Source: Lautropia sp. SCN 69-89 (GTDB taxonomy: Bacteria > Pseudomonadota > Gammaproteobacteria > Burkholderiales > Burkholderiaceae_E). Taken from it: a stretch of 64,000 nucleotides of DNA. A program made the position numbers and the translations under genes. The notes beneath the pieces were generated by a model, which saw nothing but the letters and a program-made list of their open reading frames with translations, had not been told where the DNA came from and made no database searches. Of this stretch, positions 1-64,000 are shown one piece after another (within the stretch, counting starts at the first letter, position 1; the number at the start of each line of letters is the position of its first letter). Location of the stretch: positions 62,001 through 126,000 of the forward strand of contig MEED01000015.1 in the NCBI GenBank assembly GCA_001724855.1, read 5' to 3'.

Positions 1-657
1 GTTGTCGAGGATGCGTGCCTGGCGGCGCAGGTGGTCCTCGATCTGCGAAGCGCGAAACGGCGGATAGATCGGCACGGGCACGGCGCCGGCCAGCATGATC
101 GCGACGAAGGCCTCGAAGAACGCGAGGCTGGTGGGCAACATCAGCGCGACCGACTCTCCCGGCGCGAGCCCGTGCGCCTGCAGGCCCGCCGCCACGCGTG
201 CGGCGCGCTCGAGCAGCGCCCGGTGCGTCAGCGTCGTCGCCGGCGCCGGATCGTCGAGCAGCGTCAGGTGGACGTGCTCCGGATCGTCGCGCGCACGCGC
301 CTCGAGGACGTCGATCATCGTCGCCGCCGCGCGCGGCTCGGCGCACCGGCCTTCCCGTTTCCGGATCACCGGAACGCGCACCGCCGCGTCGATGGCGCCG
401 GGCGGAGCCGCGCTCGCGAGCGCGCGCAGCAGGTCGCGCGGCGTGGCTGCCTCGTGGACCGCGGCCTCGTTCAGCCGGACGCCGAACTCGCGCTCGAGCC
501 GCAGCATCAGTTCGGTTCGCGCGAGGCTGTCGATGCCCAGGCCGCGCTCGAGCTCGTCGTCGAGCGAGATCGCGGCAGGCGCGCGCCGGCGCAGCTCGGC
601 CAGCAGCTCGCCCAGCACCGACAGAAGGCGCGCCGCGGCGTCGCGAGCGTGGTTCAC
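1..657 (-). CDS. ACP domain fused to fatty acyl-AMP ligase-type AMP-binding domain, partial
   Basis: The gene runs off the left edge; 219 N-terminal residues are visible. Residues 1-75 form an acyl carrier domain with the phosphopantetheine site GIDSL (Ser44). From about residue 105 an AMP-binding ligase domain begins, with the VPVPIYPPFR segment typical of the fatty acyl-AMP ligase branch. Such fusions activate an acid as acyl-adenylate and load it on a carrier, often in lipid or polyketide-like pathways; the substrate cannot be told here. The GTG start at 657 is the only start codon after an in-frame TGA about 20 bases upstream. It overlaps the stop of a 14-codon ORF (GTGA). Family call is confident; exact role is unknown because the C-terminus is missing. 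Confidence 0.8.
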   Translation of the reverse strand, partial: MNHARDAAARLLSVLGELLAELRRRAPAAISLDDELERGLGIDSLARTELMLRLEREFGVRLNEAAVHEAATPRDLLRALASAAPPGAIDAAVRVPVIRKREGRCAEPRAAATMIDVLEARARDDPEHVHLTLLDDPAPATTLTHRALLERAARVAAGLQAHGLAPGESVALMLPTSLAFFEAFVAIMLAGAVPVPIYPPFRASQIEDHLRRQARILDN

Positions 658-698
658 GACGCCTTGCCGCGACCGTCACTGGCATCGAACACGGCCAT
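654..698 (-). CDS. possible 14-residue leader ORF coupled to the ACP-ligase gene
   Basis: A short ORF (ATG at 698, product MAVFDASDGRGKAS) sits behind a GGAGG ribosome-binding sequence with only about 4 bases of spacing. Its TGA overlaps the GTG start of the ACP-ligase gene. This looks like a translational coupling device or a remnant of a longer N-terminus. No composition or homology evidence shows that it is translated. Confidence 0.25.
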   Translation of the reverse strand: MAVFDASDGRGKAS

Positions 699-896
699 CG
701 GCCCTCCTGCTCTCCTGCCCTCCTGCCTGCCGCCGGCCGCTCGGCGGCCACGGGCAGCACCCGCGCCGCCGCCACCGTCGGTACAACCATAGCCGCCGTA
801 TCCGGCTCCGGGTTGCGGCCGATCAACACGCCGGCGGACTTCGGGGGCGATAACTCCATGGTGGGCCGGGAGCCGGCCGCGGGGCGAGCACGGGTC

Positions 897-1316
897 ATGC
901 AGGAGCATTGGGAGCACTACGAACACGGCGCCGACATCGGCGTGCGCGGCATCGGCGCGACGATGGCCGGCGCCTTCGAGCAGGCGGCACTGGCGCTGAC
1001 CGCCGTCATCACCGATCCGGCGGCCGTCGCGGCCCGCGATGCGGTGGACATCGCCTGCGAGGCGCCGGACCCGGAACTGTTGCTCGCCGAGTGGCTGAAC
1101 GCGCTCGTCTACGAAATGGCCGTGCGGCGGATGCTGTTCGGCCGCTACCGGGTCGAGATCGACGGCACGCGGCTACGCGGCCAGGCGTTCGGCGAGCCGA
1201 CCTCGGTGGAGCGGCATCGACCGGCTGTCGAGGTCAAGGGCGCCACCTACACCAGCCTGCGCGTCGCGCCGACCGAAGACGGCGGCTGGCTGGCGCAGAC
1301 CGTGGTCGACGTCTAG
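897..1316 (+). CDS. archease (RtcB cofactor)
   Basis: A 139-residue protein of the archease family. Archease speeds guanylylation and turnover of the RNA ligase RtcB. Visible marks are the N-terminal E-H-G-A-D-I-G motif (family form: H-T-A-D-I-G), the central L-L-A-E-W-L-N-A-L-V-Y segment, and the C-terminal V-K-G-A-T-Y-T-S-L segment. It lies directly upstream of rtcB with 11 bases between them, the usual pairing. The ATG at 897 gives the usual family length; an in-frame ATG at 858 would add 13 residues. The pairing with rtcB makes the assignment strong. Confidence 0.9.
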   Translation: MQEHWEHYEHGADIGVRGIGATMAGAFEQAALALTAVITDPAAVAARDAVDIACEAPDPELLLAEWLNALVYEMAVRRMLFGRYRVEIDGTRLRGQAFGEPTSVERHRPAVEVKGATYTSLRVAPTEDGGWLAQTVVDV

Positions 1317-1327
1317 GGAGTCGAGCG

Positions 1328-2755
1328 ATGAACCTCGGGGAACTGCTCCGACGCGGACCCTGCGAATGGGAAGTGCCGATGCGCGGCGACATGCGCGTGC
1401 CGGCGATCGTCTACGGCAGCGAGGCGCTCATCGCCGAAATGGACGACAAGGTGCTCGAGCAGGCGAGCAACGTCGCGAAGCTGCCGGGCATCGTGCGCGC
1501 GTCGTATGCGATGCCCGATGCGCACTGGGGCTACGGCTTTCCGATCGGCGGCGTCGCGGCGTTCGATCCCGATCTCGGCGGCGTCGTCTCGGCCGGCGGC
1601 GTCGGCTTCGACGTCTCGTGCGGCGTGCGCTGCCTGTTCACCGGCCTGCGGTTCGAGGACATCCTCGCGGTGCAGCGGCCGCTGGCCGAGGCGCTGTTCG
1701 CACGCATCCCGGCCGGGGTCGGCAGCACCGGTGCGATCCGCCTGGACGCCGCGCGGATGGACGCGATGCTCGCCGGCGGCGCGAAATGGGCGGTCGACCA
1801 GGGCTGGGGTACGCCGGCCGACCTCGAACGGATCGAGGAGCGCGGCCAGATGCCGCATGCGAAACCCGACAAGGTGTCCGCATTGGCCAAGAAGCGCCAG
1901 CGCGACGAGATGGGGACCCTCGGCAGCGGCAACCACTATCTCGAGGTGCAGCGCGTCGCCGAGGTCTTCGACGAGGCGATCGCCGGCGCCTTCGGGCTGC
2001 GCGTGGACGAGGCGGTCGTGATGATCCACTGCGGCTCGCGCGGGCTCGGGCACCAGATCGGCACCGAGTTCCTGCGCGAGATGGCGATCGCGGCCAGGGG
2101 CTTCGGCATCGTGCTGCCGGATCGCGAGCTCGCCTGCGCGCCGATCCGATCGGAGCTCGGCGAAGCCTACCTGGGCGCGATGCGATCGGCGATCAACTGC
2201 GCGCTCGCCAATCGCCAGATCCTGACGCACCTGGTGCGCGAGGTCTTCGCGGAATGGCTGCCGGCGGCGCGCATGCCGTTGCTCTACGACGTTTCGCACA
2301 ACACCTGCAAGCTCGAGACGCACCGCATCGACGGGCACGAGCGCGCCCTGTTCGTGCACCGCAAGGGCGCCACCCGCGCGCTCGGCCCTGGGCACCCCGA
2401 CCTGCCCGGATCGCTGCGCGCGGCCGGCCAGCCGGTGCTGATCGGCGGCTCGATGGGCACCGGCTCGTATGTGCTCGCGGGCACCACGCGCTCGGAGTCG
2501 CTCGCGTTCTCGTCGGCCTGCCACGGAGCGGGGCGTGCCATGAGCCGCCACCAGGCCGCTGCGCGCTGGCGCGGACGCCAGGTGGTCGACGAGCTCGCCG
2601 CGCGCGGCATCATGGTGCGCAGCCCGTCTTCGCGAGGCATCGCCGAAGAGGCGCCGGGTGCGTACAAGGACGTCTCCGAAGTCGTCGACGCCACCGATGC
2701 CGCCGGCCTGGCGCGCAAGGTGGCGAAGCTCGTGCCGCTGATCTGCGTGAAGGGA
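1328..2755 (+). CDS. rtcB: RNA-splicing ligase RtcB
   Basis: A protein of 476 residues whose stop TGA is at 2756-2758. RtcB joins RNA 2',3'-cyclic phosphate or 3'-phosphate ends to 5'-OH ends using GTP and manganese. The metal-binding G-F-D-V-S-C-G-V-R motif has Cys98. The H-G-A-G-R motif has His399, the equivalent of the guanylylated histidine. The H-W-G-Y-G-F-P-I-G-G-V-A-A block is also present. It follows archease closely and its stop overlaps the ATG of the CapA-like gene (ATGA), so the three are probably cotranscribed. No RtcR-type sigma-54 activator is visible nearby, unlike the E. coli rtc locus. Confidence 0.95.
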
Positions 2756-3912
2756 TGAACCCCGCCAGCGCCGACGAGATCACGGTGTTCCTGGCCGGTG
2801 ACGTGATGACCGGCCGCGGCATCGACCAGGCGCTCGCGCAGCCCTCCTCGCCCGAGCTCTACGAGTCGTACGTGCGCGATGCACGCGACTACCTGCGACT
2901 CGCCGAACAAGCCAACGGCGCCGTGCCGGCGCCCGTGTCGGCCGCCTACGTCTGGGGCGACGCGCTCGCCGAACTCGGCCGCGCCGCACCCGCGCTGCGC
3001 ATCGTCAACCTCGAGACCGCGGTCACCACGCACCGGATCCCGTACCCCGGCAAGGGCATCCACTACCGGATGCATCCGGCCAATGTCGGCTGCCTGACGG
3101 CTGCCCGGCTGGATTGCTGCGTGCTGGCCAACAACCACGTCATCGACTGGGGTCACGACGGCCTCGCGCAGACGCTGGCGACGCTGCGGCAGGCCGGCAT
3201 CCGCACCGCGGGGGCCGGCGCCCGGCTCGACGAGGCGCTCGCGCCCGCCGCGCTGCCGCTGCCGGGCGGCGGGCGGCTGCTGGTGTTCGCCTATGCCACC
3301 GAGAGCAGCGGCGTGCCGCAGGCGTGGGCCGCGACCGCACACCGCGCCGGCGTGGCGCTGCTGCCCGAACCCGGCGAGGCGGCCGCCGCGGAGGTTGCCG
3401 CAGAGGTCGCCGCGCACCGCCGGGCGGGCGACCGGGTGATCGTATCGATCCATTGGGGCGGCAACTGGGGCACTCACATTCCGCGCGGCCACCGCGCGTT
3501 CGCCCACCGGCTGATCGAACTCGGCTCAGCCGACGTGGTCCACGGCCATTCGTCGCACCACCCCTTGCCCGCCGAAGTGCATCGCGGCCGCCTGGTGCTG
3601 TACGGCTGCGGCGATCTCGTCAACGACTACGAAGGGATCGGCGAGCGCGGCGGCCTGCGTTCGGACGTCGGGTGCCTGTACTTCGCGACGCTCTCCCGGC
3701 GCGATGGCACGCTGCGCAGCCTGCGGATCGTGCCGCTGCAGATGCGCCGGCTGCGGCTCGGCCCGCCGGATCCGGTCGCCCGGGGCTGGCTGCGCGACCT
3801 GCTGGCCCTGGGAGACCGCCAGTTCGGCACCCGGCTGCAGCCGCATCCCGACGGCGGCTGGCTGCTCGCGAGTCAGCAGCGCGGGGCGGCGGCGCGCGGC
3901 CCCGACTCCTGA
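2755..3912 (+). CDS. CapA-family (PGA_cap) metallophosphatase-like protein
   Basis: A 385-residue protein of the CapA / poly-gamma-glutamate synthesis family, which has a calcineurin-like metallophosphoesterase fold. Metal-ligand motifs appear in order: G-D-V-M-T-G-R, N-L-E-T-A-V, A-N-N-H, I-H-W-G-G-N-W and G-H-S-S-H-H. No signal peptide is evident, so it may act in the cytoplasm; the substrate is not predictable. Its ATG overlaps the rtcB stop. Its 3' end overlaps the convergent APH-kinase gene by 40 bases. Whether it contributes to RNA repair is inference from position only. Confidence 0.85.
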   Translation: MNPASADEITVFLAGDVMTGRGIDQALAQPSSPELYESYVRDARDYLRLAEQANGAVPAPVSAAYVWGDALAELGRAAPALRIVNLETAVTTHRIPYPGKGIHYRMHPANVGCLTAARLDCCVLANNHVIDWGHDGLAQTLATLRQAGIRTAGAGARLDEALAPAALPLPGGGRLLVFAYATESSGVPQAWAATAHRAGVALLPEPGEAAAAEVAAEVAAHRRAGDRVIVSIHWGGNWGTHIPRGHRAFAHRLIELGSADVVHGHSSHHPLPAEVHRGRLVLYGCGDLVNDYEGIGERGGLRSDVGCLYFATLSRRDGTLRSLRIVPLQMRRLRLGPPDPVARGWLRDLLALGDRQFGTRLQPHPDGGWLLASQQRGAAARGPDS

Positions 3913-5486
3913 CGCTGCTCGAGCCAGCGCGCGGCCAGCGCGTCGACGTCGACCGGCTGCCCGGTGTCGACCTCGATCGCGACTGCCCGCTCGTCGTCGC
4001 GCAGGGGCTCCCGCCCCGCGAGCTGGCGCTCGAGCACCGCGAGGTCGGCGTCCGATGCATCCGAACGCCCGGCGTGGCGCCCCGCCACCCGCTCGCGCAA
4101 CAGCGACGGTTCGGCGCGGCAATGCAGGATCGTGAACGGCACCCCGCGCGAGCGCGCCGCGTCGCGGAAGGCGTCGCGCTCGCGCGCGCGCAGGAAGGTG
4201 GCGTCGACGATCGTCGGATAGCCCGCATCGAGCGAGTGCATCGCCAGCGCGAGCAGCCGCTCGTAGGTGCGCTGTGTCGCGTCGGCTGCGTAGATGCCCT
4301 CTCCGGGCCCGGCCGATGCGTCGTGCAGCGCACCCAGCCCGAACAGGCGCTTGCGCTCCACGTCCGAGCGCAGGCGGATCGCGCCGACGCGCTCGAGCAG
4401 GCGCTGCGACAGGTGGCTCTTGCCCGAGCCCGACAACCCGTGCGTGACGAGCAGCCGCGGATCGTGCTCGCGCTCGAGACGCTGCGCCAGGCCGAGGTAG
4501 TCGGGTCCGCCCGGGTGATCTGCCGGGTGGGCACCCGGGCCGCGCGCCTGCGCCGCGCGGATCCGCGCGACCAGCGCACGCACCAGCGCGCGATAGACGA
4601 GGTAGTAGCGCAGCGCCGGCAGTCCGTCGTGCTCGCCGCTGGCCGCCAGCCAGGTGTCGAGGAAGCGGAACGCCAGGTCGGGCCGATCGTGCGCGAGCAG
4701 GTCCATCGCCAGGAACGCGATGTCGCTGCAGACGTCGATCCAGCGCAATCCCGGATCGAACTCGATGCAGTCGAAGGCGGTGATGTCGTCGCCCAGCGCC
4801 ACCGCGTTGGCCAGGTGCAGGTCGCCGTGGCCCTCGCGAACGCGGCCGGCCGCCTTGCGGCGCTCGAAGAGCGGCCGCAACCGGCGCGCCCGGGCATCCA
4901 GCCGCTCGCGCAGCGCCGACAGCACCGCAGGCGCGACGAACGCAGCCAGGCCGTCGAGCACCTGCGTGGTGTCGGCCTCGATCCGCGCGGCGCTGCCGAA
5001 CGGCGTGTCGGCCCCGGCCGCCGGGGCCTCGTCGTGAAAGTGCGCCAGCCGCCCGGCCAGCCGTTCGAGCTGCGCAGCATCGAGCCGCCCCGCCGCGAGG
5101 CGCTCGCTGAGCAGCGCGCCGGGCTCGAACTGGCGCATCTTCACCGCATATTCGATCGGCTCGCCCGCGCCCCCCAACTGCGGCGCGTCGACGCTTCCGA
5201 AGATGGGCACCACCTCCAGGTACAGCTGCGGCGCGAGTCGGCGGTTCAGTCGCAACTCCTCGTCGCAGTAGCGCTTGCGCGTGGCCAGGTCCTCGAAATC
5301 GAGGAAACCCAGGCGCACCGGCTTCTTGACCTTCCAGGCGAAGCGCCCATCGAGCAGCACCCACGAAATGTGCGTCTCGATCGCGGCTACCGGAGGATCG
5401 CCGGCGCGCTGCAACAGGCGCCGAAGCGCCTCGGCGAGGCGCCGGCAGCGAACTTCGGCGGAGTCGGAAGACGTCGGCGGCGGCAT
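3873..5486 (-). CDS. aminoglycoside phosphotransferase-like / P-loop kinase fusion
   Basis: A protein of about 537 residues with two parts. The N-terminal two thirds resemble the APH kinase-like fold, with the catalytic loop H-G-D-L-H-L-A-N and the following F-D-C-I-E-F-D segment. The C-terminal part is an AAA_33-type P-loop domain with Walker A G-L-S-G-S-G-K-S. This architecture is common in proteobacteria as a conserved protein of unknown substrate; there is no reason to call it an antibiotic resistance gene. Start chosen at 5486, where GGGAA lies upstream; ATG 5510 and a longer reading to 5600 are alternatives. Confidence 0.8.
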   Translation of the reverse strand: MPPPTSSDSAEVRCRRLAEALRRLLQRAGDPPVAAIETHISWVLLDGRFAWKVKKPVRLGFLDFEDLATRKRYCDEELRLNRRLAPQLYLEVVPIFGSVDAPQLGGAGEPIEYAVKMRQFEPGALLSERLAAGRLDAAQLERLAGRLAHFHDEAPAAGADTPFGSAARIEADTTQVLDGLAAFVAPAVLSALRERLDARARRLRPLFERRKAAGRVREGHGDLHLANAVALGDDITAFDCIEFDPGLRWIDVCSDIAFLAMDLLAHDRPDLAFRFLDTWLAASGEHDGLPALRYYLVYRALVRALVARIRAAQARGPGAHPADHPGGPDYLGLAQRLEREHDPRLLVTHGLSGSGKSHLSQRLLERVGAIRLRSDVERKRLFGLGALHDASAGPGEGIYAADATQRTYERLLALAMHSLDAGYPTIVDATFLRARERDAFRDAARSRGVPFTILHCRAEPSLLRERVAGRHAGRSDASDADLAVLERQLAGREPLRDDERAVAIEVDTGQPVDVDALAARWLEQRQESGPRAAAPRC

Positions 5487-5614
5487 GGCCCGTTCCCGGT
5501 GACGGCCCATTCTCGCAGCGTCGCGGCCGATCTGTCTCGATATTTGATATCCCTCGAGCCGGCATGCGCGCGGCGGCACGCTAGAATTCGCGATCCGCAA
5601 ACCGGGGAGACCAC

Positions 5615-6694
5615 ATGCGACAGGTGTTCAACTTCAGCGCGGGGCCGGCCACCCTGCCCGAAGAGGTGCTCGCGCAAGCCGCGGCCGAGATGCTCGACTG
5701 GCACGGCAGCGGCCAGTCGGTGATGGAGATGAGCCATCGCGGCAAGGAGTACATGAGCATCCACGAGCAGGCCGAGCGCGACCTGCGCGAGCTGATGGGC
5801 ATTCCGGCGAACTACAAGGTGCTGTTCCTGCAGGGCGGCGCCACGCTGCAGTTCGCGATGGTGCCGATCAACCTGATGCGCGGCAAGACCGCCGACTACG
5901 TCCACACCGGCGAGTGGTCGAAGAAGGCGATCAAGGAGGCCAGGCTGTTCGGCGCGGTGAACGTCGCCGCCTCGGCGGAGGATCGCAGCTTCACCTACGT
6001 GCCCGCGCAGTCGACCTGGAAACGCTCGGCCGACGCGGCCTACCTGCATTACTGCGCCAACGAGACGATCGGCGGCGTCGAGGTCTTCCAGACCCCCGAC
6101 ACCGGCGGCGTGCCGCTGGTGGCCGACGTCTCGTCGACCTTCCTGTCGCGGCCGATCGACGTCTCGAAGTTCGGCCTGATCTACGGCGGTGCGCAGAAGA
6201 ACATCGGGCCGGCGGGCCTGACCATCGTGATCGTGCGCGACGACCTGCTCGGGCACGCGCCCAAGGGCACGCCCACCATGCTCGACTACAAGGTGCAGGC
6301 CGACGCCGACTCGATGCTCAACACCCCGCCGACCTGGGCGATCTACATCGCGGGGCTGGTGTTCCAGTGGCTCGAGCGCCAGGGCGGCCTGGCGGCGATC
6401 GAGCAGCGCAACATCGAGAAAGCCAAGGTCCTCTACGACTACCTCGACGCCACGCAGTTCTACCGCAACCCGGTCGAGCGCGCCGATCGCTCGCGGATGA
6501 ACGTGCCGTTCACGCTGCGCGACCCGGCGCTCGACGAACCCTTCCTCGCCGGCGCGAAGGAGCGCCGGATGCTGCAACTGAAGGGGCACCGCTCGGTCGG
6601 CGGCATGCGCGCGTCGATCTACAACGCGATGCCGATCGAAGGCGTGCGCGCGCTGGTCGACTACATGCGCGAATTCGAAAAGCGCAACGGCTGA
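5615..6694 (+). CDS. serC: phosphoserine aminotransferase SerC
   Basis: A protein of 359 residues, normal for SerC. It converts 3-phosphohydroxypyruvate and glutamate to phosphoserine in serine biosynthesis, and also acts in pyridoxal phosphate synthesis. It starts with the family signature F-N-F-S-A-G-P-A. The pyridoxal phosphate lysine is Lys195 in G-G-A-Q-K-N-I-G-P. The C-terminal [10 protein letters not shown] substrate-binding block is present. It has GGGGAGA upstream of the ATG, a TAGAAT -10 candidate at 5582, and is followed nine bases later by serA. Confidence 0.97.
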
Positions 6695-6703
6695 GGGCCC
6701 GCG

Positions 6704-7859
6704 ATGCAAGGCCCGATCCGCGTCCTGGTCCTGAACCAGATTTCCCAGCACGGGCTCGATCGCCTGCCGGCCGAGCGCTACCTGGTCGGCAAGGAGGTCG
6801 CGCATCCCGACGCGATCCTGGTGCGTTCGGCCGACCTGCACTCGATGGACATTCCGTCCTCCGTGCGCGCGATCGGGCGCGCCGGCGCCGGCACCAACAA
6901 CATCCCGGTGGCCGCGATGAGCGCGCGAGGCGTGCCGGTGTTCAACGCTCCCGGCGCGAACGCCAACGCGGTCAAGGAGCTGGTGATCGCCGGCATGCTG
7001 ATGGCGGCGCGCAACATCCCGGCGGCGCTGCGCTTCGTGACCGCACTCGATCCCGCGGCGCCCGACATGGATCGCGCGGTCGAGAGCGGCAAGAAGGCCT
7101 TTGCCGGGTTCGAACTGGCCGGCCACACGCTGGGCGTGATCGGGCTCGGACGCATCGGCTGCCTGGTCGCCGACGCGGCGATCCGGCTCGGCATGAACGT
7201 GATCGGCTACGACCCCGAGATCACCGTCGACGCCGCCTGGAGCCTGCCCTCGCAGGTGAAGAAGGCGCATTCGATCCCCGAGATCCTCAAGACCGCGCAC
7301 TTCGTCACGCTGCACGTGCCGCTGGTGGCGGCCACCCGCCACCTGATCGGGGCGGCGACGCTTCCGCAGATGCGCCACGGCGCGGTGCTGCTGAACTTCT
7401 CGCGCGACGGCGTGGTCGACGAGCAGGCAGTGCTGGACGCGCTCGAAGCCGGGCGGTTGCGCCACTACGTCTGCGACTTCCCGAGCGCTGCGATCAACGG
7501 GCACGCGCGCGTCACCGCGCTGCCGCACCTGGGCGCCTCGACCCGCGAAGCCGAGGACAACTGCGCGAAGATGGTCGTCGACCAGATGCGCGATTACTTC
7601 GAGAACGGCAACGTTCGCAACGCGGTCAATTTTCCCGACGCGGTCGCACCGCGCGAGTCGGGCTACCGCGTGGCGATCGCCAACGCCAACGTCGATGGCA
7701 CAGGCTGGGCTGAACATCGGCAACATGCTGAACAAGTCGCGCGGCGAGATGGCCTACACGATCGTCGACGTCGACAGTCCGGTGCCCGGGAGCGCGATTG
7801 CCTCGATCGCCGCGATCGCCGGCGTGCTGGCCGTGCGCTACCTTCCGCAGCCGGCCTGA
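6704..7859 (+). CDS. serA: D-3-phosphoglycerate dehydrogenase SerA, frameshifted in the ACT domain
   Basis: The catalytic and NAD-binding parts are complete. The Rossmann motif G-L-G-R-I-G, the G-R-A-G-A-G-T-N-N block and the C-terminal P-H-L-G-A-S-T-R-E-A-E motif are all present. After N-A-N-V (codon 7691) the reading frame breaks. The rest of the ACT domain continues in another frame from ATG 7695 (M-A-Q-A-G-L-N-I-G-N-M-L-N-K-S) to TGA 7857-7859. About nine expected residues of the ACT start are missing, so this is a deletion of 3n+2 bases rather than a single-base slip. As written, the original frame reads on to 7894 with an unrelated tail. The enzyme could still be active but would lack its regulatory ACT domain; an assembly error is equally possible. 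Confidence 0.88.
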
Positions 7860-7886
7860 AACCCGGATCGCGCCGGCGCGCTTCGC

Positions 7887-7892
7887 TACAAT
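7887..7892 (+). promoter_or_regulatory. -10 box TACAAT upstream of dctP
   Basis: TACAAT followed by GAGCC, the same CTACAATGAGCC string as before uspA (24808-24819). No good -35 is visible at 17 bases upstream. The leader to dctP would be about 80 bases. Confidence 0.4.
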
Positions 7893-7976
7893 GAGCCCCC
7901 TGTCCCGCGCTCCCACCGCCGGTTTCGGGGACGCGACCGCAATCGCAGCACACACCTGAACCTGAAGGAGCCCTCG

Positions 7977-8982
7977 ATGGACCGCCGTTCCCTGCTGAAA
8001 GCCGGCGCTGCCGGTTCCGCCACGCTCGCCGCCCCCTTCGTCGTCACCCGCGCCGCGCACGCGGCGAACTACCGCGCCGAATACCGGGTATCCACCGTGG
8101 TCGGCACCGCGTTCCCCTGGGGCAAGGGCGCCCAGATCTGGATCGACCTGGTGCGCGAGCGCACGCAGGGCCGCATCAACATGAAGCTGTACCCCGGCGT
8201 GTCGCTGATCAACGGCGACCAGACGCGCGAGTTCTCCGCGATCCGCCAGGGCGTGATCGACCTCGCGGTGGGGTCCACGATCAACTGGTCGCCGCAGGTC
8301 AAGGAACTGAACCTGTTCTCGCTGCCGTTCCTGGCGCGCGACCATGCGGGACTCGACGCACTCACGCAGGGCGAGGTCGGCAAGCGCATCCTGCAGATCG
8401 TGGAGAAGGCCGGCGTGGTGCCGCTGGCCTGGGGCGAGAACGGCTTCCGCGAGGTCACCAACTCCAAGCGCGAGATCCGCACCCCCGCCGACATGAAGGG
8501 GCTGAAGTTCCGCGTGGTCGGCTCGCCGATCTTCAACGACACGTTCACTGCGCTGGGCGCCAACCCCACGCAGATGAGCTGGGCCGACGCACAGCCGGCA
8601 CTGGCGTCGGGCGCGGTCGAAGGCCAGGAGAACCCGCTGCACATCTTCACCGCCGCGAAGCTGCACACGCTGGCGCAGAAGTTCGTCACGCTCTGGGACT
8701 ACGTCGCCGACCCGCTGATCTTCGTGGCCAACCGCGACGTCTGGAACGCCTGGACTCCGGCGGATCGCGACATCGTCCGCGCGGCGGCGATCGAAGCCGG
8801 CAAGCAGGAGATCGCGATCGCGCGCAAGGGCCTGAGCGGCAACGACATGTCGATGGTCAAGGAAGTCGAGGCGCTCGGCGTGAAGGTCACGCAGCTCACC
8901 GACGCCGAGAGGCAGGCTTTCGAGAAGGCGATCCCTCGTCAAGCGCGCCGAGGCCGCGGTCGCGGCGCGCCGGAAGGCCTGA
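7977..8982 (+). CDS. dctP: TRAP transporter substrate-binding protein DctP, frameshifted near the C-terminus
   Basis: Periplasmic solute receptor of a TRAP transporter. A twin-arginine-like signal (D-R-R-S-L-L-K-A-G, then a hydrophobic stretch ending near A-A-H-A-A) covers residues 1-30. The body shows DctP-family features such as F-S-A-I-R-Q-G-V-I-D-L-A and M-K-G-L-K-F-R-V. After A-F-E-K-A-I (around 8933) the frame breaks. The expected tail L-V-K-R-A-E-A-A-V-A-A-R-R-K-A continues in another frame and stops at 8980-8982. Around 14 residues of the last helix region are missing, again a deletion of 3n+2 bases. As written the original frame runs to 9218. The ligand is unknown. Confidence 0.88.
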
Positions 8983-9005
8983 GCGACACAGACCGAGGAA
9001 CCCAC

Positions 9006-9055
9006 AGGCCGGGCTTGCCCGGCCTTCTTGTGTGCGGGACGCGCCGTCCCGCACA
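9006..9055 (+). terminator. two perfect back-to-back hairpins between dctP and dctQ
   Basis: The first arm pair is AGGCCGGGC / GCCCGGCCT (9006-9014 and 9017-9025), followed by TTCTTG. The second is TGTGCGGGAC / GTCCCGCACA (9031-9040 and 9046-9055) with a 5-base loop. They sit exactly between the receptor and permease genes. There they could act as a partial terminator or protect the dctP mRNA 3' end, giving more receptor than permease. No long T tract is present. Confidence 0.6.
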
Positions 9056-9073
9056 AGTGCCGCCCGACGCGCG

Positions 9074-9595
9074 ATGCCCGATTCCGCACCGTCTTCCCCG
9101 GACTCCCCGACCGCAGCGCCGCAGGTTCCCGCGAGCGACGACGGCCACCGCCTGCCCGAAGACTGGGTCGGCGCGATCGTCATGGCGCTGCTCGCGGCGA
9201 TCACTTTCGCCAACGTGATCGCGCGCTATTTCACCGACGAATCGTTCGCCTGGACCGAGGAGATCTCGATCGCACTGATGGTCGTGCTGACGATGGTCGC
9301 GGCAAGTGCGGCGGTCAGGCGTGACCGCCACATCCGCATCGAGGCGTTCTTCGAGTCGGGTTCGCCGCAGCGCCGGCGCCGGCTCGCGATCGTCTCGGCG
9401 CTGGCCACGACGCTGGCCTTCCTGCTCGTCTTCGGCCTGGGGCTGCGGCTGCTGCAGGACGACTACGTCTACGAGGTCACCTCGCCGGGCATCGGCGTGC
9501 CGCAGTGGTGGTACACGCTGTGGCTGCCGCTGCTGGCGCTGCTGATCGCGGCCCGGGGCGTGCAGCGCCTGGTGCAGTTGCTGAAAGCGCGATGA
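9074..9595 (+). CDS. dctQ: TRAP transporter small permease subunit DctQ
   Basis: A 173-residue membrane protein with four predicted transmembrane segments at roughly residues 34-52, 66-84, 106-126 and 143-163. The D-E-S-F-A-W-T-E-E-I-S motif after the first segment is diagnostic of DctQ. It pairs with the large subunit DctM, whose ATG overlaps this stop codon (ATGA at 9592-9595). Start ATG 9074 was chosen because it follows the hairpins; the frame can be extended upstream to 9032, but that would run through the second hairpin. Confidence 0.92.
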   Translation: MPDSAPSSPDSPTAAPQVPASDDGHRLPEDWVGAIVMALLAAITFANVIARYFTDESFAWTEEISIALMVVLTMVAASAAVRRDRHIRIEAFFESGSPQRRRRLAIVSALATTLAFLLVFGLGLRLLQDDYVYEVTSPGIGVPQWWYTLWLPLLALLIAARGVQRLVQLLKAR

Positions 9596-10872
9596 TCGGC
9601 GTCGCGATCTTCGTCGTCTTCGCGGTGCTGATGCTGGCCGGCGTGCCGATCGGCGTCGCGCTGATGCTGGCCGGCTCCCTCGGCATCGGGATGGCCGACC
9701 TCGGCTGGCTGTCGATCCCGAACAACTTCTATGCGGGCATCGCGAAGTACCCGCTGCTCGCGCTGCCGATGTTCGTGCTGGTCGGCTCGATCTTCGATCG
9801 CTCCGGCGTCGCGCAGCGGCTGGTGAACTTCGCGCTGGCAATCGTCGGCCGCGGGCCCGGCATGCTGCCGATGGTGGCGATCGGCGTGGCGATGTTCCTG
9901 GGCGGCATCTCGGGCTCGGGTCCGGCCAACGCCGCGGCGGTGGGCGGCGTGATGCTCGCCGCGATGGCGCGCGCCGGCTATCCCCCCGCCTACTCGGCCA
10001 GCGTGATCGGCGCTGCAGCGGCCACCGACATCCTGATTCCGCCGTCGATCGCCTTCATCGTCTACTCGGTGATGGTGCCCGGAGCGTCGGTGCCCGCGCT
10101 GTTCGCCGCCGGCATGGTGCCGGGGGTGCTCGCAGGCCTCGCGCTGATCGTGCCCGCGGTCTGGATGGCGCGGCGCCATGGCTTCGGTGCCGGCGAGGGC
10201 GGACCGCGCCCGCCCTTCTTCCGCGCGCTGCGCGAAGCCAGCTGGGGGCTGTTCGCCCCGGTGCTGATTCTCGGCGGGATGCGCGCCGGCTGGTTCACGC
10301 CCACCGAAGCGGCAGTGGTCGCGGTGGTCTACGGGCTGTTCGTCGGCATGGTCGTCTATCGCACGATGCGTGTGGCCGACCTGCTCGAGATCTTCGTCGA
10401 GGCCGCCGAAGTCTCGGGAATCATCATGATCGTGGTCGCGCTGGCGAGCATCTTCGCCTATGCAGTGAGCACGCTGGGCATCGTCGACCCGCTGGCGCGC
10501 GCGATCCTCGACAGCGGCATGGCGAGCGGCTGGGCGCTGGCGGCAATCGTGGTCGTGCTGCTCGGCGTGGGCATGGTGCTCGACGGCATCTCGATCTTCC
10601 TGATCTTCGTTCCGCTGCTGCTGCCGCTGGTGAAGGGCTTCGGCTGGGATCCGGTCTGGTTCGGCGTGCTGCTCACCTACATGGTGGCGATCGGCCAGTT
10701 CACGCCGCCGATGGCGGTCAACCTGATGGTGTCGTCGCGGCTCGCCGGTGTGCGCATCGAGCAGACCGTCCCGTGGGTGATCTGGTTCGTGTTTGCGATG
10801 CTGCTGGTGCTGATCGCGGTGATCGCGGTGCCCGATCTCGCGTTGTGGCTGCCGCGCACGCTGAACTTCTAG
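9592..10872 (+). CDS. dctM: TRAP transporter large permease subunit DctM
   Basis: A 426-residue integral membrane protein, the normal size for DctM, with about 12 hydrophobic segments. Family motifs include G-G-I-S-G-S-G-P-A-N near residue 105, D-I-L-I-P-P-S and the Q-F-T-P-P-M-A-V-N-L near the end. It forms the sodium-coupled channel part of the transporter with DctQ and uses the DctP receptor upstream. Translationally coupled to dctQ. No terminator with a T tract was seen; the next gene has its own strong promoter. Confidence 0.95.
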   Translation: MIGVAIFVVFAVLMLAGVPIGVALMLAGSLGIGMADLGWLSIPNNFYAGIAKYPLLALPMFVLVGSIFDRSGVAQRLVNFALAIVGRGPGMLPMVAIGVAMFLGGISGSGPANAAAVGGVMLAAMARAGYPPAYSASVIGAAAATDILIPPSIAFIVYSVMVPGASVPALFAAGMVPGVLAGLALIVPAVWMARRHGFGAGEGGPRPPFFRALREASWGLFAPVLILGGMRAGWFTPTEAAVVAVVYGLFVGMVVYRTMRVADLLEIFVEAAEVSGIIMIVVALASIFAYAVSTLGIVDPLARAILDSGMASGWALAAIVVVLLGVGMVLDGISIFLIFVPLLLPLVKGFGWDPVWFGVLLTYMVAIGQFTPPMAVNLMVSSRLAGVRIEQTVPWVIWFVFAMLLVLIAVIAVPDLALWLPRTLNF

Positions 10873-10882
10873 GACTCCGTCT

Positions 10883-10911
10883 TTGACATCGGCGCGCGCA
10901 TCGCGTTGAAT
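10883..10911 (+). promoter_or_regulatory. consensus-like sigma-70 promoter for the LapA-like gene
   Basis: TTGACA (10883-10888), a 17-base spacer, then TTGAAT (10906-10911), 29 bases before the ATG at 10941. This is one of the best promoter matches in the window. It lies inside two nested inverted repeats, described in the findings. Confidence 0.7.
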
Positions 10912-10940
10912 CGAACCGATGCCCGCTGCGGAGTCACGCC

Positions 10941-11426
10941 ATGAGCCTGCGCTCGCTGCTTTTCGTCGTCGTCTTCGGCGCCCTTGCCGCTTTCGTGCTG
11001 GTCAACTGGAACGTGCTCAATGCGCCGACCACGCTGTCGCTGGCCTTCGCCGAGGTTCAGGCACCGCTCGGCGTGGTGATGCTGGGGTTCATCGTCGCGG
11101 TCACGGTGCTGTTTCTCGGCTACATCGTCTACCTGCAGATGTCGGGGCTGCTCGAGACGCGACGCCACGGCAAGGAGCTGCAGGTGCAGCGCCAGCTGGC
11201 CGACCAGGCCGAGGCCTCGCGCTTCACCGAACTGCGTGGTTTCCTCGAGGCCGAGTTCGCGCGCCAGGCGGCGCGCCGCTCGGAGGGCGAGGCCGCGCTG
11301 CGCAGCCGGCTCGACGCGCTCGAGCAGCAGCTCAGGACGATCACGGGGCAACAGCCGAACACGCTCGCGGGGCCGGCCGCGGGGGTTTCGGCGCGTACCG
11401 GGCACGGCGACGCGCGCGGCGGCTGA
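10941..11426 (+). CDS. LapA-domain (DUF1049-like) membrane protein
   Basis: A 161-residue protein. Two transmembrane helices lie near residues 4-24 and 44-66, with the V-N-W-N-V-L-N-A-P loop between them, as in LapA/YciS-type proteins. A charged, probably coiled-coil segment of about 60 residues follows. The relatives help assemble outer membrane lipopolysaccharide in E. coli; here no neighbour supports a specific role. It stands alone with its own promoter and ends in a hairpin that holds its stop codon. Confidence 0.7.
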   Translation: MSLRSLLFVVVFGALAAFVLVNWNVLNAPTTLSLAFAEVQAPLGVVMLGFIVAVTVLFLGYIVYLQMSGLLETRRHGKELQVQRQLADQAEASRFTELRGFLEAEFARQAARRSEGEAALRSRLDALEQQLRTITGQQPNTLAGPAAGVSARTGHGDARGG

Positions 11427-11435
11427 ACCGCCGCG
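11415..11435 (+). terminator. hairpin holding the stop codon, between convergent genes
   Basis: Perfect arms CGCGGCGG / CCGCCGCG with loop CTGAA; the TGA stop of the LapA-like gene is in the loop. It separates convergent genes that end at 11426 and 11440, so it may terminate both directions. There is no T tract. Confidence 0.5.
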
Positions 11436-11439
11436 GCGC

Positions 11440-12204
11440 TCAAACCAGCGCGAGCGGCCCCACGCCGCGCCTGAGCAGGCGGCCCAGCCGCTGCGGATCG
11501 GCGGCACCCGAGTCGCGGGTCATCAGCACCAGGTCTCCGGGCACCGCCGGGCCGCAGGCTGCGCGCGCGATCAGTTCGGCCTCCGAAGCGAACCGCACCG
11601 CCCCCGTCGCGGCCTGCGGCACGGCGCGCAACTGCGCGGCGCGCGTCGCATCGGCCGGCAGCACCACGCGGCGCTCGGCGCGGCGCTCGGCGCTGCCCTG
11701 CGGGTCGTAGCGCGCCGCCGCCGCGAGCAGCCGCGACAGGCCCGCCTCGTCGTCGGGCAGCAACCAGACCACCGGCCGCGCGCGCGGCGCCGCCTGCCGC
11801 AGCCGCAGCCCGGTAGCCGCGCTCGCCAGCACGATCCAGTCGCCACTGCCCGCAAGGTGCAGCGCCTGCTGCACGACCCTTCCGCGCGCCGTGCGGAACG
11901 ACCACGGCACGCCGATGTCGCGCGCCAATGCATCCACCCGCCTTTGCAGCGCCAGCGCCTGCGCGCGAAGCGCCGCTTCCAGCTCGGCACCGCCCACCTG
12001 CCGCAGCGACGCCTCGAACAGCCGCGTCTCGGTCGCGCTCGGCCAGCCCGCGAGCCGCAGCAGGTCGGCATCCTCGACGAACAGGCCCGCCAGCTCGACC
12101 GCACGCCCCGCCGCCAGCCGCATCGCCGCGCCCAGCACGTCGGCGCTGCGATCGAGCGCATCGACCGCGATCCAGATCCGCAAGGCGGTGGTCGTGGCGT
12201 TCAT
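11440..12204 (-). CDS. universal stress protein-like protein
   Basis: A 254-residue protein. The N-terminus I-W-I-A-V-D-A-L-D-R-S followed by a helix and L-A-G-L-F-V-E-D-A-D-L-L-R-L resembles the first strand-helix-strand of the universal stress protein fold. A clear nucleotide-binding G-2x-G-9x-G motif was not found. It is downstream of the Lon-like and ftsH genes with a short gap, so it is probably the last gene of that operon. Function unknown. ATG 12204 is preferred; reading on to 12312 would enter the Lon gene. Confidence 0.6.
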   Translation of the reverse strand: MNATTTALRIWIAVDALDRSADVLGAAMRLAAGRAVELAGLFVEDADLLRLAGWPSATETRLFEASLRQVGGAELEAALRAQALALQRRVDALARDIGVPWSFRTARGRVVQQALHLAGSGDWIVLASAATGLRLRQAAPRARPVVWLLPDDEAGLSRLLAAAARYDPQGSAERRAERRVVLPADATRAAQLRAVPQAATGAVRFASEAELIARAACGPAVPGDLVLMTRDSGAADPQRLGRLLRRGVGPLALV

Positions 12205-12220
12205 CGCGCTGGCCTCGAAC

Positions 12221-14581
12221 TCAGTGTCGCGCCTGCCGGTTGCGCTGTGCCGGCGCGAGGATCTTCTGGCGCAGCTTGCCGAGTTCGGCCAGCCGCACGC
12301 GCACCACCGCATCGACGTCGTCGCGGCCGGTGAGCAGCTGCATGGCCTCGTCGACGCTGGCCACCGCGTGCACCGCGAAGCGTCCGTCGCGCACCGCCTG
12401 CACGACCTCGTCGCGCAGCATCAGGTGACGCACGTTGGTGGCCGGGATCAGCACGCCCTGGCGCCCGTCCAGGCCCCGGGCGGCACAGATCTCGAAGAAG
12501 CCCTCGATCTTCTCGTTGACCGCCCCGATCGCCTGCACGTTGCCCGACTGGTCGATCGAACCGGTGACCGCCCAGGCCTGGCGGATCGGGATGCCGGCGA
12601 GCGAGGACAGGATCGCGCACAGCTCGGCCAGCGACGCACTGTCGCCGTCGACCGGCCCGTAGGTCTGCTCGAACGCCAGGCTCGCGTTCAGCGCGAACGC
12701 CTGGCGCGCCGCGTAGCGCGACGCCAGGAACGCCGACAGGATCATCACGCCCTTCGAGTGGATCGAGCCCGACAGCGAGGCCTCGCGCTGGATGTCGATC
12801 AGGTTGCCCTCGCCGATGCGCGTGGTCGCCGTGATGCGCGTGGGCTGCGCGAACGCGGTCTCGCCCATCAGGTAGACCGACAGCCCGTTGACCTGTCCCG
12901 GCAGCGCGCCGGCCGTGTCGATCAGGATCGTGCCCTCGAGGATCTGTTCCTTCAGGCGCCGGCGAACGCGCCCGGTGCGCTCGCGGCGCGCGTCGAGCGC
13001 CGCCTGCACGTCGTTGCGGCCGATGCGCTCGCGCCCCTCTCGCCGCGACTGGTAGGCCGCCTCGGCGATCAGGTCGCGCAGCCGGTGCACGTGCAGGCTC
13101 ACGCGACCGCGGTCGCCGGCGTCGCGCGCGGCGTGCTCGATCACCCGCGCCACCGCGTCGGCGCCCAGCGGCGGCAGCTTCGCGTCGCGCGCCAGGCTGC
13201 CGATCAGCCGCGCATAGGTGGGCAGCGCCGCGTCGTCGATCACGATGTCGTCCTCGAAGTCGGCGTCGACCTTGAACAGTTCGACGAACTCCGGATCCCA
13301 GGCCTGCAGCAGCGCGTGCAGCATGCGGTCGCCGAACAGCACCACCTTCAGGTCGAGCGGAATCGGCTGCGGCTCGAGCGACACGGTGCTGATCAGCCCG
13401 TACTGCTGCGCCGGCGACTCGACGCGGATCTCGCGCGTGAGCAGCGCGCGCTTCAGGGCTTCCCAGGCCAGCGGCTGCATCAGCAGCTTGCGCGCATCGA
13501 GCAGCAGGTAGCCGCCGTTGGCACGGTGCATCGCCCCGGGGCGGATCAACCCGAAGTCGGTCATCAGCGCACCGAAGCGCGCGACGTGCTCGACCCGGCC
13601 GATCAGGTTCTGGAAGGTGGGATTCTCCTCGCTCACCACCGGCGCGCCGGTCGCGCCGTCGTCGACCAGCAGGTTCACCTGGTAGCGGCGCAGCGGCGGC
13701 AGTTCGTCGGCCTGCATCTGCTGCGCCTGCGGCGTCTCGGCGCTGGCGCGGAAGATGTCGGCGTTCTCGACCACGTCTTTCGCGACCGCCTCCAGGTAGG
13801 CGACCACGCCGGGCAGCGCCACGTACTTGCGCAGCAGGTCGTCGACCAGGTGCCCGACCGCGAAGGTGGTGACCTCGCGGTTGAGCTTCTTCATCTCGTC
13901 GCGATGCTCGCGCCGCCAGCCCACCGCCTGGCGCAGGATGCGCTCGAGCTTCTCCTGCAGCGTGCGGATCGCCTGCGCGATGCGCTCCTTCTCGGAGGGC
14001 GGCAGCTTCTCGAACTCCTCGTGCGGCATCACCTCGCCTTCGCGCGCCGGGGCGAACGAGAAGCCTGCCGGCGTGCGCAGCAGCGCGATGCCCTGGTGCT
14101 GCGCCTCCTCGACCAGCTCGCCGAAGGCCTGCTCCTGCAGCGAGGCGAAGTGCGCCTCGATCTGCTCGACCCGCGAGCGGTATTCGTCGCTCTCGAGCAC
14201 TGCCGGAATCGCCGAGCGCAGCTCCTCGACCAGCTGGCGCATGTCGTCGCGCAGCCGCGCGCCGGTATCGCCCGGAAGCCGCAGCGCGACCGGCCGGATC
14301 GGGTCACGGAAATTGTTGACGTAGCACCAGCGATCGGGCGCGGGCAGTCCGGCCGCGAGCTGCCGGATGCGCTGCAGCGTGGCCTCGAAGCGGCCGGTTT
14401 CGGGCGGGCCGAGCACGAACAGGTTGAAGCCCGGCTGCGCCACGCCGACCGCCAGTTCCAGCGCTTCGAGCGCGCGGTGCTGGCCGAGCGCGACCTCCAG
14501 CGGCTCGAGTGATTCGGTCGTCTCGAAGTCGAAGGCTTCGGCCGGCCAGCGACGCGCCAGCTGTTCGGGGGCGAGCTTCAT
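12221..14581 (-). CDS. Lon-like (LonB/COG1067 type) ATP-dependent protease
   Basis: A 786-residue protein. The C-terminal S16 peptidase domain has the signature D-G-D-S-A-S with catalytic Ser648, and Lys691 in N-E-K-I-E-G. Their 43-residue spacing equals that in E. coli Lon. The N-terminal part has the COG1067-type layout (F-N-L-F-V-L-G-P-P-E-T-G-R) with no substrate-binding LON domain, so it is not the main Lon. The P-loop is degenerate, with E-T-G-R where a GKT is expected; this may matter for ATP use. Its ATG overlaps the ftsH stop (ATGA), so it is translationally coupled to a membrane protease. Confidence 0.9.
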   Translation of the reverse strand: MKLAPEQLARRWPAEAFDFETTESLEPLEVALGQHRALEALELAVGVAQPGFNLFVLGPPETGRFEATLQRIRQLAAGLPAPDRWCYVNNFRDPIRPVALRLPGDTGARLRDDMRQLVEELRSAIPAVLESDEYRSRVEQIEAHFASLQEQAFGELVEEAQHQGIALLRTPAGFSFAPAREGEVMPHEEFEKLPPSEKERIAQAIRTLQEKLERILRQAVGWRREHRDEMKKLNREVTTFAVGHLVDDLLRKYVALPGVVAYLEAVAKDVVENADIFRASAETPQAQQMQADELPPLRRYQVNLLVDDGATGAPVVSEENPTFQNLIGRVEHVARFGALMTDFGLIRPGAMHRANGGYLLLDARKLLMQPLAWEALKRALLTREIRVESPAQQYGLISTVSLEPQPIPLDLKVVLFGDRMLHALLQAWDPEFVELFKVDADFEDDIVIDDAALPTYARLIGSLARDAKLPPLGADAVARVIEHAARDAGDRGRVSLHVHRLRDLIAEAAYQSRREGRERIGRNDVQAALDARRERTGRVRRRLKEQILEGTILIDTAGALPGQVNGLSVYLMGETAFAQPTRITATTRIGEGNLIDIQREASLSGSIHSKGVMILSAFLASRYAARQAFALNASLAFEQTYGPVDGDSASLAELCAILSSLAGIPIRQAWAVTGSIDQSGNVQAIGAVNEKIEGFFEICAARGLDGRQGVLIPATNVRHLMLRDEVVQAVRDGRFAVHAVASVDEAMQLLTGRDDVDAVVRVRLAELGKLRQKILAPAQRNRQARH

Positions 14582-16413
14582 CGGGCCGGCTCCGTTTCGG
14601 GAACCTCGCGCAGCAGCGCGCGCAGGTCTTCCTCGTTCAGCGTCTCGCGCTCGAGCAGCCGCGCCGCACCCTGCTCGAGCCGCGCGCGCTGCGTGTGCAG
14701 GATCGAGACACTGCGCTCGAACGCCTCCTCGACGAGCCGGCGCACCGCCGCGTCGATGCGTTGCGCGGTCTCCTCGGAATAGCGCGGCCCCTCGCCAGGC
14801 CATTGCGGCGTGGCGAGCCACGGCGAGCGCGGCGACTCGTAGACCAGGTGCCCGAGCAGCGGCTCCATGCCGTACTGCGTGACCATCGTGCGCGCGATGT
14901 CGGTAACCTTGGCGAGGTCGTCGGCGGCGCCGGTCGACATCTGGCCGATGACCAGCGACTCGGCCGCGCGCCCGCCCAGCAGCACCGCCATCTTGGTCAT
15001 CAGCTCGTCGCGCTGCATCAGGAAGCGATCTTCGGTCGGGCGCTGGATGGTATAGCCGAGCGCCCCGACGCCACGCGGGATGATCGAGACCTTGTGCACC
15101 ACGTCGCTGCCCGGCAGCGCGCAGGCCACCAGCGCATGCCCCATTTCGTGGTGCGCCACGATGCGGCGCTCCTCGGGGTTGAGCAGTCGGTTCTTCTTCT
15201 CGAGGCCGGCGACGATGCGCTCGACCGCGCCGGTGAAGTCTTCGAGTCGCACCGCCTCGCGGCCGCGCCGCGTCGCGAGCAGCGCGGCCTCGTTGACGAG
15301 GTTGGCGAGATCGGCACCGGTGAACCCGGGCGTGAGCGCTGCGATCTTCTCGGGATCGACGTCGTTGTCCAGGCGCACCTTCTTCAGGTGCACGCGCAGG
15401 ATCTGCACCCGCCCGACGCGATCGGGGCGGTCGACCAGCACCTGGCGGTCGAAGCGTCCAGCGCGCAGCAGCGCCGGGTCGAGGATCTCGGGGCGGTTGG
15501 TCGCGGCCAGCAGCACCACGCCGGAACTGGGGTCGAAGCCGTCGATCTCGGCGAGCAGCTGGTTCAGCGTCTGTTCCTTCTCGTCGTGGCCGCCGCCGAA
15601 TGCGCCGAAGGCGCCGCGCGCGCGGCCGAGCGCGTCGATCTCGTCGATGAAGATGATCGCCGGCGCCTTCTGACGCGCCTGCTCGAAGAGGTCGCGCACG
15701 CGCGCCGCGCCCACGCCGACGAACATCTCGACGAACTCCGAGCCGTTGATCGAGAAGAACGGCACCCCTGCTTCGCCAGCCACGGCGCGCGCGAGCAGGG
15801 TCTTTCCGGTGCCCGGCGGCCCCACCAGCAGGATGCCCTTCGGGATGCGCGCGCCGAGCCGGCCATAGCGCCCCGGATCCTTCAGGAAGCCGACGACCTC
15901 GCCCAGTTCCTCCTTCGCCTCGTCGACACCGGCCACGTCGGCGAAGGTGACGCCGACGCCGGTCTCGACGTACACCTTGGCCTTGCTGCGGCCGATCGAC
16001 ATCAGCCCGCCGCCCAGGCCGCTGCGCTCGCCGAAGCGGCGCAGCAGGAACGACCACAGCCCGAAGAACAGCAACGCCGGGATCACCCATCCGAGCACGT
16101 CGCGCAGCAGCGTGCTCTGGATCACGCCGCTGAACTTCACGTGCTCGCGGGCCAGGCTCTGCGCCAGTTCGGGGTCGATGCGCACCGTCGCAAAGCGGGT
16201 ACGGCCGTCAGGCAGCGGGCGCTTGAGCGTTCCCTCGATGCGGTCGGTGGAGACGCGGATTTCCTCGACGTTGCCGGCCTCGAGCTGCGCGAGGAACTCG
16301 CTGTAGGCCAGCGGCTGCACCTCGCGCCAGGAGCGCAGCGCGTCGTTGAACGCGATCATCGCGACGATCGCGATGATCACGTACCAGATGTTCCACTGGA
16401 CGTGCTTCTCCAT
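14578..16413 (-). CDS. ftsH: ATP-dependent zinc metalloprotease FtsH (probable paralogue)
   Basis: A 611-residue membrane-anchored AAA protease. A transmembrane segment lies at about residues 8-26 and a second near 100-122. Walker A is G-P-P-G-T-G-K-T, Walker B is I-I-F-I-D-E-I-D, and the SRH region is present. The zinc motif reads H-E-M-G-H instead of the usual H-E-A-G-H; the two histidines and the glutamate are kept. The context (Lon-like and USP-like genes, no rlmE or folP) differs from the housekeeping ftsH locus, so a second copy is likely. ATG 16413 was chosen to give a normal short N-terminus. Confidence 0.92.
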
Positions 16414-16445
16414 GGTTCGGTACGCTGCTCCGGGGGAGATGCACC

Positions 16446-16511
16446 ACACTATATCCTTTCAGATCCTGACATCGCTGTCTCGATGCGAATCCGACCTCCC
16501 AAACACTATAT
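16446..16511 (+). promoter_or_regulatory. pair of ACACTATAT sites between ftsH and nrdJ
   Basis: Two identical 9-base sites, ACACTATAT, at 16446-16454 and 16503-16511. Each matches the left half of the NrdR-box consensus (acaCwAtATaTwGtgt), while the right halves do not match. The first site also holds TATAGT on the minus strand, a possible ftsH -10. The second lies just upstream of the nrdJ -35. Confidence 0.4.
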
Positions 16512-16515
16512 GGGC

Positions 16516-16543
16516 TTGCTCTCGCGCAACGAGGCACTACAAT
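16516..16543 (+). promoter_or_regulatory. promoter of nrdJ
   Basis: TTGCTC (16516-16521), 16-base spacer, TACAAT (16538-16543). The leader to the ATG at 16620 is about 70 bases. A TTGC-N6-GCAA dyad (16516-16529) covers the -35 and could be an operator. Confidence 0.6.
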
Positions 16544-16619
16544 TGGGGCTTCGCGCTGCGGCCCCCTGCCGCGACGAGTCACGCCGCCATCCGCCCACCC
16601 GACGCCCGGAATCCACACG

Positions 16620-19508
16620 ATGAAAATCGAAGACCTTCTCACCGCCTTGCCAGAACAGGAAGTCACCATCGACGTCCTGCGCGAGAAGTACGCCAAGGGC
16701 GACGAAGCCACCGCGCGCGACATCCGGGTGCGCGTGGCACGCGCCCTCGCCTCGGTCGAGCCGGCCGAACGCCAGCAGCACTGGGAGGGCGAGTTCCTGT
16801 GGGCGATGGAGAACGGCTTCGTGCCGGCCGGGCGCATCAACTCGGCGGCCGGCACCGACATCCGCGCGACGCTGATCAACTGCTTCGTGCAGCCGATCGG
16901 CGACGCGGTCTGGGGGCACGACGAGCATGGCACGCCGGGCATCTACGCGGCGCTTCAGGAGGCCGCCGAGACCATGCGCCGCGGCGGAGGCGTCGGCTAC
17001 GACTTCTCGGCGATCAGGCCGCGCGGTGCGCTGGTCAAGGGCACGCTGTCGCGCGCCTCGGGACCGGTGTCGTACATGCGCGTATTCGACAAGTCGTGCG
17101 AAACGCTCGAATCGGCGGGCTCGCGGCGCGGAGCCCAGATGGGCGTGATGCGCGTCGACCACCCCGACGTCGAGGAGTTCATCAACGCCAAGAACGACGG
17201 TTCGCTGTCGAACTTCAACATGTCGGTGGCGGTCACCGACGCGTTCATGCGCGCGGTGGAGGCCGACGGCAGCTTCGACCTGGTCCACGCCGTGCAGCCG
17301 TTCGACGCCACCCAGCACGGCCAGCGGGTCGACGGCGCCTGGATCTACCGGACGGTCAGGGCGCGCGACCTCTGGGACCAGATCATGCGCTCGACCTACG
17401 ATCACGCCGAACCCGGCGTGATCTTCATCGACCGCGTCAACCGCGACAACAACCTTTCGTATTGCGAGACCATCGCCGCCAGCAACCCCTGCGGCGAGCA
17501 GTTCCTGCCGCCCTACGGCTGCTGCGACCTCGGCAGCATGAACCTCACGCGCTTCATCGCCGATCCGTTCGGCGAGACGCCCGCGTTCGACTACGAGCGC
17601 TTCCGCCGCGCGGTCGCGATCTCGGTGCGCGCGCTCGACAACGTGCTCGACCTCACGCTGTGGCCGCTGCAGGCGCAGGAACGCGAGGCGCAATCCAAGC
17701 GGCGCATCGGCCTGGGCTTCACCGGACTGGGCAACGCGCTCACGATGCTGAAGCTGCGCTACGACAGCGAGGCCGGCCGCGCCTTCGCGGCGAGCATCGC
17801 GCAGACGATGCGCGACGTCGCCTACGACGCGTCGGTCGCGCTCGCGCAGGAGCGCGGCGCGTTTCCGCTGTTCGACGCCGAGAAATACCTCGCCGAGCCG
17901 CACGCCGCCTCGCGCCTGCCGGCCGAGCTGCGCCAGCGCATCCGCGAGCACGGCATCCGCAACTCGCACCTGCTGTCGATCGCGCCCACCGGCACCATCT
18001 CGATCGCCTTCGCGGGCAACGCCTCGGGCGGCATCGAGCCGGCGTTCTCCTGGACGTACACCCGGCGCAAGCGCATGCCCGACGGCAGCAAGCTCGAATA
18101 CGAGGTCGAGGACTTCGCCTACCGGCTATGGCGCCACCTCGGTCGCGACGTCAACGCGCTGCCCGACTACTTCGTCTCGGCCATGCAGATCACCGCGCTC
18201 GATCACATGCGCATGAGCGCGGCGGTGCAGCCGTTCATCGACTCGGCGATCAGCAAGACGGTCAACGTCGCCGAAGACTATCCGTACGAAGAGTTCAAGT
18301 CGCTGTACCTCGAGGCCTGGCGTGGCGGACTCAAGGGCATCACCACCTATCGCCCGAACTCGGTCATCGGCTCGGTGCTCAGCGTCTCGGGGGCGGCCGC
18401 GGCCGCGCAACAGCCTCAAGACCTGCACTACGAACCCGACCGCCGGCTGCGCCTCGAGCGCATTCCGCAGCCGGCGCTGTCGTCGCTGCTCTGGCCGAGC
18501 CGGCCGAAGCTCGCAGCCGGCAACATGGCCTATTCGTACATGGTCGAGCCGCTCGACCAGCGCTCGTCGTTCTGCATCTTCATCGGACAGACCGAGGAGT
18601 CGTTCACCCGCGCCGATGGCAGCCAGGGCATGCGCAGCGTGCCCTTCGAAACCTGGGTCAACGGCAACGAGCAGCCGCGCGGCCTGGGCGCGATCGCCAA
18701 GGCGCTGTCGATGGACATGCGCTCGAACGATCGCGGCTGGCTCAAGCTCAAGCTCGACGCGCTGGCGCGCACCCGTGACGAGCAGCCGCTGCAGATGCCG
18801 TTCCCGCCGGCCGGCGAGATCCGCTGGACGCCGGGCATCGTCGCCGGCTTCGCCGAGATCGTGCGCCACCGCTGCGAGGAGCTCGGCATGTTCGAGGCGC
18901 TCGACGGGCAGCCCACGCCGATGCTCGACGCGATGATGTTCCGCAAGGAGCCGAAGTCGGGCCCGCTGGGCACGCTGTCCTGGACCGCCGACATCAGCAA
19001 CGCCGCCACCGGCGACGACTTCGTGCTCGGCCTGAAGGAGCTGCAGCTGCCCGACGGCACGCGCCGGCCCTACTCGATCTGGCTCTCGGGCGACTACCCG
19101 CGCGTGCTCGACGGCCTGTGCAAGCTGCTGTCGCTCGACATGCACGTGATCGACGTCAACTGGATCGGGCTGAAGCTGCGCAAGCTGCTGAACTTCGGCG
19201 AGTTGAACGGCTCGTTCTGGGCGCCGGTGCCGGGCGAGAACCGCCAGCAGATCTGGCCGAGCACCGTCGCCTACGTCGCGGCACTGATCCTGCACCGGTT
19301 CAAGGTGCTTGGCCTGCTCGACAGCGAGGGCCACGCGATCGGCGGAGCCGGCGCGCTGGCGCTGCCCGGCGCCGAACCCGCCGCCGTCAGCACTGCGGCC
19401 CCGCTGATCGCCGGCCAGGCGTGCCCGGCCTGCGGCGCGCACGCCTACATCAAGCGCGACGGCTGCATGTTCTGCACCGCGTGCGGCCACCAGGGCGAGT
19501 GCGGATGA
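16620..19508 (+). CDS. nrdJ: adenosylcobalamin-dependent (class II) ribonucleotide reductase
   Basis: A 962-residue enzyme that makes deoxyribonucleotides without oxygen, using coenzyme B12. Cys88 in L-I-N-C-F and Cys291 in N-P-C-G-E-Q are the expected active-site residues, with the glutamate two residues after Cys291. The G-G-G-V-G-Y-D-F-S and S-I-A-P-T-G-T-I-S-I blocks are complete. The C-terminus carries a C-P-A-C-G ... C-x2-C zinc-ribbon-like tail that may supply the redox cysteines. No nrdAB or nrdEF is in the window. The gene is divergent from ftsH and ends just before a long inverted repeat. Confidence 0.95.
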   Translation: MKIEDLLTALPEQEVTIDVLREKYAKGDEATARDIRVRVARALASVEPAERQQHWEGEFLWAMENGFVPAGRINSAAGTDIRATLINCFVQPIGDAVWGHDEHGTPGIYAALQEAAETMRRGGGVGYDFSAIRPRGALVKGTLSRASGPVSYMRVFDKSCETLESAGSRRGAQMGVMRVDHPDVEEFINAKNDGSLSNFNMSVAVTDAFMRAVEADGSFDLVHAVQPFDATQHGQRVDGAWIYRTVRARDLWDQIMRSTYDHAEPGVIFIDRVNRDNNLSYCETIAASNPCGEQFLPPYGCCDLGSMNLTRFIADPFGETPAFDYERFRRAVAISVRALDNVLDLTLWPLQAQEREAQSKRRIGLGFTGLGNALTMLKLRYDSEAGRAFAASIAQTMRDVAYDASVALAQERGAFPLFDAEKYLAEPHAASRLPAELRQRIREHGIRNSHLLSIAPTGTISIAFAGNASGGIEPAFSWTYTRRKRMPDGSKLEYEVEDFAYRLWRHLGRDVNALPDYFVSAMQITALDHMRMSAAVQPFIDSAISKTVNVAEDYPYEEFKSLYLEAWRGGLKGITTYRPNSVIGSVLSVSGAAAAAQQPQDLHYEPDRRLRLERIPQPALSSLLWPSRPKLAAGNMAYSYMVEPLDQRSSFCIFIGQTEESFTRADGSQGMRSVPFETWVNGNEQPRGLGAIAKALSMDMRSNDRGWLKLKLDALARTRDEQPLQMPFPPAGEIRWTPGIVAGFAEIVRHRCEELGMFEALDGQPTPMLDAMMFRKEPKSGPLGTLSWTADISNAATGDDFVLGLKELQLPDGTRRPYSIWLSGDYPRVLDGLCKLLSLDMHVIDVNWIGLKLRKLLNFGELNGSFWAPVPGENRQQIWPSTVAYVAALILHRFKVLGLLDSEGHAIGGAGALALPGAEPAAVSTAAPLIAGQACPACGAHAYIKRDGCMFCTACGHQGECG

Positions 19509-19565
19509 CCGCCGGAATTGCTGCGCTACAATCGGCCTGAAGTTGTACGCAGCAATTCCTGGCGG
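19509..19565. repeat. 22-bp imperfect inverted repeat between nrdJ and the response regulator
   Basis: Arms pair as 5 + 12 + 5 base pairs with one single-base bulge on each side; the core is GGAATTGCTGCG / CGCAGCAATTCC and the loop is 11 bases. It begins directly after the nrdJ stop. A TACAAT -10 box (19527-19532) lies at the inner end of the left arm. It may be an operator, or a terminator without a T tract. Confidence 0.75.
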
Positions 19566-19588
19566 CCAGCGGGCCGGTTTCGACAGGC

Positions 19589-20305
19589 ATGGCAGATCGA
19601 ATACTGGTCGTCGACGACGAAGAAGACATCCGTGATCTTCTCGCCACCTACCTGAGCGGCTTCGGTTTCGAGGTGGCTGCCGCGGCCGACGGGCCCTCGA
19701 TGCGCGTCGAGGTTTCGCGCAGCCGCCCCGACATCGTGCTGCTCGACCTCGGCCTGCCCGGCGAGGACGGCCTGAGTCTCGCGCGCGAGCTGCGCGCCCA
19801 GCCGCGTCCGCCCGGCATCATCATCGTGACCGGCCGCGGACAGGCGGTCGATCGAATCGTCGGCCTCGAAATGGGTGCCGACGACTACGTGGCCAAGCCC
19901 TTCGACCTGCGTGAACTCGCGGCCCGGGTGCGCAGCGTGCTGCGCCGAACCAAGGTCGAGGCGCCGCCCGATCCGCCCGCCGCACGTGACTGTTTCGATT
20001 TCGCCGGATGGCGCATCGACCTGTCGTCGCGCTCGCTCACCCGCCCCGACGGCGCAGCGGTCCCGCTCACCACCGGCGAATTCGACCTGCTGGCCACCTT
20101 CGTGCGCAACCCGAACCGTGCGCTGTCGCGCGACCAGCTGATGGAACTGATGCATCACCGCGAAGCCGGCCCCTTCGACCGCGCGATCGACGTGCAGGTG
20201 GGCCGGTTGCGACGCAAGATCGAGCGCGACCCCGGCGAGCCTGAACTGATCAAGTCGGTGCGCGGCGTGGGCTACCTGTTCACCGCGCGCGTGTCGACCG
20301 AATGA
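19589..20305 (+). CDS. OmpR-family response regulator
   Basis: A 238-residue regulator. The receiver domain spans residues 1-120 with acidic pair Asp9/Asp10, phosphorylation site Asp53, Thr81 and Lys103. The C-terminal winged helix spans about 135-235 and ends in the usual S-V-R-G-V-G-Y-L-F. Its stop overlaps the start of the hybrid kinase (ATGA at 20302-20305), so they form one two-component system. The TACAAT box inside the inverted repeat 57-62 bases upstream of the ATG may be its promoter. The target genes are not evident. Confidence 0.92.
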   Translation: MADRILVVDDEEDIRDLLATYLSGFGFEVAAAADGPSMRVEVSRSRPDIVLLDLGLPGEDGLSLARELRAQPRPPGIIIVTGRGQAVDRIVGLEMGADDYVAKPFDLRELAARVRSVLRRTKVEAPPDPPAARDCFDFAGWRIDLSSRSLTRPDGAAVPLTTGEFDLLATFVRNPNRALSRDQLMELMHHREAGPFDRAIDVQVGRLRRKIERDPGEPELIKSVRGVGYLFTARVSTE

Positions 20306-22500
20306 ACCACCCGCCGGACCGGCCCGAGCCGGCCGCAGCCGACCCCGCGAGCGCGAAGGACCACGCGCCCTCGGCCGACCCCACGCCCCCAGACGGGTCC
20401 GCGCCGATCGGCGCCGCGCACCCGCGGCTCTACGAGCAGATCTTCTACGCTGCGACCGACGCGCTGGTCGTCGTCGATCGCGACGGCGTGATCCGGCTCG
20501 CGAACCGGCAAAGCGAGCGCCTGTTCGGCCATGCGGCCAGCGAGCTCGTGGGCCGTCCGATCGAAGAGCTGATTCCGCAACGTTTTCGCGAAGGCCATCG
20601 CCGCCACCGCAGCCTGTATGCCGAGCGGCCCGAATCGCGCCCCATGGGCATGAACCTGGCGCTGTGGGCGCAGCACGCCGATGGCCGCGAGTTCCCGGTC
20701 GAAATCAGCCTGAGCCCGTTCCGGCTCGACGGCGCCACGATGGTCTGCGCCAACATCCGCGACGTGAGCGAGGTGGCCCGCGTCCAGGATCTGCTCGCGC
20801 GCGCACGGCAGTCGAACGCGGTCGCCGACTTCGGGCGCCTCGCGCTGGCCAGCAAGGACATCGGACTGATCCAGCGCGAGGCCTGCGACCTGGTCGCCCG
20901 CCTGCTGCACGTCGATTACGCGCTGGTCGCGCAGTGTGGCGGCGCCGAGCCGCTGCTCGCGCCCGGCGCGAGCCACGGCCTGGGCGACGCGGCGCTCGCC
21001 GCTGCGGTCGCGCGACTCGCCGACTGCTGCAGGCAGGACGCGGCGCCGCTCGTCCAGCCGATGATCATCGACGACCTCGGCCAGGCAGCGCCTCGCGCCG
21101 CCGACGACGAGACCGAGGCCGCGCCGCGTAGCGCACTGGTCGCACCGATCCCGGGCGACGAGCGCACCCTCGGCCTGCTGATGGCCGGCGCGCAGCGTAC
21201 GCGCAGCTTCACCCGCGACGACGCGAATTTCCTGCAGGCGCTGGCCAACACGATCGGGGCGGCGATGCAGCGCTCGCACACCGAGGAGCAGCTGTTCCAG
21301 TCGCAACGGCTCGAGGCGCTGGGGCAGCTCACCGGTGGGGTGGCCCACGACTTCAACAACCTGCTCACCGTCGTCTCGGGCAACCTGCAGATGCTCGAGG
21401 AGCGCGTCGCCGCCGATGCACTGTCGGCCAACCTGGTGAAGGCGGCCCTGCGCGCCACCGGGCGCGGGGCCGACCTGACCCGCAAGCTCCTGGCCTTCGC
21501 GCGCAGGCAGACGCTTCGGCCGCGCGCGATCGACGCGCGCCAGCTGCTCGCGTCGCTGGCCGACATTCTCGCGCGCACGCTGGGCGCGAATATCGACGTG
21601 CATTCGGTTGTCGACGACGGGCTGCCTCCGATCAAGGCCGACCCGGGCATGCTCGACACCGCGCTGCTCAATCTCGCGGTCAATGCGCGCGACGCGATGC
21701 CCAACGGCGGCACGCTGGTCTTCTCCGCCAGGCTCGCCGACGTCGACGCGGGCTTCGCGGCGCGTGCCGACGGACTCGCGCCGGGCCGATACCTGCTCGT
21801 CTCGGTGGCCGACTCCGGCGCCGGCATGAGCGACGAGGTGCTCGCGCGCGCCTTCGAGCCCTTCTTCACCACCAAGGAACACGGCAAGGGCAGCGGGCTC
21901 GGACTCAGCCTGGTCTACGGTTTCGCCAAGCAGTCGGGCGGGCATGTCCAGGCCACGAGCGCGCCGGGAATCGGCACGACGGTCAACCTGTATCTGCCGG
22001 TCGACCGCGGCGATGCGCTCCCGCGTGCCGACTTCGAGGCCGACGTGCCCTGCCACGGCGGCAGCGAGACGATCCTGGTCGTCGAGGACGACGAAGAGGT
22101 GCGCGAGATCGCCACCGCGTTCCTGCGCAAGCTCGGCTACCGGGTGCTCGAAGCCACCGACGCACAGGGCGCGCTGGCGCTGCTCGATCGCGAGCCCGGC
22201 GTCGACCTGCTCTTCAGCGACGTCGTGCTGCGCGGCGGCATCAGCGGGCCGGCACTGGCACGCGAGGCGCTGGCCCGGCGACCGAAGCTTCGCGTCGCGT
22301 TCGCCTCGGGCTATGCGCGCAGCGCCCTGCCCTGGCGCGCCGAACTGGGTCGCGGAGTGGAATTGCTCTCGAAGCCGTACCGGATCGACCAGCTGGCGCG
22401 CACGCTGCGCCGCGCGCTCGATCGCGCGCCCGGCGAACGGCACCGTGTCGACGAGGCCGATCGCCGGCCTCGCGAAGGGCGCCCCCCGGAAGAGGCGTGA
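20302..22500 (+). CDS. PAS-GAF hybrid sensor histidine kinase
   Basis: A 732-residue protein with no clear transmembrane segment, so the sensor is probably cytoplasmic. A PAS domain lies at about residues 45-155 (D-A-L-V-V-V-D-R-D-G-V-I) and a GAF-like region at about 170-325. The dimerisation domain has H349 in G-G-V-A-H-D-F-N-N-L-L. The ATPase domain has the N box N-L-A-V-N-A-R-D-A-M and G boxes G-S-G-L-G-L-S. The receiver domain has Asp640 in F-S-D-V-V-L. The C-terminal receiver suggests a phosphorelay or autoregulation. The ligand is unknown. Confidence 0.92.
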   Translation: MNHPPDRPEPAAADPASAKDHAPSADPTPPDGSAPIGAAHPRLYEQIFYAATDALVVVDRDGVIRLANRQSERLFGHAASELVGRPIEELIPQRFREGHRRHRSLYAERPESRPMGMNLALWAQHADGREFPVEISLSPFRLDGATMVCANIRDVSEVARVQDLLARARQSNAVADFGRLALASKDIGLIQREACDLVARLLHVDYALVAQCGGAEPLLAPGASHGLGDAALAAAVARLADCCRQDAAPLVQPMIIDDLGQAAPRAADDETEAAPRSALVAPIPGDERTLGLLMAGAQRTRSFTRDDANFLQALANTIGAAMQRSHTEEQLFQSQRLEALGQLTGGVAHDFNNLLTVVSGNLQMLEERVAADALSANLVKAALRATGRGADLTRKLLAFARRQTLRPRAIDARQLLASLADILARTLGANIDVHSVVDDGLPPIKADPGMLDTALLNLAVNARDAMPNGGTLVFSARLADVDAGFAARADGLAPGRYLLVSVADSGAGMSDEVLARAFEPFFTTKEHGKGSGLGLSLVYGFAKQSGGHVQATSAPGIGTTVNLYLPVDRGDALPRADFEADVPCHGGSETILVVEDDEEVREIATAFLRKLGYRVLEATDAQGALALLDREPGVDLLFSDVVLRGGISGPALAREALARRPKLRVAFASGYARSALPWRAELGRGVELLSKPYRIDQLARTLRRALDRAPGERHRVDEADRRPREGRPPEEA

Positions 22501-22512
22501 AGGCGCGAGCGC

Positions 22513-22531
22513 GCGGGGCGTCGTGCCCCGC
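22513..22531. terminator. hairpin between convergent kinase and FNR-like genes
   Basis: Perfect 7-bp arms GCGGGGC / GCCCCGC with a 5-base loop, in the 46-base gap between two convergent genes. It could serve both directions. No T tract follows. Confidence 0.5.
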
Positions 22532-22546
22532 CCGCGCCCGCAACGC

Positions 22547-23290
22547 TCAGGCCGCTTCGCGCTCGCGCCGCGCGTCGCCGCGGCCGATCACCGACCTGAG
22601 CGCCGTCATCGAGACGATCTGCACCTCGCGATTGCGCACGCCGATCAGTCCCTCGGCCTGGAAGCGCGACAGGATCCGGCTCACCGTCTCGAGCTTCAGG
22701 CCCAGCAGGCTGCCGATCTCTTCGCGGGTCATCCGCAGCAGGAACCGGTGCGCGGAGAAACCACGAGCCGAAAAGCGCTGCGAAAGATTGATCAGGAAAG
22801 CTGCCAGCCGCTCCTCGGCGCGCATCGAACCCAGCAGCAGCATCAGCGAACGCTCGCGCTGGATCTCGCCGGCGAGCATCCGGAACAGCTCGCGCTGCAG
22901 CGCCGGCTCGCGGCAAGCCAGCGCGTCGAGCTCCTCGAACGGAATCTCGACCACTTCGCTGTCTTCGAGCGCGATCGCGTCGCCCGGACAGGTTTCCGAC
23001 CCGATACCGTCGAAGCCGAGCACCTCGCCGGCCATGTGAAAGCCGGTGACCTGCTCGCGGCCGTCCTCGGTGAGCAGGACCGACTTGAACGAGCCGGCGC
23101 GAATGCCGAACAGCGCATGGAACGGCGCACCCAGCCGGTACAGGTATTCGCCGCGCCGCACACGGCGCCGCGTGCCCCCTGCGCGTGCAAGGAGAACGTC
23201 CATGTCGCTCACTGCGGCAGTCCGGGAAACGACCGCATTGGCGGGGCCAACGGGATGGAGCTGGATCGGTTGAGCGGCGTGGGTTTGCAT
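22547..23290 (-). CDS. Crp/Fnr-family regulator lacking the N-terminal cysteine cluster
   Basis: A 247-residue regulator close to FNR. The cyclic-nucleotide-binding-like domain contains E-Q-V-T-G-F-H-M-A-G-E-V-L-G-F-D and I-P-F-E-E-L-D-A-L, as in FNR. The recognition helix L-E-T-V-S-R-I-L-S-R-F keeps the E-x2-S-R residues that read TTGAT half-sites. The usual cysteine motif near the N-terminus (C-x2/3-C-x5-C) is absent. The only cysteines are in S-E-T-C-P and L-A-C-R, so a 4Fe-4S oxygen sensor is not supported. It may be a Dnr-like protein or an altered FNR. ATG 23290 is preferred; ATG 23203 is a shorter alternative. Confidence 0.88.
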   Translation of the reverse strand: MQTHAAQPIQLHPVGPANAVVSRTAAVSDMDVLLARAGGTRRRVRRGEYLYRLGAPFHALFGIRAGSFKSVLLTEDGREQVTGFHMAGEVLGFDGIGSETCPGDAIALEDSEVVEIPFEELDALACREPALQRELFRMLAGEIQRERSLMLLLGSMRAEERLAAFLINLSQRFSARGFSAHRFLLRMTREEIGSLLGLKLETVSRILSRFQAEGLIGVRNREVQIVSMTALRSVIGRGDARREREAA

Positions 23291-23342
23291 CTGGCACTCC
23301 GTGGCTTGCAATGCGGCTGAATCGACTCGGGTTTTCCCGTAT

Positions 23343-23373
23343 GAGTCGGACTCTACCGGCTCGAGTCCGGCTC
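23343..23373. repeat. inverted repeat in the FNR-like / DUF4010 divergent region
   Basis: GAGTCGGACTC and GAGTCCGGCTC pair over 11 positions with one G-T wobble and a 9-base spacer. It lies 53 bases upstream of the FNR-like start and 84 bases upstream of the DUF4010 start. It may be an operator. Confidence 0.5.
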
Positions 23374-23456
23374 CCGATGGCACTGCGGAAACGGCCGGTA
23401 ACGGTTTGTAACGGCGGCCGGCATCACCGGCCAGAGCAACTGCCATAATCGTCAGC

Positions 23457-24788
23457 ATGAGTGCCGATCCGCTCTTCGTCGATCGCCTCGGAGCGCTGTC
23501 CGGGCCGGGCATCCTGCGGACATTCGCCGCGAGCGCCGCCATCGGCCTGCTGATCGGGCTGGAACGCGAGCGCCACCCTGCGACGGCTGCCGGGCTGCGC
23601 ACCTTCACGCTGACCGCGCTGTTCGGCACCGCCTCGGCGCTGCTGGGCGAACTCGTGGGCACGGCGTGGGTGGCCGCGATCGGCCTGCTGCTGGTCGGCG
23701 CGATGGCGGTGGCCGCCCAGCCCCGCGGTGCCGGCCCGACTGGCGACCCGGGAACCACCACCACGGTGGCACTGCTGCTGTGCTTCGTGCTCGGCGCGAT
23801 GACCTGGCATGGCCTGGCTACGGCCGCCGCGTCGCTCGCGGTCGTGGTCACCGCACTGTTGTACTTCAAGCCCGAACTGAAGGGGCTCACCGAGCGGATC
23901 ACCCGTTCCGACATGTTGTCGATCCTGCAGTTCGGCGCGCTGAGCCTGGTGGTGCTCCCGGCGCTGCCGGATCGCGGCTTCGGGCCGCACGGCGCGCTCA
24001 ACCCGTACCAGATCTGGCTGATGGTCGTGCTGATCTCCGGCGTGAGCCTGGCTGGCTACGTCACGCTGCGCCTGGTGGGCGCGCGACGCGGGCTGCTGCT
24101 CACCGGCCTGCTGGGCGGCCTGGTCTCGTCGACGGCAACGACCGTCACCTATGCGCGCCGGGTACGCGACGATCCGTCGCAGGCCCACGCCTCGGCGCTG
24201 GTGATTCTGCTCGCCGGTACCGTGGTCTTCGCACGCGTGGCGCTGCTCGCGGCAGTAGTGGCCCCGTCGGTGCTGCCGGCGCTCGCGCCGGTGCTGCTGG
24301 CGGCAGGCATGCCGATGCTGGTCGCCGGTCTGGCGCTATGGCGGCGCCTGCCGGCAGCCGCCGGCACCGCTGAAGCGGTGCCGCCGCGGGTCGGCAACCC
24401 GATGGAATTGCGTACCGCGTTCGCGTTCGCCGGCTTTTACGCGCTGGTGCTGCTGTTCGCAGCAGAACTCGCACAGCGCCTGGGAGGCGCCGGCCTGTAC
24501 GCGGTCGCGCTGCTCTCGGGGCTCACCGACGTCGACGCACTCACGCTGGGCAGCCTGCGCCTGCATGGCGTGGGCGGCGTCACCGCGCAGCAGGCGGTCG
24601 TTGCGATCGCCATCGCGTTCCTCGCCAACATCGGCTTCAAGTTCGCGGTCGCCGGCTGGATCGGCCGGCGCGTGCTCGCCGGGCGAAGCGCGGCCGGGTT
24701 TCTCGCGAGCGCGGCCGCGCTGCTGGCCGCGATCGCCCTGCTTCTCGCGCCCGAGGCGGCCGGCTCCGCGGTTGCGCTCCGTCAATGA
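23457..24788 (+). CDS. MgtC/DUF4010-family membrane protein
   Basis: A 443-residue polytopic membrane protein with roughly 12 hydrophobic segments. The N-terminus (A-A-I-G-L-L-I-G-L-E-R-E-R then T-A-A-G-L-R-T-F) is the MgtC/SapB signature. The rest fits DUF4010, with G-G-L-V-S-S-T-A-T-T-V in the middle. The function of this family is not settled. It is divergent from the FNR-like gene and followed by uspA, which has its own promoter. The ATG at 23457 is preceded by no strong ribosome-binding site. Confidence 0.85.
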   Translation: MSADPLFVDRLGALSGPGILRTFAASAAIGLLIGLERERHPATAAGLRTFTLTALFGTASALLGELVGTAWVAAIGLLLVGAMAVAAQPRGAGPTGDPGTTTTVALLLCFVLGAMTWHGLATAAASLAVVVTALLYFKPELKGLTERITRSDMLSILQFGALSLVVLPALPDRGFGPHGALNPYQIWLMVVLISGVSLAGYVTLRLVGARRGLLLTGLLGGLVSSTATTVTYARRVRDDPSQAHASALVILLAGTVVFARVALLAAVVAPSVLPALAPVLLAAGMPMLVAGLALWRRLPAAAGTAEAVPPRVGNPMELRTAFAFAGFYALVLLFAAELAQRLGGAGLYAVALLSGLTDVDALTLGSLRLHGVGGVTAQQAVVAIAIAFLANIGFKFAVAGWIGRRVLAGRSAAGFLASAAALLAAIALLLAPEAAGSAVALRQ

Positions 24789-24814
24789 CCAGGGGCCGAC
24801 CAAACCCCTACAAT
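24772..24814 (+). promoter_or_regulatory. uspA promoter with FNR-like core
   Basis: TACAAT (24809-24814) has TGACCA 17 bases upstream (24786-24791). The 14-base TTGCGCTCCGTCAA (24772-24785) keeps the TTG-N8-CAA core of an FNR box. Its centre falls close to -41.5 if transcription starts near 24820. Three of the ten consensus bases differ. Confidence 0.5.
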
Positions 24815-24847
24815 GAGCCAGTTCCATCACGCTGGAAGGAGATCCGC

Positions 24848-25291
24848 ATGTACAAGCACCTGCTGGTTCCCACCGACGGCTCGAAGCTGTCGAACGACGC
24901 GCTCGATCGGGCGATCCAGTTCGCGAAGGAGACCGGAGCGCGGCTCACGGCGCTGCACGTCATGCCCGAGTACATCCCGCCGGCGTTCGCCGAGTTTCCG
25001 GCGGCCGGGCAGGCCTCGTTCGCCGAGTTCATGAAGGCCACGGAGGAAACCGCGAAGACGATCCTCGACGCGGCGGCACAAGGCGCCAAGACCGCCGGCG
25101 TGCAGTGCGAGACCGTCTCGGTGCGCCACACGCAGCCGTACCGCGCGATCATCGACGTCGCACGCGAGAAGGGCTGCGACCTGATCTTCATGTCGTCGCA
25201 CGGCCGCCGCGGCCTGAGCGCACTGGTGCTCGGCAGCGAGACCAACAAGGTGCTGACGCATTCGAGCATTCCGGTGCTCGTGTTCCGTTGA
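24848..25291 (+). CDS. universal stress protein UspA family
   Basis: A 147-residue single-domain USP. It starts with Y-K-H-L-L-V-P-T-D-G-S and has the ATP-binding pattern S-S-H-G-R-R-G-L-S-A-L-V-L-G-S near the C-terminus (G-2x-G-9x-G-S/T type). Such proteins help survival under starvation or low oxygen. GGAAGGAG lies upstream of the ATG. The gene is followed by the YqjD-like trio, and the promoter region carries an FNR-like core, consistent with low-oxygen control. Confidence 0.95.
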   Translation: MYKHLLVPTDGSKLSNDALDRAIQFAKETGARLTALHVMPEYIPPAFAEFPAAGQASFAEFMKATEETAKTILDAAAQGAKTAGVQCETVSVRHTQPYRAIIDVAREKGCDLIFMSSHGRRGLSALVLGSETNKVLTHSSIPVLVFR

Positions 25292-25329
25292 GCACGACGA
25301 TGAACCCATCCGACACGGAGGACCGAAAC

Positions 25330-25647
25330 ATGGACGTAGGCGCACGGATGGAAGCGGCGCGCGACCGACTGGCCGACGAGATGCGCACGCTGGTGAGCGA
25401 CGCCGAAGAGATGCTGCGGGCAGCCTCCAAGCAGGGCGGCGAGCAGCTCGGCGCAGCGCGCGAGCGCCTCGAACGCAGCGTCAGCGTCGCCAAGTCCGAA
25501 CTGGCCAACCTCGAGCACGTGGTTCTCGAGCGCGCGCGGCGCACTGCCCGCGAAACCGACGAGTACGTCCACGAGCATCCGTGGACCGCGGTCGGGGTCG
25601 GCGCCGGAATCGGCCTGCTGCTCGGTCTGCTGCTGGGCCGGCGTTGA
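25330..25647 (+). CDS. DUF883 (ElaB/YqjD-type) membrane-anchored protein
   Basis: A 105-residue protein with an amphipathic helical N-terminal part and one C-terminal transmembrane helix (V-G-V-G-A-G-I-G-L-L-L-G-L-L-L-G-R-R). E. coli relatives associate with ribosomes and the inner membrane in stationary phase. The start at 25330 is set by a GGAGG eight bases upstream; the in-frame ATG at 25300 lacks one. It is the first of a YqjD-YqjE-YqjK-like trio. Confidence 0.88.
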   Translation: MDVGARMEAARDRLADEMRTLVSDAEEMLRAASKQGGEQLGAARERLERSVSVAKSELANLEHVVLERARRTARETDEYVHEHPWTAVGVGAGIGLLLGLLLGRR

Positions 25648-25684
25648 GCGTTCGCGGCGCGCGCCGCTTCGCCACGGTGATCCG

Positions 25685-26062
25685 GTGAACCAGGCCAGCG
25701 AAGGGGTCGGCCTGCTCGCGCGCGTTCGCGCGCTGGCGAGCGGCCTTCTCGAGATCCTCGAGACGCGCCTGGAGCTCGTCGGCGCAGACCTCGAACTGCA
25801 GGCCGAGCGGCTGCGCGTGCTCATCGCGCTGCTGTTCGCCGGATTGCTGTTCCTTGCGCTCGCCCTGGTGTTCGTGTCGGTACTGGCGATCGCGGCGTTC
25901 TGGGATACGTACCGGCTCGCGGCGATTGCCGCGGTCGCCGCGATTCACCTGGCGGCGGGCACCGGCTGCCTGCTGTGGCTGCGCCGGCTCGTGCGCATCG
26001 GCCCTCGCCCGTTCGAAGCGACGATCGCCGAACTGCGGCAGGACATCGCGCGGCTGCGCTGA
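25685..26062 (+). CDS. YqjE-type phage-holin-superfamily III protein
   Basis: A 125-residue protein with two hydrophobic hairpins at about residues 45-72 and 79-100, preceded by an amphipathic helix. It matches the Holin-X/YqjE family, which is chromosomal and not a sign of a prophage. It lies between the DUF883 and YqjK-like genes, which is the standard order. Function is unknown; the trio may affect envelope or ribosome state in stationary phase. Confidence 0.85.
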   Translation: MNQASEGVGLLARVRALASGLLEILETRLELVGADLELQAERLRVLIALLFAGLLFLALALVFVSVLAIAAFWDTYRLAAIAAVAAIHLAAGTGCLLWLRRLVRIGPRPFEATIAELRQDIARLR

Positions 26063-26089
26063 CACCCGTTGCGACTTCGAGGGCGCGCC

Positions 26090-26593
26090 GTGATCGAACC
26101 CGCTCCCGACAGGTCGGCCGCGCCGGCGGCGGCCTCTGCCATGGCACCCGAAAGTGCCGCGCAGCGGATGGCCCGCCTGCGCGCGCTCAGCACGCTGCAG
26201 CGCGACGGGCTTGCCGCGCGCTGGCAACGGATCGAGCCCACGCTCGAACGCGTCGATCTGGCGCTCGGGCGGGTGCGTCGGTTGCGCGAGCATCCGCTCG
26301 CGCTCGGCCTGCTGGCGGTGTCGGCGACCGGACTGGTCGCGAGTCGCCGCGGGCGCCGGCTCTTCGGCATGCTGCGGTTCGGCTGGCGTTTCGGGCTGCG
26401 CGCCGCGACCGTCGCCTCGCTATGGCGCGCGGTACGCACGCTGGCGAGCCCCGATGTCTCCCGGGCGCCGGCGCGCGGCGTCCGAAATCCGGTCACGGGC
26501 GCGTCTGCGCTTCGCGCCTGGGCTGGCGCTCGATCAAACGGGCCAGATGACCCATCTCGGTCGACAGCAGGTGTACCAGATCGTCGAGCGTGA
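26090..26593 (+). CDS. YqjK-like protein
   Basis: A protein of about 167 residues in the position of yqjK. The N-terminal S-A-A-Q-R-M-A-R-L-R-A-L-S-T-L-Q-R-D segment resembles the YqjK start. A hydrophobic stretch (A-L-G-L-L-A-V-S-A-T-G-L-V-A) follows. GTG 26090 is used; TTG 26069 and ATG 26141 are alternatives. The last 101 bases overlap the convergent CBS gene, and this tail (about 30 residues) has no recognisable features. The true protein may therefore end earlier in related strains. Confidence 0.6.
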   Translation: MIEPAPDRSAAPAAASAMAPESAAQRMARLRALSTLQRDGLAARWQRIEPTLERVDLALGRVRRLREHPLALGLLAVSATGLVASRRGRRLFGMLRFGWRFGLRAATVASLWRAVRTLASPDVSRAPARGVRNPVTGASALRAWAGARSNGPDDPSRSTAGVPDRRA

Positions 26594-26939
26594 CGATACC
26601 GGCCAGCGCCCCGTCGCGGTCGACTACCGGCAGCCGTCGCACGCCGCGCGAGCGCATCAGCCGGGCCGCTTCCAGCGGGTCGCTCTCGCCGGTCACGGTG
26701 ACGAGTCCGTCGAGCATCACGTCGCCGGCCATGATGACGTTGGCGTCAAGGCCCGTCGCAACGATCTCGATCACGATGTCGCGGTCGGTGACCACGCCGA
26801 TCGGCCGGCGACGCTGTTCGTCGTCGACGACCACGACCGCGCCGACGTGCCGATCGCGCATCCGGCTGGCGACCTCGGCAAGCGAAGTGGTCGCCAGGCA
26901 GGTCACTACGCCGCGCGTGCTGGCATCTCCGACGTTCAT
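26493..26939 (-). CDS. two-CBS-domain protein
   Basis: A 148-residue protein made of two CBS domains in tandem (V-G-A-V-V-V-V-D and V-R-R-L-P-V-V-D motifs, each followed by G-V/I-V-T-D/L-x-D). Free CBS-pair proteins bind adenine nucleotides and sense energy state. An excellent ribosome-binding site (GGAGGTGA) lies just before the ATG at 26939. A perfect FNR box and a GACAAT -10 box upstream suggest induction at low oxygen. It overlaps the convergent YqjK-like gene at its 3' end. Confidence 0.9.
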   Translation of the reverse strand: MNVGDASTRGVVTCLATTSLAEVASRMRDRHVGAVVVVDDEQRRRPIGVVTDRDIVIEIVATGLDANVIMAGDVMLDGLVTVTGESDPLEAARLMRSRGVRRLPVVDRDGALAGIVTLDDLVHLLSTEMGHLARLIERQPRREAQTRP

Positions 26940-26965
26940 CCTCACCTCCGTAGCCGATTGCCGCG

Positions 26966-27007
26966 ATTGTCGACGCACGCACGGTCGCGCGGGTTGATCG
27001 CCATCAA
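26966..27007 (-). promoter_or_regulatory. FNR-dependent class II promoter of the CBS gene
   Basis: TTGAT-CGCC-ATCAA at 26994-27007 is a perfect FNR consensus inside the 16-base dyad GTTGATCGCCATCAAC. On the minus strand a GACAAT -10 box lies at 26971-26966. A start about seven bases after it (near 26959) puts the box centre at -41.5, the class II FNR position. Confidence 0.75.
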
Positions 27008-27038
27008 CGGGCGAAGCGACGCTCGGCCTGCGCTGTCC

Positions 27039-27716
27039 ATGCTTGCCGCGATCACTGCCGGGTGCCGCGTCGCGCGGACCATACGGAGCGCGGCCATCGG
27101 CCTGGTGCTGGGCTGCGCCGCGGCGCTCGTGCCCGCGATCTGCGCGCCGAACAAGGCTGCGGCGCAACCCGCAACGGCGGCGCAACCCGTAGCGGCGGCG
27201 GCACCCGCAGCGGCGGCCACTGCGGCACAGTCTGGATCGGCACCGGCGGCCAGCGCCGCGCCGGCCACCACCTCTGTCGAGGGGCGCGTCGTACGCGTGC
27301 TCGATGGCGACTCGCTTCTGCTGCGCATCGACGGCCAGGGCGTGCGCGGCGTGCGGATTGCCGGCATCGACGCGCCCGAGAAAGGCCAGCCCTTCGCCGA
27401 CGTCGCGCGCCGCGCGCTGCTCGCGCAGCTCGACGACCGCGAGATTCGCGTCGAGGTCGTCAAGACCGATTTCTTCCAGCGGCTGGTCGGCCGCGTGTTC
27501 GTCGATGGCCGCGACGCGGGCCTCGCGCTGCTTCACGCGGGGCTCGCCTGGCACTTCAAGCGCTACGACGCCGACCTCGCGCCCGCGCAGCGCCGCCGTT
27601 ATGCGCAGGCCGAGCGGCAGGCGCGGCTGCGCGGCCTGGGCCTGTGGCGCGATCCCGCGCCGGTGCCGCCCTGGGAGCACCGCGCGCAGGCGCGCCGCTC
27701 GCGCGCGCAGCCCTGA
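27039..27716 (+). CDS. secreted thermonuclease (SNase-like) family protein
   Basis: A 225-residue protein. A hydrophobic signal-like segment lies at about residues 15-35, followed by an alanine-rich linker of about 45 residues (to residue 76). The nuclease domain then contains V-L-D-G-D-S-L, R-I-A-G-I-D-A-P-E and a L-V-G-R-V-F motif, which supply the staphylococcal nuclease active-site Asp, Arg, Glu and Arg. It probably degrades nucleic acid outside the cytoplasm. The FNR box ends 31 bases upstream of the ATG. ATG 27039 gives the signal peptide; no strong ribosome-binding site was seen. Confidence 0.85.
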   Translation: MLAAITAGCRVARTIRSAAIGLVLGCAAALVPAICAPNKAAAQPATAAQPVAAAAPAAAATAAQSGSAPAASAAPATTSVEGRVVRVLDGDSLLLRIDGQGVRGVRIAGIDAPEKGQPFADVARRALLAQLDDREIRVEVVKTDFFQRLVGRVFVDGRDAGLALLHAGLAWHFKRYDADLAPAQRRRYAQAERQARLRGLGLWRDPAPVPPWEHRAQARRSRAQP

Positions 27717-27735
27717 AGACAGGCGGACTCGAAGC

Positions 27736-28488
27736 TCAGCGAAGCAGTTCGGGCAGCACCGTTGCGGCCGAGCCGCGCAGCACGTGATCGGCCAGCGCAT
27801 CGATCGGCGTGTCCTGCGGGTTCACCACCGCGATCCGCGCGCCGGCCTGGCGCGCCAGCAGTGGCAGCCCGGCGGCCGGATGGACCAGCGCCGAAGTGCC
27901 GACCACCAGCATCAGGTCGCAGCGCAGCGCAGCGCGCTCGGCGCGCGAGAACACGTCCGGCGGCAACAACTCGCCGAACCAGACGACGTCAGGGCGCAGC
28001 GGCGCGCCGCAGCGCGGGCAAGGCGGCGGCTCGCGCGGGTCGGCGCGCCAGTCGAAGGCCGGCTCGATGCGCTCGGGGTTGCCGCAGCCTTCCAGGCATT
28101 TCACGCGCAGGATGTTGCCGTGCAGCTCGAGCACTTCATGGCTGCCGGCCCGCGCGTGCAGGCCGTCGATGTTCTGCGTCACCACCGACACGCGCGGCCC
28201 GCGGCCCTCGAGGGCAGCGATCGCGCGATGTGCGGCGTTCGGCTGCGCCGCTGCGATCGCCGCGCGCCGCTCGGCATACCAGCGCCAGACCATGGACGGA
28301 TCGGCGCGAAACGCGGCCTCGGTCGCGAGTTGCTCGGGATCGAATCGCGCCCACAGCCCGGTGAGCGCGTCGCGGAAAGTCGGGATGCCGCTTTCGGCCG
28401 AGACGCCCGCGCCGGTGAACACGACCAGCCGGCGCGCCGCCTGCACCCAGGCGCGCAGTTGGGTGAGGTCGGCGTCCCGGTCGCTCAC
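27736..28488 (-). CDS. NAD-dependent protein deacylase, Sir2 family
   Basis: A 250-residue sirtuin. NAD-binding motifs are G-A-G-V-S-A-E-S-G-I-P-T-F-R-D (from residue 26) and T-Q-N-I-D-G-L-H. The catalytic base is His123 in E-L-H-G-N. Zinc ligands are Cys131, Cys135, Cys157 and Cys160. It removes acyl groups from protein lysines, using NAD. Its ATG overlaps the rlmB stop, so it is coupled to that gene. Confidence 0.93.
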   Translation of the reverse strand: MSDRDADLTQLRAWVQAARRLVVFTGAGVSAESGIPTFRDALTGLWARFDPEQLATEAAFRADPSMVWRWYAERRAAIAAAQPNAAHRAIAALEGRGPRVSVVTQNIDGLHARAGSHEVLELHGNILRVKCLEGCGNPERIEPAFDWRADPREPPPCPRCGAPLRPDVVWFGELLPPDVFSRAERAALRCDLMLVVGTSALVHPAAGLPLLARQAGARIAVVNPQDTPIDALADHVLRGSAATVLPELLR

Positions 28489-29222
28489 GGCCTGGCGCGG
28501 GCAAGCCGCTGGCGCATCGTCTCGTAGAGCACCACGCCGGCGGCCACCGAGACGTTCAGGCTGCCGACCTTGCCCGCCATCGGGATGCGCACCAGCGCAT
28601 CACAGCGCTCGCGGGTGAGCCGGCGCATGCCGCGACCCTCGGCGCCCAGCACCCACGCCACCGATTCCCCGAGCGCTTCGTCGTACAGCGAGCTCGCCGC
28701 CGAGTCGTCGGTGCCGATCAGCCGGATGTCCCGATCGCGGATCGCGTCCATCGCGCGAGCGAGGTTGGTCACCATGACGTAAGGCACGCTCTCGGCCGCG
28801 CCGCTGGCGGTCTGGATCGCCACCTCGGTGAGCGCACAGGCGTGATCCTTCGGGGCGATCACCGCCTGCGCGCCGGCGCCATCGGCCACCCGCAGGCAGG
28901 CGCCGAGGTTGCGCGGATCGGTCACGCCGTCGAGCAGCAGCAGCGTGATCGGCGCGACCGCCGTGTCGAGCAGCTCTTCGAGCGACAGCGTCGGGGGCGC
29001 GAAATCGACGATCGCCACCACGCCCTGGTGGCGCTTTCCGGGGCACATCTTCGCGATGCGCGCGCCGTCGACGAAGTGCGGGCGCAAGCCCGCCTGGTTG
29101 GCGATCTTCACGAGGTCGCGCACGCGCGCGTCTTCGCGCGAGGCGTCGACGTAGAGCTCGCGCACACCCTGCGGGGCACGCCGCAGCCGCGCCAGCACGG
29201 CGTGAAATCCATGGATCAGCAT
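28485..29222 (-). CDS. rlmB: 23S rRNA (guanosine-2'-O-)-methyltransferase RlmB
   Basis: A 245-residue SPOUT methyltransferase that modifies G2251 of 23S rRNA. The N-terminal substrate-binding domain begins I-H-G-F-H-A-V. The C-terminal knot has the motifs D-P-R-N-L-G-A, L-G-A-E-G-R-G-M-R and I-P-M-A-G-K-V-G-S-L-N-V-S. It follows rnr by 30 bases, a common pairing, and overlaps the sirtuin gene downstream. Confidence 0.96.
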   Translation of the reverse strand: MLIHGFHAVLARLRRAPQGVRELYVDASREDARVRDLVKIANQAGLRPHFVDGARIAKMCPGKRHQGVVAIVDFAPPTLSLEELLDTAVAPITLLLLDGVTDPRNLGACLRVADGAGAQAVIAPKDHACALTEVAIQTASGAAESVPYVMVTNLARAMDAIRDRDIRLIGTDDSAASSLYDEALGESVAWVLGAEGRGMRRLTRERCDALVRIPMAGKVGSLNVSVAAGVVLYETMRQRLARARP

Positions 29223-29252
29223 CTGCAGCGCTCCCGGCAGATCAGGGCGTGT

Positions 29253-31877
29253 TCAGTGGTGGCGCTTGCGGCGCGCTCCGCCGCCCGCGGGCGGTGCGGC
29301 GCGGCGCGATCGCGCGGCCAGGCGCTCGGCGCGCGCCTGCTTGACCTTCTCGCTCTTGGGCTTGGCCGCCTTGCGCACCTTGCCACCCGCCGCCTTCGAT
29401 CCTGCCGCCTTCGGCGGCGCTGCGCGCCCGCGCACCGGCCTGCCGGGCTCGGGCGCCGCCATCTCCTCGGGTGGCGGCGTGACCGCGCCCACCGCGTCCG
29501 GACGCAAGCCGCCGTCGTCGGCGGCCTCGCGACGACGGATGCGGCTGATCGCCCGGAAATCGAGCCGCTCGACCAGCCGGAAGTCGATGCGGCGTGCCTC
29601 CAGGTCGACGCGCGAAACCTGCACGTCGAGTTCGTCGGTGAGGCGGAAGCGCCGACCGGTGCGCTCGCCGCGCAGTTCGTGCGCGCTCTCGTTGTACTGG
29701 AAGTACTCGCCGCCCAGCTCGGAGACGTGCACCAGCCCCTCGACGTACAGGTCGTTGAGCGTGACGAACACGCCGAACGGCGCCACGCCGGTGACGCGTC
29801 CGGCGAACTGCTCGCCGACGCGCTCGCGCACGTACATGCACTTGAGCCACGCCTCGACATCGCGCGAGGCCTCGTCGGCGCGCCGCTCGTTGGCCGAGCA
29901 GATGGCGCCGAGCGCCTGCCAGTTCTCGTGCTCGAGCTGCCGCGCCTGCGCCTGCGCGGCCGCCACGTCCTCCTTCTTGCCCGGCAGTTCGCGCTCCCCG
30001 GCCTCGACGACCAGCGCCGGACGGTAGCGGCCGCCGGCGAGCAGGGACTTGATCACGCGGTGCGTGAGCAGGTCGGGATAGCGGCGGATCGGCGAGGTGA
30101 AGTGCGTGTAGGCGTCGTAGGCCAGTCCGAAGTGCCCGATGTTGTCGGGCGAATAGACTGCCTGCTGCATCGAGCGCAGCAGCATCGTCTGCAGCAGCGC
30201 CGAATCGGGACGCGCACGCACCTGGGCGGCCAGCTCGGCGTAGTCCCGCGGCGTGGGCTCGTCGCCGCCGCCCAGCGCCAGGCCCACGCTGCGCAGGAAC
30301 TCGCGCAGCAACTGCAGCCGCTCCGGCGTGGGTCCCTCGTGCACGCGAAACAGCCCCGGATGCTTGCTGCGACGCATGAAGTCGGCGGTACAGACGTTGG
30401 CCGCCAGCATGCACTCCTCGATCAGCCGGTGCGCGTCGTTGCGCTGGCTGGGAACGATGCGCTCGATGCGCCCGGCCGGGTCGCAGACGATCTTCGTTTC
30501 CACCGTCTCGAGGTCGATCGCGCCGCGCCCCTGCCGCGCCACGGCGAGCGCCCGGTACAGCTCGTGCAGGTTGCGCAGCATCGGCAGCAGCGCGGTGCGC
30601 GACGGCGGCGGCGCGAGTGCCGCGCCGCCCGAGAGCATGCCCCAGACCTCGTCGTAGGTCAGGCGCGCCGCCGAGTGCATCACCGCCTCGTAGAACTGGT
30701 AGGCGCGGATCTGCCCGCGCGCGCTGATCACCATGTCGCAGACCAGCACGAGCCGGTCGACCTGCGGATTGAGCGAGCACAGCCCGTTGGACAGCTTCTC
30801 GGGCAGCATCGGAATCACGCGGCGCGGGAAGTAGACCGAGGTGCTGCGCTCGAGCGCATCCTGGTCGAGCGGCTCGCCCGGCTTCACGTAGTGGGCGACG
30901 TCGGCGATCGCGACGATCAGCCGGAAGCCGCCCGCACGCCGCGCGCGGCCCATGGCCGCGCCGGCCTGCACGGCGGCTTCGTCGGCCTTCGACCCCGCAG
31001 CGCCGACCGACTCGCCGCGTGACGGAACCGTCTCGATCGGCTCGCAATAGACCGCGTCGTCGAAGTCGCGCGCGTCCTCGCCGTCGATCGTCACCAGCGG
31101 CACGTCGCGCAGGTCGACGCGCCCCTTCAGGTCGGCCGGACGCACCGCGCCCGGCAGCTTCGCCGCCTGCGCGACCGCCGCTTCGCCGAACTGGTGCGGC
31201 ACGTCGAACTTGCGCACCGCGATCTCGATCTCCATGCCCGGGTCGCCGATCTCGCCGAGCACCTCGACCACCCTGCCGATCGGCGGCGCCTGCCCCGACG
31301 GCGGATCGACGATCTCGACGGTGACCACCTGCCCGTGCTGCGCATGGTGCGTGTCGCCCGGCGGGATCAGGATGTCGTGCTTGATGCGCTGGTCTTCGGG
31401 CACGACGATGTGCACGCCGCGCTCGTTCAGGAAGCGCCCGACCAGGCGCCGGTGCGCGCGCTCGGTCACCTCGACGATGCGGCCCTCGGGCCTGCCGCGC
31501 GAGTCGTAGCCGGTGCGCTTGACCAGCACGCGGTCGCCATGCATCGCCTTCTGCATCTCGCGCGGCGACAGGAACACGTCGGGCCCGCCCGCGTCGGGAA
31601 TCAGGAAGCCGAAACCGTCGCGATGGCCCTGCACGCGCCCGGCCACGAGATCGAGCTTGCTCGCCAGCAGCAGCACACCCTTGCGGTTGGGCAGCAACTG
31701 GCCGTCGCGCTCCATCGCGAGCAGGCGCCGGTTCAGGTTGTCGAAATGCGTCGACGGCACTTCGAGCCGCTCGGCCAGTTCGGCCGGCGTCATCGGCACG
31801 TCGGCGGCGCGCAGGCATTCGAGGATCGCTTCGCGCGTCGGGGCGAACCAGGTCGTCGGGGTCTGGCGTCGGCTCAC
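29253..31877 (-). CDS. rnr: ribonuclease R
   Basis: A 3'-5' exoribonuclease of about 874 residues. A winged-helix domain is followed by cold-shock domains, the RNB catalytic core (I-D-G-E-D-A-R-D-F-D-D-A-V with the metal-binding aspartates), an S1 domain (V-T-G-V-A-P-F-G-V-F-V) and a lysine- and arginine-rich tail, as in RNase R. GTG 31877 is chosen; the frame also has a TTG at 31898, which would start inside the divergent tRNA promoter. It leads the rnr-rlmB-sirtuin operon. Confidence 0.93.
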   Translation of the reverse strand: MSRRQTPTTWFAPTREAILECLRAADVPMTPAELAERLEVPSTHFDNLNRRLLAMERDGQLLPNRKGVLLLASKLDLVAGRVQGHRDGFGFLIPDAGGPDVFLSPREMQKAMHGDRVLVKRTGYDSRGRPEGRIVEVTERAHRRLVGRFLNERGVHIVVPEDQRIKHDILIPPGDTHHAQHGQVVTVEIVDPPSGQAPPIGRVVEVLGEIGDPGMEIEIAVRKFDVPHQFGEAAVAQAAKLPGAVRPADLKGRVDLRDVPLVTIDGEDARDFDDAVYCEPIETVPSRGESVGAAGSKADEAAVQAGAAMGRARRAGGFRLIVAIADVAHYVKPGEPLDQDALERSTSVYFPRRVIPMLPEKLSNGLCSLNPQVDRLVLVCDMVISARGQIRAYQFYEAVMHSAARLTYDEVWGMLSGGAALAPPPSRTALLPMLRNLHELYRALAVARQGRGAIDLETVETKIVCDPAGRIERIVPSQRNDAHRLIEECMLAANVCTADFMRRSKHPGLFRVHEGPTPERLQLLREFLRSVGLALGGGDEPTPRDYAELAAQVRARPDSALLQTMLLRSMQQAVYSPDNIGHFGLAYDAYTHFTSPIRRYPDLLTHRVIKSLLAGGRYRPALVVEAGERELPGKKEDVAAAQAQARQLEHENWQALGAICSANERRADEASRDVEAWLKCMYVRERVGEQFAGRVTGVAPFGVFVTLNDLYVEGLVHVSELGGEYFQYNESAHELRGERTGRRFRLTDELDVQVSRVDLEARRIDFRLVERLDFRAISRIRRREAADDGGLRPDAVGAVTPPPEEMAAPEPGRPVRGRAAPPKAAGSKAAGGKVRKAAKPKSEKVKQARAERLAARSRRAAPPAGGGARRKRHH

Positions 31878-31891
31878 AGGCTCACTCGAAT

Positions 31892-31919
31892 TTGACAAAT
31901 CGCGCCGGTCGATTAAACT
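31892..31919 (+). promoter_or_regulatory. promoter of tRNA-Leu
   Basis: A perfect TTGACA (31892-31897), a 16-base spacer and TAAACT (31914-31919), about 66 bases before the mature tRNA. It overlaps the possible TTG start of rnr. Confidence 0.65.
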
Positions 31920-31985
31920 GCCGGGCTCTACTCGCGACCGGCATTCGCCAGTCGCCGCCCGCCGGAATCGCCCGGCAGGCCCATC

Positions 31986-32072
31986 GCCCAGATGGCGGAA
32001 TTGGTAGACGCACCAGGTTCAGGTCCTGGCGGTGGCAACACTGTGGAGGTTCGAGTCCTCTTCTGGGCACCA
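31986..32072 (+). tRNA. tRNA-Leu (CAG)
   Basis: An 87-base class II tRNA. The acceptor arms GCCCAGA and TCTGGGC pair, followed by A and an encoded CCA. The anticodon stem CCAGG/CCTGG holds loop TTCAGGT with anticodon CAG. A variable arm and the T-loop TTCGAGT are present. It is the only RNA gene found in the window. Confidence 0.97.
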
Positions 32073-32089
32073 TCGAGCGTCGTCCCCGC

Positions 32090-32596
32090 TCAGCCCCAGC
32101 GCGCCTTCAGGTCGCCCGGGCGCATATGGTCGTATTCCTCGAACGGCTGATGGATCCACGGGTTGGTCGGCAGGTGTTCGATGAAGTAGTCGGGCTGCAC
32201 CACCGAGGCGCCCTTGCGCCATAGTACCGCCGAGCGGATCTCGCGCGCCTGCGGGTAGCGCTCGCGCAGCGCAGGGAGCACCCGCAGCAGCGTCTCTCCG
32301 GTGTCGGCGAGGTCGTCGACCAGCAGCCAGCGCGGACCCGGCAGCGGCTGCGCCGAACTGAGCTGATCGCCGATCAGCAGCCCGCCCTGCGTCGTGCCGG
32401 CGTCGTCGCGGTACGAACTGGTGAACAGCACGCCCAGCGGCTTGTCGAACAGCCGCGAGAACACGTCGCCCACGCGCAGCCCGCCGCGCGCCAGGCAGAC
32501 GATCGCGTCGAAGCTCCAGCCCGACTTCCAGACCTCGAGCGCAAGCTTCTCGACGAGCCGGTTGTACTCGTCCCACGAGACGTAGAGGTCCTTCAT
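32090..32596 (-). CDS. hypoxanthine/xanthine-type phosphoribosyltransferase
   Basis: A 168-residue purine phosphoribosyltransferase-like protein. The PRPP loop is L-L-V-D-D-L-A-D-T-G-E-T-L; a conserved A-I-V-C-L-A-R-G-G motif lies near residue 35. It probably salvages purine bases. It follows purA by six bases and ends the long minus-strand operon, next to the tRNA gene. Confidence 0.88.
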   Translation of the reverse strand: MKDLYVSWDEYNRLVEKLALEVWKSGWSFDAIVCLARGGLRVGDVFSRLFDKPLGVLFTSSYRDDAGTTQGGLLIGDQLSSAQPLPGPRWLLVDDLADTGETLLRVLPALRERYPQAREIRSAVLWRKGASVVQPDYFIEHLPTNPWIHQPFEEYDHMRPGDLKARWG

Positions 32597-32602
32597 CGGC
32601 TC

Positions 32603-35166
<2,564 letters not shown>

Positions 35167-35285
35167 GGGCAGTCTCTCGGGCTCGTTCGGCAGCCGGCGC
35201 CCGTCCGCGGCCAGGCGGGCGGGCGCATTCGGCAAAACTCGTTATTGTAGGGCCTGCCGCCGCCGGCAGCGACCGCGGCCCGGGT

Positions 35286-35471
35286 TCAGGAAAGCAGCAG
35301 CAGCAGCGCGCCGGCCATCGCCGCGCCGGCCCCGACGAAACGGATCTGTCCGTCGCGCATGCGCGCGACCTGCAGGAACATGTCGCGCCAGCGCGTCGGC
35401 GCGAGCAGCGGCATCAAGCCTTCGAGCACCAGCACCAGGCCGATGGCGCGCAGCCAGTCGTGCAGCGTCAC
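35286..35471 (-). CDS. DUF2065 small membrane protein
   Basis: A 61-residue protein with two transmembrane segments (I-G-L-V-L-V-L-E-G-L-M-P-L and V-G-A-G-A-A-M-A-G-A-L-L-L-L-L). The P-x3-W-R-D/R motif between them is typical of DUF2065. It begins with GTG at 35471, five bases after hflC, and is commonly found between hflC and hisZ. Function unknown. Confidence 0.85.
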   Translation of the reverse strand: MTLHDWLRAIGLVLVLEGLMPLLAPTRWRDMFLQVARMRDGQIRFVGAGAAMAGALLLLLS

Positions 35472-35476
35472 GTCGG

Positions 35477-36355
35477 TCAGCGCGAGCGCTCGCCCGGCGC
35501 CTTGAAGAAGCGGAAGAACTCGGACGAGGGGTCGACGACCATCAGGTCGCTGCGGCTGTGGAACGACGCGCGGTAGGCCTCGAGGCTGCGATAGAAGCTC
35601 GCGAACTCGGGGTTCTGGCCGAAGGCAGCAGCGAACAGGCCCGCCGACTTTGCGTCGCCCTCGCCCTTGATGCGCTGCGCATCGCGGTAGGCCTCGGCGA
35701 GGATCACTTCGCGCTGCCGGTCGGCGTCGGCGCGGATCTTCTCCGACTCGGCCGAGCCGGTGGCGCGCCGCTCGTTGGCCACCTGCTTGCGCTCGGACTC
35801 CATCCGCGCGAACACGCGCTCGGAGACCTCGGGGGCGAAGTCGACGCGCTTCAGGCGCACGTCGATGATCTCGGCGCCGATCTGCCGCGAGTCTTCGTCG
35901 ACCTTGGCGCGCACGCTCTCGACCACCTTGTCGCGCTCGCCCGAGATCATGTCGGCGACGGTGCGCCGCGCGACCTCGTTGTTCAGCGCGTCGCGCAGGC
36001 TGCGGTTGATGCGGTCGACCGCGACCTGCTCGCTGCCCGAAACCGAGCGGATGAACGCCGGCGGGTCGACGATGCGCCATTTCACGAAAGTGTCGATCAT
36101 CACGTTGAGCTTCTCGGAGGTGATGAAGCGGTCGCTCTCGGCGGTGTCGATCGTGAGGATGCGCTTGTCGTAGTAGACGACGTTCTGGAACGGCGGCGGC
36201 AGCTTGAAGTACAGGCCGGGCTTGTCGATCACCTGGCGGATCTCGCCGAGCGCATAGACAACGGCAAACTGGCGCTGGTCGACGACGAACACCGTCGACA
36301 TCAGCGCCATCACCGCGACCACCGCGGCGATCAGCAAGGGGACGATTCTGTTCAT
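35477..36355 (-). CDS. hflC: HflC, modulator of FtsH
   Basis: A 292-residue SPFH/prohibitin-family protein with one N-terminal transmembrane helix (about residues 5-25). The S-x-F-V-V-D-Q-R-Q start and the E-R-K-Q-V-A-N-E-R-R-A-T-G segment are typical. With HflK it forms a membrane cage around FtsH and limits its access to substrates. It lies downstream of hflK with a 22-base gap. Confidence 0.96.
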   Translation of the reverse strand: MNRIVPLLIAAVVAVMALMSTVFVVDQRQFAVVYALGEIRQVIDKPGLYFKLPPPFQNVVYYDKRILTIDTAESDRFITSEKLNVMIDTFVKWRIVDPPAFIRSVSGSEQVAVDRINRSLRDALNNEVARRTVADMISGERDKVVESVRAKVDEDSRQIGAEIIDVRLKRVDFAPEVSERVFARMESERKQVANERRATGSAESEKIRADADRQREVILAEAYRDAQRIKGEGDAKSAGLFAAAFGQNPEFASFYRSLEAYRASFHSRSDLMVVDPSSEFFRFFKAPGERSR

Positions 36356-36377
36356 GGTGCGGTTCCCGTCGGTCGCC

Positions 36378-37637
36378 TCAGCGGCTGTCGCGATCGCGGC
36401 TGCGCAGGCCGCTCGCGCGGTTCGCCGCCGACGGCTCGGTGGCCGGGGGAGCGGCCGGGGTCGGCGCCGGCTGCGCGGCGCGCGACGCGTCGGTGCCCGA
36501 CTGCTGGATCAGCCGGTCGAGCGGCAGGTACAGCAGGTTGCTGCCGGCGCGCGAGTCGACGTAGACCTTGCTGGTGTTGGTGAACACCTCCTGCATCACC
36601 TCGATGTACATGCGATCGCGCGTGACCTGCGGCGCCTTCGCGTATTCGGTGAGCACCTGGCGGAAGCGGCTGGTGTCGCCCTCGGCCGAGGCGATCACGC
36701 GCTGGCGGTAGCCTTCGGCCTCCTGCATCAGCCGCGCGGCCGTGCCGCGCGCCTTCGGGATGACGTCGTTGGCGTAGGCGCGCCCTTCGTTGATCAGGCG
36801 CTCGCGGTCCTGCGCCGCCTTGTTCGCGTCCTCGAACGCCGCCTGCACCTGCTCGGGCGGCTGCACCTGCTGGATCGTGACGTCGACGACCGAGATGCCG
36901 GCCTTGTAGCGGTCGACCAGCGCCTGGATCATCTTGCGGGCGGCCTGTGCGACCTGCTCCTTCTCCTCGTAGAGCACCTGGTCGACGCCGGTGCGACCGA
37001 CCACCTCGCGCATCGCGGTCTCGGCGGCCTGGCGCACGATCTCCTCGGGCACCGGGCCGAAGTCGTTGTTGAAGAGATAGTCCTTGGCGTCGCCGATGCG
37101 GTACTGCACCGTGAACTGCATGTCGACGATGCTCTGGTCCTGCGTGAGCATCAGCGACTCGCGCAGCGTCTTGTTGCGCACCGCGTTGCGATAGCCGACC
37201 TCGACCGTGCGCAACTGCTGCACGTTGACGATCTCGTTGGTCTCGATCGGGTACGGCAGGCGCCAGGTGAAGCCGGCGCGGTCGATCATCTGCTTGTATT
37301 CGCCGAAGCGCAGCACGATCGACGCCTGCCCTTCCTGCACGATGTAGAAGCCGCTGGCGAGCCACAGCAGCAGCGCCACCAGCGCGAGCAGGCCGATTCC
37401 GGCACCCGCGCCCTTCAGCGACGGCCCCTCGCGGTCGCCGCCGCCTCCGCCCGGCGGCCGCCCGCGGCCGCGCCCGAACAGGCCGCCCAGGCGCCGGTTG
37501 AAGTCGCGCCAGAGTTCGTCGAGGTCGGGCGGACCGTCGCCACCGGGTCGCTGCGGCGGCCTCTGGTCGCCGCTACCGCCGCCGCGCCCCCAGCCTGGAT
37601 CGTTGAGCGAGAAAATCGAGCGGACTGACTTCCACAT
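36378..37637 (-). CDS. hflK: HflK, modulator of FtsH
   Basis: A 419-residue SPFH-domain membrane protein. The N-terminus is rich in Gly, Pro and Arg, followed by a transmembrane helix near residues 78-98, the SPFH domain and a long helix with E-A-E-G-Y-R-Q-R-V. The C-terminus is Ala/Pro-rich. It partners with HflC. ATG 37637 (M-W-K-S-V-R-S) was chosen because it gives the standard N-terminus; the frame extends further without support. Confidence 0.95.
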   Translation of the reverse strand: MWKSVRSIFSLNDPGWGRGGGSGDQRPPQRPGGDGPPDLDELWRDFNRRLGGLFGRGRGRPPGGGGGDREGPSLKGAGAGIGLLALVALLLWLASGFYIVQEGQASIVLRFGEYKQMIDRAGFTWRLPYPIETNEIVNVQQLRTVEVGYRNAVRNKTLRESLMLTQDQSIVDMQFTVQYRIGDAKDYLFNNDFGPVPEEIVRQAAETAMREVVGRTGVDQVLYEEKEQVAQAARKMIQALVDRYKAGISVVDVTIQQVQPPEQVQAAFEDANKAAQDRERLINEGRAYANDVIPKARGTAARLMQEAEGYRQRVIASAEGDTSRFRQVLTEYAKAPQVTRDRMYIEVMQEVFTNTSKVYVDSRAGSNLLYLPLDRLIQQSGTDASRAAQPAPTPAAPPATEPSAANRASGLRSRDRDSR

Positions 37638-37668
37638 GGTCGGGGAAACGGACAAGGAAAGGATGGGT

Positions 37669-38859
37669 TCAGGCAGCCCGATGCACGGGGTGTTCGAGGG
37701 GTTCGGGCACTTCCGCGTTGGCGTCTTGCGCGCCGGCGCCAAGTGCCCCGTGCCGGCGCGCCTCGCGCCAGAGGGCCACCTGCTGGTCGATCGCCTCGCG
37801 CAGCAGGTCGAGCCCCTCGCCGGTTGCCGCGCTCGTCCAGACGCGGTCGATCCTACCATAGCGGTCGAGGGCGACTTCCGGCGGCCGGCCTGCGCGGTCG
37901 ATCTTGTTGTGCACGAGAATGCGCGGCACGCCTGCGGCGCCGATCTCGTCGAGCACGCGATCGACCTGTGCGATCTGCTCGTCGCGGTCGGGCGCCGACG
38001 CGTCGACCACGTGCAGCAGCAGGTCGGCCTGCGCGGTTTCTTCCAGCGTGGCCGTGAAGGCCTCGACCAGCTGGTGCGGCAGGTCGCGGACGAAACCCAC
38101 CGTGTCGGACACCACCGCTTCGGCCCCCGAGGGCAGGCGCAGCCGCCGGGTCAGCGTGTCGAGCGTCGCGAACAGCTGGTCGGCCGCATAGGTGCCGGCG
38201 CCGGTGAGCGCGTTGAACAGCGTGGACTTGCCGGCGTTGGTGTAGCCGACGATCGAGACGGCGAAGGCCGGACGGCGATCGCGTGCGCGCCGGCGCGTGC
38301 GGCGCTGCTTGCGCAACTGCTCGAGCTGGGCGCGCAGCCGCTTCACGCGCACCGACAACATCCGGCGGTCGAGTTCGAGCTGGGTCTCGCCCGGGCCGCC
38401 GCGCACGCCGATGCCGCCGCGCTGCCGCTCGAGGTGGGTCCAGCCGCGCACCAGCCGCGCCGACAGGTGCTCGAGCCTGGCCAGCTCGACCTGCAGCTTG
38501 CCTTCATGGCTGCGCGCCCGGCGCGCGAAGATGTCGAGGATCAGCTCGGTGCGATCCATCACCGGCAGTTTCCAAAGCAGGCTCAGGTTGCGCTGCTGGA
38601 TCGGCGACAGCTCGTGATCGAACAGCACCAGCCCCGCCTCGGCTTCGGCCAGTCGGGCGCCGATCTCCCCGGCCTTGCCCGAACCGATGAACAGCGCCGC
38701 GTCGGGACGCGAGCGGCGCACGATGATCCGTTGGACGGGCGCCAGGCCGGCGGACGCGGCAAGCGCCGCGAGTTCGTCGAGCGAGTCGTCGGAGCGGGAA
38801 GCACCGCCGAAGGCGACGCCGACGAGAATGCAGCGAACGGGCTTGTCGGGAGGGCTCAG
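37669..38859 (-). CDS. hflX: GTPase HflX, probable CTG start
   Basis: A ribosome-associated GTPase that splits stalled or idle ribosomes. The G-domain has [10 protein letters not shown], the switch [10 protein letters not shown] and N-K-I-D. The N-terminal glycine-rich motif G-G[12 protein letters not shown] is present. The only GTG (38721) would cut off about 46 residues that match the expected N-domain (I-L-V-G-V-A-F-G-G ... L-A-A-L-A-A-S-A-G). In the same frame the region is open up to a CTG at 38859 that overlaps the hfq stop (CTGA), with AAGG upstream. I place the start there; ATT is the other option. Confidence 0.85.
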
Positions 38860-39092
38860 GTTTCTGGACCTTCGTGGTGGAAATTGACCGCGCGACCCGG
38901 CACGACCGTGGAGATCGCGTGCTTGTAGACCATCTGCGTCACGGTGTTGCGCAACAGCACGACGTACTGGTCGAACGACTCGATCTGGCCTTGCAGCTTG
39001 ATGCCGTTGACCAGGTAGATCGACACCGGGACATGCTCCTTGCGAAGCAGGTTCAGGAACGGGTCTTGTAGCAGCTGCCCTTTGTTGCTCAT
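38856..39092 (-). CDS. hfq: RNA chaperone Hfq
   Basis: A 78-residue Sm-like protein. The Sm1 core [13 protein letters not shown] and the Sm2 motif Y-K-H-A-I-S-T are intact. It binds small RNAs and mRNAs. It lies upstream of hflX, hflK and hflC, the standard order. A 107-base gap to der holds GTGGG-tcttcg-CCCAC (39124-39139), a weak hairpin, so hfq may also have its own promoter. Confidence 0.98.
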
Positions 39093-39199
39093 GGCGACTC
39101 CGGTTGTTGTGATTCGGCCGGCCGTGGGTCTTCGCCCACCTGGAGACTTCGGACTCTAGCGCAATTTCGGGGCGACCGTCGCCGTTTCAAGGCGGCGCC

Positions 39200-40651
39200 C
39201 TAATCGCGCGGCGCGTAGGGGTTCGCCGCCGAGCGGAACTCGATGCGCAGCGGCGTTCCCGACAGGCCGAAATGCTCGCGAAACCAGCCCTCGAGGTAGC
39301 GCCGGTAGGCGTCGGGTACGTTCTGGAGCGAGCTGCCGTGGATCACCACGATCGGCGGGTTCTGGCCGCCCTGGTGGGCATAGCGCAGTTTCGGACGTAC
39401 CGGTCCGCGTCGCGGCGGCGGCTGGCGCTCGACCGCCTCGCGCAGTGCCCGCGTGAGCCGGGGCGTGGAGAGCTTGCTCATCGCCGCGGCGTAGGCCTCG
39501 TCGACCGAACGCATCAGCGCGGCCACGCCGAAGCCTTCGCGCGCCGAGATGAAGTGCAGCTTCGCGAAGCGCAGGAAGTAAAGCTTGCGGTCGAGGTCGG
39601 CCTTGATGCGTTCGCGCGCCTCGGCGTCTGCGAGGTCCCACTTGTTGACGGCCACCACCAGCGCCCTGCCTGCCTCCAGGATGTAGCCGGCGATCGTCGC
39701 GTCCTGGTCGCTCACCTGCTCGGAGGCGTCGAGCAGCAGCACGCAGACGTGGCAATCCTCGATCGCCTGCAGCGTCTTGACGACCGAGAACTTCTCGACC
39801 GTCTCGATGACCTTGCCGCGCCGGCGCAGCCCTGCCGTGTCGACCAGCGTGTACGGACGCCCGGCGCGATCGAAATCGATCGCCACCGCGTCGCGGGTCG
39901 TGCCCGGCTGGTCGAACGCGATCAGCCGTTCCTCGCCCAGCAAGGTGTTGATCAGCGTCGACTTGCCGACGTTCGGGCGGCCCACGACCGCGACTTTCAC
40001 GCGCCTGGGCTCGGCCGGGGCAGGCGCGCCCGCCGCTGCGGCCTCGCCCGGCGCCACGCCCTCGCCCGGCGCCACGCCCTCGCCCGGCGCCACGCCCTCG
40101 ACCGCCGCGGTCCCGGCTTCCGCAGGGGGTTCACCGCCGGCCTGCGCGGCCTCGGTCAACGGCGCGAGCGCGATCTCGACCAGCTCGCGCACGCCGTCGC
40201 CATGCGCGGACGAAATCGCGTGCGGCTCGCCCAGCCCCAGCGCGTGGAACTCGGCGGCCACCTGCTCGCGCGGCATGCCCTCGGTCTTGTTCACCGCGAG
40301 CACCACGCGGCGCGCGGTGCGGCGCAATTCGGCGGCGATTTCCTGGTCGCGCGGCGACATCCCCTCGCGCCCGTCGACCACCAGCACGACCACGTCGGCC
40401 TCGACCACCGCCTGCCGCGTCTGCCGGGCCATCTCGGCGGCGATGCCGGATTTCGCCACCGGCTCGAAGCCGCCGCTGTCGATCACGATGTACGGCGTTT
40501 CGCCGAGCCGGCCGCGGCCGTACTGCCGGTCGCGCGTGAGCCCCGGCACGTCGGCCACCAGCGCCGCACGGCTGCGCGTGAGCCGATTGAACAGCGTCGA
40601 CTTGCCGACGTTGGGCCGGCCGACCAGCGCCAGCACCGGCAAGCGCGCCAT
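39200..40651 (-). CDS. der: ribosome biogenesis GTPase Der (EngA)
   Basis: A 483-residue protein with two GTPase domains in tandem, each with the Walker [11 protein letters not shown], and a C-terminal KH-like domain. It matures the 50S subunit. The linker between the domains is lengthened by three copies of E-G-V-A-P-G, coded by an 18-base tandem repeat. It follows bamB by six bases, the usual order. Confidence 0.97.
40043..40096 (-). repeat. 18-bp tandem repeat, three copies, in the der linker
   Basis: Three identical 18-base units (CTCGCCCGGCGCCACGCC) code for repeats of E-G-V-A-P-G between the two G-domains. Length likely varies between strains by slippage. Confidence 0.85.
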
Positions 40652-40657
40652 CGCGGT

Positions 40658-41830
40658 CTATTCCACGGCGAGCGCGAAGAGCGCGCCAGCCCTGGTCTGC
40701 ACGACCGCCAGCCCGCCCGCCGCGACCGGCGCCGCGACGATCGCGCTGCCGTCGGTGGCGAGCCGGCCCGCGATCGCGCCGTCGTCGCGCGCCAGTACGT
40801 GCACCAGCCCGGTACTGTCGCCCACGAGCACGAAGCGCGGCGACAGCAACGGCGCCGACAGCCCGCGCTGGCGCAGCTTGTCCTGGCGCCAGACGCTGGC
40901 GCCGCTGCGCGAGAACGCCTGCACTTCGCCGCGTTCGTCGGGCACCACCAGCAGGTTGGCGTCGAGGTCCAGGCCCGAGGACGACGACAGGTCGCGTGCC
41001 CAGCGGGCGCGTCCCGAAGACGTCTCGAAGCAACCCACACGCCCCTGGAAAGCCACCGCGCAGATCTCGCGCCCGCTCAGCAGCGGCGAGCCCACCACGT
41101 CGGCGATCCGCTCGATTTCGTTGGAGCCGCGCGGCATCGCGACCGCCGCCTCCCAGCGCAGCGCACCGGTTTCGAGCGACAGCGACACCAGCCGGCCGCC
41201 GGGCAGGCCGACGTAGGCCGCGGTCGCGTCCATCGCGATCAGCGACGTCTGCCGCAGCACCAGCGGCGGGCCCTGCCGCTGGAAGGTCCAGCGCCGCTTG
41301 CCGGTGTCGGCGTCGAAGGCGGCGACCCGGTTGTCGCTGGTGCGCACCAGCACCAGTCCGAGCGCAACGCTGGGCACCGTGACCACTTCGGCGCCGCTCG
41401 GCACGCTCCACTTGCGCGCGCCGTCGCGATCGAGCGCGATCAGCGACCCGTCCCGGCCGGCAACCACGGTCGTTTCGCCGTCGCTGCCCACGCCGCCGAT
41501 CAGCGGCTGCCCGGCATTCGAACGCCACTGCACCTGGCCGCTGGCCGGATCGACGCGCACCACCGTGCCGTCGCGCGCGGCGGCGAACAGGCTGTTGCCG
41601 GCGACCACCGGCTGGAACCCCACCCCGGCGCCGGCAAGCGACAAGGACCAGGCCACCCGCGCATGGGCGGGCGCGGTCACCGGCGGCAGCTCGGGCAGCG
41701 CGGGCCTGGACGAAGACCACGGCCAGATGCCGCAGCCGCCGAGCCCCGCCAGCGCGATCGACGCGATGACCAGGCCGGCGCGGCGGCGCATCCCGGCGCC
41801 GTGTCGCGGGAATCCCTCGCGCGCAGCCAT
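40658..41830 (-). CDS. bamB: outer membrane assembly lipoprotein BamB
   Basis: A 390-residue lipoprotein with an eight-bladed PQQ-type propeller. The lipobox L-G-G-C places the lipidated cysteine at residue 33. It helps the BamA complex insert beta-barrel proteins. ATG 41830 is supported by a GGAGG ten bases upstream; a shorter start at 41791 would also leave a normal signal peptide. It follows the YfgM-like gene by one base. Confidence 0.94.
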   Translation of the reverse strand: MAAREGFPRHGAGMRRRAGLVIASIALAGLGGCGIWPWSSSRPALPELPPVTAPAHARVAWSLSLAGAGVGFQPVVAGNSLFAAARDGTVVRVDPASGQVQWRSNAGQPLIGGVGSDGETTVVAGRDGSLIALDRDGARKWSVPSGAEVVTVPSVALGLVLVRTSDNRVAAFDADTGKRRWTFQRQGPPLVLRQTSLIAMDATAAYVGLPGGRLVSLSLETGALRWEAAVAMPRGSNEIERIADVVGSPLLSGREICAVAFQGRVGCFETSSGRARWARDLSSSSGLDLDANLLVVPDERGEVQAFSRSGASVWRQDKLRQRGLSAPLLSPRFVLVGDSTGLVHVLARDDGAIAGRLATDGSAIVAAPVAAGGLAVVQTRAGALFALAVE

Positions 41831-41831
41831 G

Positions 41832-42470
41832 TCAGCCGGCCTCCTTGCCGAGCGCGTCGAGCTTGAGCTGCACCAGGCGCCGCATCGGGCTGTCGGGCCC
41901 CAGCGCCTCGAGCGCCTTGCGGTAGGCGGCGCGCGCCTCGTCGGGCTTGCCTTGCGCGGTCAGCAGGTCGCCGCGCCGATCGGCGTATTCGCCGGCGAAC
42001 TTGCCGGGCGCATCGACCGCGAGCAGCTTGCCGGCGTCGTCGTAGGCCTTCTCGTCGATCAGCAGCGCCGCCAGGCGAAGCCGCGCGGCATGGCGGAATT
42101 CGTCGTCCTTCGCGTTGGAGACGGCCCATTCGAGCGTCACCCGCGCCGCCTTCGGGTCGCCGGCGTCGACGTAGGCGCGCGCCGCCACCAGCGCCGCCAT
42201 CTCGCCGTACGCGGTGCTGCCGTACTGCTCGAACAGCGTGCCGGCCACCGCCCGCACCTTGGCGACGTCCCTGGCCGAGGCCGCTTCGCGCAGCTGCTCG
42301 TAGACCGCCGACGCCTGCGCGGCCTCGCGCGCCTGGTACCAGCCCCAGCCGCGCCAGCCTGCCACCGCCAGCGCCGCCACGGTGATCACCGTGAGGATGA
42401 AGTTGCCGTACTGCTTCCAGAACGCCTTGAGGTTCTCGAGCTGTTCCTGCTCTTCGAGGTTGTAGGCCAT
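41832..42470 (-). CDS. YfgM-family TPR membrane protein
   Basis: A 212-residue protein. The start M-A-Y-N-L-E-E-Q-E-Q-L-E-N-L-K-A-F-W is typical, followed by one transmembrane helix (about residues 23-43) and a periplasmic TPR_21 domain. The E. coli relative works with the translocon and periplasmic chaperones. It sits between hisS and bamB, the conserved order. Confidence 0.92.
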   Translation of the reverse strand: MAYNLEEQEQLENLKAFWKQYGNFILTVITVAALAVAGWRGWGWYQAREAAQASAVYEQLREAASARDVAKVRAVAGTLFEQYGSTAYGEMAALVAARAYVDAGDPKAARVTLEWAVSNAKDDEFRHAARLRLAALLIDEKAYDDAGKLLAVDAPGKFAGEYADRRGDLLTAQGKPDEARAAYRKALEALGPDSPMRRLVQLKLDALGKEAG

Positions 42471-42485
42471 CGACCGCCCCTGTCC

Positions 42486-43832
42486 TTATTGCTCCGGCTC
42501 GCCCGGATGATTGTCGTTCGCCACGATCGCCTCGACGACCAGCTCGGCCAGACGGTCGAGCGGCACCGATCGCTGTGGCCCACCCGCGCCGGACTCGCCG
42601 GCGCGCAGCCACTTCACCGAGGCTTCGCCGCGCGCCAGTTCGTCACTGCCGACGATGACCGCCAGCCGTGCGCCGCTCGCGTCGGCGCGCCTGAACTGCG
42701 ACTTGAAGCTGCCCCCGCCGCAATGCAGGATCACGTCGAGCCCGGCATCGCGCAGCCGCTCGGACGCCTGCAATGCCGCTTCGAGCGTCTCGTCGCCCTG
42801 GTGCACCACGTAGACCTCGCACTGCGGCTCGGCCGTGCCGTGGCCGACCGCGCGCATCAGTTCGAGCACCCGCTCGACGCCGACCGCGAACCCGCAGGCA
42901 GGCGCCGGCTTGCCGCCGAGCATCTCGATGAGCGGATCGTAGCGGCCACCGCCACACACCGTCAGCGGCGTGCCGCCGATGTCGGCGACCCACTCGAACA
43001 CGGTGAGGTTGTAGTAGTCGAGCCCGCGGACCAGTCGCGGGTTGATCCGGAACGGCAGGTTCTGCGAGCGCAACAGCGACTGCAGCCGCTCGAAATGCGC
43101 GAGCGACTCGGGGCCGAGGAAATCGATCAGCCGCGGCGCCTGCTCGGCCAGTGCCTGCATCGCCGGGTTCTTCGTGTCGAGGATGCGCAGCGGATTGCTG
43201 TGCAGCCGCCGCTGCGCTTCGGCGTCGAGCACGTCGCGATGCGCCTCGAAGTAGGCGACGAGCGCCTCGCGATGCGCGCGCCGCTCGTGCGAGGCGCCCA
43301 GCGAGTTGATCTCCAGGCGAACCCCCGTGAGGCCCAGTTCGTCCCAGAGCCGCTGGCACAGCAGGATCACCTCGGCGTCGGCGTCGGGCCCGGCCATGCC
43401 CAGCGCCTCGGCCCCCACCTGGTGGAACTGCCGGTAGCGCCCCTTCTGCGGGCGCTCGTGGCGAAACATCGGGCCCGCGTACCAGAGCCGCTTCGGGCCA
43501 TCGTAGAGCAGGTTGTGCTCGATCGTCGCACGCACCACGCCGGCGGTGTTCTCGGGACGCAGCGTGAGATCCTCGCCGTTGAGCGAGTCGGTGAACGAGT
43601 ACATCTCCTTTTCGACGATGTCGGTCACCTCGCCGATGCCGCGAACGAACAGCCGCGTGTGCTCGACGATCGGCGTGCGGATCTGGCTGTAACCGTAGGC
43701 GCGCATCGCGCCGGCCACTGCGTCCTCGAAGCGCCGCCACAAAGGCTCGTCGGCCGGCAGCACGTCGTTCATGCCGCGCACGCCGTTCAGCTTCCCGGGC
43801 TGCGCCTTCTTTGTCTGGTTCGGTCGATCCAT
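42486..43832 (-). CDS. hisS: histidyl-tRNA synthetase
   Basis: A 448-residue class II synthetase. Motif 2 ([17 protein letters not shown]) and the histidine-specific R-G-L-D-Y-Y and G-G-G-R-Y-D are complete. The C-terminal anticodon-binding domain is present. It lies 15 bases upstream of the YfgM-like gene and 27 bases downstream of ispG. Confidence 0.97.
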
Positions 43833-43859
43833 GCTGGTCGGCGGGTTCGCCGCGCCGCC

Positions 43860-45052
43860 TCAGGCGGCGTCGGGCGGCTCCTCGGATTGTCGTTGCGCGA
43901 CGCTGCCGTATCGGCGCCTGACGTAGTCGTCGACGATCGCCTGGAATTCCTCGGCGATGCGCTCGCCCTTCAGGGTCACCGTGCGCTGTCCATCGACGAA
44001 CACCGGCGCCACCGGCGCCTCGTCGGCCCCCGGCAGCGAAATGCCGATGTCGGCATGCCGGCTCTCTCCAGGCCCGTTGACCACGCAGCCCATCACCGCG
44101 ACCTGCATCGATTCGACGCCCGGATAGCGCTGTTTCCAGGTCGGCATCTGCTCGCGCAACCACCCCTGGATGCCTGCGCGACCACCACCTCGCGGGTGCG
44201 ATCGCCGCCCGGCTCGGGCGTGAGCGAGACGCGGATCGTGTCGCCAATGCCCAGCTGCAGCAGCACCGCCATCGCGGCCGTGGAGGCGACGATGCCCTTG
44301 CTGCCCATGCCTGCCTCGGTGAGCCCCAGGTGAAGCGGCCAGTCGCAGCGCGCGGCGAGATCGCGGTAGACCGAGATCAGGTCCTGCACGCTCGACACCT
44401 TGGCCGACAGGCAGATCGCGTCGCCGGGCAGGCCGAGCTGCTCGGCGCGGCGCGCGCTGTCGATCGCCGACGCGACCAGCGCCTCGCGCATCACCTCGCG
44501 CGCGTCCCAGGGCTGCGCGCGCGCGGCGTTCTCGTCCATCAGGCGCGCGAGCAGGCTCTGGTCGAGCGAGCCCCAGTTCACGCCGATGCGCACCGGCTTG
44601 CCGTGGCGGCAGGCCACCTCGATCATCTGCGCGAAGTTGTCGTCGCGAGTGCGGCCGGTGCCGACGTTGCCCGGGTTGATCCGGTATTTCGACAGCGCCT
44701 GCGCGCAGTCGGGGTACTGCGTGAGCAGCTTGTGGCCGTTGTAGTGGAAATCGCCCACCAGCGGCACGTCGACGCCCATGCGGTCGAGGCGCTCGCGGAT
44801 CGCGGCCACTGCGGCCGCCGCGGCCGGCGTGTTCACCGTGATGCGCACCAGCTCGGAGCCGGCCCGCGCCAGCGCGCCGGCCTGCGCCGCGGTCGCAGCG
44901 ACATCGGCGGTGTCGGTGTTGGTCATCGATTGCACGACCACCGGCGCGCCGCCGCCCACGCGCACGCTGCGCGCGCCCCAGGCGACGCGCATCGTGCGCG
45001 AAGCGCGGCGCGGCGCCGGCCCCGCAGGCATCGGCAGGCAGGGATCGCGCAT
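43860..45052 (-). pseudogene. ispG: IspG (GcpE) 4-hydroxy-3-methylbut-2-enyl-diphosphate synthase, frameshifted with loss of cysteine ligands
   Basis: The N-terminal barrel is normal (S-M-T-N-T-D-T-A-D ... [20 protein letters not shown]). At 44169-44176 the frame breaks. The next frame resumes at [12 protein letters not shown] and continues to the end with [10 protein letters not shown]. About 35 residues of the usual protein are absent, including the C-P-G-C-G-R motif that supplies two of the three cluster cysteines; only the Cys of G-C-V-V-N-G-P-G remains. IspG is normally essential for isoprenoid synthesis, so this is either an assembly error or requires another copy. Neighbours rodZ and hisS fit the standard locus. 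Confidence 0.88.
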
Positions 45053-45056
45053 CGGG

Positions 45057-46100
45057 TCAGTCGACTTTCAGCCGCGCGACGCCCTGGCGCGCGATCGCGG
45101 CGAGGTCGACCTGCCGGCCGTCGATTTCGAGTCGCACGTGCCCGGCGTTGCCCACCGTCAACGAGTAGGGCCGCGTGCCCGCGACCTGGCGCTCGCTGCC
45201 CGCCGACTGCATGCCATGCAGAAGCAGCTTGCCGCCGGCATCGCGCACCTCGACCCAGGATTCGCGCTCGAAGCGGAATCGCAACGCCCCGTCGGGAGTC
45301 GCCGGGGGCGTGCCGGCCGGCTGCGCTGCCACGGACTGCAGTGATGCGCCGGACGTTGCCCTCGCCGGCGGCGATTCCGACGGCATCGTCGGCGACGATT
45401 CCGATGGCGTCGTCGGCGGCGATTCCGATGGCGTCGTCGGTGCGGTGCGCCCGCTCGAAGCCGGCTCGCCCGATGCGCCGGGGCTGCCCGGGGTGCCCGG
45501 CGCCGCAGGCGGCGGTACCGGCACGGTCTCGACGCTGCGGCCCGGTGCTGCCGCCCCGCTGGAGCCTCCTTCGATCATGCGCGACCATTCGCCCCCGCGA
45601 CCGAAGTACATCGCGATCGCGATCAGGCCCAGAATCGCGAGCAGGATCCAGCTGAGGCGGCTGCCCGAACCGCCGTTGTCGAAGCCGAGCGCGCCATGGC
45701 GGGGGAGCGGCGCATCGAGCGTGACCGCGGGCCGCAGTTCGGCGGCCTGCACCGTGCCGCCCACCGAGGCGATCAGCGGCTCGACGTCGGCCTGCAGCGC
45801 CTTGCCGCAGGCGCGGATCGCGCCGCGCACGAAGGCCTGCCCAGGCAGCGCGTCCCAGTCGCCGCGCTCGATCGCCTCGATCTGCCTGGTCGCCATCCCG
45901 AGCTTCGAGGCGAGATCGCCGATCGTCCAGCCGCGCGCCTCTCGCGCCGCTGCGAGCTGGCCGGGCGTGGCGATCGCCGCTGCGGCAGCGCCCTCGCCGC
46001 CCTGGCCCGCTGCCGTGCCGGCCTGCGCGGACGGCGACGCATCGACGCCGGCTGCGGAGCCCGGGTCGACGTTCGAGTCAGTCTGGCTCTCGACGGACAC
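45057..46100 (-). CDS. rodZ: RodZ-like helix-turn-helix membrane protein (DUF4115)
   Basis: A 347-residue protein: HTH_25 domain at about residues 45-110 ([17 protein letters not shown]), a transmembrane helix near 150-168, a Pro/Ser/Thr-rich linker and a C-terminal DUF4115 domain. It links MreB to the cell wall machinery. The linker contains three copies of a P-S-E-S-type repeat. It starts with GTG at 46100, six bases after pilW. Confidence 0.88.
45372..45440 (-). repeat. 24-bp tandem repeat, three copies, in the RodZ linker
   Basis: Near-identical units of CGATTCCGAYGGCRTCGTC plus five bases, with a 24-base period. They code for the S-E-S/P-T-T/M-P linker. Confidence 0.8.
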
Positions 46101-46106
46101 GGGGAC

Positions 46107-46931
46107 TCAGTCGTCGAATTTGCCGGCGGCGAGCAGGCCCGCTTCCGGCGACGCCGGGAAGCGCCGGCGCAACTGCGCCGCAAGGCTCGCCTGGCCGTCG
46201 CCGTCGCCGCGCGCGCGCGCCACCTTGAGCGCCAGCCACAGCGTCTGCGCGTTGGGCTCGTAGCCGCTCAGCAGCCGCTGCGAGTAGAAGTGCGCGCGAT
46301 CGAGCTGGCCGCGCTTCAGGTAGAGCGCGCCCAGGTTGAACATCGCCACTGCGTTCGACGGGTCGACCTGGAACGCGCGCTGGAAGTAGCCTTCGGCCGC
46401 GGCCTCGTCGCCCATCCGCAGCGAGCAGATGCCGGCGTTGTGCAGCGGCTTGGCCGGTGTCGCATACAGCGGGTCTTTCAGGGCCCGCTGGAAGTAGTCG
46501 ATCGACTTGCGTTCGCGACCGGTCTGGCACAGGAACCAGCCGTAGTTGTTGTTGAGGTCGGGGTCGGCCGGCGCGAGCTGGAGGCCCCTCTGGAAACTGT
46601 CCTCGGCGCGGTCGAGATCGCCGAGATCGCGATAGACCAGGCCCAGCACGCCGTACGCGGCCGCATAGCCGGGATCGACTTCGAGCGCGTGGCGCAGTTC
46701 GTCGAGCGCCACGTTGAAGTTGCCCTGCTGGTAATAGTTCGCGGCCAGTTCGAGCCGGATGCGCGCGCGCCGCCGCTGCTCGGTCTCGTTGGTGGCCTGC
46801 GGCATGACCGCGGCCACCTCCTTGCTGGGCGGCACCGGGGCGCTGCCATCGGTCGCGCAGCCGGCCAGCGCCGCGCCCAGCGACAGCGCGGCGAGCCATC
46901 GGGCGCAGCGCGCCGTGGCGACGGGTCTCAT
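46107..46931 (-). CDS. pilW: type IV pilus biogenesis lipoprotein PilW (PilF)
   Basis: A 274-residue outer membrane lipoprotein with lipobox L-A-G-C (Cys25) and six TPR-like repeats (N-N-N-Y-G-W-F-L-C motif near residue 125). It helps the PilQ secretin assemble. The start overlaps the rlmN stop. It ties this operon to the Chp cluster further right, since both imply type IV pili. Confidence 0.93.
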
Positions 46932-48061
46932 TGCGCCTCCACTGTCTGGCGGGCACGCCGGGCGGCCGGGCGCGCGGCGCGCTCGTCCAGTCGCGTGCGG
47001 TCCTGAACTTCCCCTGCCAGCTGGCCGCAGGCCGCGTCGATGTCGTCGCCGCGGGTGCGGCGGATCGTGGTCACGATGCCGGCCTCGGAGAGCAGTTGCG
47101 CGAATCGGCGGATGCGCTCGGCCGTGGAGCGGCGCAGGCCCGAATTCGGGAACGGGTTGAACGGGATCAGGTTGAACTTGCACGGCACGTCGCGCACCAG
47201 CGCGAGCAGCTGCGCGGCGTGCCGGTCGCTGTCGTTGACGCCGTCGAGCATCACGTACTCGAAGGTGATGAAGTCGCGCGGCGCGCGCTCCAGGTAGCGG
47301 CGGCAGGCGGCCATCAGCTCGGCCAGCGGGTACTTGCGGTTCAGCGGCACGAGCTCGTCGCGCAGCGCGTCCTCGGGTGCGTGCAGCGACACCGCGAGCG
47401 CCACCGGGCAGTCGTCGCGCAGCCGGTCGATCATCGGCACCACGCCGGAGGTGGACACCGTGACCCGGCGCCGCGACAGGCCATACGCATTGTCGTCGAG
47501 CATGATGCGCAGCGCGGTGAGCGTAGCCGCGTAGTTCTGCAGCGGCTCGCCCATGCCCATGAAGACGACGTTGGTCACCGGGCGCTCGCCGCGCGCGCGC
47601 TGCGCCGGATCGCCGGCGCCGAGCGCCCGATTGGCGTGCCAGAGCTGCGCCACGATCTCGTGCGCCGCCAGGTTGCGCGAAAAGCCCTGCTTGCCGGTGG
47701 AGCAGAACAGGCAGTTCACCGCGCAGCCGGCCTGCGTGGAGATGCACAGCGTGCCGCGGTCGGCCTCGGGGATGAAGACCGTCTCGATCGCGTTGCCCGC
47801 GCCGACATCGAGCAGCCACTTGCGGGTGCCGTCGGCCGAGCGGTGGTCGGCGAGGACTGCCGGCGCGGCAACCTTCGCGTGGCGCTTCAGGATCTCGCGG
47901 AAATCCTTCGCGAGGTCGGTCATCGCGTCGAAGTCGGCCTCGCCGCGCTGGTGGAGCCAGCGCATCAGCTGGCGCGCCCGGAAGGGCTTCTGCCCCCAGT
48001 CGGCGCAACGCTGCGCCAACCCGTCAGCATCGAGCCCGAGCAGGTTGACGATCTCGCTCAT
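46928..48061 (-). CDS. rlmN: 23S rRNA/tRNA adenine-C2 methyltransferase RlmN
   Basis: A 377-residue radical-SAM enzyme. The cluster cysteines are Cys113, Cys117 and Cys120 in C-A-V-N-C-L-F-C. The G-M-G-E-P-L-Q-N block is present. It methylates A2503 of 23S rRNA and A37 of some tRNAs. It follows ndk by 33 bases. Confidence 0.97.
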
Positions 48062-48094
48062 CGTTGGGGCGTCGGAACAGGGTCTCCCGCGAGC

Positions 48095-48520
48095 TTAACG
48101 CGAATGTACGTCGAGCGTCGCGAAGAAGAACGCCACTTCGGTCCGCGCGGTATCGGCGCCGTCGGAGCCGTGCACCGCGTTGGCGTCGATGCTGTCGGCG
48201 AAGTCGGCGCGAATCGTGCCCGGCGCGGCCTTCTTCGGGTCGGTGGCGCCCATCAGGTCGCGGTTCTTCTGGATTGCGTTCTCGCCTTCGAGCACCTGGA
48301 TCATCACCGGCCCCGAGGTCATGAACTCGACCAGGTCCTTGAAGAACGGGCGCTCCTTGTGCACCGCATAGAAAGCCCCGGCCTGTTCGCGGGACAGATG
48401 CATCATGCGGGCGGCGATGACCTTCAGGCCGGCGCCTTCGAAACGCGAATAGATCTGGCCGATGACGTTCTTGGCGACGGCATCCGGCTTGATGATGGAG
48501 AGGGTCCGTTCGACAGCCAT
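48095..48520 (-). CDS. ndk: nucleoside diphosphate kinase
   Basis: A 141-residue enzyme. The phosphorylated His117 lies in N-A-V-H-G-S-D. It transfers the gamma-phosphate between nucleotides. It is the first gene of the long minus-strand operon. Confidence 0.98.
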
Positions 48521-48657
48521 TTGGTTTTCCGCAGATCGGAAGGGTTGAAAGGGGTGGAACCGGCAACGGATGGCACCGGGCGCCCGGTGCCGCCTGCCCC
48601 GGCGCGCGCCGGGCTAGCCATCCGGCGCGGCGCCGTGCAGAATTACCCTGCAGAATG

Positions 48658-48673
48658 AGTGACTTGCGTCACT
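48658..48673. promoter_or_regulatory. CRP-like dyad
   Basis: AGTGACTTGCGTCACT matches the GTGA-N6-TCAC core of the CRP/Vfr consensus. It lies 138 bases upstream of the ndk start and 204 bases upstream of the YccA-family start. Confidence 0.5.
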
Positions 48674-48838
48674 TGATTATGCCGGTTTCTCATGAGTCCG
48701 GGCAATCTGTAAGTTTATCACACGCACATGACAAAAGATCTGTACCGCCGCTCGACCCGCTGGCATGATGCCGGGCGTTGCAGCCGCGCGGTCCCGCCCC
48801 CATCCGGGTGCCACGCCTGACGGCAACCCGTGATGCAC

Positions 48839-48860
48839 CGGCCGGAGACGGCCGTTTTTT
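48839..48860 (+). terminator. intrinsic terminator-like hairpin in the leader of the YccA-family gene
   Basis: CGGCCG-GAGA-CGGCCG (48839-48854) followed by six T (48855-48860). It stands two bases before the GGAG ribosome-binding site of the gene at 48877. An attenuator or the end of a small RNA are the options. Confidence 0.65.
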
Positions 48861-48876
48861 CTGGAGACGACACGCA

Positions 48877-49587
48877 ATGGCATACGAGCAAGACCGGCTG
48901 GGATCGACCGTGCTGGGCGCGCCGCAAGGAGTCCTGGGCGCCGCCACCCGCAACCGGGTTCTTCGCAACACTTACTGGCTGCTGGCAATCTCGATGGTCC
49001 CGACGGTGCTCGGCGCCTGGATCGGCGTGCGCACCGGCTTCGGCTTCTTCGCCGGCTCGCCGTTCGTCGGCCTGCTGGTGTTCCTGGGCGTCGCGTTCGG
49101 CTTCTTCTTCGCGATCGAGCGTTTCAAGAACAGCGGCATCGGCGTTGCGCTGCTGCTCGGCTTCACGTTCTTCATGGGACTGATGCTGTCGCGCCTGGTG
49201 GGCGCGGTGCTCGGCTTCTCCAACGGCGCCAGCCTCGTCATGACCGCGTTCGGCGGCACCGCGGCGATCTTCGCCGTGATGGCCACCGTGGCCACCGTCT
49301 CGAAGCGCGACTTCAGCGGCATGGGCAAGTGGCTGTTCATCGGCTTCATGGTGGTCTTCGTCGCCGCCATCGCCAACATCTGGCTGCAGATGCCGGCCCT
49401 CACCCTCACCATCTCCACGCTGGCCGTGCTGATCTTCTCGGCCTTCATCCTGTACGACCTGCAGCGCGTGGTGAACGGCGGCGAGACCAACTACGTTACC
49501 GCGACGCTGTCCGTCTACCTGAGCATCTACAACGTCTTCAGCAACCTGCTGATGCTGCTCGGCGTGCTCGGCGGCGAACGCGACTGA
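48877..49587 (+). CDS. Bax inhibitor-1/YccA family membrane protein
   Basis: A 236-residue protein with seven predicted transmembrane helices. It ends in the family pattern A-F-I-L-Y-D-L-Q-R-V-V-N-G-G-E-T-N-Y and S-x-Y-L-S-I-Y-N-V-F. In E. coli the relative YccA inhibits FtsH. GGAG lies ten bases before the ATG. A terminator-like hairpin in the leader may control it. It stands alone between two minus-strand operons. Confidence 0.92.
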   Translation: MAYEQDRLGSTVLGAPQGVLGAATRNRVLRNTYWLLAISMVPTVLGAWIGVRTGFGFFAGSPFVGLLVFLGVAFGFFFAIERFKNSGIGVALLLGFTFFMGLMLSRLVGAVLGFSNGASLVMTAFGGTAAIFAVMATVATVSKRDFSGMGKWLFIGFMVVFVAAIANIWLQMPALTLTISTLAVLIFSAFILYDLQRVVNGGETNYVTATLSVYLSIYNVFSNLLMLLGVLGGERD

Positions 49588-49669
49588 CGGCTTGCGCTGC
49601 TGCGCCAGGGGCCGCCTTCGGGCGGCCCTTGTCGTTCCAGCGGCTCCGTCGCGCCGGCGGGGCGTCGTC

Positions 49670-51055
49670 TCACGCGTCCCCGGCCAGGGGCTCGAAGACC
49701 GCGATCGACTCGACGTGCGAAGTCTGCGGGAACATGTCGATCGCACCCGCCGCCTTCAGCACGAAGCCCCCCTCGTGCGCCAGGATCGCCGCGTCGCGCG
49801 CCAGCGTGGCCGGATTGCACGACACGTAGACGATGCGGTTCGGTTTCGCCGCATCGGCCGACAGCGCCTTCACGACCGCCAGCGCACCCTCGCGCGGCGG
49901 ATCGATCAGCACCCGGTCGAAGCGGCCGAGCGAGGCCCATCCCTCGGGCGTCAGCTCGAACAGGTTCGCGGTGCGAAACCGGGTGTTGCCGGCCAGTCCG
50001 TTGAGCGCGGCGTTCTCCAGTGCGCGGCGCGTGAGCACCGGGCTGCCCTCGATGCCGACCACCTCGCGCGCGCGCCGGGCCAGCGGCAGCGTGAAGTTTC
50101 CGAGCCCGCAGAACAGGTCGGCGACGCGCTCTCCGGGCTGCGGATCGAGCAGGCGCAGCGCCCGCCCCACCAGCGCCTCGTTGATGCGATGGTTCACCTG
50201 CGTGAAGTCGGTCGGGCGATAAGGCATCCGGACGTCGAATTCGGCCAGCCGGTAGCCGAGCTCCGACGCGCGATCGTCGGCGACCGGCTCGCCGTCGCGG
50301 GTACACAGAAGCCGGATCGAATCGGGCCCGGCCGGTTGCAGCCACAGCTCGACGCGCTCGCGCGCGGCGAACGCGAGCAGCGTCCGGCGATCGGCATCGG
50401 TGGGCGGCTCGAGCACCCGCAGCACGAGCGCGACCAGCAGGTCGCCGCGCAAGGCCTCGCCGATCGCCACCTCGATCTGCGGCAGGCGGTCGCGCAGGCT
50501 CAGCGAGCCGACCAGTTCGCGCAGCGGCAGCAGCAGGTCGGACAGCCGCTTCGGCAGCACGTGACATTCGCGCATGTCGGCCACGTAGCTGGAGCCCTTC
50601 TCGTGAAAGCCCACCAGCACCCCGCCCTTCTTCGGCACGTTGCGCACCGACAGCCGCGCGCGATACCGATAGCCCCAGGGCGGACCCGACAATGGGCGCA
50701 GGATCAGCTGCGGCCGCAGCTTGCCGATGTGCCGCAACTGGTCTTCCAGCGCGCGCTGCTTGATCGCCAGCTGCGCGCCAGCGTCCAGATGCTGCATCGA
50801 ACAGCCGCCGCAGACGCCGAAGTGCGGACAGCGCGGCGCGACCCGCGAGTGCGATTCGCGCAGCACCTCGACTGTCTGGGCCACGTCGAAGCGCGGCTTG
50901 CGTCGCACCAGCGTGGCGCGCACGCGTTCGCCCGGCAGGGCGCCGCGGACGAACACCACCTTGCCCTCGTGGTGCGCGACGCCGTTCGCCTCCAGGTCGA
51001 GCGAAACGACGTCCAGCGTCAGCGGCTCGCTGGCCGCGTTCAGGCCGCCGGCCAC
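49670..51055 (-). CDS. rlmD: 23S rRNA (uracil(1939)-C5)-methyltransferase RlmD
   Basis: A 461-residue RumA-type enzyme. A TRAM domain comes first, then iron-sulfur cysteines in [14 protein letters not shown], the SAM domain (D-L-F-C-G-L-G-N-F) and the catalytic V-S-C-N-P-A-T motif. The GTG start at 51055 overlaps the exonuclease gene by 16 bases, so it belongs to the same operon. Confidence 0.95.
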
Positions 51056-51825
51056 GCCTGCAGGAACTCGCGCCAGTGCGGCGCCTGGTCGGCCTGCGCC
51101 TGCAGCGCCTCGCGCAGCAGCGCGACCTCGCGCGCGTAATGCTGCGGCGTGAAGATCCCGCGCATCAGCTGGAAGCGGCAGAACATCAGGTAGGTGTTCG
51201 CCACGTCGGTCTCGCAGTAGGCGCGGATCTCGGGCAGGCGACCGTCACGCCAGGCGGGCCAGACCTGCGAACCGTCCATGCCCAGCTTGCCGGGGAATCC
51301 GCACAGCTTCGCCAGCTCGTCGAGCGGCGCGTTCGCGCGCGGCGTATACAGCGCGAGCATGTCCATCAGGTCGAGATGGCGCGAGTGGTAGCGGCCGAGA
51401 TAGTTGTTCCACTTGAACTCGCGGTCCTCGTCGCCCTGCTCCCAGTAGCGCGCCGCCTGCACGCCGTGGACCAGCGCGCGATAGTGCAGCACCTGCAGGT
51501 CGAAGCCGCCGCCGTTCCACGACACCAGTTGGGGCGTATGGCGGTCGACGAGCTGGTAGAAGCCCCGGATCAGCTTCGCCTCCGGGTCGTCCGGCTCGCC
51601 GATGCAGCGCACCTTCAGTCCCTCGTCGGTGCGCAGCAGCGCGCCGATGGCGACCACGCGGTGCAGGTGCAGCGGCAGGAAGTCGCTGCCCGTCTGTTCG
51701 CGCCGTCGCGCGAATGCGCGCTCGGCCACTTCGGCGTCGTCGACCGATGCGTCGATCCCGTGGATGCCGCGCAGGCCGGCCACGTCGGGCACGGTCTCGA
51801 TGTCGAAGCTCAGGACGGGAACCAT
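51040..51825 (-). CDS. 3'-5' exonuclease, DnaQ/PolB-exo2 type
   Basis: A 261-residue protein. The first motif F-D-I-E-T-V-P-D holds the DEDD aspartate and glutamate. Further blocks are [14 protein letters not shown] and [10 protein letters not shown]. It fits the predicted 3'-5' exonuclease family related to DNA polymerase B. It lies between nlpD and rlmD. Confidence 0.9.
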
Positions 51826-51844
51826 CGCTGCGGGCGCGGCGCAG

Positions 51845-52765
51845 TCAGCGCGGCGGCAGGTACTTGCGCGGATCGACCGGCTTGCCGTCCTTGCGGATCT
51901 CGAAGCGCAGCTGCGGGCTGTCGGCGCCCGAGCTGCCGAGCTCGGCGATGCGCTGGCCGCGCTTGACGTTCTGGCCTTCCTTCACCAGCAGCGTGCGGTT
52001 GTGCCCGTAGACCGACAGCGTCTCGTTCGAATGCTTCAGGATCACCAGGTTGCCGTAGCCGCGCGGGCCGGGCCCGCTGAAGATCACGCGACCGTCGGCG
52101 GCCGCGACGATCGGTTCGCCCGGCTTGCCGGCGATCGTGATGCCCATGCTGCGCGGCTCGGCGAAGCCCTGGATCACCTGGCCCGCGGCCGGCCAGACGA
52201 AGTCGCCGCCGGAGGCGGAGTCGGCAGACGCCGGTGCGGCCGATTGCGGCGGTGCCGGCGGCGGCGGCGCAGGCACTGCGACGCTCGGCGGGGCGACCGC
52301 GACCGGACCGGGAGTGGCAGCGGCGGGCGCAGCCGGGCCCTTCAACTCGTCGTACAGCGCCTCGGAATATGGCTGCCGCGTGGCCTTCGGTTCGGTCTTG
52401 AGCATGTTCGACGACTGCGGCGGCAACGGCGCCGCGATCGTCGTGCCGCCCGTGCCCGACAGCGGACGCGACTCGACGCGGCTCGACGGGATCGGCGTGG
52501 TCTCGATCACGGGCGACGCATCGGCAGTCGTCGGCTGGCGCGGCGGCGCCGGTGCGACCGCCGCAGGCGGCGGTGCGGTCGTTGCCGCAGCCGGCCGCGT
52601 CGTCGGGGTGCGATGCACGATCGGAGCGGGATGATGGCTCGCGCAGGCCGCCAGCAGCGCGGCGATCGCGCCGAGCAGCGCGACGCGCGCGATGCGCGGC
52701 TGCGCCGTAACCAGGAGGGGTGCCCGAGCCTCGATGAGGCCGGCGCCTTGCGTGTGTTTCGCCAT
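51845..52765 (-). CDS. nlpD: NlpD-like lipoprotein with degenerate M23 domain
   Basis: A 306-residue lipoprotein with lipobox L-L-A-A-C (Cys41). A long Ala/Pro-rich region follows, then a C-terminal M23 (LytM) domain. Zinc-binding residues of active M23 enzymes are missing: the usual H-x-G-I-D is S-M-G-I-T, and the second H-x-H is absent (L-R-F-E-I-R). It should therefore activate amidases rather than cut peptidoglycan. No LysM domain was recognised. ATG 52765 is chosen; ATG 52816 would add 17 residues. Confidence 0.88.
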   Translation of the reverse strand: MAKHTQGAGLIEARAPLLVTAQPRIARVALLGAIAALLAACASHHPAPIVHRTPTTRPAAATTAPPPAAVAPAPPRQPTTADASPVIETTPIPSSRVESRPLSGTGGTTIAAPLPPQSSNMLKTEPKATRQPYSEALYDELKGPAAPAAATPGPVAVAPPSVAVPAPPPPAPPQSAAPASADSASGGDFVWPAAGQVIQGFAEPRSMGITIAGKPGEPIVAAADGRVIFSGPGPRGYGNLVILKHSNETLSVYGHNRTLLVKEGQNVKRGQRIAELGSSGADSPQLRFEIRKDGKPVDPRKYLPPR

Positions 52766-52824
52766 GGCCGTGTCGCGCCGCGCGGGCGCGTTCGATGGGC
52801 GCATCGATGACACCACGAGCCGTG

Positions 52825-53571
52825 CTACGAAGTGCCGGTGCGCAACGGGACGAATCGTACCGCATCGAGCACTGCGACCTGCCAGCGCTCGCGATCGAGT
52901 CGTTCGACCAGGTGCAGCGCCTGGCGCGTCGTGCCGATCGGTGCGATGAGCCGCGCGCCCACGCTCATCTGCTCGAGCAATGCATCGGGCACCGCTTCGC
53001 CCGCGGCGGCCATCACGATCGCATCGAACGGCGCGGCCCGCGCGACGCCGAGATGGCCGTCGCCGAACACCAGCCGCAGGTTCGCGATGCGCATCGTGCG
53101 CAGGTTGTTGCGCGCCTGCTCGTGCAGCCCGCGCACGCGCTCCACCGACACCACCTGCCCGAACACGCGCGCCAGCACCGCCGCCTGGTAGCCGCAGCCG
53201 GTACCGATCTCCAGCACACGCGCCGCTGCCCGGCGGGATTCGGGCAGCGACTGCGTGACCAGCTCGATCATCCGCGCGACGGTGCTCGGCTTCGAGATCG
53301 TCTGTCCGTGGCCGATCGGCAGCGCGACGTCTTCGTAGGCGCGGCTGGCCAGCGCGGCGTCGACGAACGCGTGGCGCGGTACCTGCCCCATCGCATCGAG
53401 CACCCGCGCGTCGCGCACGCCCACGCGGCGCAGCGATTCGACCATGCGCGCGCGCGCGCTGTCCGAAGCGAGCCCCGGCCCGCTCGGGCGCTGCGGGGCC
53501 ACGACCCTTTGCGTGGCGCGCACGCCCTCGGGCGGCCGCGGCGGCGGCAGCCAGGCCGGGCGACGGCTCAT
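52825..53571 (-). CDS. pcm: protein-L-isoaspartate O-methyltransferase
   Basis: A 248-residue repair enzyme. The [11 protein letters not shown] motif and the SAM motif [13 protein letters not shown] are intact. It restores damaged aspartyl residues. An upstream in-frame GTG at 53604 is possible. It lies between surE and nlpD, the conserved order. Confidence 0.95.
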
Positions 53572-53620
53572 GAACGGCACGCCCTGCTGGCGATCGAGCG
53601 GCACGCCGGTCGGCGCGCGC

Positions 53621-54367
53621 TCATTGCTGGTCGAGCCAGCTGCGCACCTGGCCGAGCGAGTTTGCCGCGGTCAGGTCGATGTCGAGCGGCGTGATCGACG
53701 CCCAGCCGTGATCCACGGCATGGAAATCGGTGCCGGGCCCCGCCTCCTTGGCGGCGCCCGCCGGTCCGATCCAGTAGATCGTGTCGCCGCGCGGGCTGCG
53801 CGCCGGCACGGTGGGCTCGGCGAGATGACGCCTGCCCAGCCGCGTGACCTGCACCCCGCGAAGCTCGGAGAGCGGGCACGCGGGCACGTTGACGTTGAGC
53901 AGCATCGGGCCCTGCAGCGGCCGCTGCGTGAGCCGGCGCAGCAGGTCGCGCGCGACGCTGGCGGCGGTCGCCAGGTGCTCCTGGCCCCGCTTCGCGAGCG
54001 AGAACGCGATCGACGGCACGCCGAGCTGGTAGCCCTCCATCGCCGCGGCGACCGTGCCCGAGTAGATGGTGTCGTCGCCCATGTTCGCGCCGTCGTTGAT
54101 CCCCGAGAGCACCAGGTCGGGCTTGTAGTCGAGCAGGCCGGTGACCGCGAGGTGCACGCAGTCGGTGGGCGTGCCGTTCAGGTACATGAACCCGCTCGCC
54201 GCCACGCGCACGGAGAGCGGGCGGTCGAGCGTGAGCGAATTCGAGGCGCCGCTGCGGTCGCGCTCGGGCGCCACCACGGTGACCTCGCCGAATTCGCGGG
54301 CCACGTTGGCGAGCGCCTCGATGCCGGGAGCGAAATAGCCGTCGTCGTTGCTGATCAGGATGCGCAT
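53621..54367 (-). CDS. surE: 5'/3'-nucleotidase SurE
   Basis: A 248-residue phosphatase. Asp8 and Asp9 in I-S-N-D-D-G-Y supply metal ligands, followed by [12 protein letters not shown]. It acts on nucleoside monophosphates and is linked to stationary-phase survival. It heads the surE-pcm-nlpD group. Confidence 0.96.
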
Positions 54368-54400
54368 GGGCGGATTCTAGCCGCCCGCGAGAAAACCGGA

Positions 54401-54865
54401 TCAGCCCTCGGCCGGCCAGTCGCGGATATAGGCCTTCAGCATGCGGTTCTCGAAGCTCTGCTCTTCGAGCACCGCCCTGGCCACGTCGTGAAACGAGATC
54501 ACGCCGAGCAGAACCGTGCCGTCCATCACCGGCAGGTAGCGTTGGCGCGTCTCCAGCATCACGCGGCGCAACTCGTTGACGTCCATGTCGGGCGAGACCA
54601 CGAACGGGTCGCCGTTCATCACGTCGCGGACCACCGTTTCGGCGATCGGGCCGGTGGGGCCCGACCGGTGCTCGAGCTGGCGGCGCGCGAGCACGCGCAG
54701 GATCTCGCGGAACGTGAGCATCCCCGCGAGCCGCCCGCGATCCATGACGACGAGCGAGCCGATGTCGTGATCGGCCATCGTGATCACACAGTCGGACAGC
54801 ATCATTTCCGGGTTGACCGTGAACAGCGTGCTGCCCTTCACCCGAAGCACTTCGCTGACCTGCAT
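54401..54865 (-). CDS. CBS-domain pair protein
   Basis: A 154-residue protein of two CBS domains (I-G-S-L-V-V-M-D-R-G-R-L-A-G and Y-L-P-V-M-D-G-T-V-L-L-G-V-I-S-F-H-D). It probably senses nucleotides. It lies between surE and the Chp cluster with gaps on both sides; a direct partner is not clear. A GGAGG precedes the ATG at 54865. Confidence 0.9.
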   Translation of the reverse strand: MQVSEVLRVKGSTLFTVNPEMMLSDCVITMADHDIGSLVVMDRGRLAGMLTFREILRVLARRQLEHRSGPTGPIAETVVRDVMNGDPFVVSPDMDVNELRRVMLETRQRYLPVMDGTVLLGVISFHDVARAVLEEQSFENRMLKAYIRDWPAEG

Positions 54866-55020
54866 GGCGCCTCCAGTGCATCCGTCACCGGCCCCCTCGG
54901 CCAGGATGCCCCGGACCATGCTATCCCAACGCGGCATCGCCGGACAAGACCGCGGCAGGTCGCTGCGGCGCGCGGCGACACCGCGCCCGACGGGGCGCGC
55001 CGATCCGGCCCGCCGCGCGC

Positions 55021-58000
55021 TCAGCGCCGTTCGAGCAGCCGCGCGATGTGCCCGGCGAGCACGTCCTCGGTGTACGGCTTCGTGAGGAAGACGTCGACGC
55101 CGGCGTCGAGCGCCAGCTGCCGGTGCTTCTCGGAGGAGCGCGAGGTGATCATGATCACCGGGACTGCGCGCGTCTCGGGCCGCCCGCGCAGCGCGCGCAC
55201 CAGTTCCACGCCGTTCATCCTCGGCATCTCGAGGTCGGCCAGCACCAGTGCGGGCACGCGCCGGGCGACGCGTTCGAGGGCCTCGATGCCGTCGGAGGCG
55301 CTGTCCGCCTGGAAGCCGAGGTCGCGGACGAAGTGCTCCATCGTGCGGCGCACGCTCACCGAATCGTCGACGACCAGGCACACCGGCAACGCGCGCCGCG
55401 CCGCCTCCAGCGCCGGCGCCGCGCGCGCGCCCTCGCGGGCGGTCAACAGCAGCGGGAGGTCGACCACCGGCGCGACCGCGCCGTCGCCGAGCACCGCGGC
55501 CCCTTCGATGCCGGGAGTCGGCGGCAGGAACGACGCCAGCGGGCGCACGACGACATTGCGTGTCTGCCCGGGTTCGGCAACCAGCACCCCGACGCGCTCA
55601 CCGCCGGGCAGGCGCACCTGCAGCACCGCCGGCGCGGCGGGCTGCGCACCGGGCGGAGCCGCGAACGCATCCTCGGGCAGGCCGAGCGCGTCTTCGAGCC
55701 GCACCAGCCGCATCGGGCCGGCGGGGCCGTCGAAGCGCCGCGCCCCGTCGACTTCCTCGACGATGCGTTCGGCAGGAAGCACCTGCTCGACCTCGCGCAC
55801 CGCCAGCGCCAGCACGTGCGTGCGCGAACGCACGACGATGACCGGCATGGCGGCCATGCGCACCGGCACGCGCAGGCGCACGCGCATGCCCTCACCCGGC
55901 ACGGACGAAATGTCGACCGTGCCGCGCTGCTCGCGCACCGCCTGGTTCACCACGTCCAGCCCGATCCCGCGTCCCGAGAGCTGGGTCGTGCGCGCACGCG
56001 TGGAGAAACCGGGAGCCAGCACGAAGCGCGCGAGCGTCGCGTCGTCGCAGCGCGCGTCGGCATCGAGCAGGCCGAGCGCGATCGCGCGATCGCGCACCGC
56101 GCGCAGGTCGAGGCCGCGCCCATCGTCGCTGCAGTCGATCAGCAGGTCGGCGCCCTCGCGCGCAAACGCCAGAACGATGCGGCCGGCCGCCGGCTTGCCC
56201 TGCGCCCGCCGCTGCGCCGGCGGCTCGATGCCGTGATCGATCGCGTTGCGCAGCAGGTGCGCCACCGGGTCCACCAGCGCCTGCAGCAACTGCGTGTCGA
56301 TCTCGGTGGACTCGCCCTCGACCTGCAGCTCCGCCTCGTGGCCGGTCACGCGCGCGGCCTGCCGCACCGTGCGTCGCCAGCGCGGCACCACGGTCTCGAT
56401 GCGCACCGTGCGCGTGCGCAGCGCCGCCTCGCGCAGATCGACCTGCACGCGCTCGAGCTGCGACAGCGAATCGCGCAGCGCCGCCACGCTGCCTCCGAGC
56501 GTCTGTTCGACCAGGCGCCCGTCGGCGCCGGACTCGGCGATGCGGCGCGACACCATGTGCAGGTCGTCGTATTCGTCGAGTTCGAGCGCGTCGAAGTTCC
56601 CGCGCGTGCGGCGCTCGCCCAGCGCGGTGCCGCGCACGTCGACCAGCCGCTCGAGTTCGCCGGCGAGGTCCTGCAGCTGATCGGTGCCCATCCGCAACGT
56701 GGCGCGCATCCGGTCGACTTCGAGCGCCTGGTCCTGCGCCTGCGACAGCAGGATCGACGCCTCGTTGGCGCAGGCCAGCAGGCGTTCGATCAGCGAGGCG
56801 GGCACCCGCAGCCATTCGTCGGCGGCAGCCGGCTCGGTCGGCGCCTTGGGTGGCTCGGCCGGTCCGGCGGCTGGTTCGGCCGGTTCGGGGATCGGTTCGG
56901 CCGGTTCGGTGATCGGTTCGGCCGGTTCGGGGATCGGTTCGGCCGTTTCGGTGACCGACTCGGCCGGCGCGGCAGCGGGCGCGGCGGTCGCTTCCACCGG
57001 CTCGGCGGCTGCGCGCCAGGCGTCGGGCTGCAGCAGCAGCCGGTTGGTCCAGTCGCGAACCGACCGGAGCACCTCGGCCGACTGCCGTGGCGGCGGCCCG
57101 AGGCCGGCCACCGACTCGCTCATCTCGGCCACGCAGTCCGCGGCCTCGGCCAGCGCCCCGGCCAGGTCGGCCGACAGCGCTGCATCGACCGGCCCGAGCA
57201 GCTGCAACAGGTCTTCGATCTGGTGCGTCAGCAGCGCAATGCCGCGCACGCCCACCGTGTTCGCGGAGCCCTTCAGCGTGTGCGCGATGCGCTGCGCCGA
57301 CGCGATCGCCTCGCCCGAACCCGCGGCCACTCGATCGATGCACGACGACAACTCCGCCGACAGCACCGGCAGTTCGCGCAGCAGGTTCTCGACCACGCCG
57401 CGGTCGGCGTCGACCGGGATCTCGAGCGACAGCTCGCTGTCGTCGACCGCCTCGCGCGCGGCGGCGACGCGCCGCGTGCCGACCGTGGCCAGCGAATCGA
57501 ATCGCCGTTGCGCCATGGCGAGCGCCTCGGGCAGCGCAGGTCGCGGCCAGGCCGCATCGCCCAGCAGCGCGAGCGCTTCGGCGGCGGCCTGCGGCGAAGG
57601 CGTGCCGAACAGGCGCGCCCAGGCGGGTCCGAGCCGCGCGAGCAGCTCGCGATGCCGGGCCGCGAACCGCCGCGGCTCGCGCGCGAGCGCCTCCAGGTTG
57701 TCGCGCAGCGTTTCGAGCGCCGCGGCCACCGGAGCCAGGCCGATGTAGCCGACCGCGTTGGCGAAGCGCTCCACTGCGTCGGCGCCCGCTTCCAGCGCAT
57801 CGACGAGCTCCGCGTCGTGCCTGGCGACCTGCACGCCGGGTTCGCCCCCGGCGAGCGCAGCGGCGAATTCCTCGTCGAGCTGATCGGCCGCCTCGGCGAG
57901 CATCTCCAGTTCGTCCGCGCCGACCTCCAGCGGGGCGGGCTCCATCGTCGCCAGCGTCGCTGCCGCGATCCGCTCGGCGTCCTGGCGCAACCGCGCGGCG

Positions 58001-58494
58001 ATCGGTTCGACCAGTTCGGTGCTGACGCGCCCGGCCATCCCCGGCCAGTCGCGCAACCGCTCGATCAGGTTGCCCGCCTCCGCCGCGGCCAGTTGCCCGC
58101 TGCAAAAGGCGATCGCGTCGGAGACCCAGCCCTCGGCCGACGCAAGCTCCAGCGCGGCGTCCTCGGGACGCGCCGGGCCGAGCAGGTGCGCGCGCAGCAG
58201 CCCCACCGCATGACCCAGCCCGATCAGTTCCAGCTCCAGCGCCGCTGTCGCCAGTCGCTCCAGCGCCCCGGCCAGCCCGAGGCGCCATCCTCCGACGGCC
58301 ATGGTCGCGCTCGCCGCGCCGGCCGCCACCTCAGGCGCGTGGCCGACCATCTCGGCGTCGGTCGCCTGGATCAGCGGCTCGAGCAGGCCTACCGCTGCCG
58401 CATCCAGCGCATCGAGCCGCGCGTCGGCCTGCGTCGCGGCACGGGCAGCCGCATCGGCCGAGTGCGCAGCGGGGCCTGGGGTCGGGCTCACCAC
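55021..58494 (-). CDS. ChpA/PilL-type hybrid chemotaxis histidine kinase
   Basis: A 1157-residue CheA homologue. His405 in H-T-L-K-G-S-A lies in the one canonical Hpt domain; the region before it is Hpt-like but lacks a clear histidine. A Glu/Pro-rich linker at about residues 513-541 contains a repeated E-P-A-E-P-I motif. The dimerisation and ATPase domains include R-N-A-I-D-H-G-I-E, D-D-G-R-G and G-R-G-I-G-L-D-V-V. A CheW-like domain follows, then a receiver with Asp1087. It starts at GTG 58494, 13 bases after the receptor gene. It probably drives twitching or surface sensing. Confidence 0.93.
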   Translation of the reverse strand: MVSPTPGPAAHSADAAARAATQADARLDALDAAAVGLLEPLIQATDAEMVGHAPEVAAGAASATMAVGGWRLGLAGALERLATAALELELIGLGHAVGLLRAHLLGPARPEDAALELASAEGWVSDAIAFCSGQLAAAEAGNLIERLRDWPGMAGRVSTELVEPIAARLRQDAERIAAATLATMEPAPLEVGADELEMLAEAADQLDEEFAAALAGGEPGVQVARHDAELVDALEAGADAVERFANAVGYIGLAPVAAALETLRDNLEALAREPRRFAARHRELLARLGPAWARLFGTPSPQAAAEALALLGDAAWPRPALPEALAMAQRRFDSLATVGTRRVAAAREAVDDSELSLEIPVDADRGVVENLLRELPVLSAELSSCIDRVAAGSGEAIASAQRIAHTLKGSANTVGVRGIALLTHQIEDLLQLLGPVDAALSADLAGALAEAADCVAEMSESVAGLGPPPRQSAEVLRSVRDWTNRLLLQPDAWRAAAEPVEATAAPAAAPAESVTETAEPIPEPAEPITEPAEPIPEPAEPAAGPAEPPKAPTEPAAADEWLRVPASLIERLLACANEASILLSQAQDQALEVDRMRATLRMGTDQLQDLAGELERLVDVRGTALGERRTRGNFDALELDEYDDLHMVSRRIAESGADGRLVEQTLGGSVAALRDSLSQLERVQVDLREAALRTRTVRIETVVPRWRRTVRQAARVTGHEAELQVEGESTEIDTQLLQALVDPVAHLLRNAIDHGIEPPAQRRAQGKPAAGRIVLAFAREGADLLIDCSDDGRGLDLRAVRDRAIALGLLDADARCDDATLARFVLAPGFSTRARTTQLSGRGIGLDVVNQAVREQRGTVDISSVPGEGMRVRLRVPVRMAAMPVIVVRSRTHVLALAVREVEQVLPAERIVEEVDGARRFDGPAGPMRLVRLEDALGLPEDAFAAPPGAQPAAPAVLQVRLPGGERVGVLVAEPGQTRNVVVRPLASFLPPTPGIEGAAVLGDGAVAPVVDLPLLLTAREGARAAPALEAARRALPVCLVVDDSVSVRRTMEHFVRDLGFQADSASDGIEALERVARRVPALVLADLEMPRMNGVELVRALRGRPETRAVPVIMITSRSSEKHRQLALDAGVDVFLTKPYTEDVLAGHIARLLERR
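56873..56956 (-). repeat. 21-bp tandem repeat, four copies, in the CheA linker
   Basis: Four units of GGTTCGGCCGGTTCGG plus five bases (GGATC/TGATC/TGACC), period 21. They code for a seven-residue repeat E-P-A-E-P-I-P/T. The fourth copy has one change. Confidence 0.85.
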
Positions 58495-58507
58495 GTCGCT
58501 CCGGCGA

Positions 58508-59899
58508 TCACGGCTTCGGCGTCCTGAAGACGCCGACTTCCTCGACCAGCGAGCGCGCGTATTCCACCAGCCGGCGCGTCTCGATCGACTGCGCCCGCAG
58601 CTGCCGGGTGGTCTCCGCGCTCGCCTCGCGGATCACGTCGGCGCGCGCCTGCAGCGCCGAGCTGACCCGCGCCTGCTCCTCGGAGGTCGCAGCGATCTCG
58701 CGTACGTTGGCCACCAGCGAGTCGGTCTCCTGGCGCGTGCGGCGCATCGCCTGGCCCGCGTCCTCGGACATGCGACTGATCTGCACCACCTGCGCGATCG
58801 CCTCGTTCATCGCCCGCACCGTCTCGTGCGTCCCGGTCTGGATCGCGTTGACCAGTCGCGAGATCCGCGTCGCCGACTCGCGCGCCGATTCCGACAGGCG
58901 CTTGACCTCGTCGGCGACCACCGCGAAACTGCGCCCCGCCTCGCCGGCGCTCGCCGCCTGCATCGACGCGTTGAGCGCGAGAATGCCGGTGCGCTCGGCG
59001 ATCGCCTGGATGATGCCGACCACCTGGCCGATCTCCTGCGAGCGCTCGCCGAGCTGCTTGATGCGCTTGCCGGTCTCGCGGATCAGTTCGCGCGACTGCG
59101 CGATGCCCTGCACCGTGGAGCCGACCACGCGCACCGCCTCGCCGGTCTCGACCGCCGCGCGCGCGGCCGACTCGTTCACCTGCCGCGCGCGATCGGCCAC
59201 CGTGACCAGCGCCTGCGCCGCCCGCGCCAGCTCGGCTGCCGCCATGCCGACTTCGCGCTGCTCCCGCGCCGCCGCCTGGATCGCGAGATCGGATTGTCCG
59301 CGCACCGCGAAGGTCGCCTGCGCCACGTCGGCCGACAGCGCCGCGACGTTGCCCAGTGCGCGGCCGGTTTCCTCGGTGAGCAGGTTCAGCGCGTCGGCGA
59401 TCGCGCCGGTGACGTTCTCGGTAACCGGCACCCGGATCGACAAATCCTTCGTCGAGGCGATCGTGCCCACCGCCTGCATGATCGTGATCACCGAGTCGTT
59501 CAGGTCTTCGCTTTCGCGGATCGCGCGGTTCAGCCCCGCCACGCGATCGTCGAGCAGCCGGTCGAGTGCGTCGGCGAGCCGCGCGAATTCGTCGCGGCCG
59601 CGCCAGCGCACGCGCGCGTCGAGGTCGCCGTCGGCAAGCGCTTCGAGCGTGGCCTGGATGCGCTCGATCGGCTCGCTGGCCGAGCGTGCCAGCCGCCGGC
59701 CATAGGCGAAGCCGCCGAGCGCGAGCAGCGCGGCCAGCACCAATACCACCACGACGATGCCCATCGCCTGGACCGGCGCCAGCGCCTCGCGCGTGATCAG
59801 CCAGGCCAGCACGGCGGCGATCGCCGCCACCGCCAGCGGCACCGCAGCCAGCACGCCGATGCCCCGGCGCAACTGCTGCGCGAACGAACGCGAGGCCAT
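58508..59899 (-). CDS. PilJ-like methyl-accepting chemotaxis protein without periplasmic domain
   Basis: A 463-residue receptor. Two transmembrane segments at about residues 14-36 and 46-66 are joined by only about ten residues, so no ligand domain lies outside. A HAMP-like segment and the signalling helix hairpin (E-R-T-G-I-L-A-L-N-A-S-M-Q-A-A near residue 300) follow. P. aeruginosa PilJ has a large periplasmic domain, so this copy must sense in the membrane or cytoplasm. Confidence 0.9.
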   Translation of the reverse strand: MASRSFAQQLRRGIGVLAAVPLAVAAIAAVLAWLITREALAPVQAMGIVVVVLVLAALLALGGFAYGRRLARSASEPIERIQATLEALADGDLDARVRWRGRDEFARLADALDRLLDDRVAGLNRAIRESEDLNDSVITIMQAVGTIASTKDLSIRVPVTENVTGAIADALNLLTEETGRALGNVAALSADVAQATFAVRGQSDLAIQAAAREQREVGMAAAELARAAQALVTVADRARQVNESAARAAVETGEAVRVVGSTVQGIAQSRELIRETGKRIKQLGERSQEIGQVVGIIQAIAERTGILALNASMQAASAGEAGRSFAVVADEVKRLSESARESATRISRLVNAIQTGTHETVRAMNEAIAQVVQISRMSEDAGQAMRRTRQETDSLVANVREIAATSEEQARVSSALQARADVIREASAETTRQLRAQSIETRRLVEYARSLVEEVGVFRTPKP

Positions 59900-59902
59900 C
59901 GT

Positions 59903-60382
59903 TCAGCTCCGCACCAGCGCCTCGAACAGGCGCTCGGGATCGACTTCGTACAGCGCCTCGCCGGCCGCACGCGACGCACCGGGCTCTCCACCTGCCACAT
60001 CGAGCGCCGAGGCGAACGCGCAATCGGGCCGGGCGTCGCGCGTTGGATGCCATTGACCGTCGACCAGCGGGCGCGGCGGCCCGTCCACCAGCAACGCCGA
60101 GGCCTGCGGGGGCCTGCCCACCACCAGCACGTCGCGACGATCGATCGCCGCGGCGCCGGCGGACCTGGCCGACGCGTCGAGCACGACCAGCGGCTGGCCG
60201 CGCAGCTGCATCAGCCCCGCGACGCGCGCGGGCGCGAGCGGAAGCGGGTAAATCGCCGCGTCGGCGACGAACTCCAGCGGTGTGCCGGCCGGCAGCACCA
60301 CGCCCAGACCGCCCAAGCGCGCGGCGAAGCGCGTGGCGGGCGGCGGCGCAGCGCCGGCCTCGTCGAGCGGCGGCGACGTCAT
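59903..60382 (-). CDS. CheW/PilI-like adaptor
   Basis: A 159-residue protein with the CheW fold pattern (L-A-P-A-R-V-A-G-L-M-Q-L-R-G-Q-P-L-V-V-L-D). It should couple the receptor to the kinase. Its ATG overlaps the upstream response regulator stop and it sits three bases before the receptor gene. The sequence is divergent from E. coli CheW. Confidence 0.82.
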   Translation of the reverse strand: MTSPPLDEAGAAPPPATRFAARLGGLGVVLPAGTPLEFVADAAIYPLPLAPARVAGLMQLRGQPLVVLDASARSAGAAAIDRRDVLVVGRPPQASALLVDGPPRPLVDGQWHPTRDARPDCAFASALDVAGGEPGASRAAGEALYEVDPERLFEALVRS

Positions 60383-60786
60383 CGAACCGCGAACCTCAGT
60401 GCATCGAGCACCTGCGCATCGCTGAACGGCTTGCCGATCAGCGCCTTGCCGCCCTGCATGCGCGCCCAGACGTGGTCGGCACGCTGGCACTTGGTGGAGA
60501 CGAATACCACCGGGATCGTGCGCGTGAGCGGATCGACCGCGAGCTTGCGGCACGCCTGGTAGCCGTCCATGCCCGGCATCACGATGTCCATGAAGATGAT
60601 CGACGGTCGCTCGGCGCGGGCCTTCTCGAGCGCCTCGGCTGCGCTGCCGGCAGTGCTCACGCGCCAGCCGGCATCGGTGAGAATCGTCGTCATCCGGGCG
60701 CGCGCGCTGGCCTGGTCGTCGACGACCAGTGCGGTGTGTGCGCACCCATCCGTCCTGGGCTGCGGCTCGTGCATCGTCGCCGTCAT
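60379..60786 (-). CDS. PilH-like response regulator
   Basis: A 135-residue single receiver domain. Phosphorylation site Asp67 lies in I-F-M-D-I-V-M-P-G-M-D-G-Y; the lysine is in L-I-G-K-P-F. An N-terminal extension of about 17 residues precedes it. It matches PilH in P. aeruginosa by position. It overlaps the stop of the PilG-like gene by one base. Confidence 0.88.
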   Translation of the reverse strand: MTATMHEPQPRTDGCAHTALVVDDQASARARMTTILTDAGWRVSTAGSAAEALEKARAERPSIIFMDIVMPGMDGYQACRKLAVDPLTRTIPVVFVSTKCQRADHVWARMQGGKALIGKPFSDAQVLDALRFAVR

Positions 60787-61931
60787 TATCCGCCCGAGCG
60801 CGGTGTGCGGCCCGCCGTCACGTCGCCGCGAGGCGGCGTCGCGGCTGCGCGCTGTTGCGCAGGCGGCGCCTGCAACGGGTCGGTGCTCAACCGGATGAGG
60901 CCGCGCAGGTCGTCGATCGCCAGTGAGCGGCGCAGGTGCTTGACGACCGCCGCTTCGAGCTGGCGCAGCGGCACCGGCTTGACCAGGTAGCTGCTGCAGC
61001 CGGCCAGCGCGCCGCGTGCGAGGTCGAACGGCGAGGAACGGCTGGTCAGGATGATGACCGGCAGCCCGCGATGCCCGCGCCGGATCTGCCGGGTGAGCTT
61101 GTAGCCATCCATGTCGGGCATCACGACGTCGACCAGTGCGAGGTCGTAGTGATGCTCGTCGAGCCGCTCGAGCGCCTGCGCGGCGCTGGCCACCGCGTCG
61201 CATTCGATCCGCATCCGCGCGAACGCCAGCGACAGCTGCTTGCGCACCGTCGGGCTGTCGTCGACCACCAGCACGCGAATTTGCGGCGCGTGCGCCTCGC
61301 CGTTGAGCGGAAACGCAACCAGGTTGGAGGGCGGGCGGGCTGCGCCGGCGGTGGCGGGCGCTGCCTGCGCGGGAGCCGTTCCCGCTGCCGGCGCCGCGGC
61401 GTGCATTGCCGCCTGCCGCGCCGTGTCGCCTTCGCGCGAAAGCCGCGCCGCCTCGCGCAGGAAATCCCGCGTCTGCAGGCCTCCCGCCGCACTGCCGGGC
61501 GCTGGCGATGCCGGCGGCGCCCCCCGCTGTGCCGGCTGCGGACCCGGCGATGGCGGCTGCGCTGCCGGCGCCGGCGTCCCGCTTTCGGACGCGAGCAACT
61601 CCATCTCGACCACGCGGTTCAGGATCGGCAGCAGCTGCAGCGTCAGGCGATCGATCGAGATCGCGTGCCGCGCGCTGCTCGCCGCCCCGCGCGGCATCGC
61701 GGAAACGACCGGCACCTGCCGGTCGAGCGTGTGCAGCCAGTCGAGCGCGCCCGAACCGTCGGGCTCGACCGGGTTGACGATGAGAATGTCGAGGCGATCG
61801 GACACGAGCCCGGGCTCGAACACGAACTCGAAGCGGTTGTACTGGCTGTGCTTGAACACGATCTCGATCAGCCGCACGTCGCGCGGATCAAGACCGGCCG
61901 CGGCCACGCGATAGACCGGTCTGCTTGGCAT
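60786..61931 (-). CDS. PilG-like response regulator with extra N-terminal domain
   Basis: A 381-residue protein. The receiver domain (about residues 215-340) has Asp268 in L-V-D-V-V-M-P-D-M-D-G-Y and L-V-K-P-V-P. The N-terminal 115 residues (V-F-K-H-S-Q-Y-N-R-F-E-F-V-F) look like a second, receiver-like fold without the key aspartate. A Pro/Ala-rich linker joins them. The C-terminal tail of about 35 residues is unusual for PilG. It is the first gene of the Chp-like operon. Confidence 0.82.
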   Translation of the reverse strand: MPSRPVYRVAAAGLDPRDVRLIEIVFKHSQYNRFEFVFEPGLVSDRLDILIVNPVEPDGSGALDWLHTLDRQVPVVSAMPRGAASSARHAISIDRLTLQLLPILNRVVEMELLASESGTPAPAAQPPSPGPQPAQRGAPPASPAPGSAAGGLQTRDFLREAARLSREGDTARQAAMHAAAPAAGTAPAQAAPATAGAARPPSNLVAFPLNGEAHAPQIRVLVVDDSPTVRKQLSLAFARMRIECDAVASAAQALERLDEHHYDLALVDVVMPDMDGYKLTRQIRRGHRGLPVIILTSRSSPFDLARGALAGCSSYLVKPVPLRQLEAAVVKHLRRSLAIDDLRGLIRLSTDPLQAPPAQQRAAATPPRGDVTAGRTPRSGG

Positions 61932-62102
61932 GGCTGGGGCGTCTGGGTCGTTCGTCGACACGCATTGTCGCTTGAGACGCGCCCGAACCCAAGTCGTTGC
62001 GCCGCCTCTGTCCCGCAACGGCCACGTGCCGCCCGACGGCCGGCACCGGCCCCCGCGCCGACGGCGCGCCGGATCGGCCCCGGCGGCACTGCAATCGGCC
62101 CA

Positions 62103-62131
62103 TGCTAGGATCGGGCGAGCCTCCGGGAGGC
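62103..62131 (+). promoter_or_regulatory. extended -10 and leader hairpin before the sulfhydrylase gene
   Basis: TGC-TAGGAT (62103-62111) resembles an extended -10. A short perfect hairpin, GCCTCC/GGAGGC (62119-62131), follows in the leader. Together they lie 42-70 bases before the ATG at 62173. Confidence 0.35.
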
Positions 62132-62172
62132 CCCTTGGCCGGCGGCCCTCCTTCGTCACCGAGACAGCCCCG

Positions 62173-63477
62173 ATGAGCCAGCGCGACTACTACGCCTTCG
62201 ACACGCTGTCGGTTCACGCCGGTGCCGTGCCCGACCGCGAAACCGGCGCCCGCGCGACCCCGATCTACCTGTCGACCGCGTTCGTGTTCCGCGATTCGGA
62301 CCACGCGGCCTCGCTGTTCGACATGGAACAGTCGGGGCACGTCTATTCGCGGATCAGCAATCCCACCGTATCGGTGCTCGAAGAGCGCATCGCGGCGCTC
62401 GAAGCGGGCGTGGGCGCGATCGCCACCGCCAGCGGACAGGCGGCGCTGCACCTGGCGGTGGCCACGCTGGCCGGCGCGGGCTCGCACATCGTCGCTTCGC
62501 GCGCACTGTACGGCGGCTCTCACAACCTGCTCGACTACACGCTGCGCCGCTTCGGCATCGAAACCACTTTCGTCGATCCGCGCGACCCCGACGCCTGGCG
62601 AGGCGCACTGCGCCCCGAAACCCGCCTGCTGTTCGGCGAGACGCTGGGCAACCCGGGGCTCGACGTGCTCGACATCCCCGTCGTGGCCGACATCGCGCAC
62701 GCGCACCGCGTGCCGCTGCTGGTCGACTCCACCTTCACCACGCCGTATCTGGTGCGCCCGGGCGATCTCGGCGCCGACCTGGTCTACCACTCGGCGACCA
62801 AGTTCCTGTGTGGCCACGGCACCGTCGTCGGCGGCCTGCTGGTGGACATCGGCCGCTTCGACTGGGACGCCTCCGGGCGGTTTCCCGAGCTCACCGAGCC
62901 CTACGAGGGCTTCCACGGCATGGTCTTCAGCGAGGAGTCGACGGTCGCGCCGTTCCTGCTGCGCGCGCGCCGCGAGGGACTGCGCGACTTCGGCGCCTGC
63001 CTCAGCCCGGTGAACGCGTTCGAGATCCTGCAGGGCATCGAGACGCTGCCGCTGCGCATGGCGCGCCACGTCTCCAACGCCGAGCGCATCGCGCAATTCC
63101 TCACCGCGCACCCGATGGTCTCGCGCGTGGCCTACCCCGCCCTGCCCGAGCATCCCGACCACGCGCTCGCGCGCCGACTCATGCCGCGCGGCTGCGGCGC
63201 GGTGTTCAGCTTCGAACTGAAGGGCGATCGTGCGGCCGGGCGCCGCTTCGTCGAGTCGCTTCGGTTGTTCTCGCACCTGGCCAACGTCGGCGACGCACGC
63301 TCGCTGGTGATCCATCCGGCCTCGACCACGCACTTCCGGATGGACGAACGCGCGCTCGCCGCCGCCGGCATCTGCGAAGGCACGCTGCGGCTGTCGATCG
63401 GGCTGGAAGACCCCGAAGACCTGATCGCCGACCTCGAAGCGGCCTTCAAGGCCGCTGCGCGCGCGCCGAAGGCCTGA
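62173..63477 (+). CDS. metY: O-acetylhomoserine sulfhydrylase (MetY-type)
   Basis: A 434-residue pyridoxal phosphate enzyme of the Cys/Met metabolism family. The cofactor lysine is Lys210 in H-S-A-T-K-F-L. The longer length and the F-P-E-L-T-E-P-Y-E-G-F-H-G segment point to the acetylhomoserine group rather than cystathionine gamma-synthase or MetZ. It joins sulfide with acetylhomoserine to make homocysteine. The start at 62173 is preceded by GAGACAG. Confidence 0.9.
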   Translation: MSQRDYYAFDTLSVHAGAVPDRETGARATPIYLSTAFVFRDSDHAASLFDMEQSGHVYSRISNPTVSVLEERIAALEAGVGAIATASGQAALHLAVATLAGAGSHIVASRALYGGSHNLLDYTLRRFGIETTFVDPRDPDAWRGALRPETRLLFGETLGNPGLDVLDIPVVADIAHAHRVPLLVDSTFTTPYLVRPGDLGADLVYHSATKFLCGHGTVVGGLLVDIGRFDWDASGRFPELTEPYEGFHGMVFSEESTVAPFLLRARREGLRDFGACLSPVNAFEILQGIETLPLRMARHVSNAERIAQFLTAHPMVSRVAYPALPEHPDHALARRLMPRGCGAVFSFELKGDRAAGRRFVESLRLFSHLANVGDARSLVIHPASTTHFRMDERALAAAGICEGTLRLSIGLEDPEDLIADLEAAFKAAARAPKA

Positions 63478-63518
63478 GCCGGCGTCGCCCGATCCATCCC
63501 GGATAACCGCCCCCCACC

Positions 63519-64000
63519 ATGCTCGTCGACGTCAATGCCACTCCCGCCTGGGCCTACACCGGCGGATGCCCGTTCGATCCCGCGCGCCCGGTCGTGGTCT
63601 TCGTCCATGGCGCGCAGCACGATCACAGCGTCTGGATCCTGCAATCGCGCTATCTCGCGCACCACGGCTACTCGGTGCTGGCGGTCGACCTGCCGGGACA
63701 CGGCCGCAGCACGGGACCGGCGCTCGGCTCGATCGAGGCGATCGCCGACTGGCTGCTCGCGCTGCTCGATGCCGCGGGCGTCGCGCGCGCCACGCTCGTC
63801 GGCCACAGCATGGGCGCGCTGGTCGCCCTCGAAGCGGCCGCGCGCGCGCCGACGCGCATCGAACGCGTCGCGCTGGTGGGCATCGCGTTTCCGATGAAGG
63901 TGTCCGACGCACTGCTCGCGGCCGCGCGCGACGACGAGCCGCGAGCGCTCGACCTGATCAATTTCTGGTCGCACTCCACGATCAACCCGCGGCCCGGCTG
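63519..64000 (+). CDS. alpha/beta hydrolase, partial
   Basis: The first 160 residues of an alpha/beta hydrolase. The oxyanion region F-V-H-G-A-Q-H-D-H and the nucleophile elbow G-H-S-M-G are visible; Ser is the likely nucleophile. The gene runs off the right edge, so the rest of the catalytic triad is not seen. It follows metY by 41 bases and may be cotranscribed. Confidence 0.88.
   Translation, partial: MLVDVNATPAWAYTGGCPFDPARPVVVFVHGAQHDHSVWILQSRYLAHHGYSVLAVDLPGHGRSTGPALGSIEAIADWLLALLDAAGVARATLVGHSMGALVALEAAARAPTRIERVALVGIAFPMKVSDALLAAARDDEPRALDLINFWSHSTINPRPG

Follow-up and report, generated by a model that had tools for sequence, protein, structure and literature searches.

IspG / GcpE (4-hydroxy-3-methylbut-2-enyl diphosphate synthase; NF001540, TIGR00612 and PF04551) is an enzyme whose 4Fe-4S cluster is described, in a passage of PMC9919496, as held by three cysteines together with one glutamate. 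The window analyzed here, a 64,000-nucleotide stretch of the Lautropia draft genome, contains an ispG gene (approximately 45052..43860, minus strand) in two pieces, both of which match this family in order. An intact version is present in the near relative G005, whose protein aligns with the solved IspG enzyme 2y0f over residues 29-417. Unlike IspG / GcpE, the gene in the window lacks 33 residues, including the motif CPGCGR, and its two pieces lie in different reading frames. The three cluster cysteines of IspG we take to be those of CPGC and MGC; of the corresponding sequences CPGCGR is absent and [10 protein letters not shown] is present.

A second situation to which the locus may be compared is the false loss of genes through assembly error in vertebrate genomes. 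As set out in parts of PMC9516821, conserved genes there look broken or missing because sequence is absent from, or wrong in, the draft; these features are shared with the present case. The difference lies in composition: according to the same parts of that source, vertebrate false gene loss tracks G+C-rich sequence, whereas the segments missing here are not richer in G+C than the stretches with which they were compared.

The ispG locus and its missing segment

The N-terminal piece of ispG (44174..45052, minus strand) corresponds to residues 1-293 of the G005 protein, as judged from open reading frames, family matches and tblastn, and shares 97% of its amino acids. It is contained in an open reading frame (45052..44093) that is IspG-like as far as EVVVAQ and is thereafter out of frame. 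The C-terminal piece (43860..44172, minus strand) corresponds to residues 327-431 (90% amino-acid identity), contains IQGWLREQ in a frame different from that of the first piece, and retains the cysteine of [10 protein letters not shown] (residue 357). A tblastn search with the whole G005 protein places the two pieces in frames -1 and -3; the residues between them, 294-326, are missing, and CPGCGR (residues 311-316) is part of this segment. The gene does not, therefore, form the single open reading frame of IspG / GcpE. An earlier note on this DNA had described an N-terminal part ending at VVVAQ, a change of frame and a next piece beginning at IQGWLREQ, and the sequence, the open reading frames and the family matches bear this out. 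Its estimate of around 35 absent residues with CPGCGR comes to 33, and the two cysteines it described as lost are indeed those of the absent motif.

Membership of the IspG / GcpE family is indicated by PF04551, which scores above its cut-off for both pieces. Of two further models, TIGR00612 gives 283.7 bits for the N-terminal piece (cut-off 280.25) and falls below the cut-off for the C-terminal piece; NF001540 is below its cut-off of 345 for both, with 322 bits for the N-terminal piece.

At the level of DNA, a gap of exactly 103 bp is seen directly at the junction (44173..44174, minus strand) when the window is aligned with its near relatives G005 and G006, and 12 relatives were lined up over the locus; the figure of roughly 103 missing bases given earlier was thus accurate. 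The flanks align normally with both G005 and G006, the junction is clean, and the contig contains no N. Alignment continues on both sides of the gene, showing that it occupies the place where G005 and G006 keep their single copy. Substitutions on both sides of the gap favor the same codon position, as would be the case within one reading frame.

In order to determine how regularly the missing segment is kept, 109 related loci were examined: 29 from relatives (30, with the Lautropia genome itself left out) and the best 80 of at least 581 collection stretches encoding a relative. The criterion for retrieving them was similarity to the N-terminal piece, in which CPGCGR does not occur. In each of the 109 the motif is present in one open frame across residues 280-390, and for this reason we do not attribute the lesion to chance. 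Among the matches listed, the nearest named organism is Zeimonas arvi (83%). A match to ispG was found in 57 of 61 genomes, the Lautropia genome included; the other four gave none, by family search as well, and all four are drafts (completeness 65, 68, 78 and 90%). One further genome, G015, has only a partial ispG; the length of the locus suggests that its contig ends inside the gene.

Pathway context and the search for a second copy

The Lautropia draft comprises 3,808,117 bases (3.81 Mb) in 70 contigs and is estimated to be 95.6% complete. The earlier note had reasoned that, if the lesion is real, an active ispG must exist elsewhere. No second ispG was found in the draft, in which PF04551 matches only the two pieces. 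A search of the same genome with the missing segment of G005 returned 40 short, weak matches at E values up to 10 (the best being 27 bp at 89% identity, E 0.005), none of them a copy. The mevalonate pathway, also proposed as a source of rescue, was represented in our search by HMG-CoA synthase alone, for which there is no match in the genome.

The MEP genes searched beside ispG were those for IspH, Dxr and IspF. The IspH domain, the IspF domain and the N-terminal domain of Dxr are observed to be whole, with no stops. Given these intact domains and the absence of HMG-CoA synthase, the cell appears still to depend on the MEP route. The earlier interpretation of the broken gene thus stands as regards the lesion itself, how large it is and which cysteines are lost, while the active copy that it expected elsewhere was not found in the draft; the proviso that all depends on the lesion being real was apt.

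Deletions in other conserved genes and the origin of the gap

The contig that carries ispG (132.5 kb) was compared with the corresponding parts of G005 and G006. A frame-breaking indel was counted for one genome if it distinguished that genome from each of the other two by an equal length and at positions no more than 4 bp apart, provided that the flanks were at least 75% identical. G006 aligns well only from approximately 25.6 kb of the contig onward and some stretches align with neither relative; the count therefore covers part of the contig. Over the compared portion the Lautropia genome shows eight such events: three block deletions (29, 41 and 103 bp) and five single-base events, among them two that compensate for one another. 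Of the blocks, the 29 bp are absent at 7692..7693 (plus strand), in a D-3-phosphoglycerate dehydrogenase-like gene (serA), and the 41 bp at 8933..8934 (plus strand), in a TRAP transporter solute-binding protein-like gene (DctP), both genes being named from the G005 translation. Like the gap in ispG these deletions are directly seen; they are blunt, break the frame, lie in conserved genes and are present in neither close relative. At the serA-like gap one substitution phase dominates in both flanks, in keeping with a single reading frame; substitution-phase counts on either side of the gap do not decide for the dctP-like gene or for frr (below).

A similar gap is observed in frr, on a different contig (C14). 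Approximately 77 kb of this contig was compared with G005. G014 was added over some 10 kb and G006 over 18 kb, and coverage by relatives other than G005 came to only about 23 kb of the stretch. The comparison with G005 alone yields 22 frame-breaking gaps of at least 5 bp and does not assign them to either genome; six were inspected, and only that in frr is carried into the argument. Where further relatives provide coverage, the only block confirmed as specific to the Lautropia genome is the 8 bp deletion inside frr (at approximately 67208 of the contig), which stands against three relatives (G005, G006 and G014) and has flanks that are 92-100% identical. It lies in a part of the contig with several other G005-only gaps that can be assigned to neither genome. 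Ribosome recycling factor (RRF), the product of frr, is matched once in the Lautropia genome, split over two frames. In E. coli, according to a passage of PMC7538156, RRF is encoded by an essential gene; by analogy, frr would be essential in the present species. The 8 bp gap would then be a lesion similar to that of ispG in a gene that cannot be lost, as expected of an assembly error, and because a living cell should not lack frr, this lesion is most likely false.

On this basis we consider it very probable that the organism carries an ordinary, intact ispG, and that only the draft assembly lacks the 103 bp. The assembly would hold scattered short false deletions (8, 29, 41 and 103 bp in the stretches examined); at each gap two correct flanks may have been joined without the bases between them, during assembly or gap closing, and not, we infer, in the cell. 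Because the indispensable frr is cut likewise in the same draft, the draft, and not the bacterium, is probably at fault, and the similar deletions on the ispG contig and in frr lead us to prefer assembly error over a broken pathway. False short deletions are the simplest reading, for they explain at once the state of ispG, the whole MEP genes among those searched, the lack of HMG-CoA synthase and the broken frr. The case carries a caution: a draft estimated to be 95.6% complete may still present core genes as broken.

The clean junction, the contig without N and the normally aligning flanks would equally fit a deletion that is real and recent, confined to the strain or to part of the population, in cells that take up isoprenoid precursors from outside or form a minority variant bound to die out; a recent event would likewise keep the flanks conserved. 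Such a deletion is nevertheless unlikely. The only frr found in this draft carries a comparable break, and no living cell would be expected to tolerate it; the further MEP domains included in the search are intact; and the genome is not reduced, since 3.8 Mb falls within the 2.6-6.1 Mb span of the listed same-genus genomes. We regard it as very unlikely that a relative of the Burkholderiales whose genome is of normal size has truly lost IspG, retains the remaining MEP genes among those searched and survives on isoprenoid precursors supplied by its neighbors; a real lesion would imply isoprenoid auxotrophy in a lineage not expected to show it.

Two further explanations were weighed. An intact second gene might lie in the undrafted part of the genome, the present copy being a decaying duplicate, and with an estimated completeness below 100% something may indeed be missing from the draft; yet none of the 57 genomes that matched has a second full-length copy (in four a short additional match is seen), and the copy in the window sits at the single-copy place of its relatives and encodes an N-terminal piece 97% identical to the G005 protein, which makes a duplicate extremely improbable. 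It is scarcely conceivable that the pieces are rejoined after transcription, by frameshifting, bypassing or an exon encoded elsewhere: the frame past the gap is still conserved, as rejoining would have it, but recoding cannot make up for the lost codons of two cysteines, and a search of the draft turned up no other copy of the missing segment.

Indels in the relatives and candidate causes of drop-out

The reading of the gaps as false deletions was set against the indels of the two relatives. G005 has 27 events in the three-way count: one block difference of 266 bp and 26 indels of one or two bases, which resemble errors left over from long-read sequencing. G006 has 54 events, five of them of at least 4 bp; among these five blocks the substitution phase changes at two, is unclear at two and is consistent at the fifth, which has another gap beside it. 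With five blocks in G006 and one in G005, the Lautropia genome is not alone in having block indels. The weight of the argument is in the location of its blocks in conserved genes, above all frr.

Several candidate causes of the gaps were considered and rejected. Single-base sequencing error finds no favor in the count: with five single-base events, compared to the 26 small events of G005, the Lautropia genome does not look rich in small errors, and errors of this kind could not yield a gap of 103 bp in ispG. Extreme G+C-content is not supported as a cause of drop-out, the missing segments being ordinary in this respect. Nor is strong folding, for 44-57% of 300 random 160-base stretches of the relatives are predicted to be at least as stable. 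A join by way of a shared repeat or overlap was likewise set aside; the ends of the segments share only 0-1 bp in the sequence of the relative.

Elsewhere in the window, single-base indels that set the Lautropia genome apart from both relatives are located at positions 880, 19516 and 24804. At position 32075, beside a tRNA-Leu gene (31986-32072), there are ten extra bases compared to G005; the match to G006 breaks at the same position, just past the tRNA-Leu gene.
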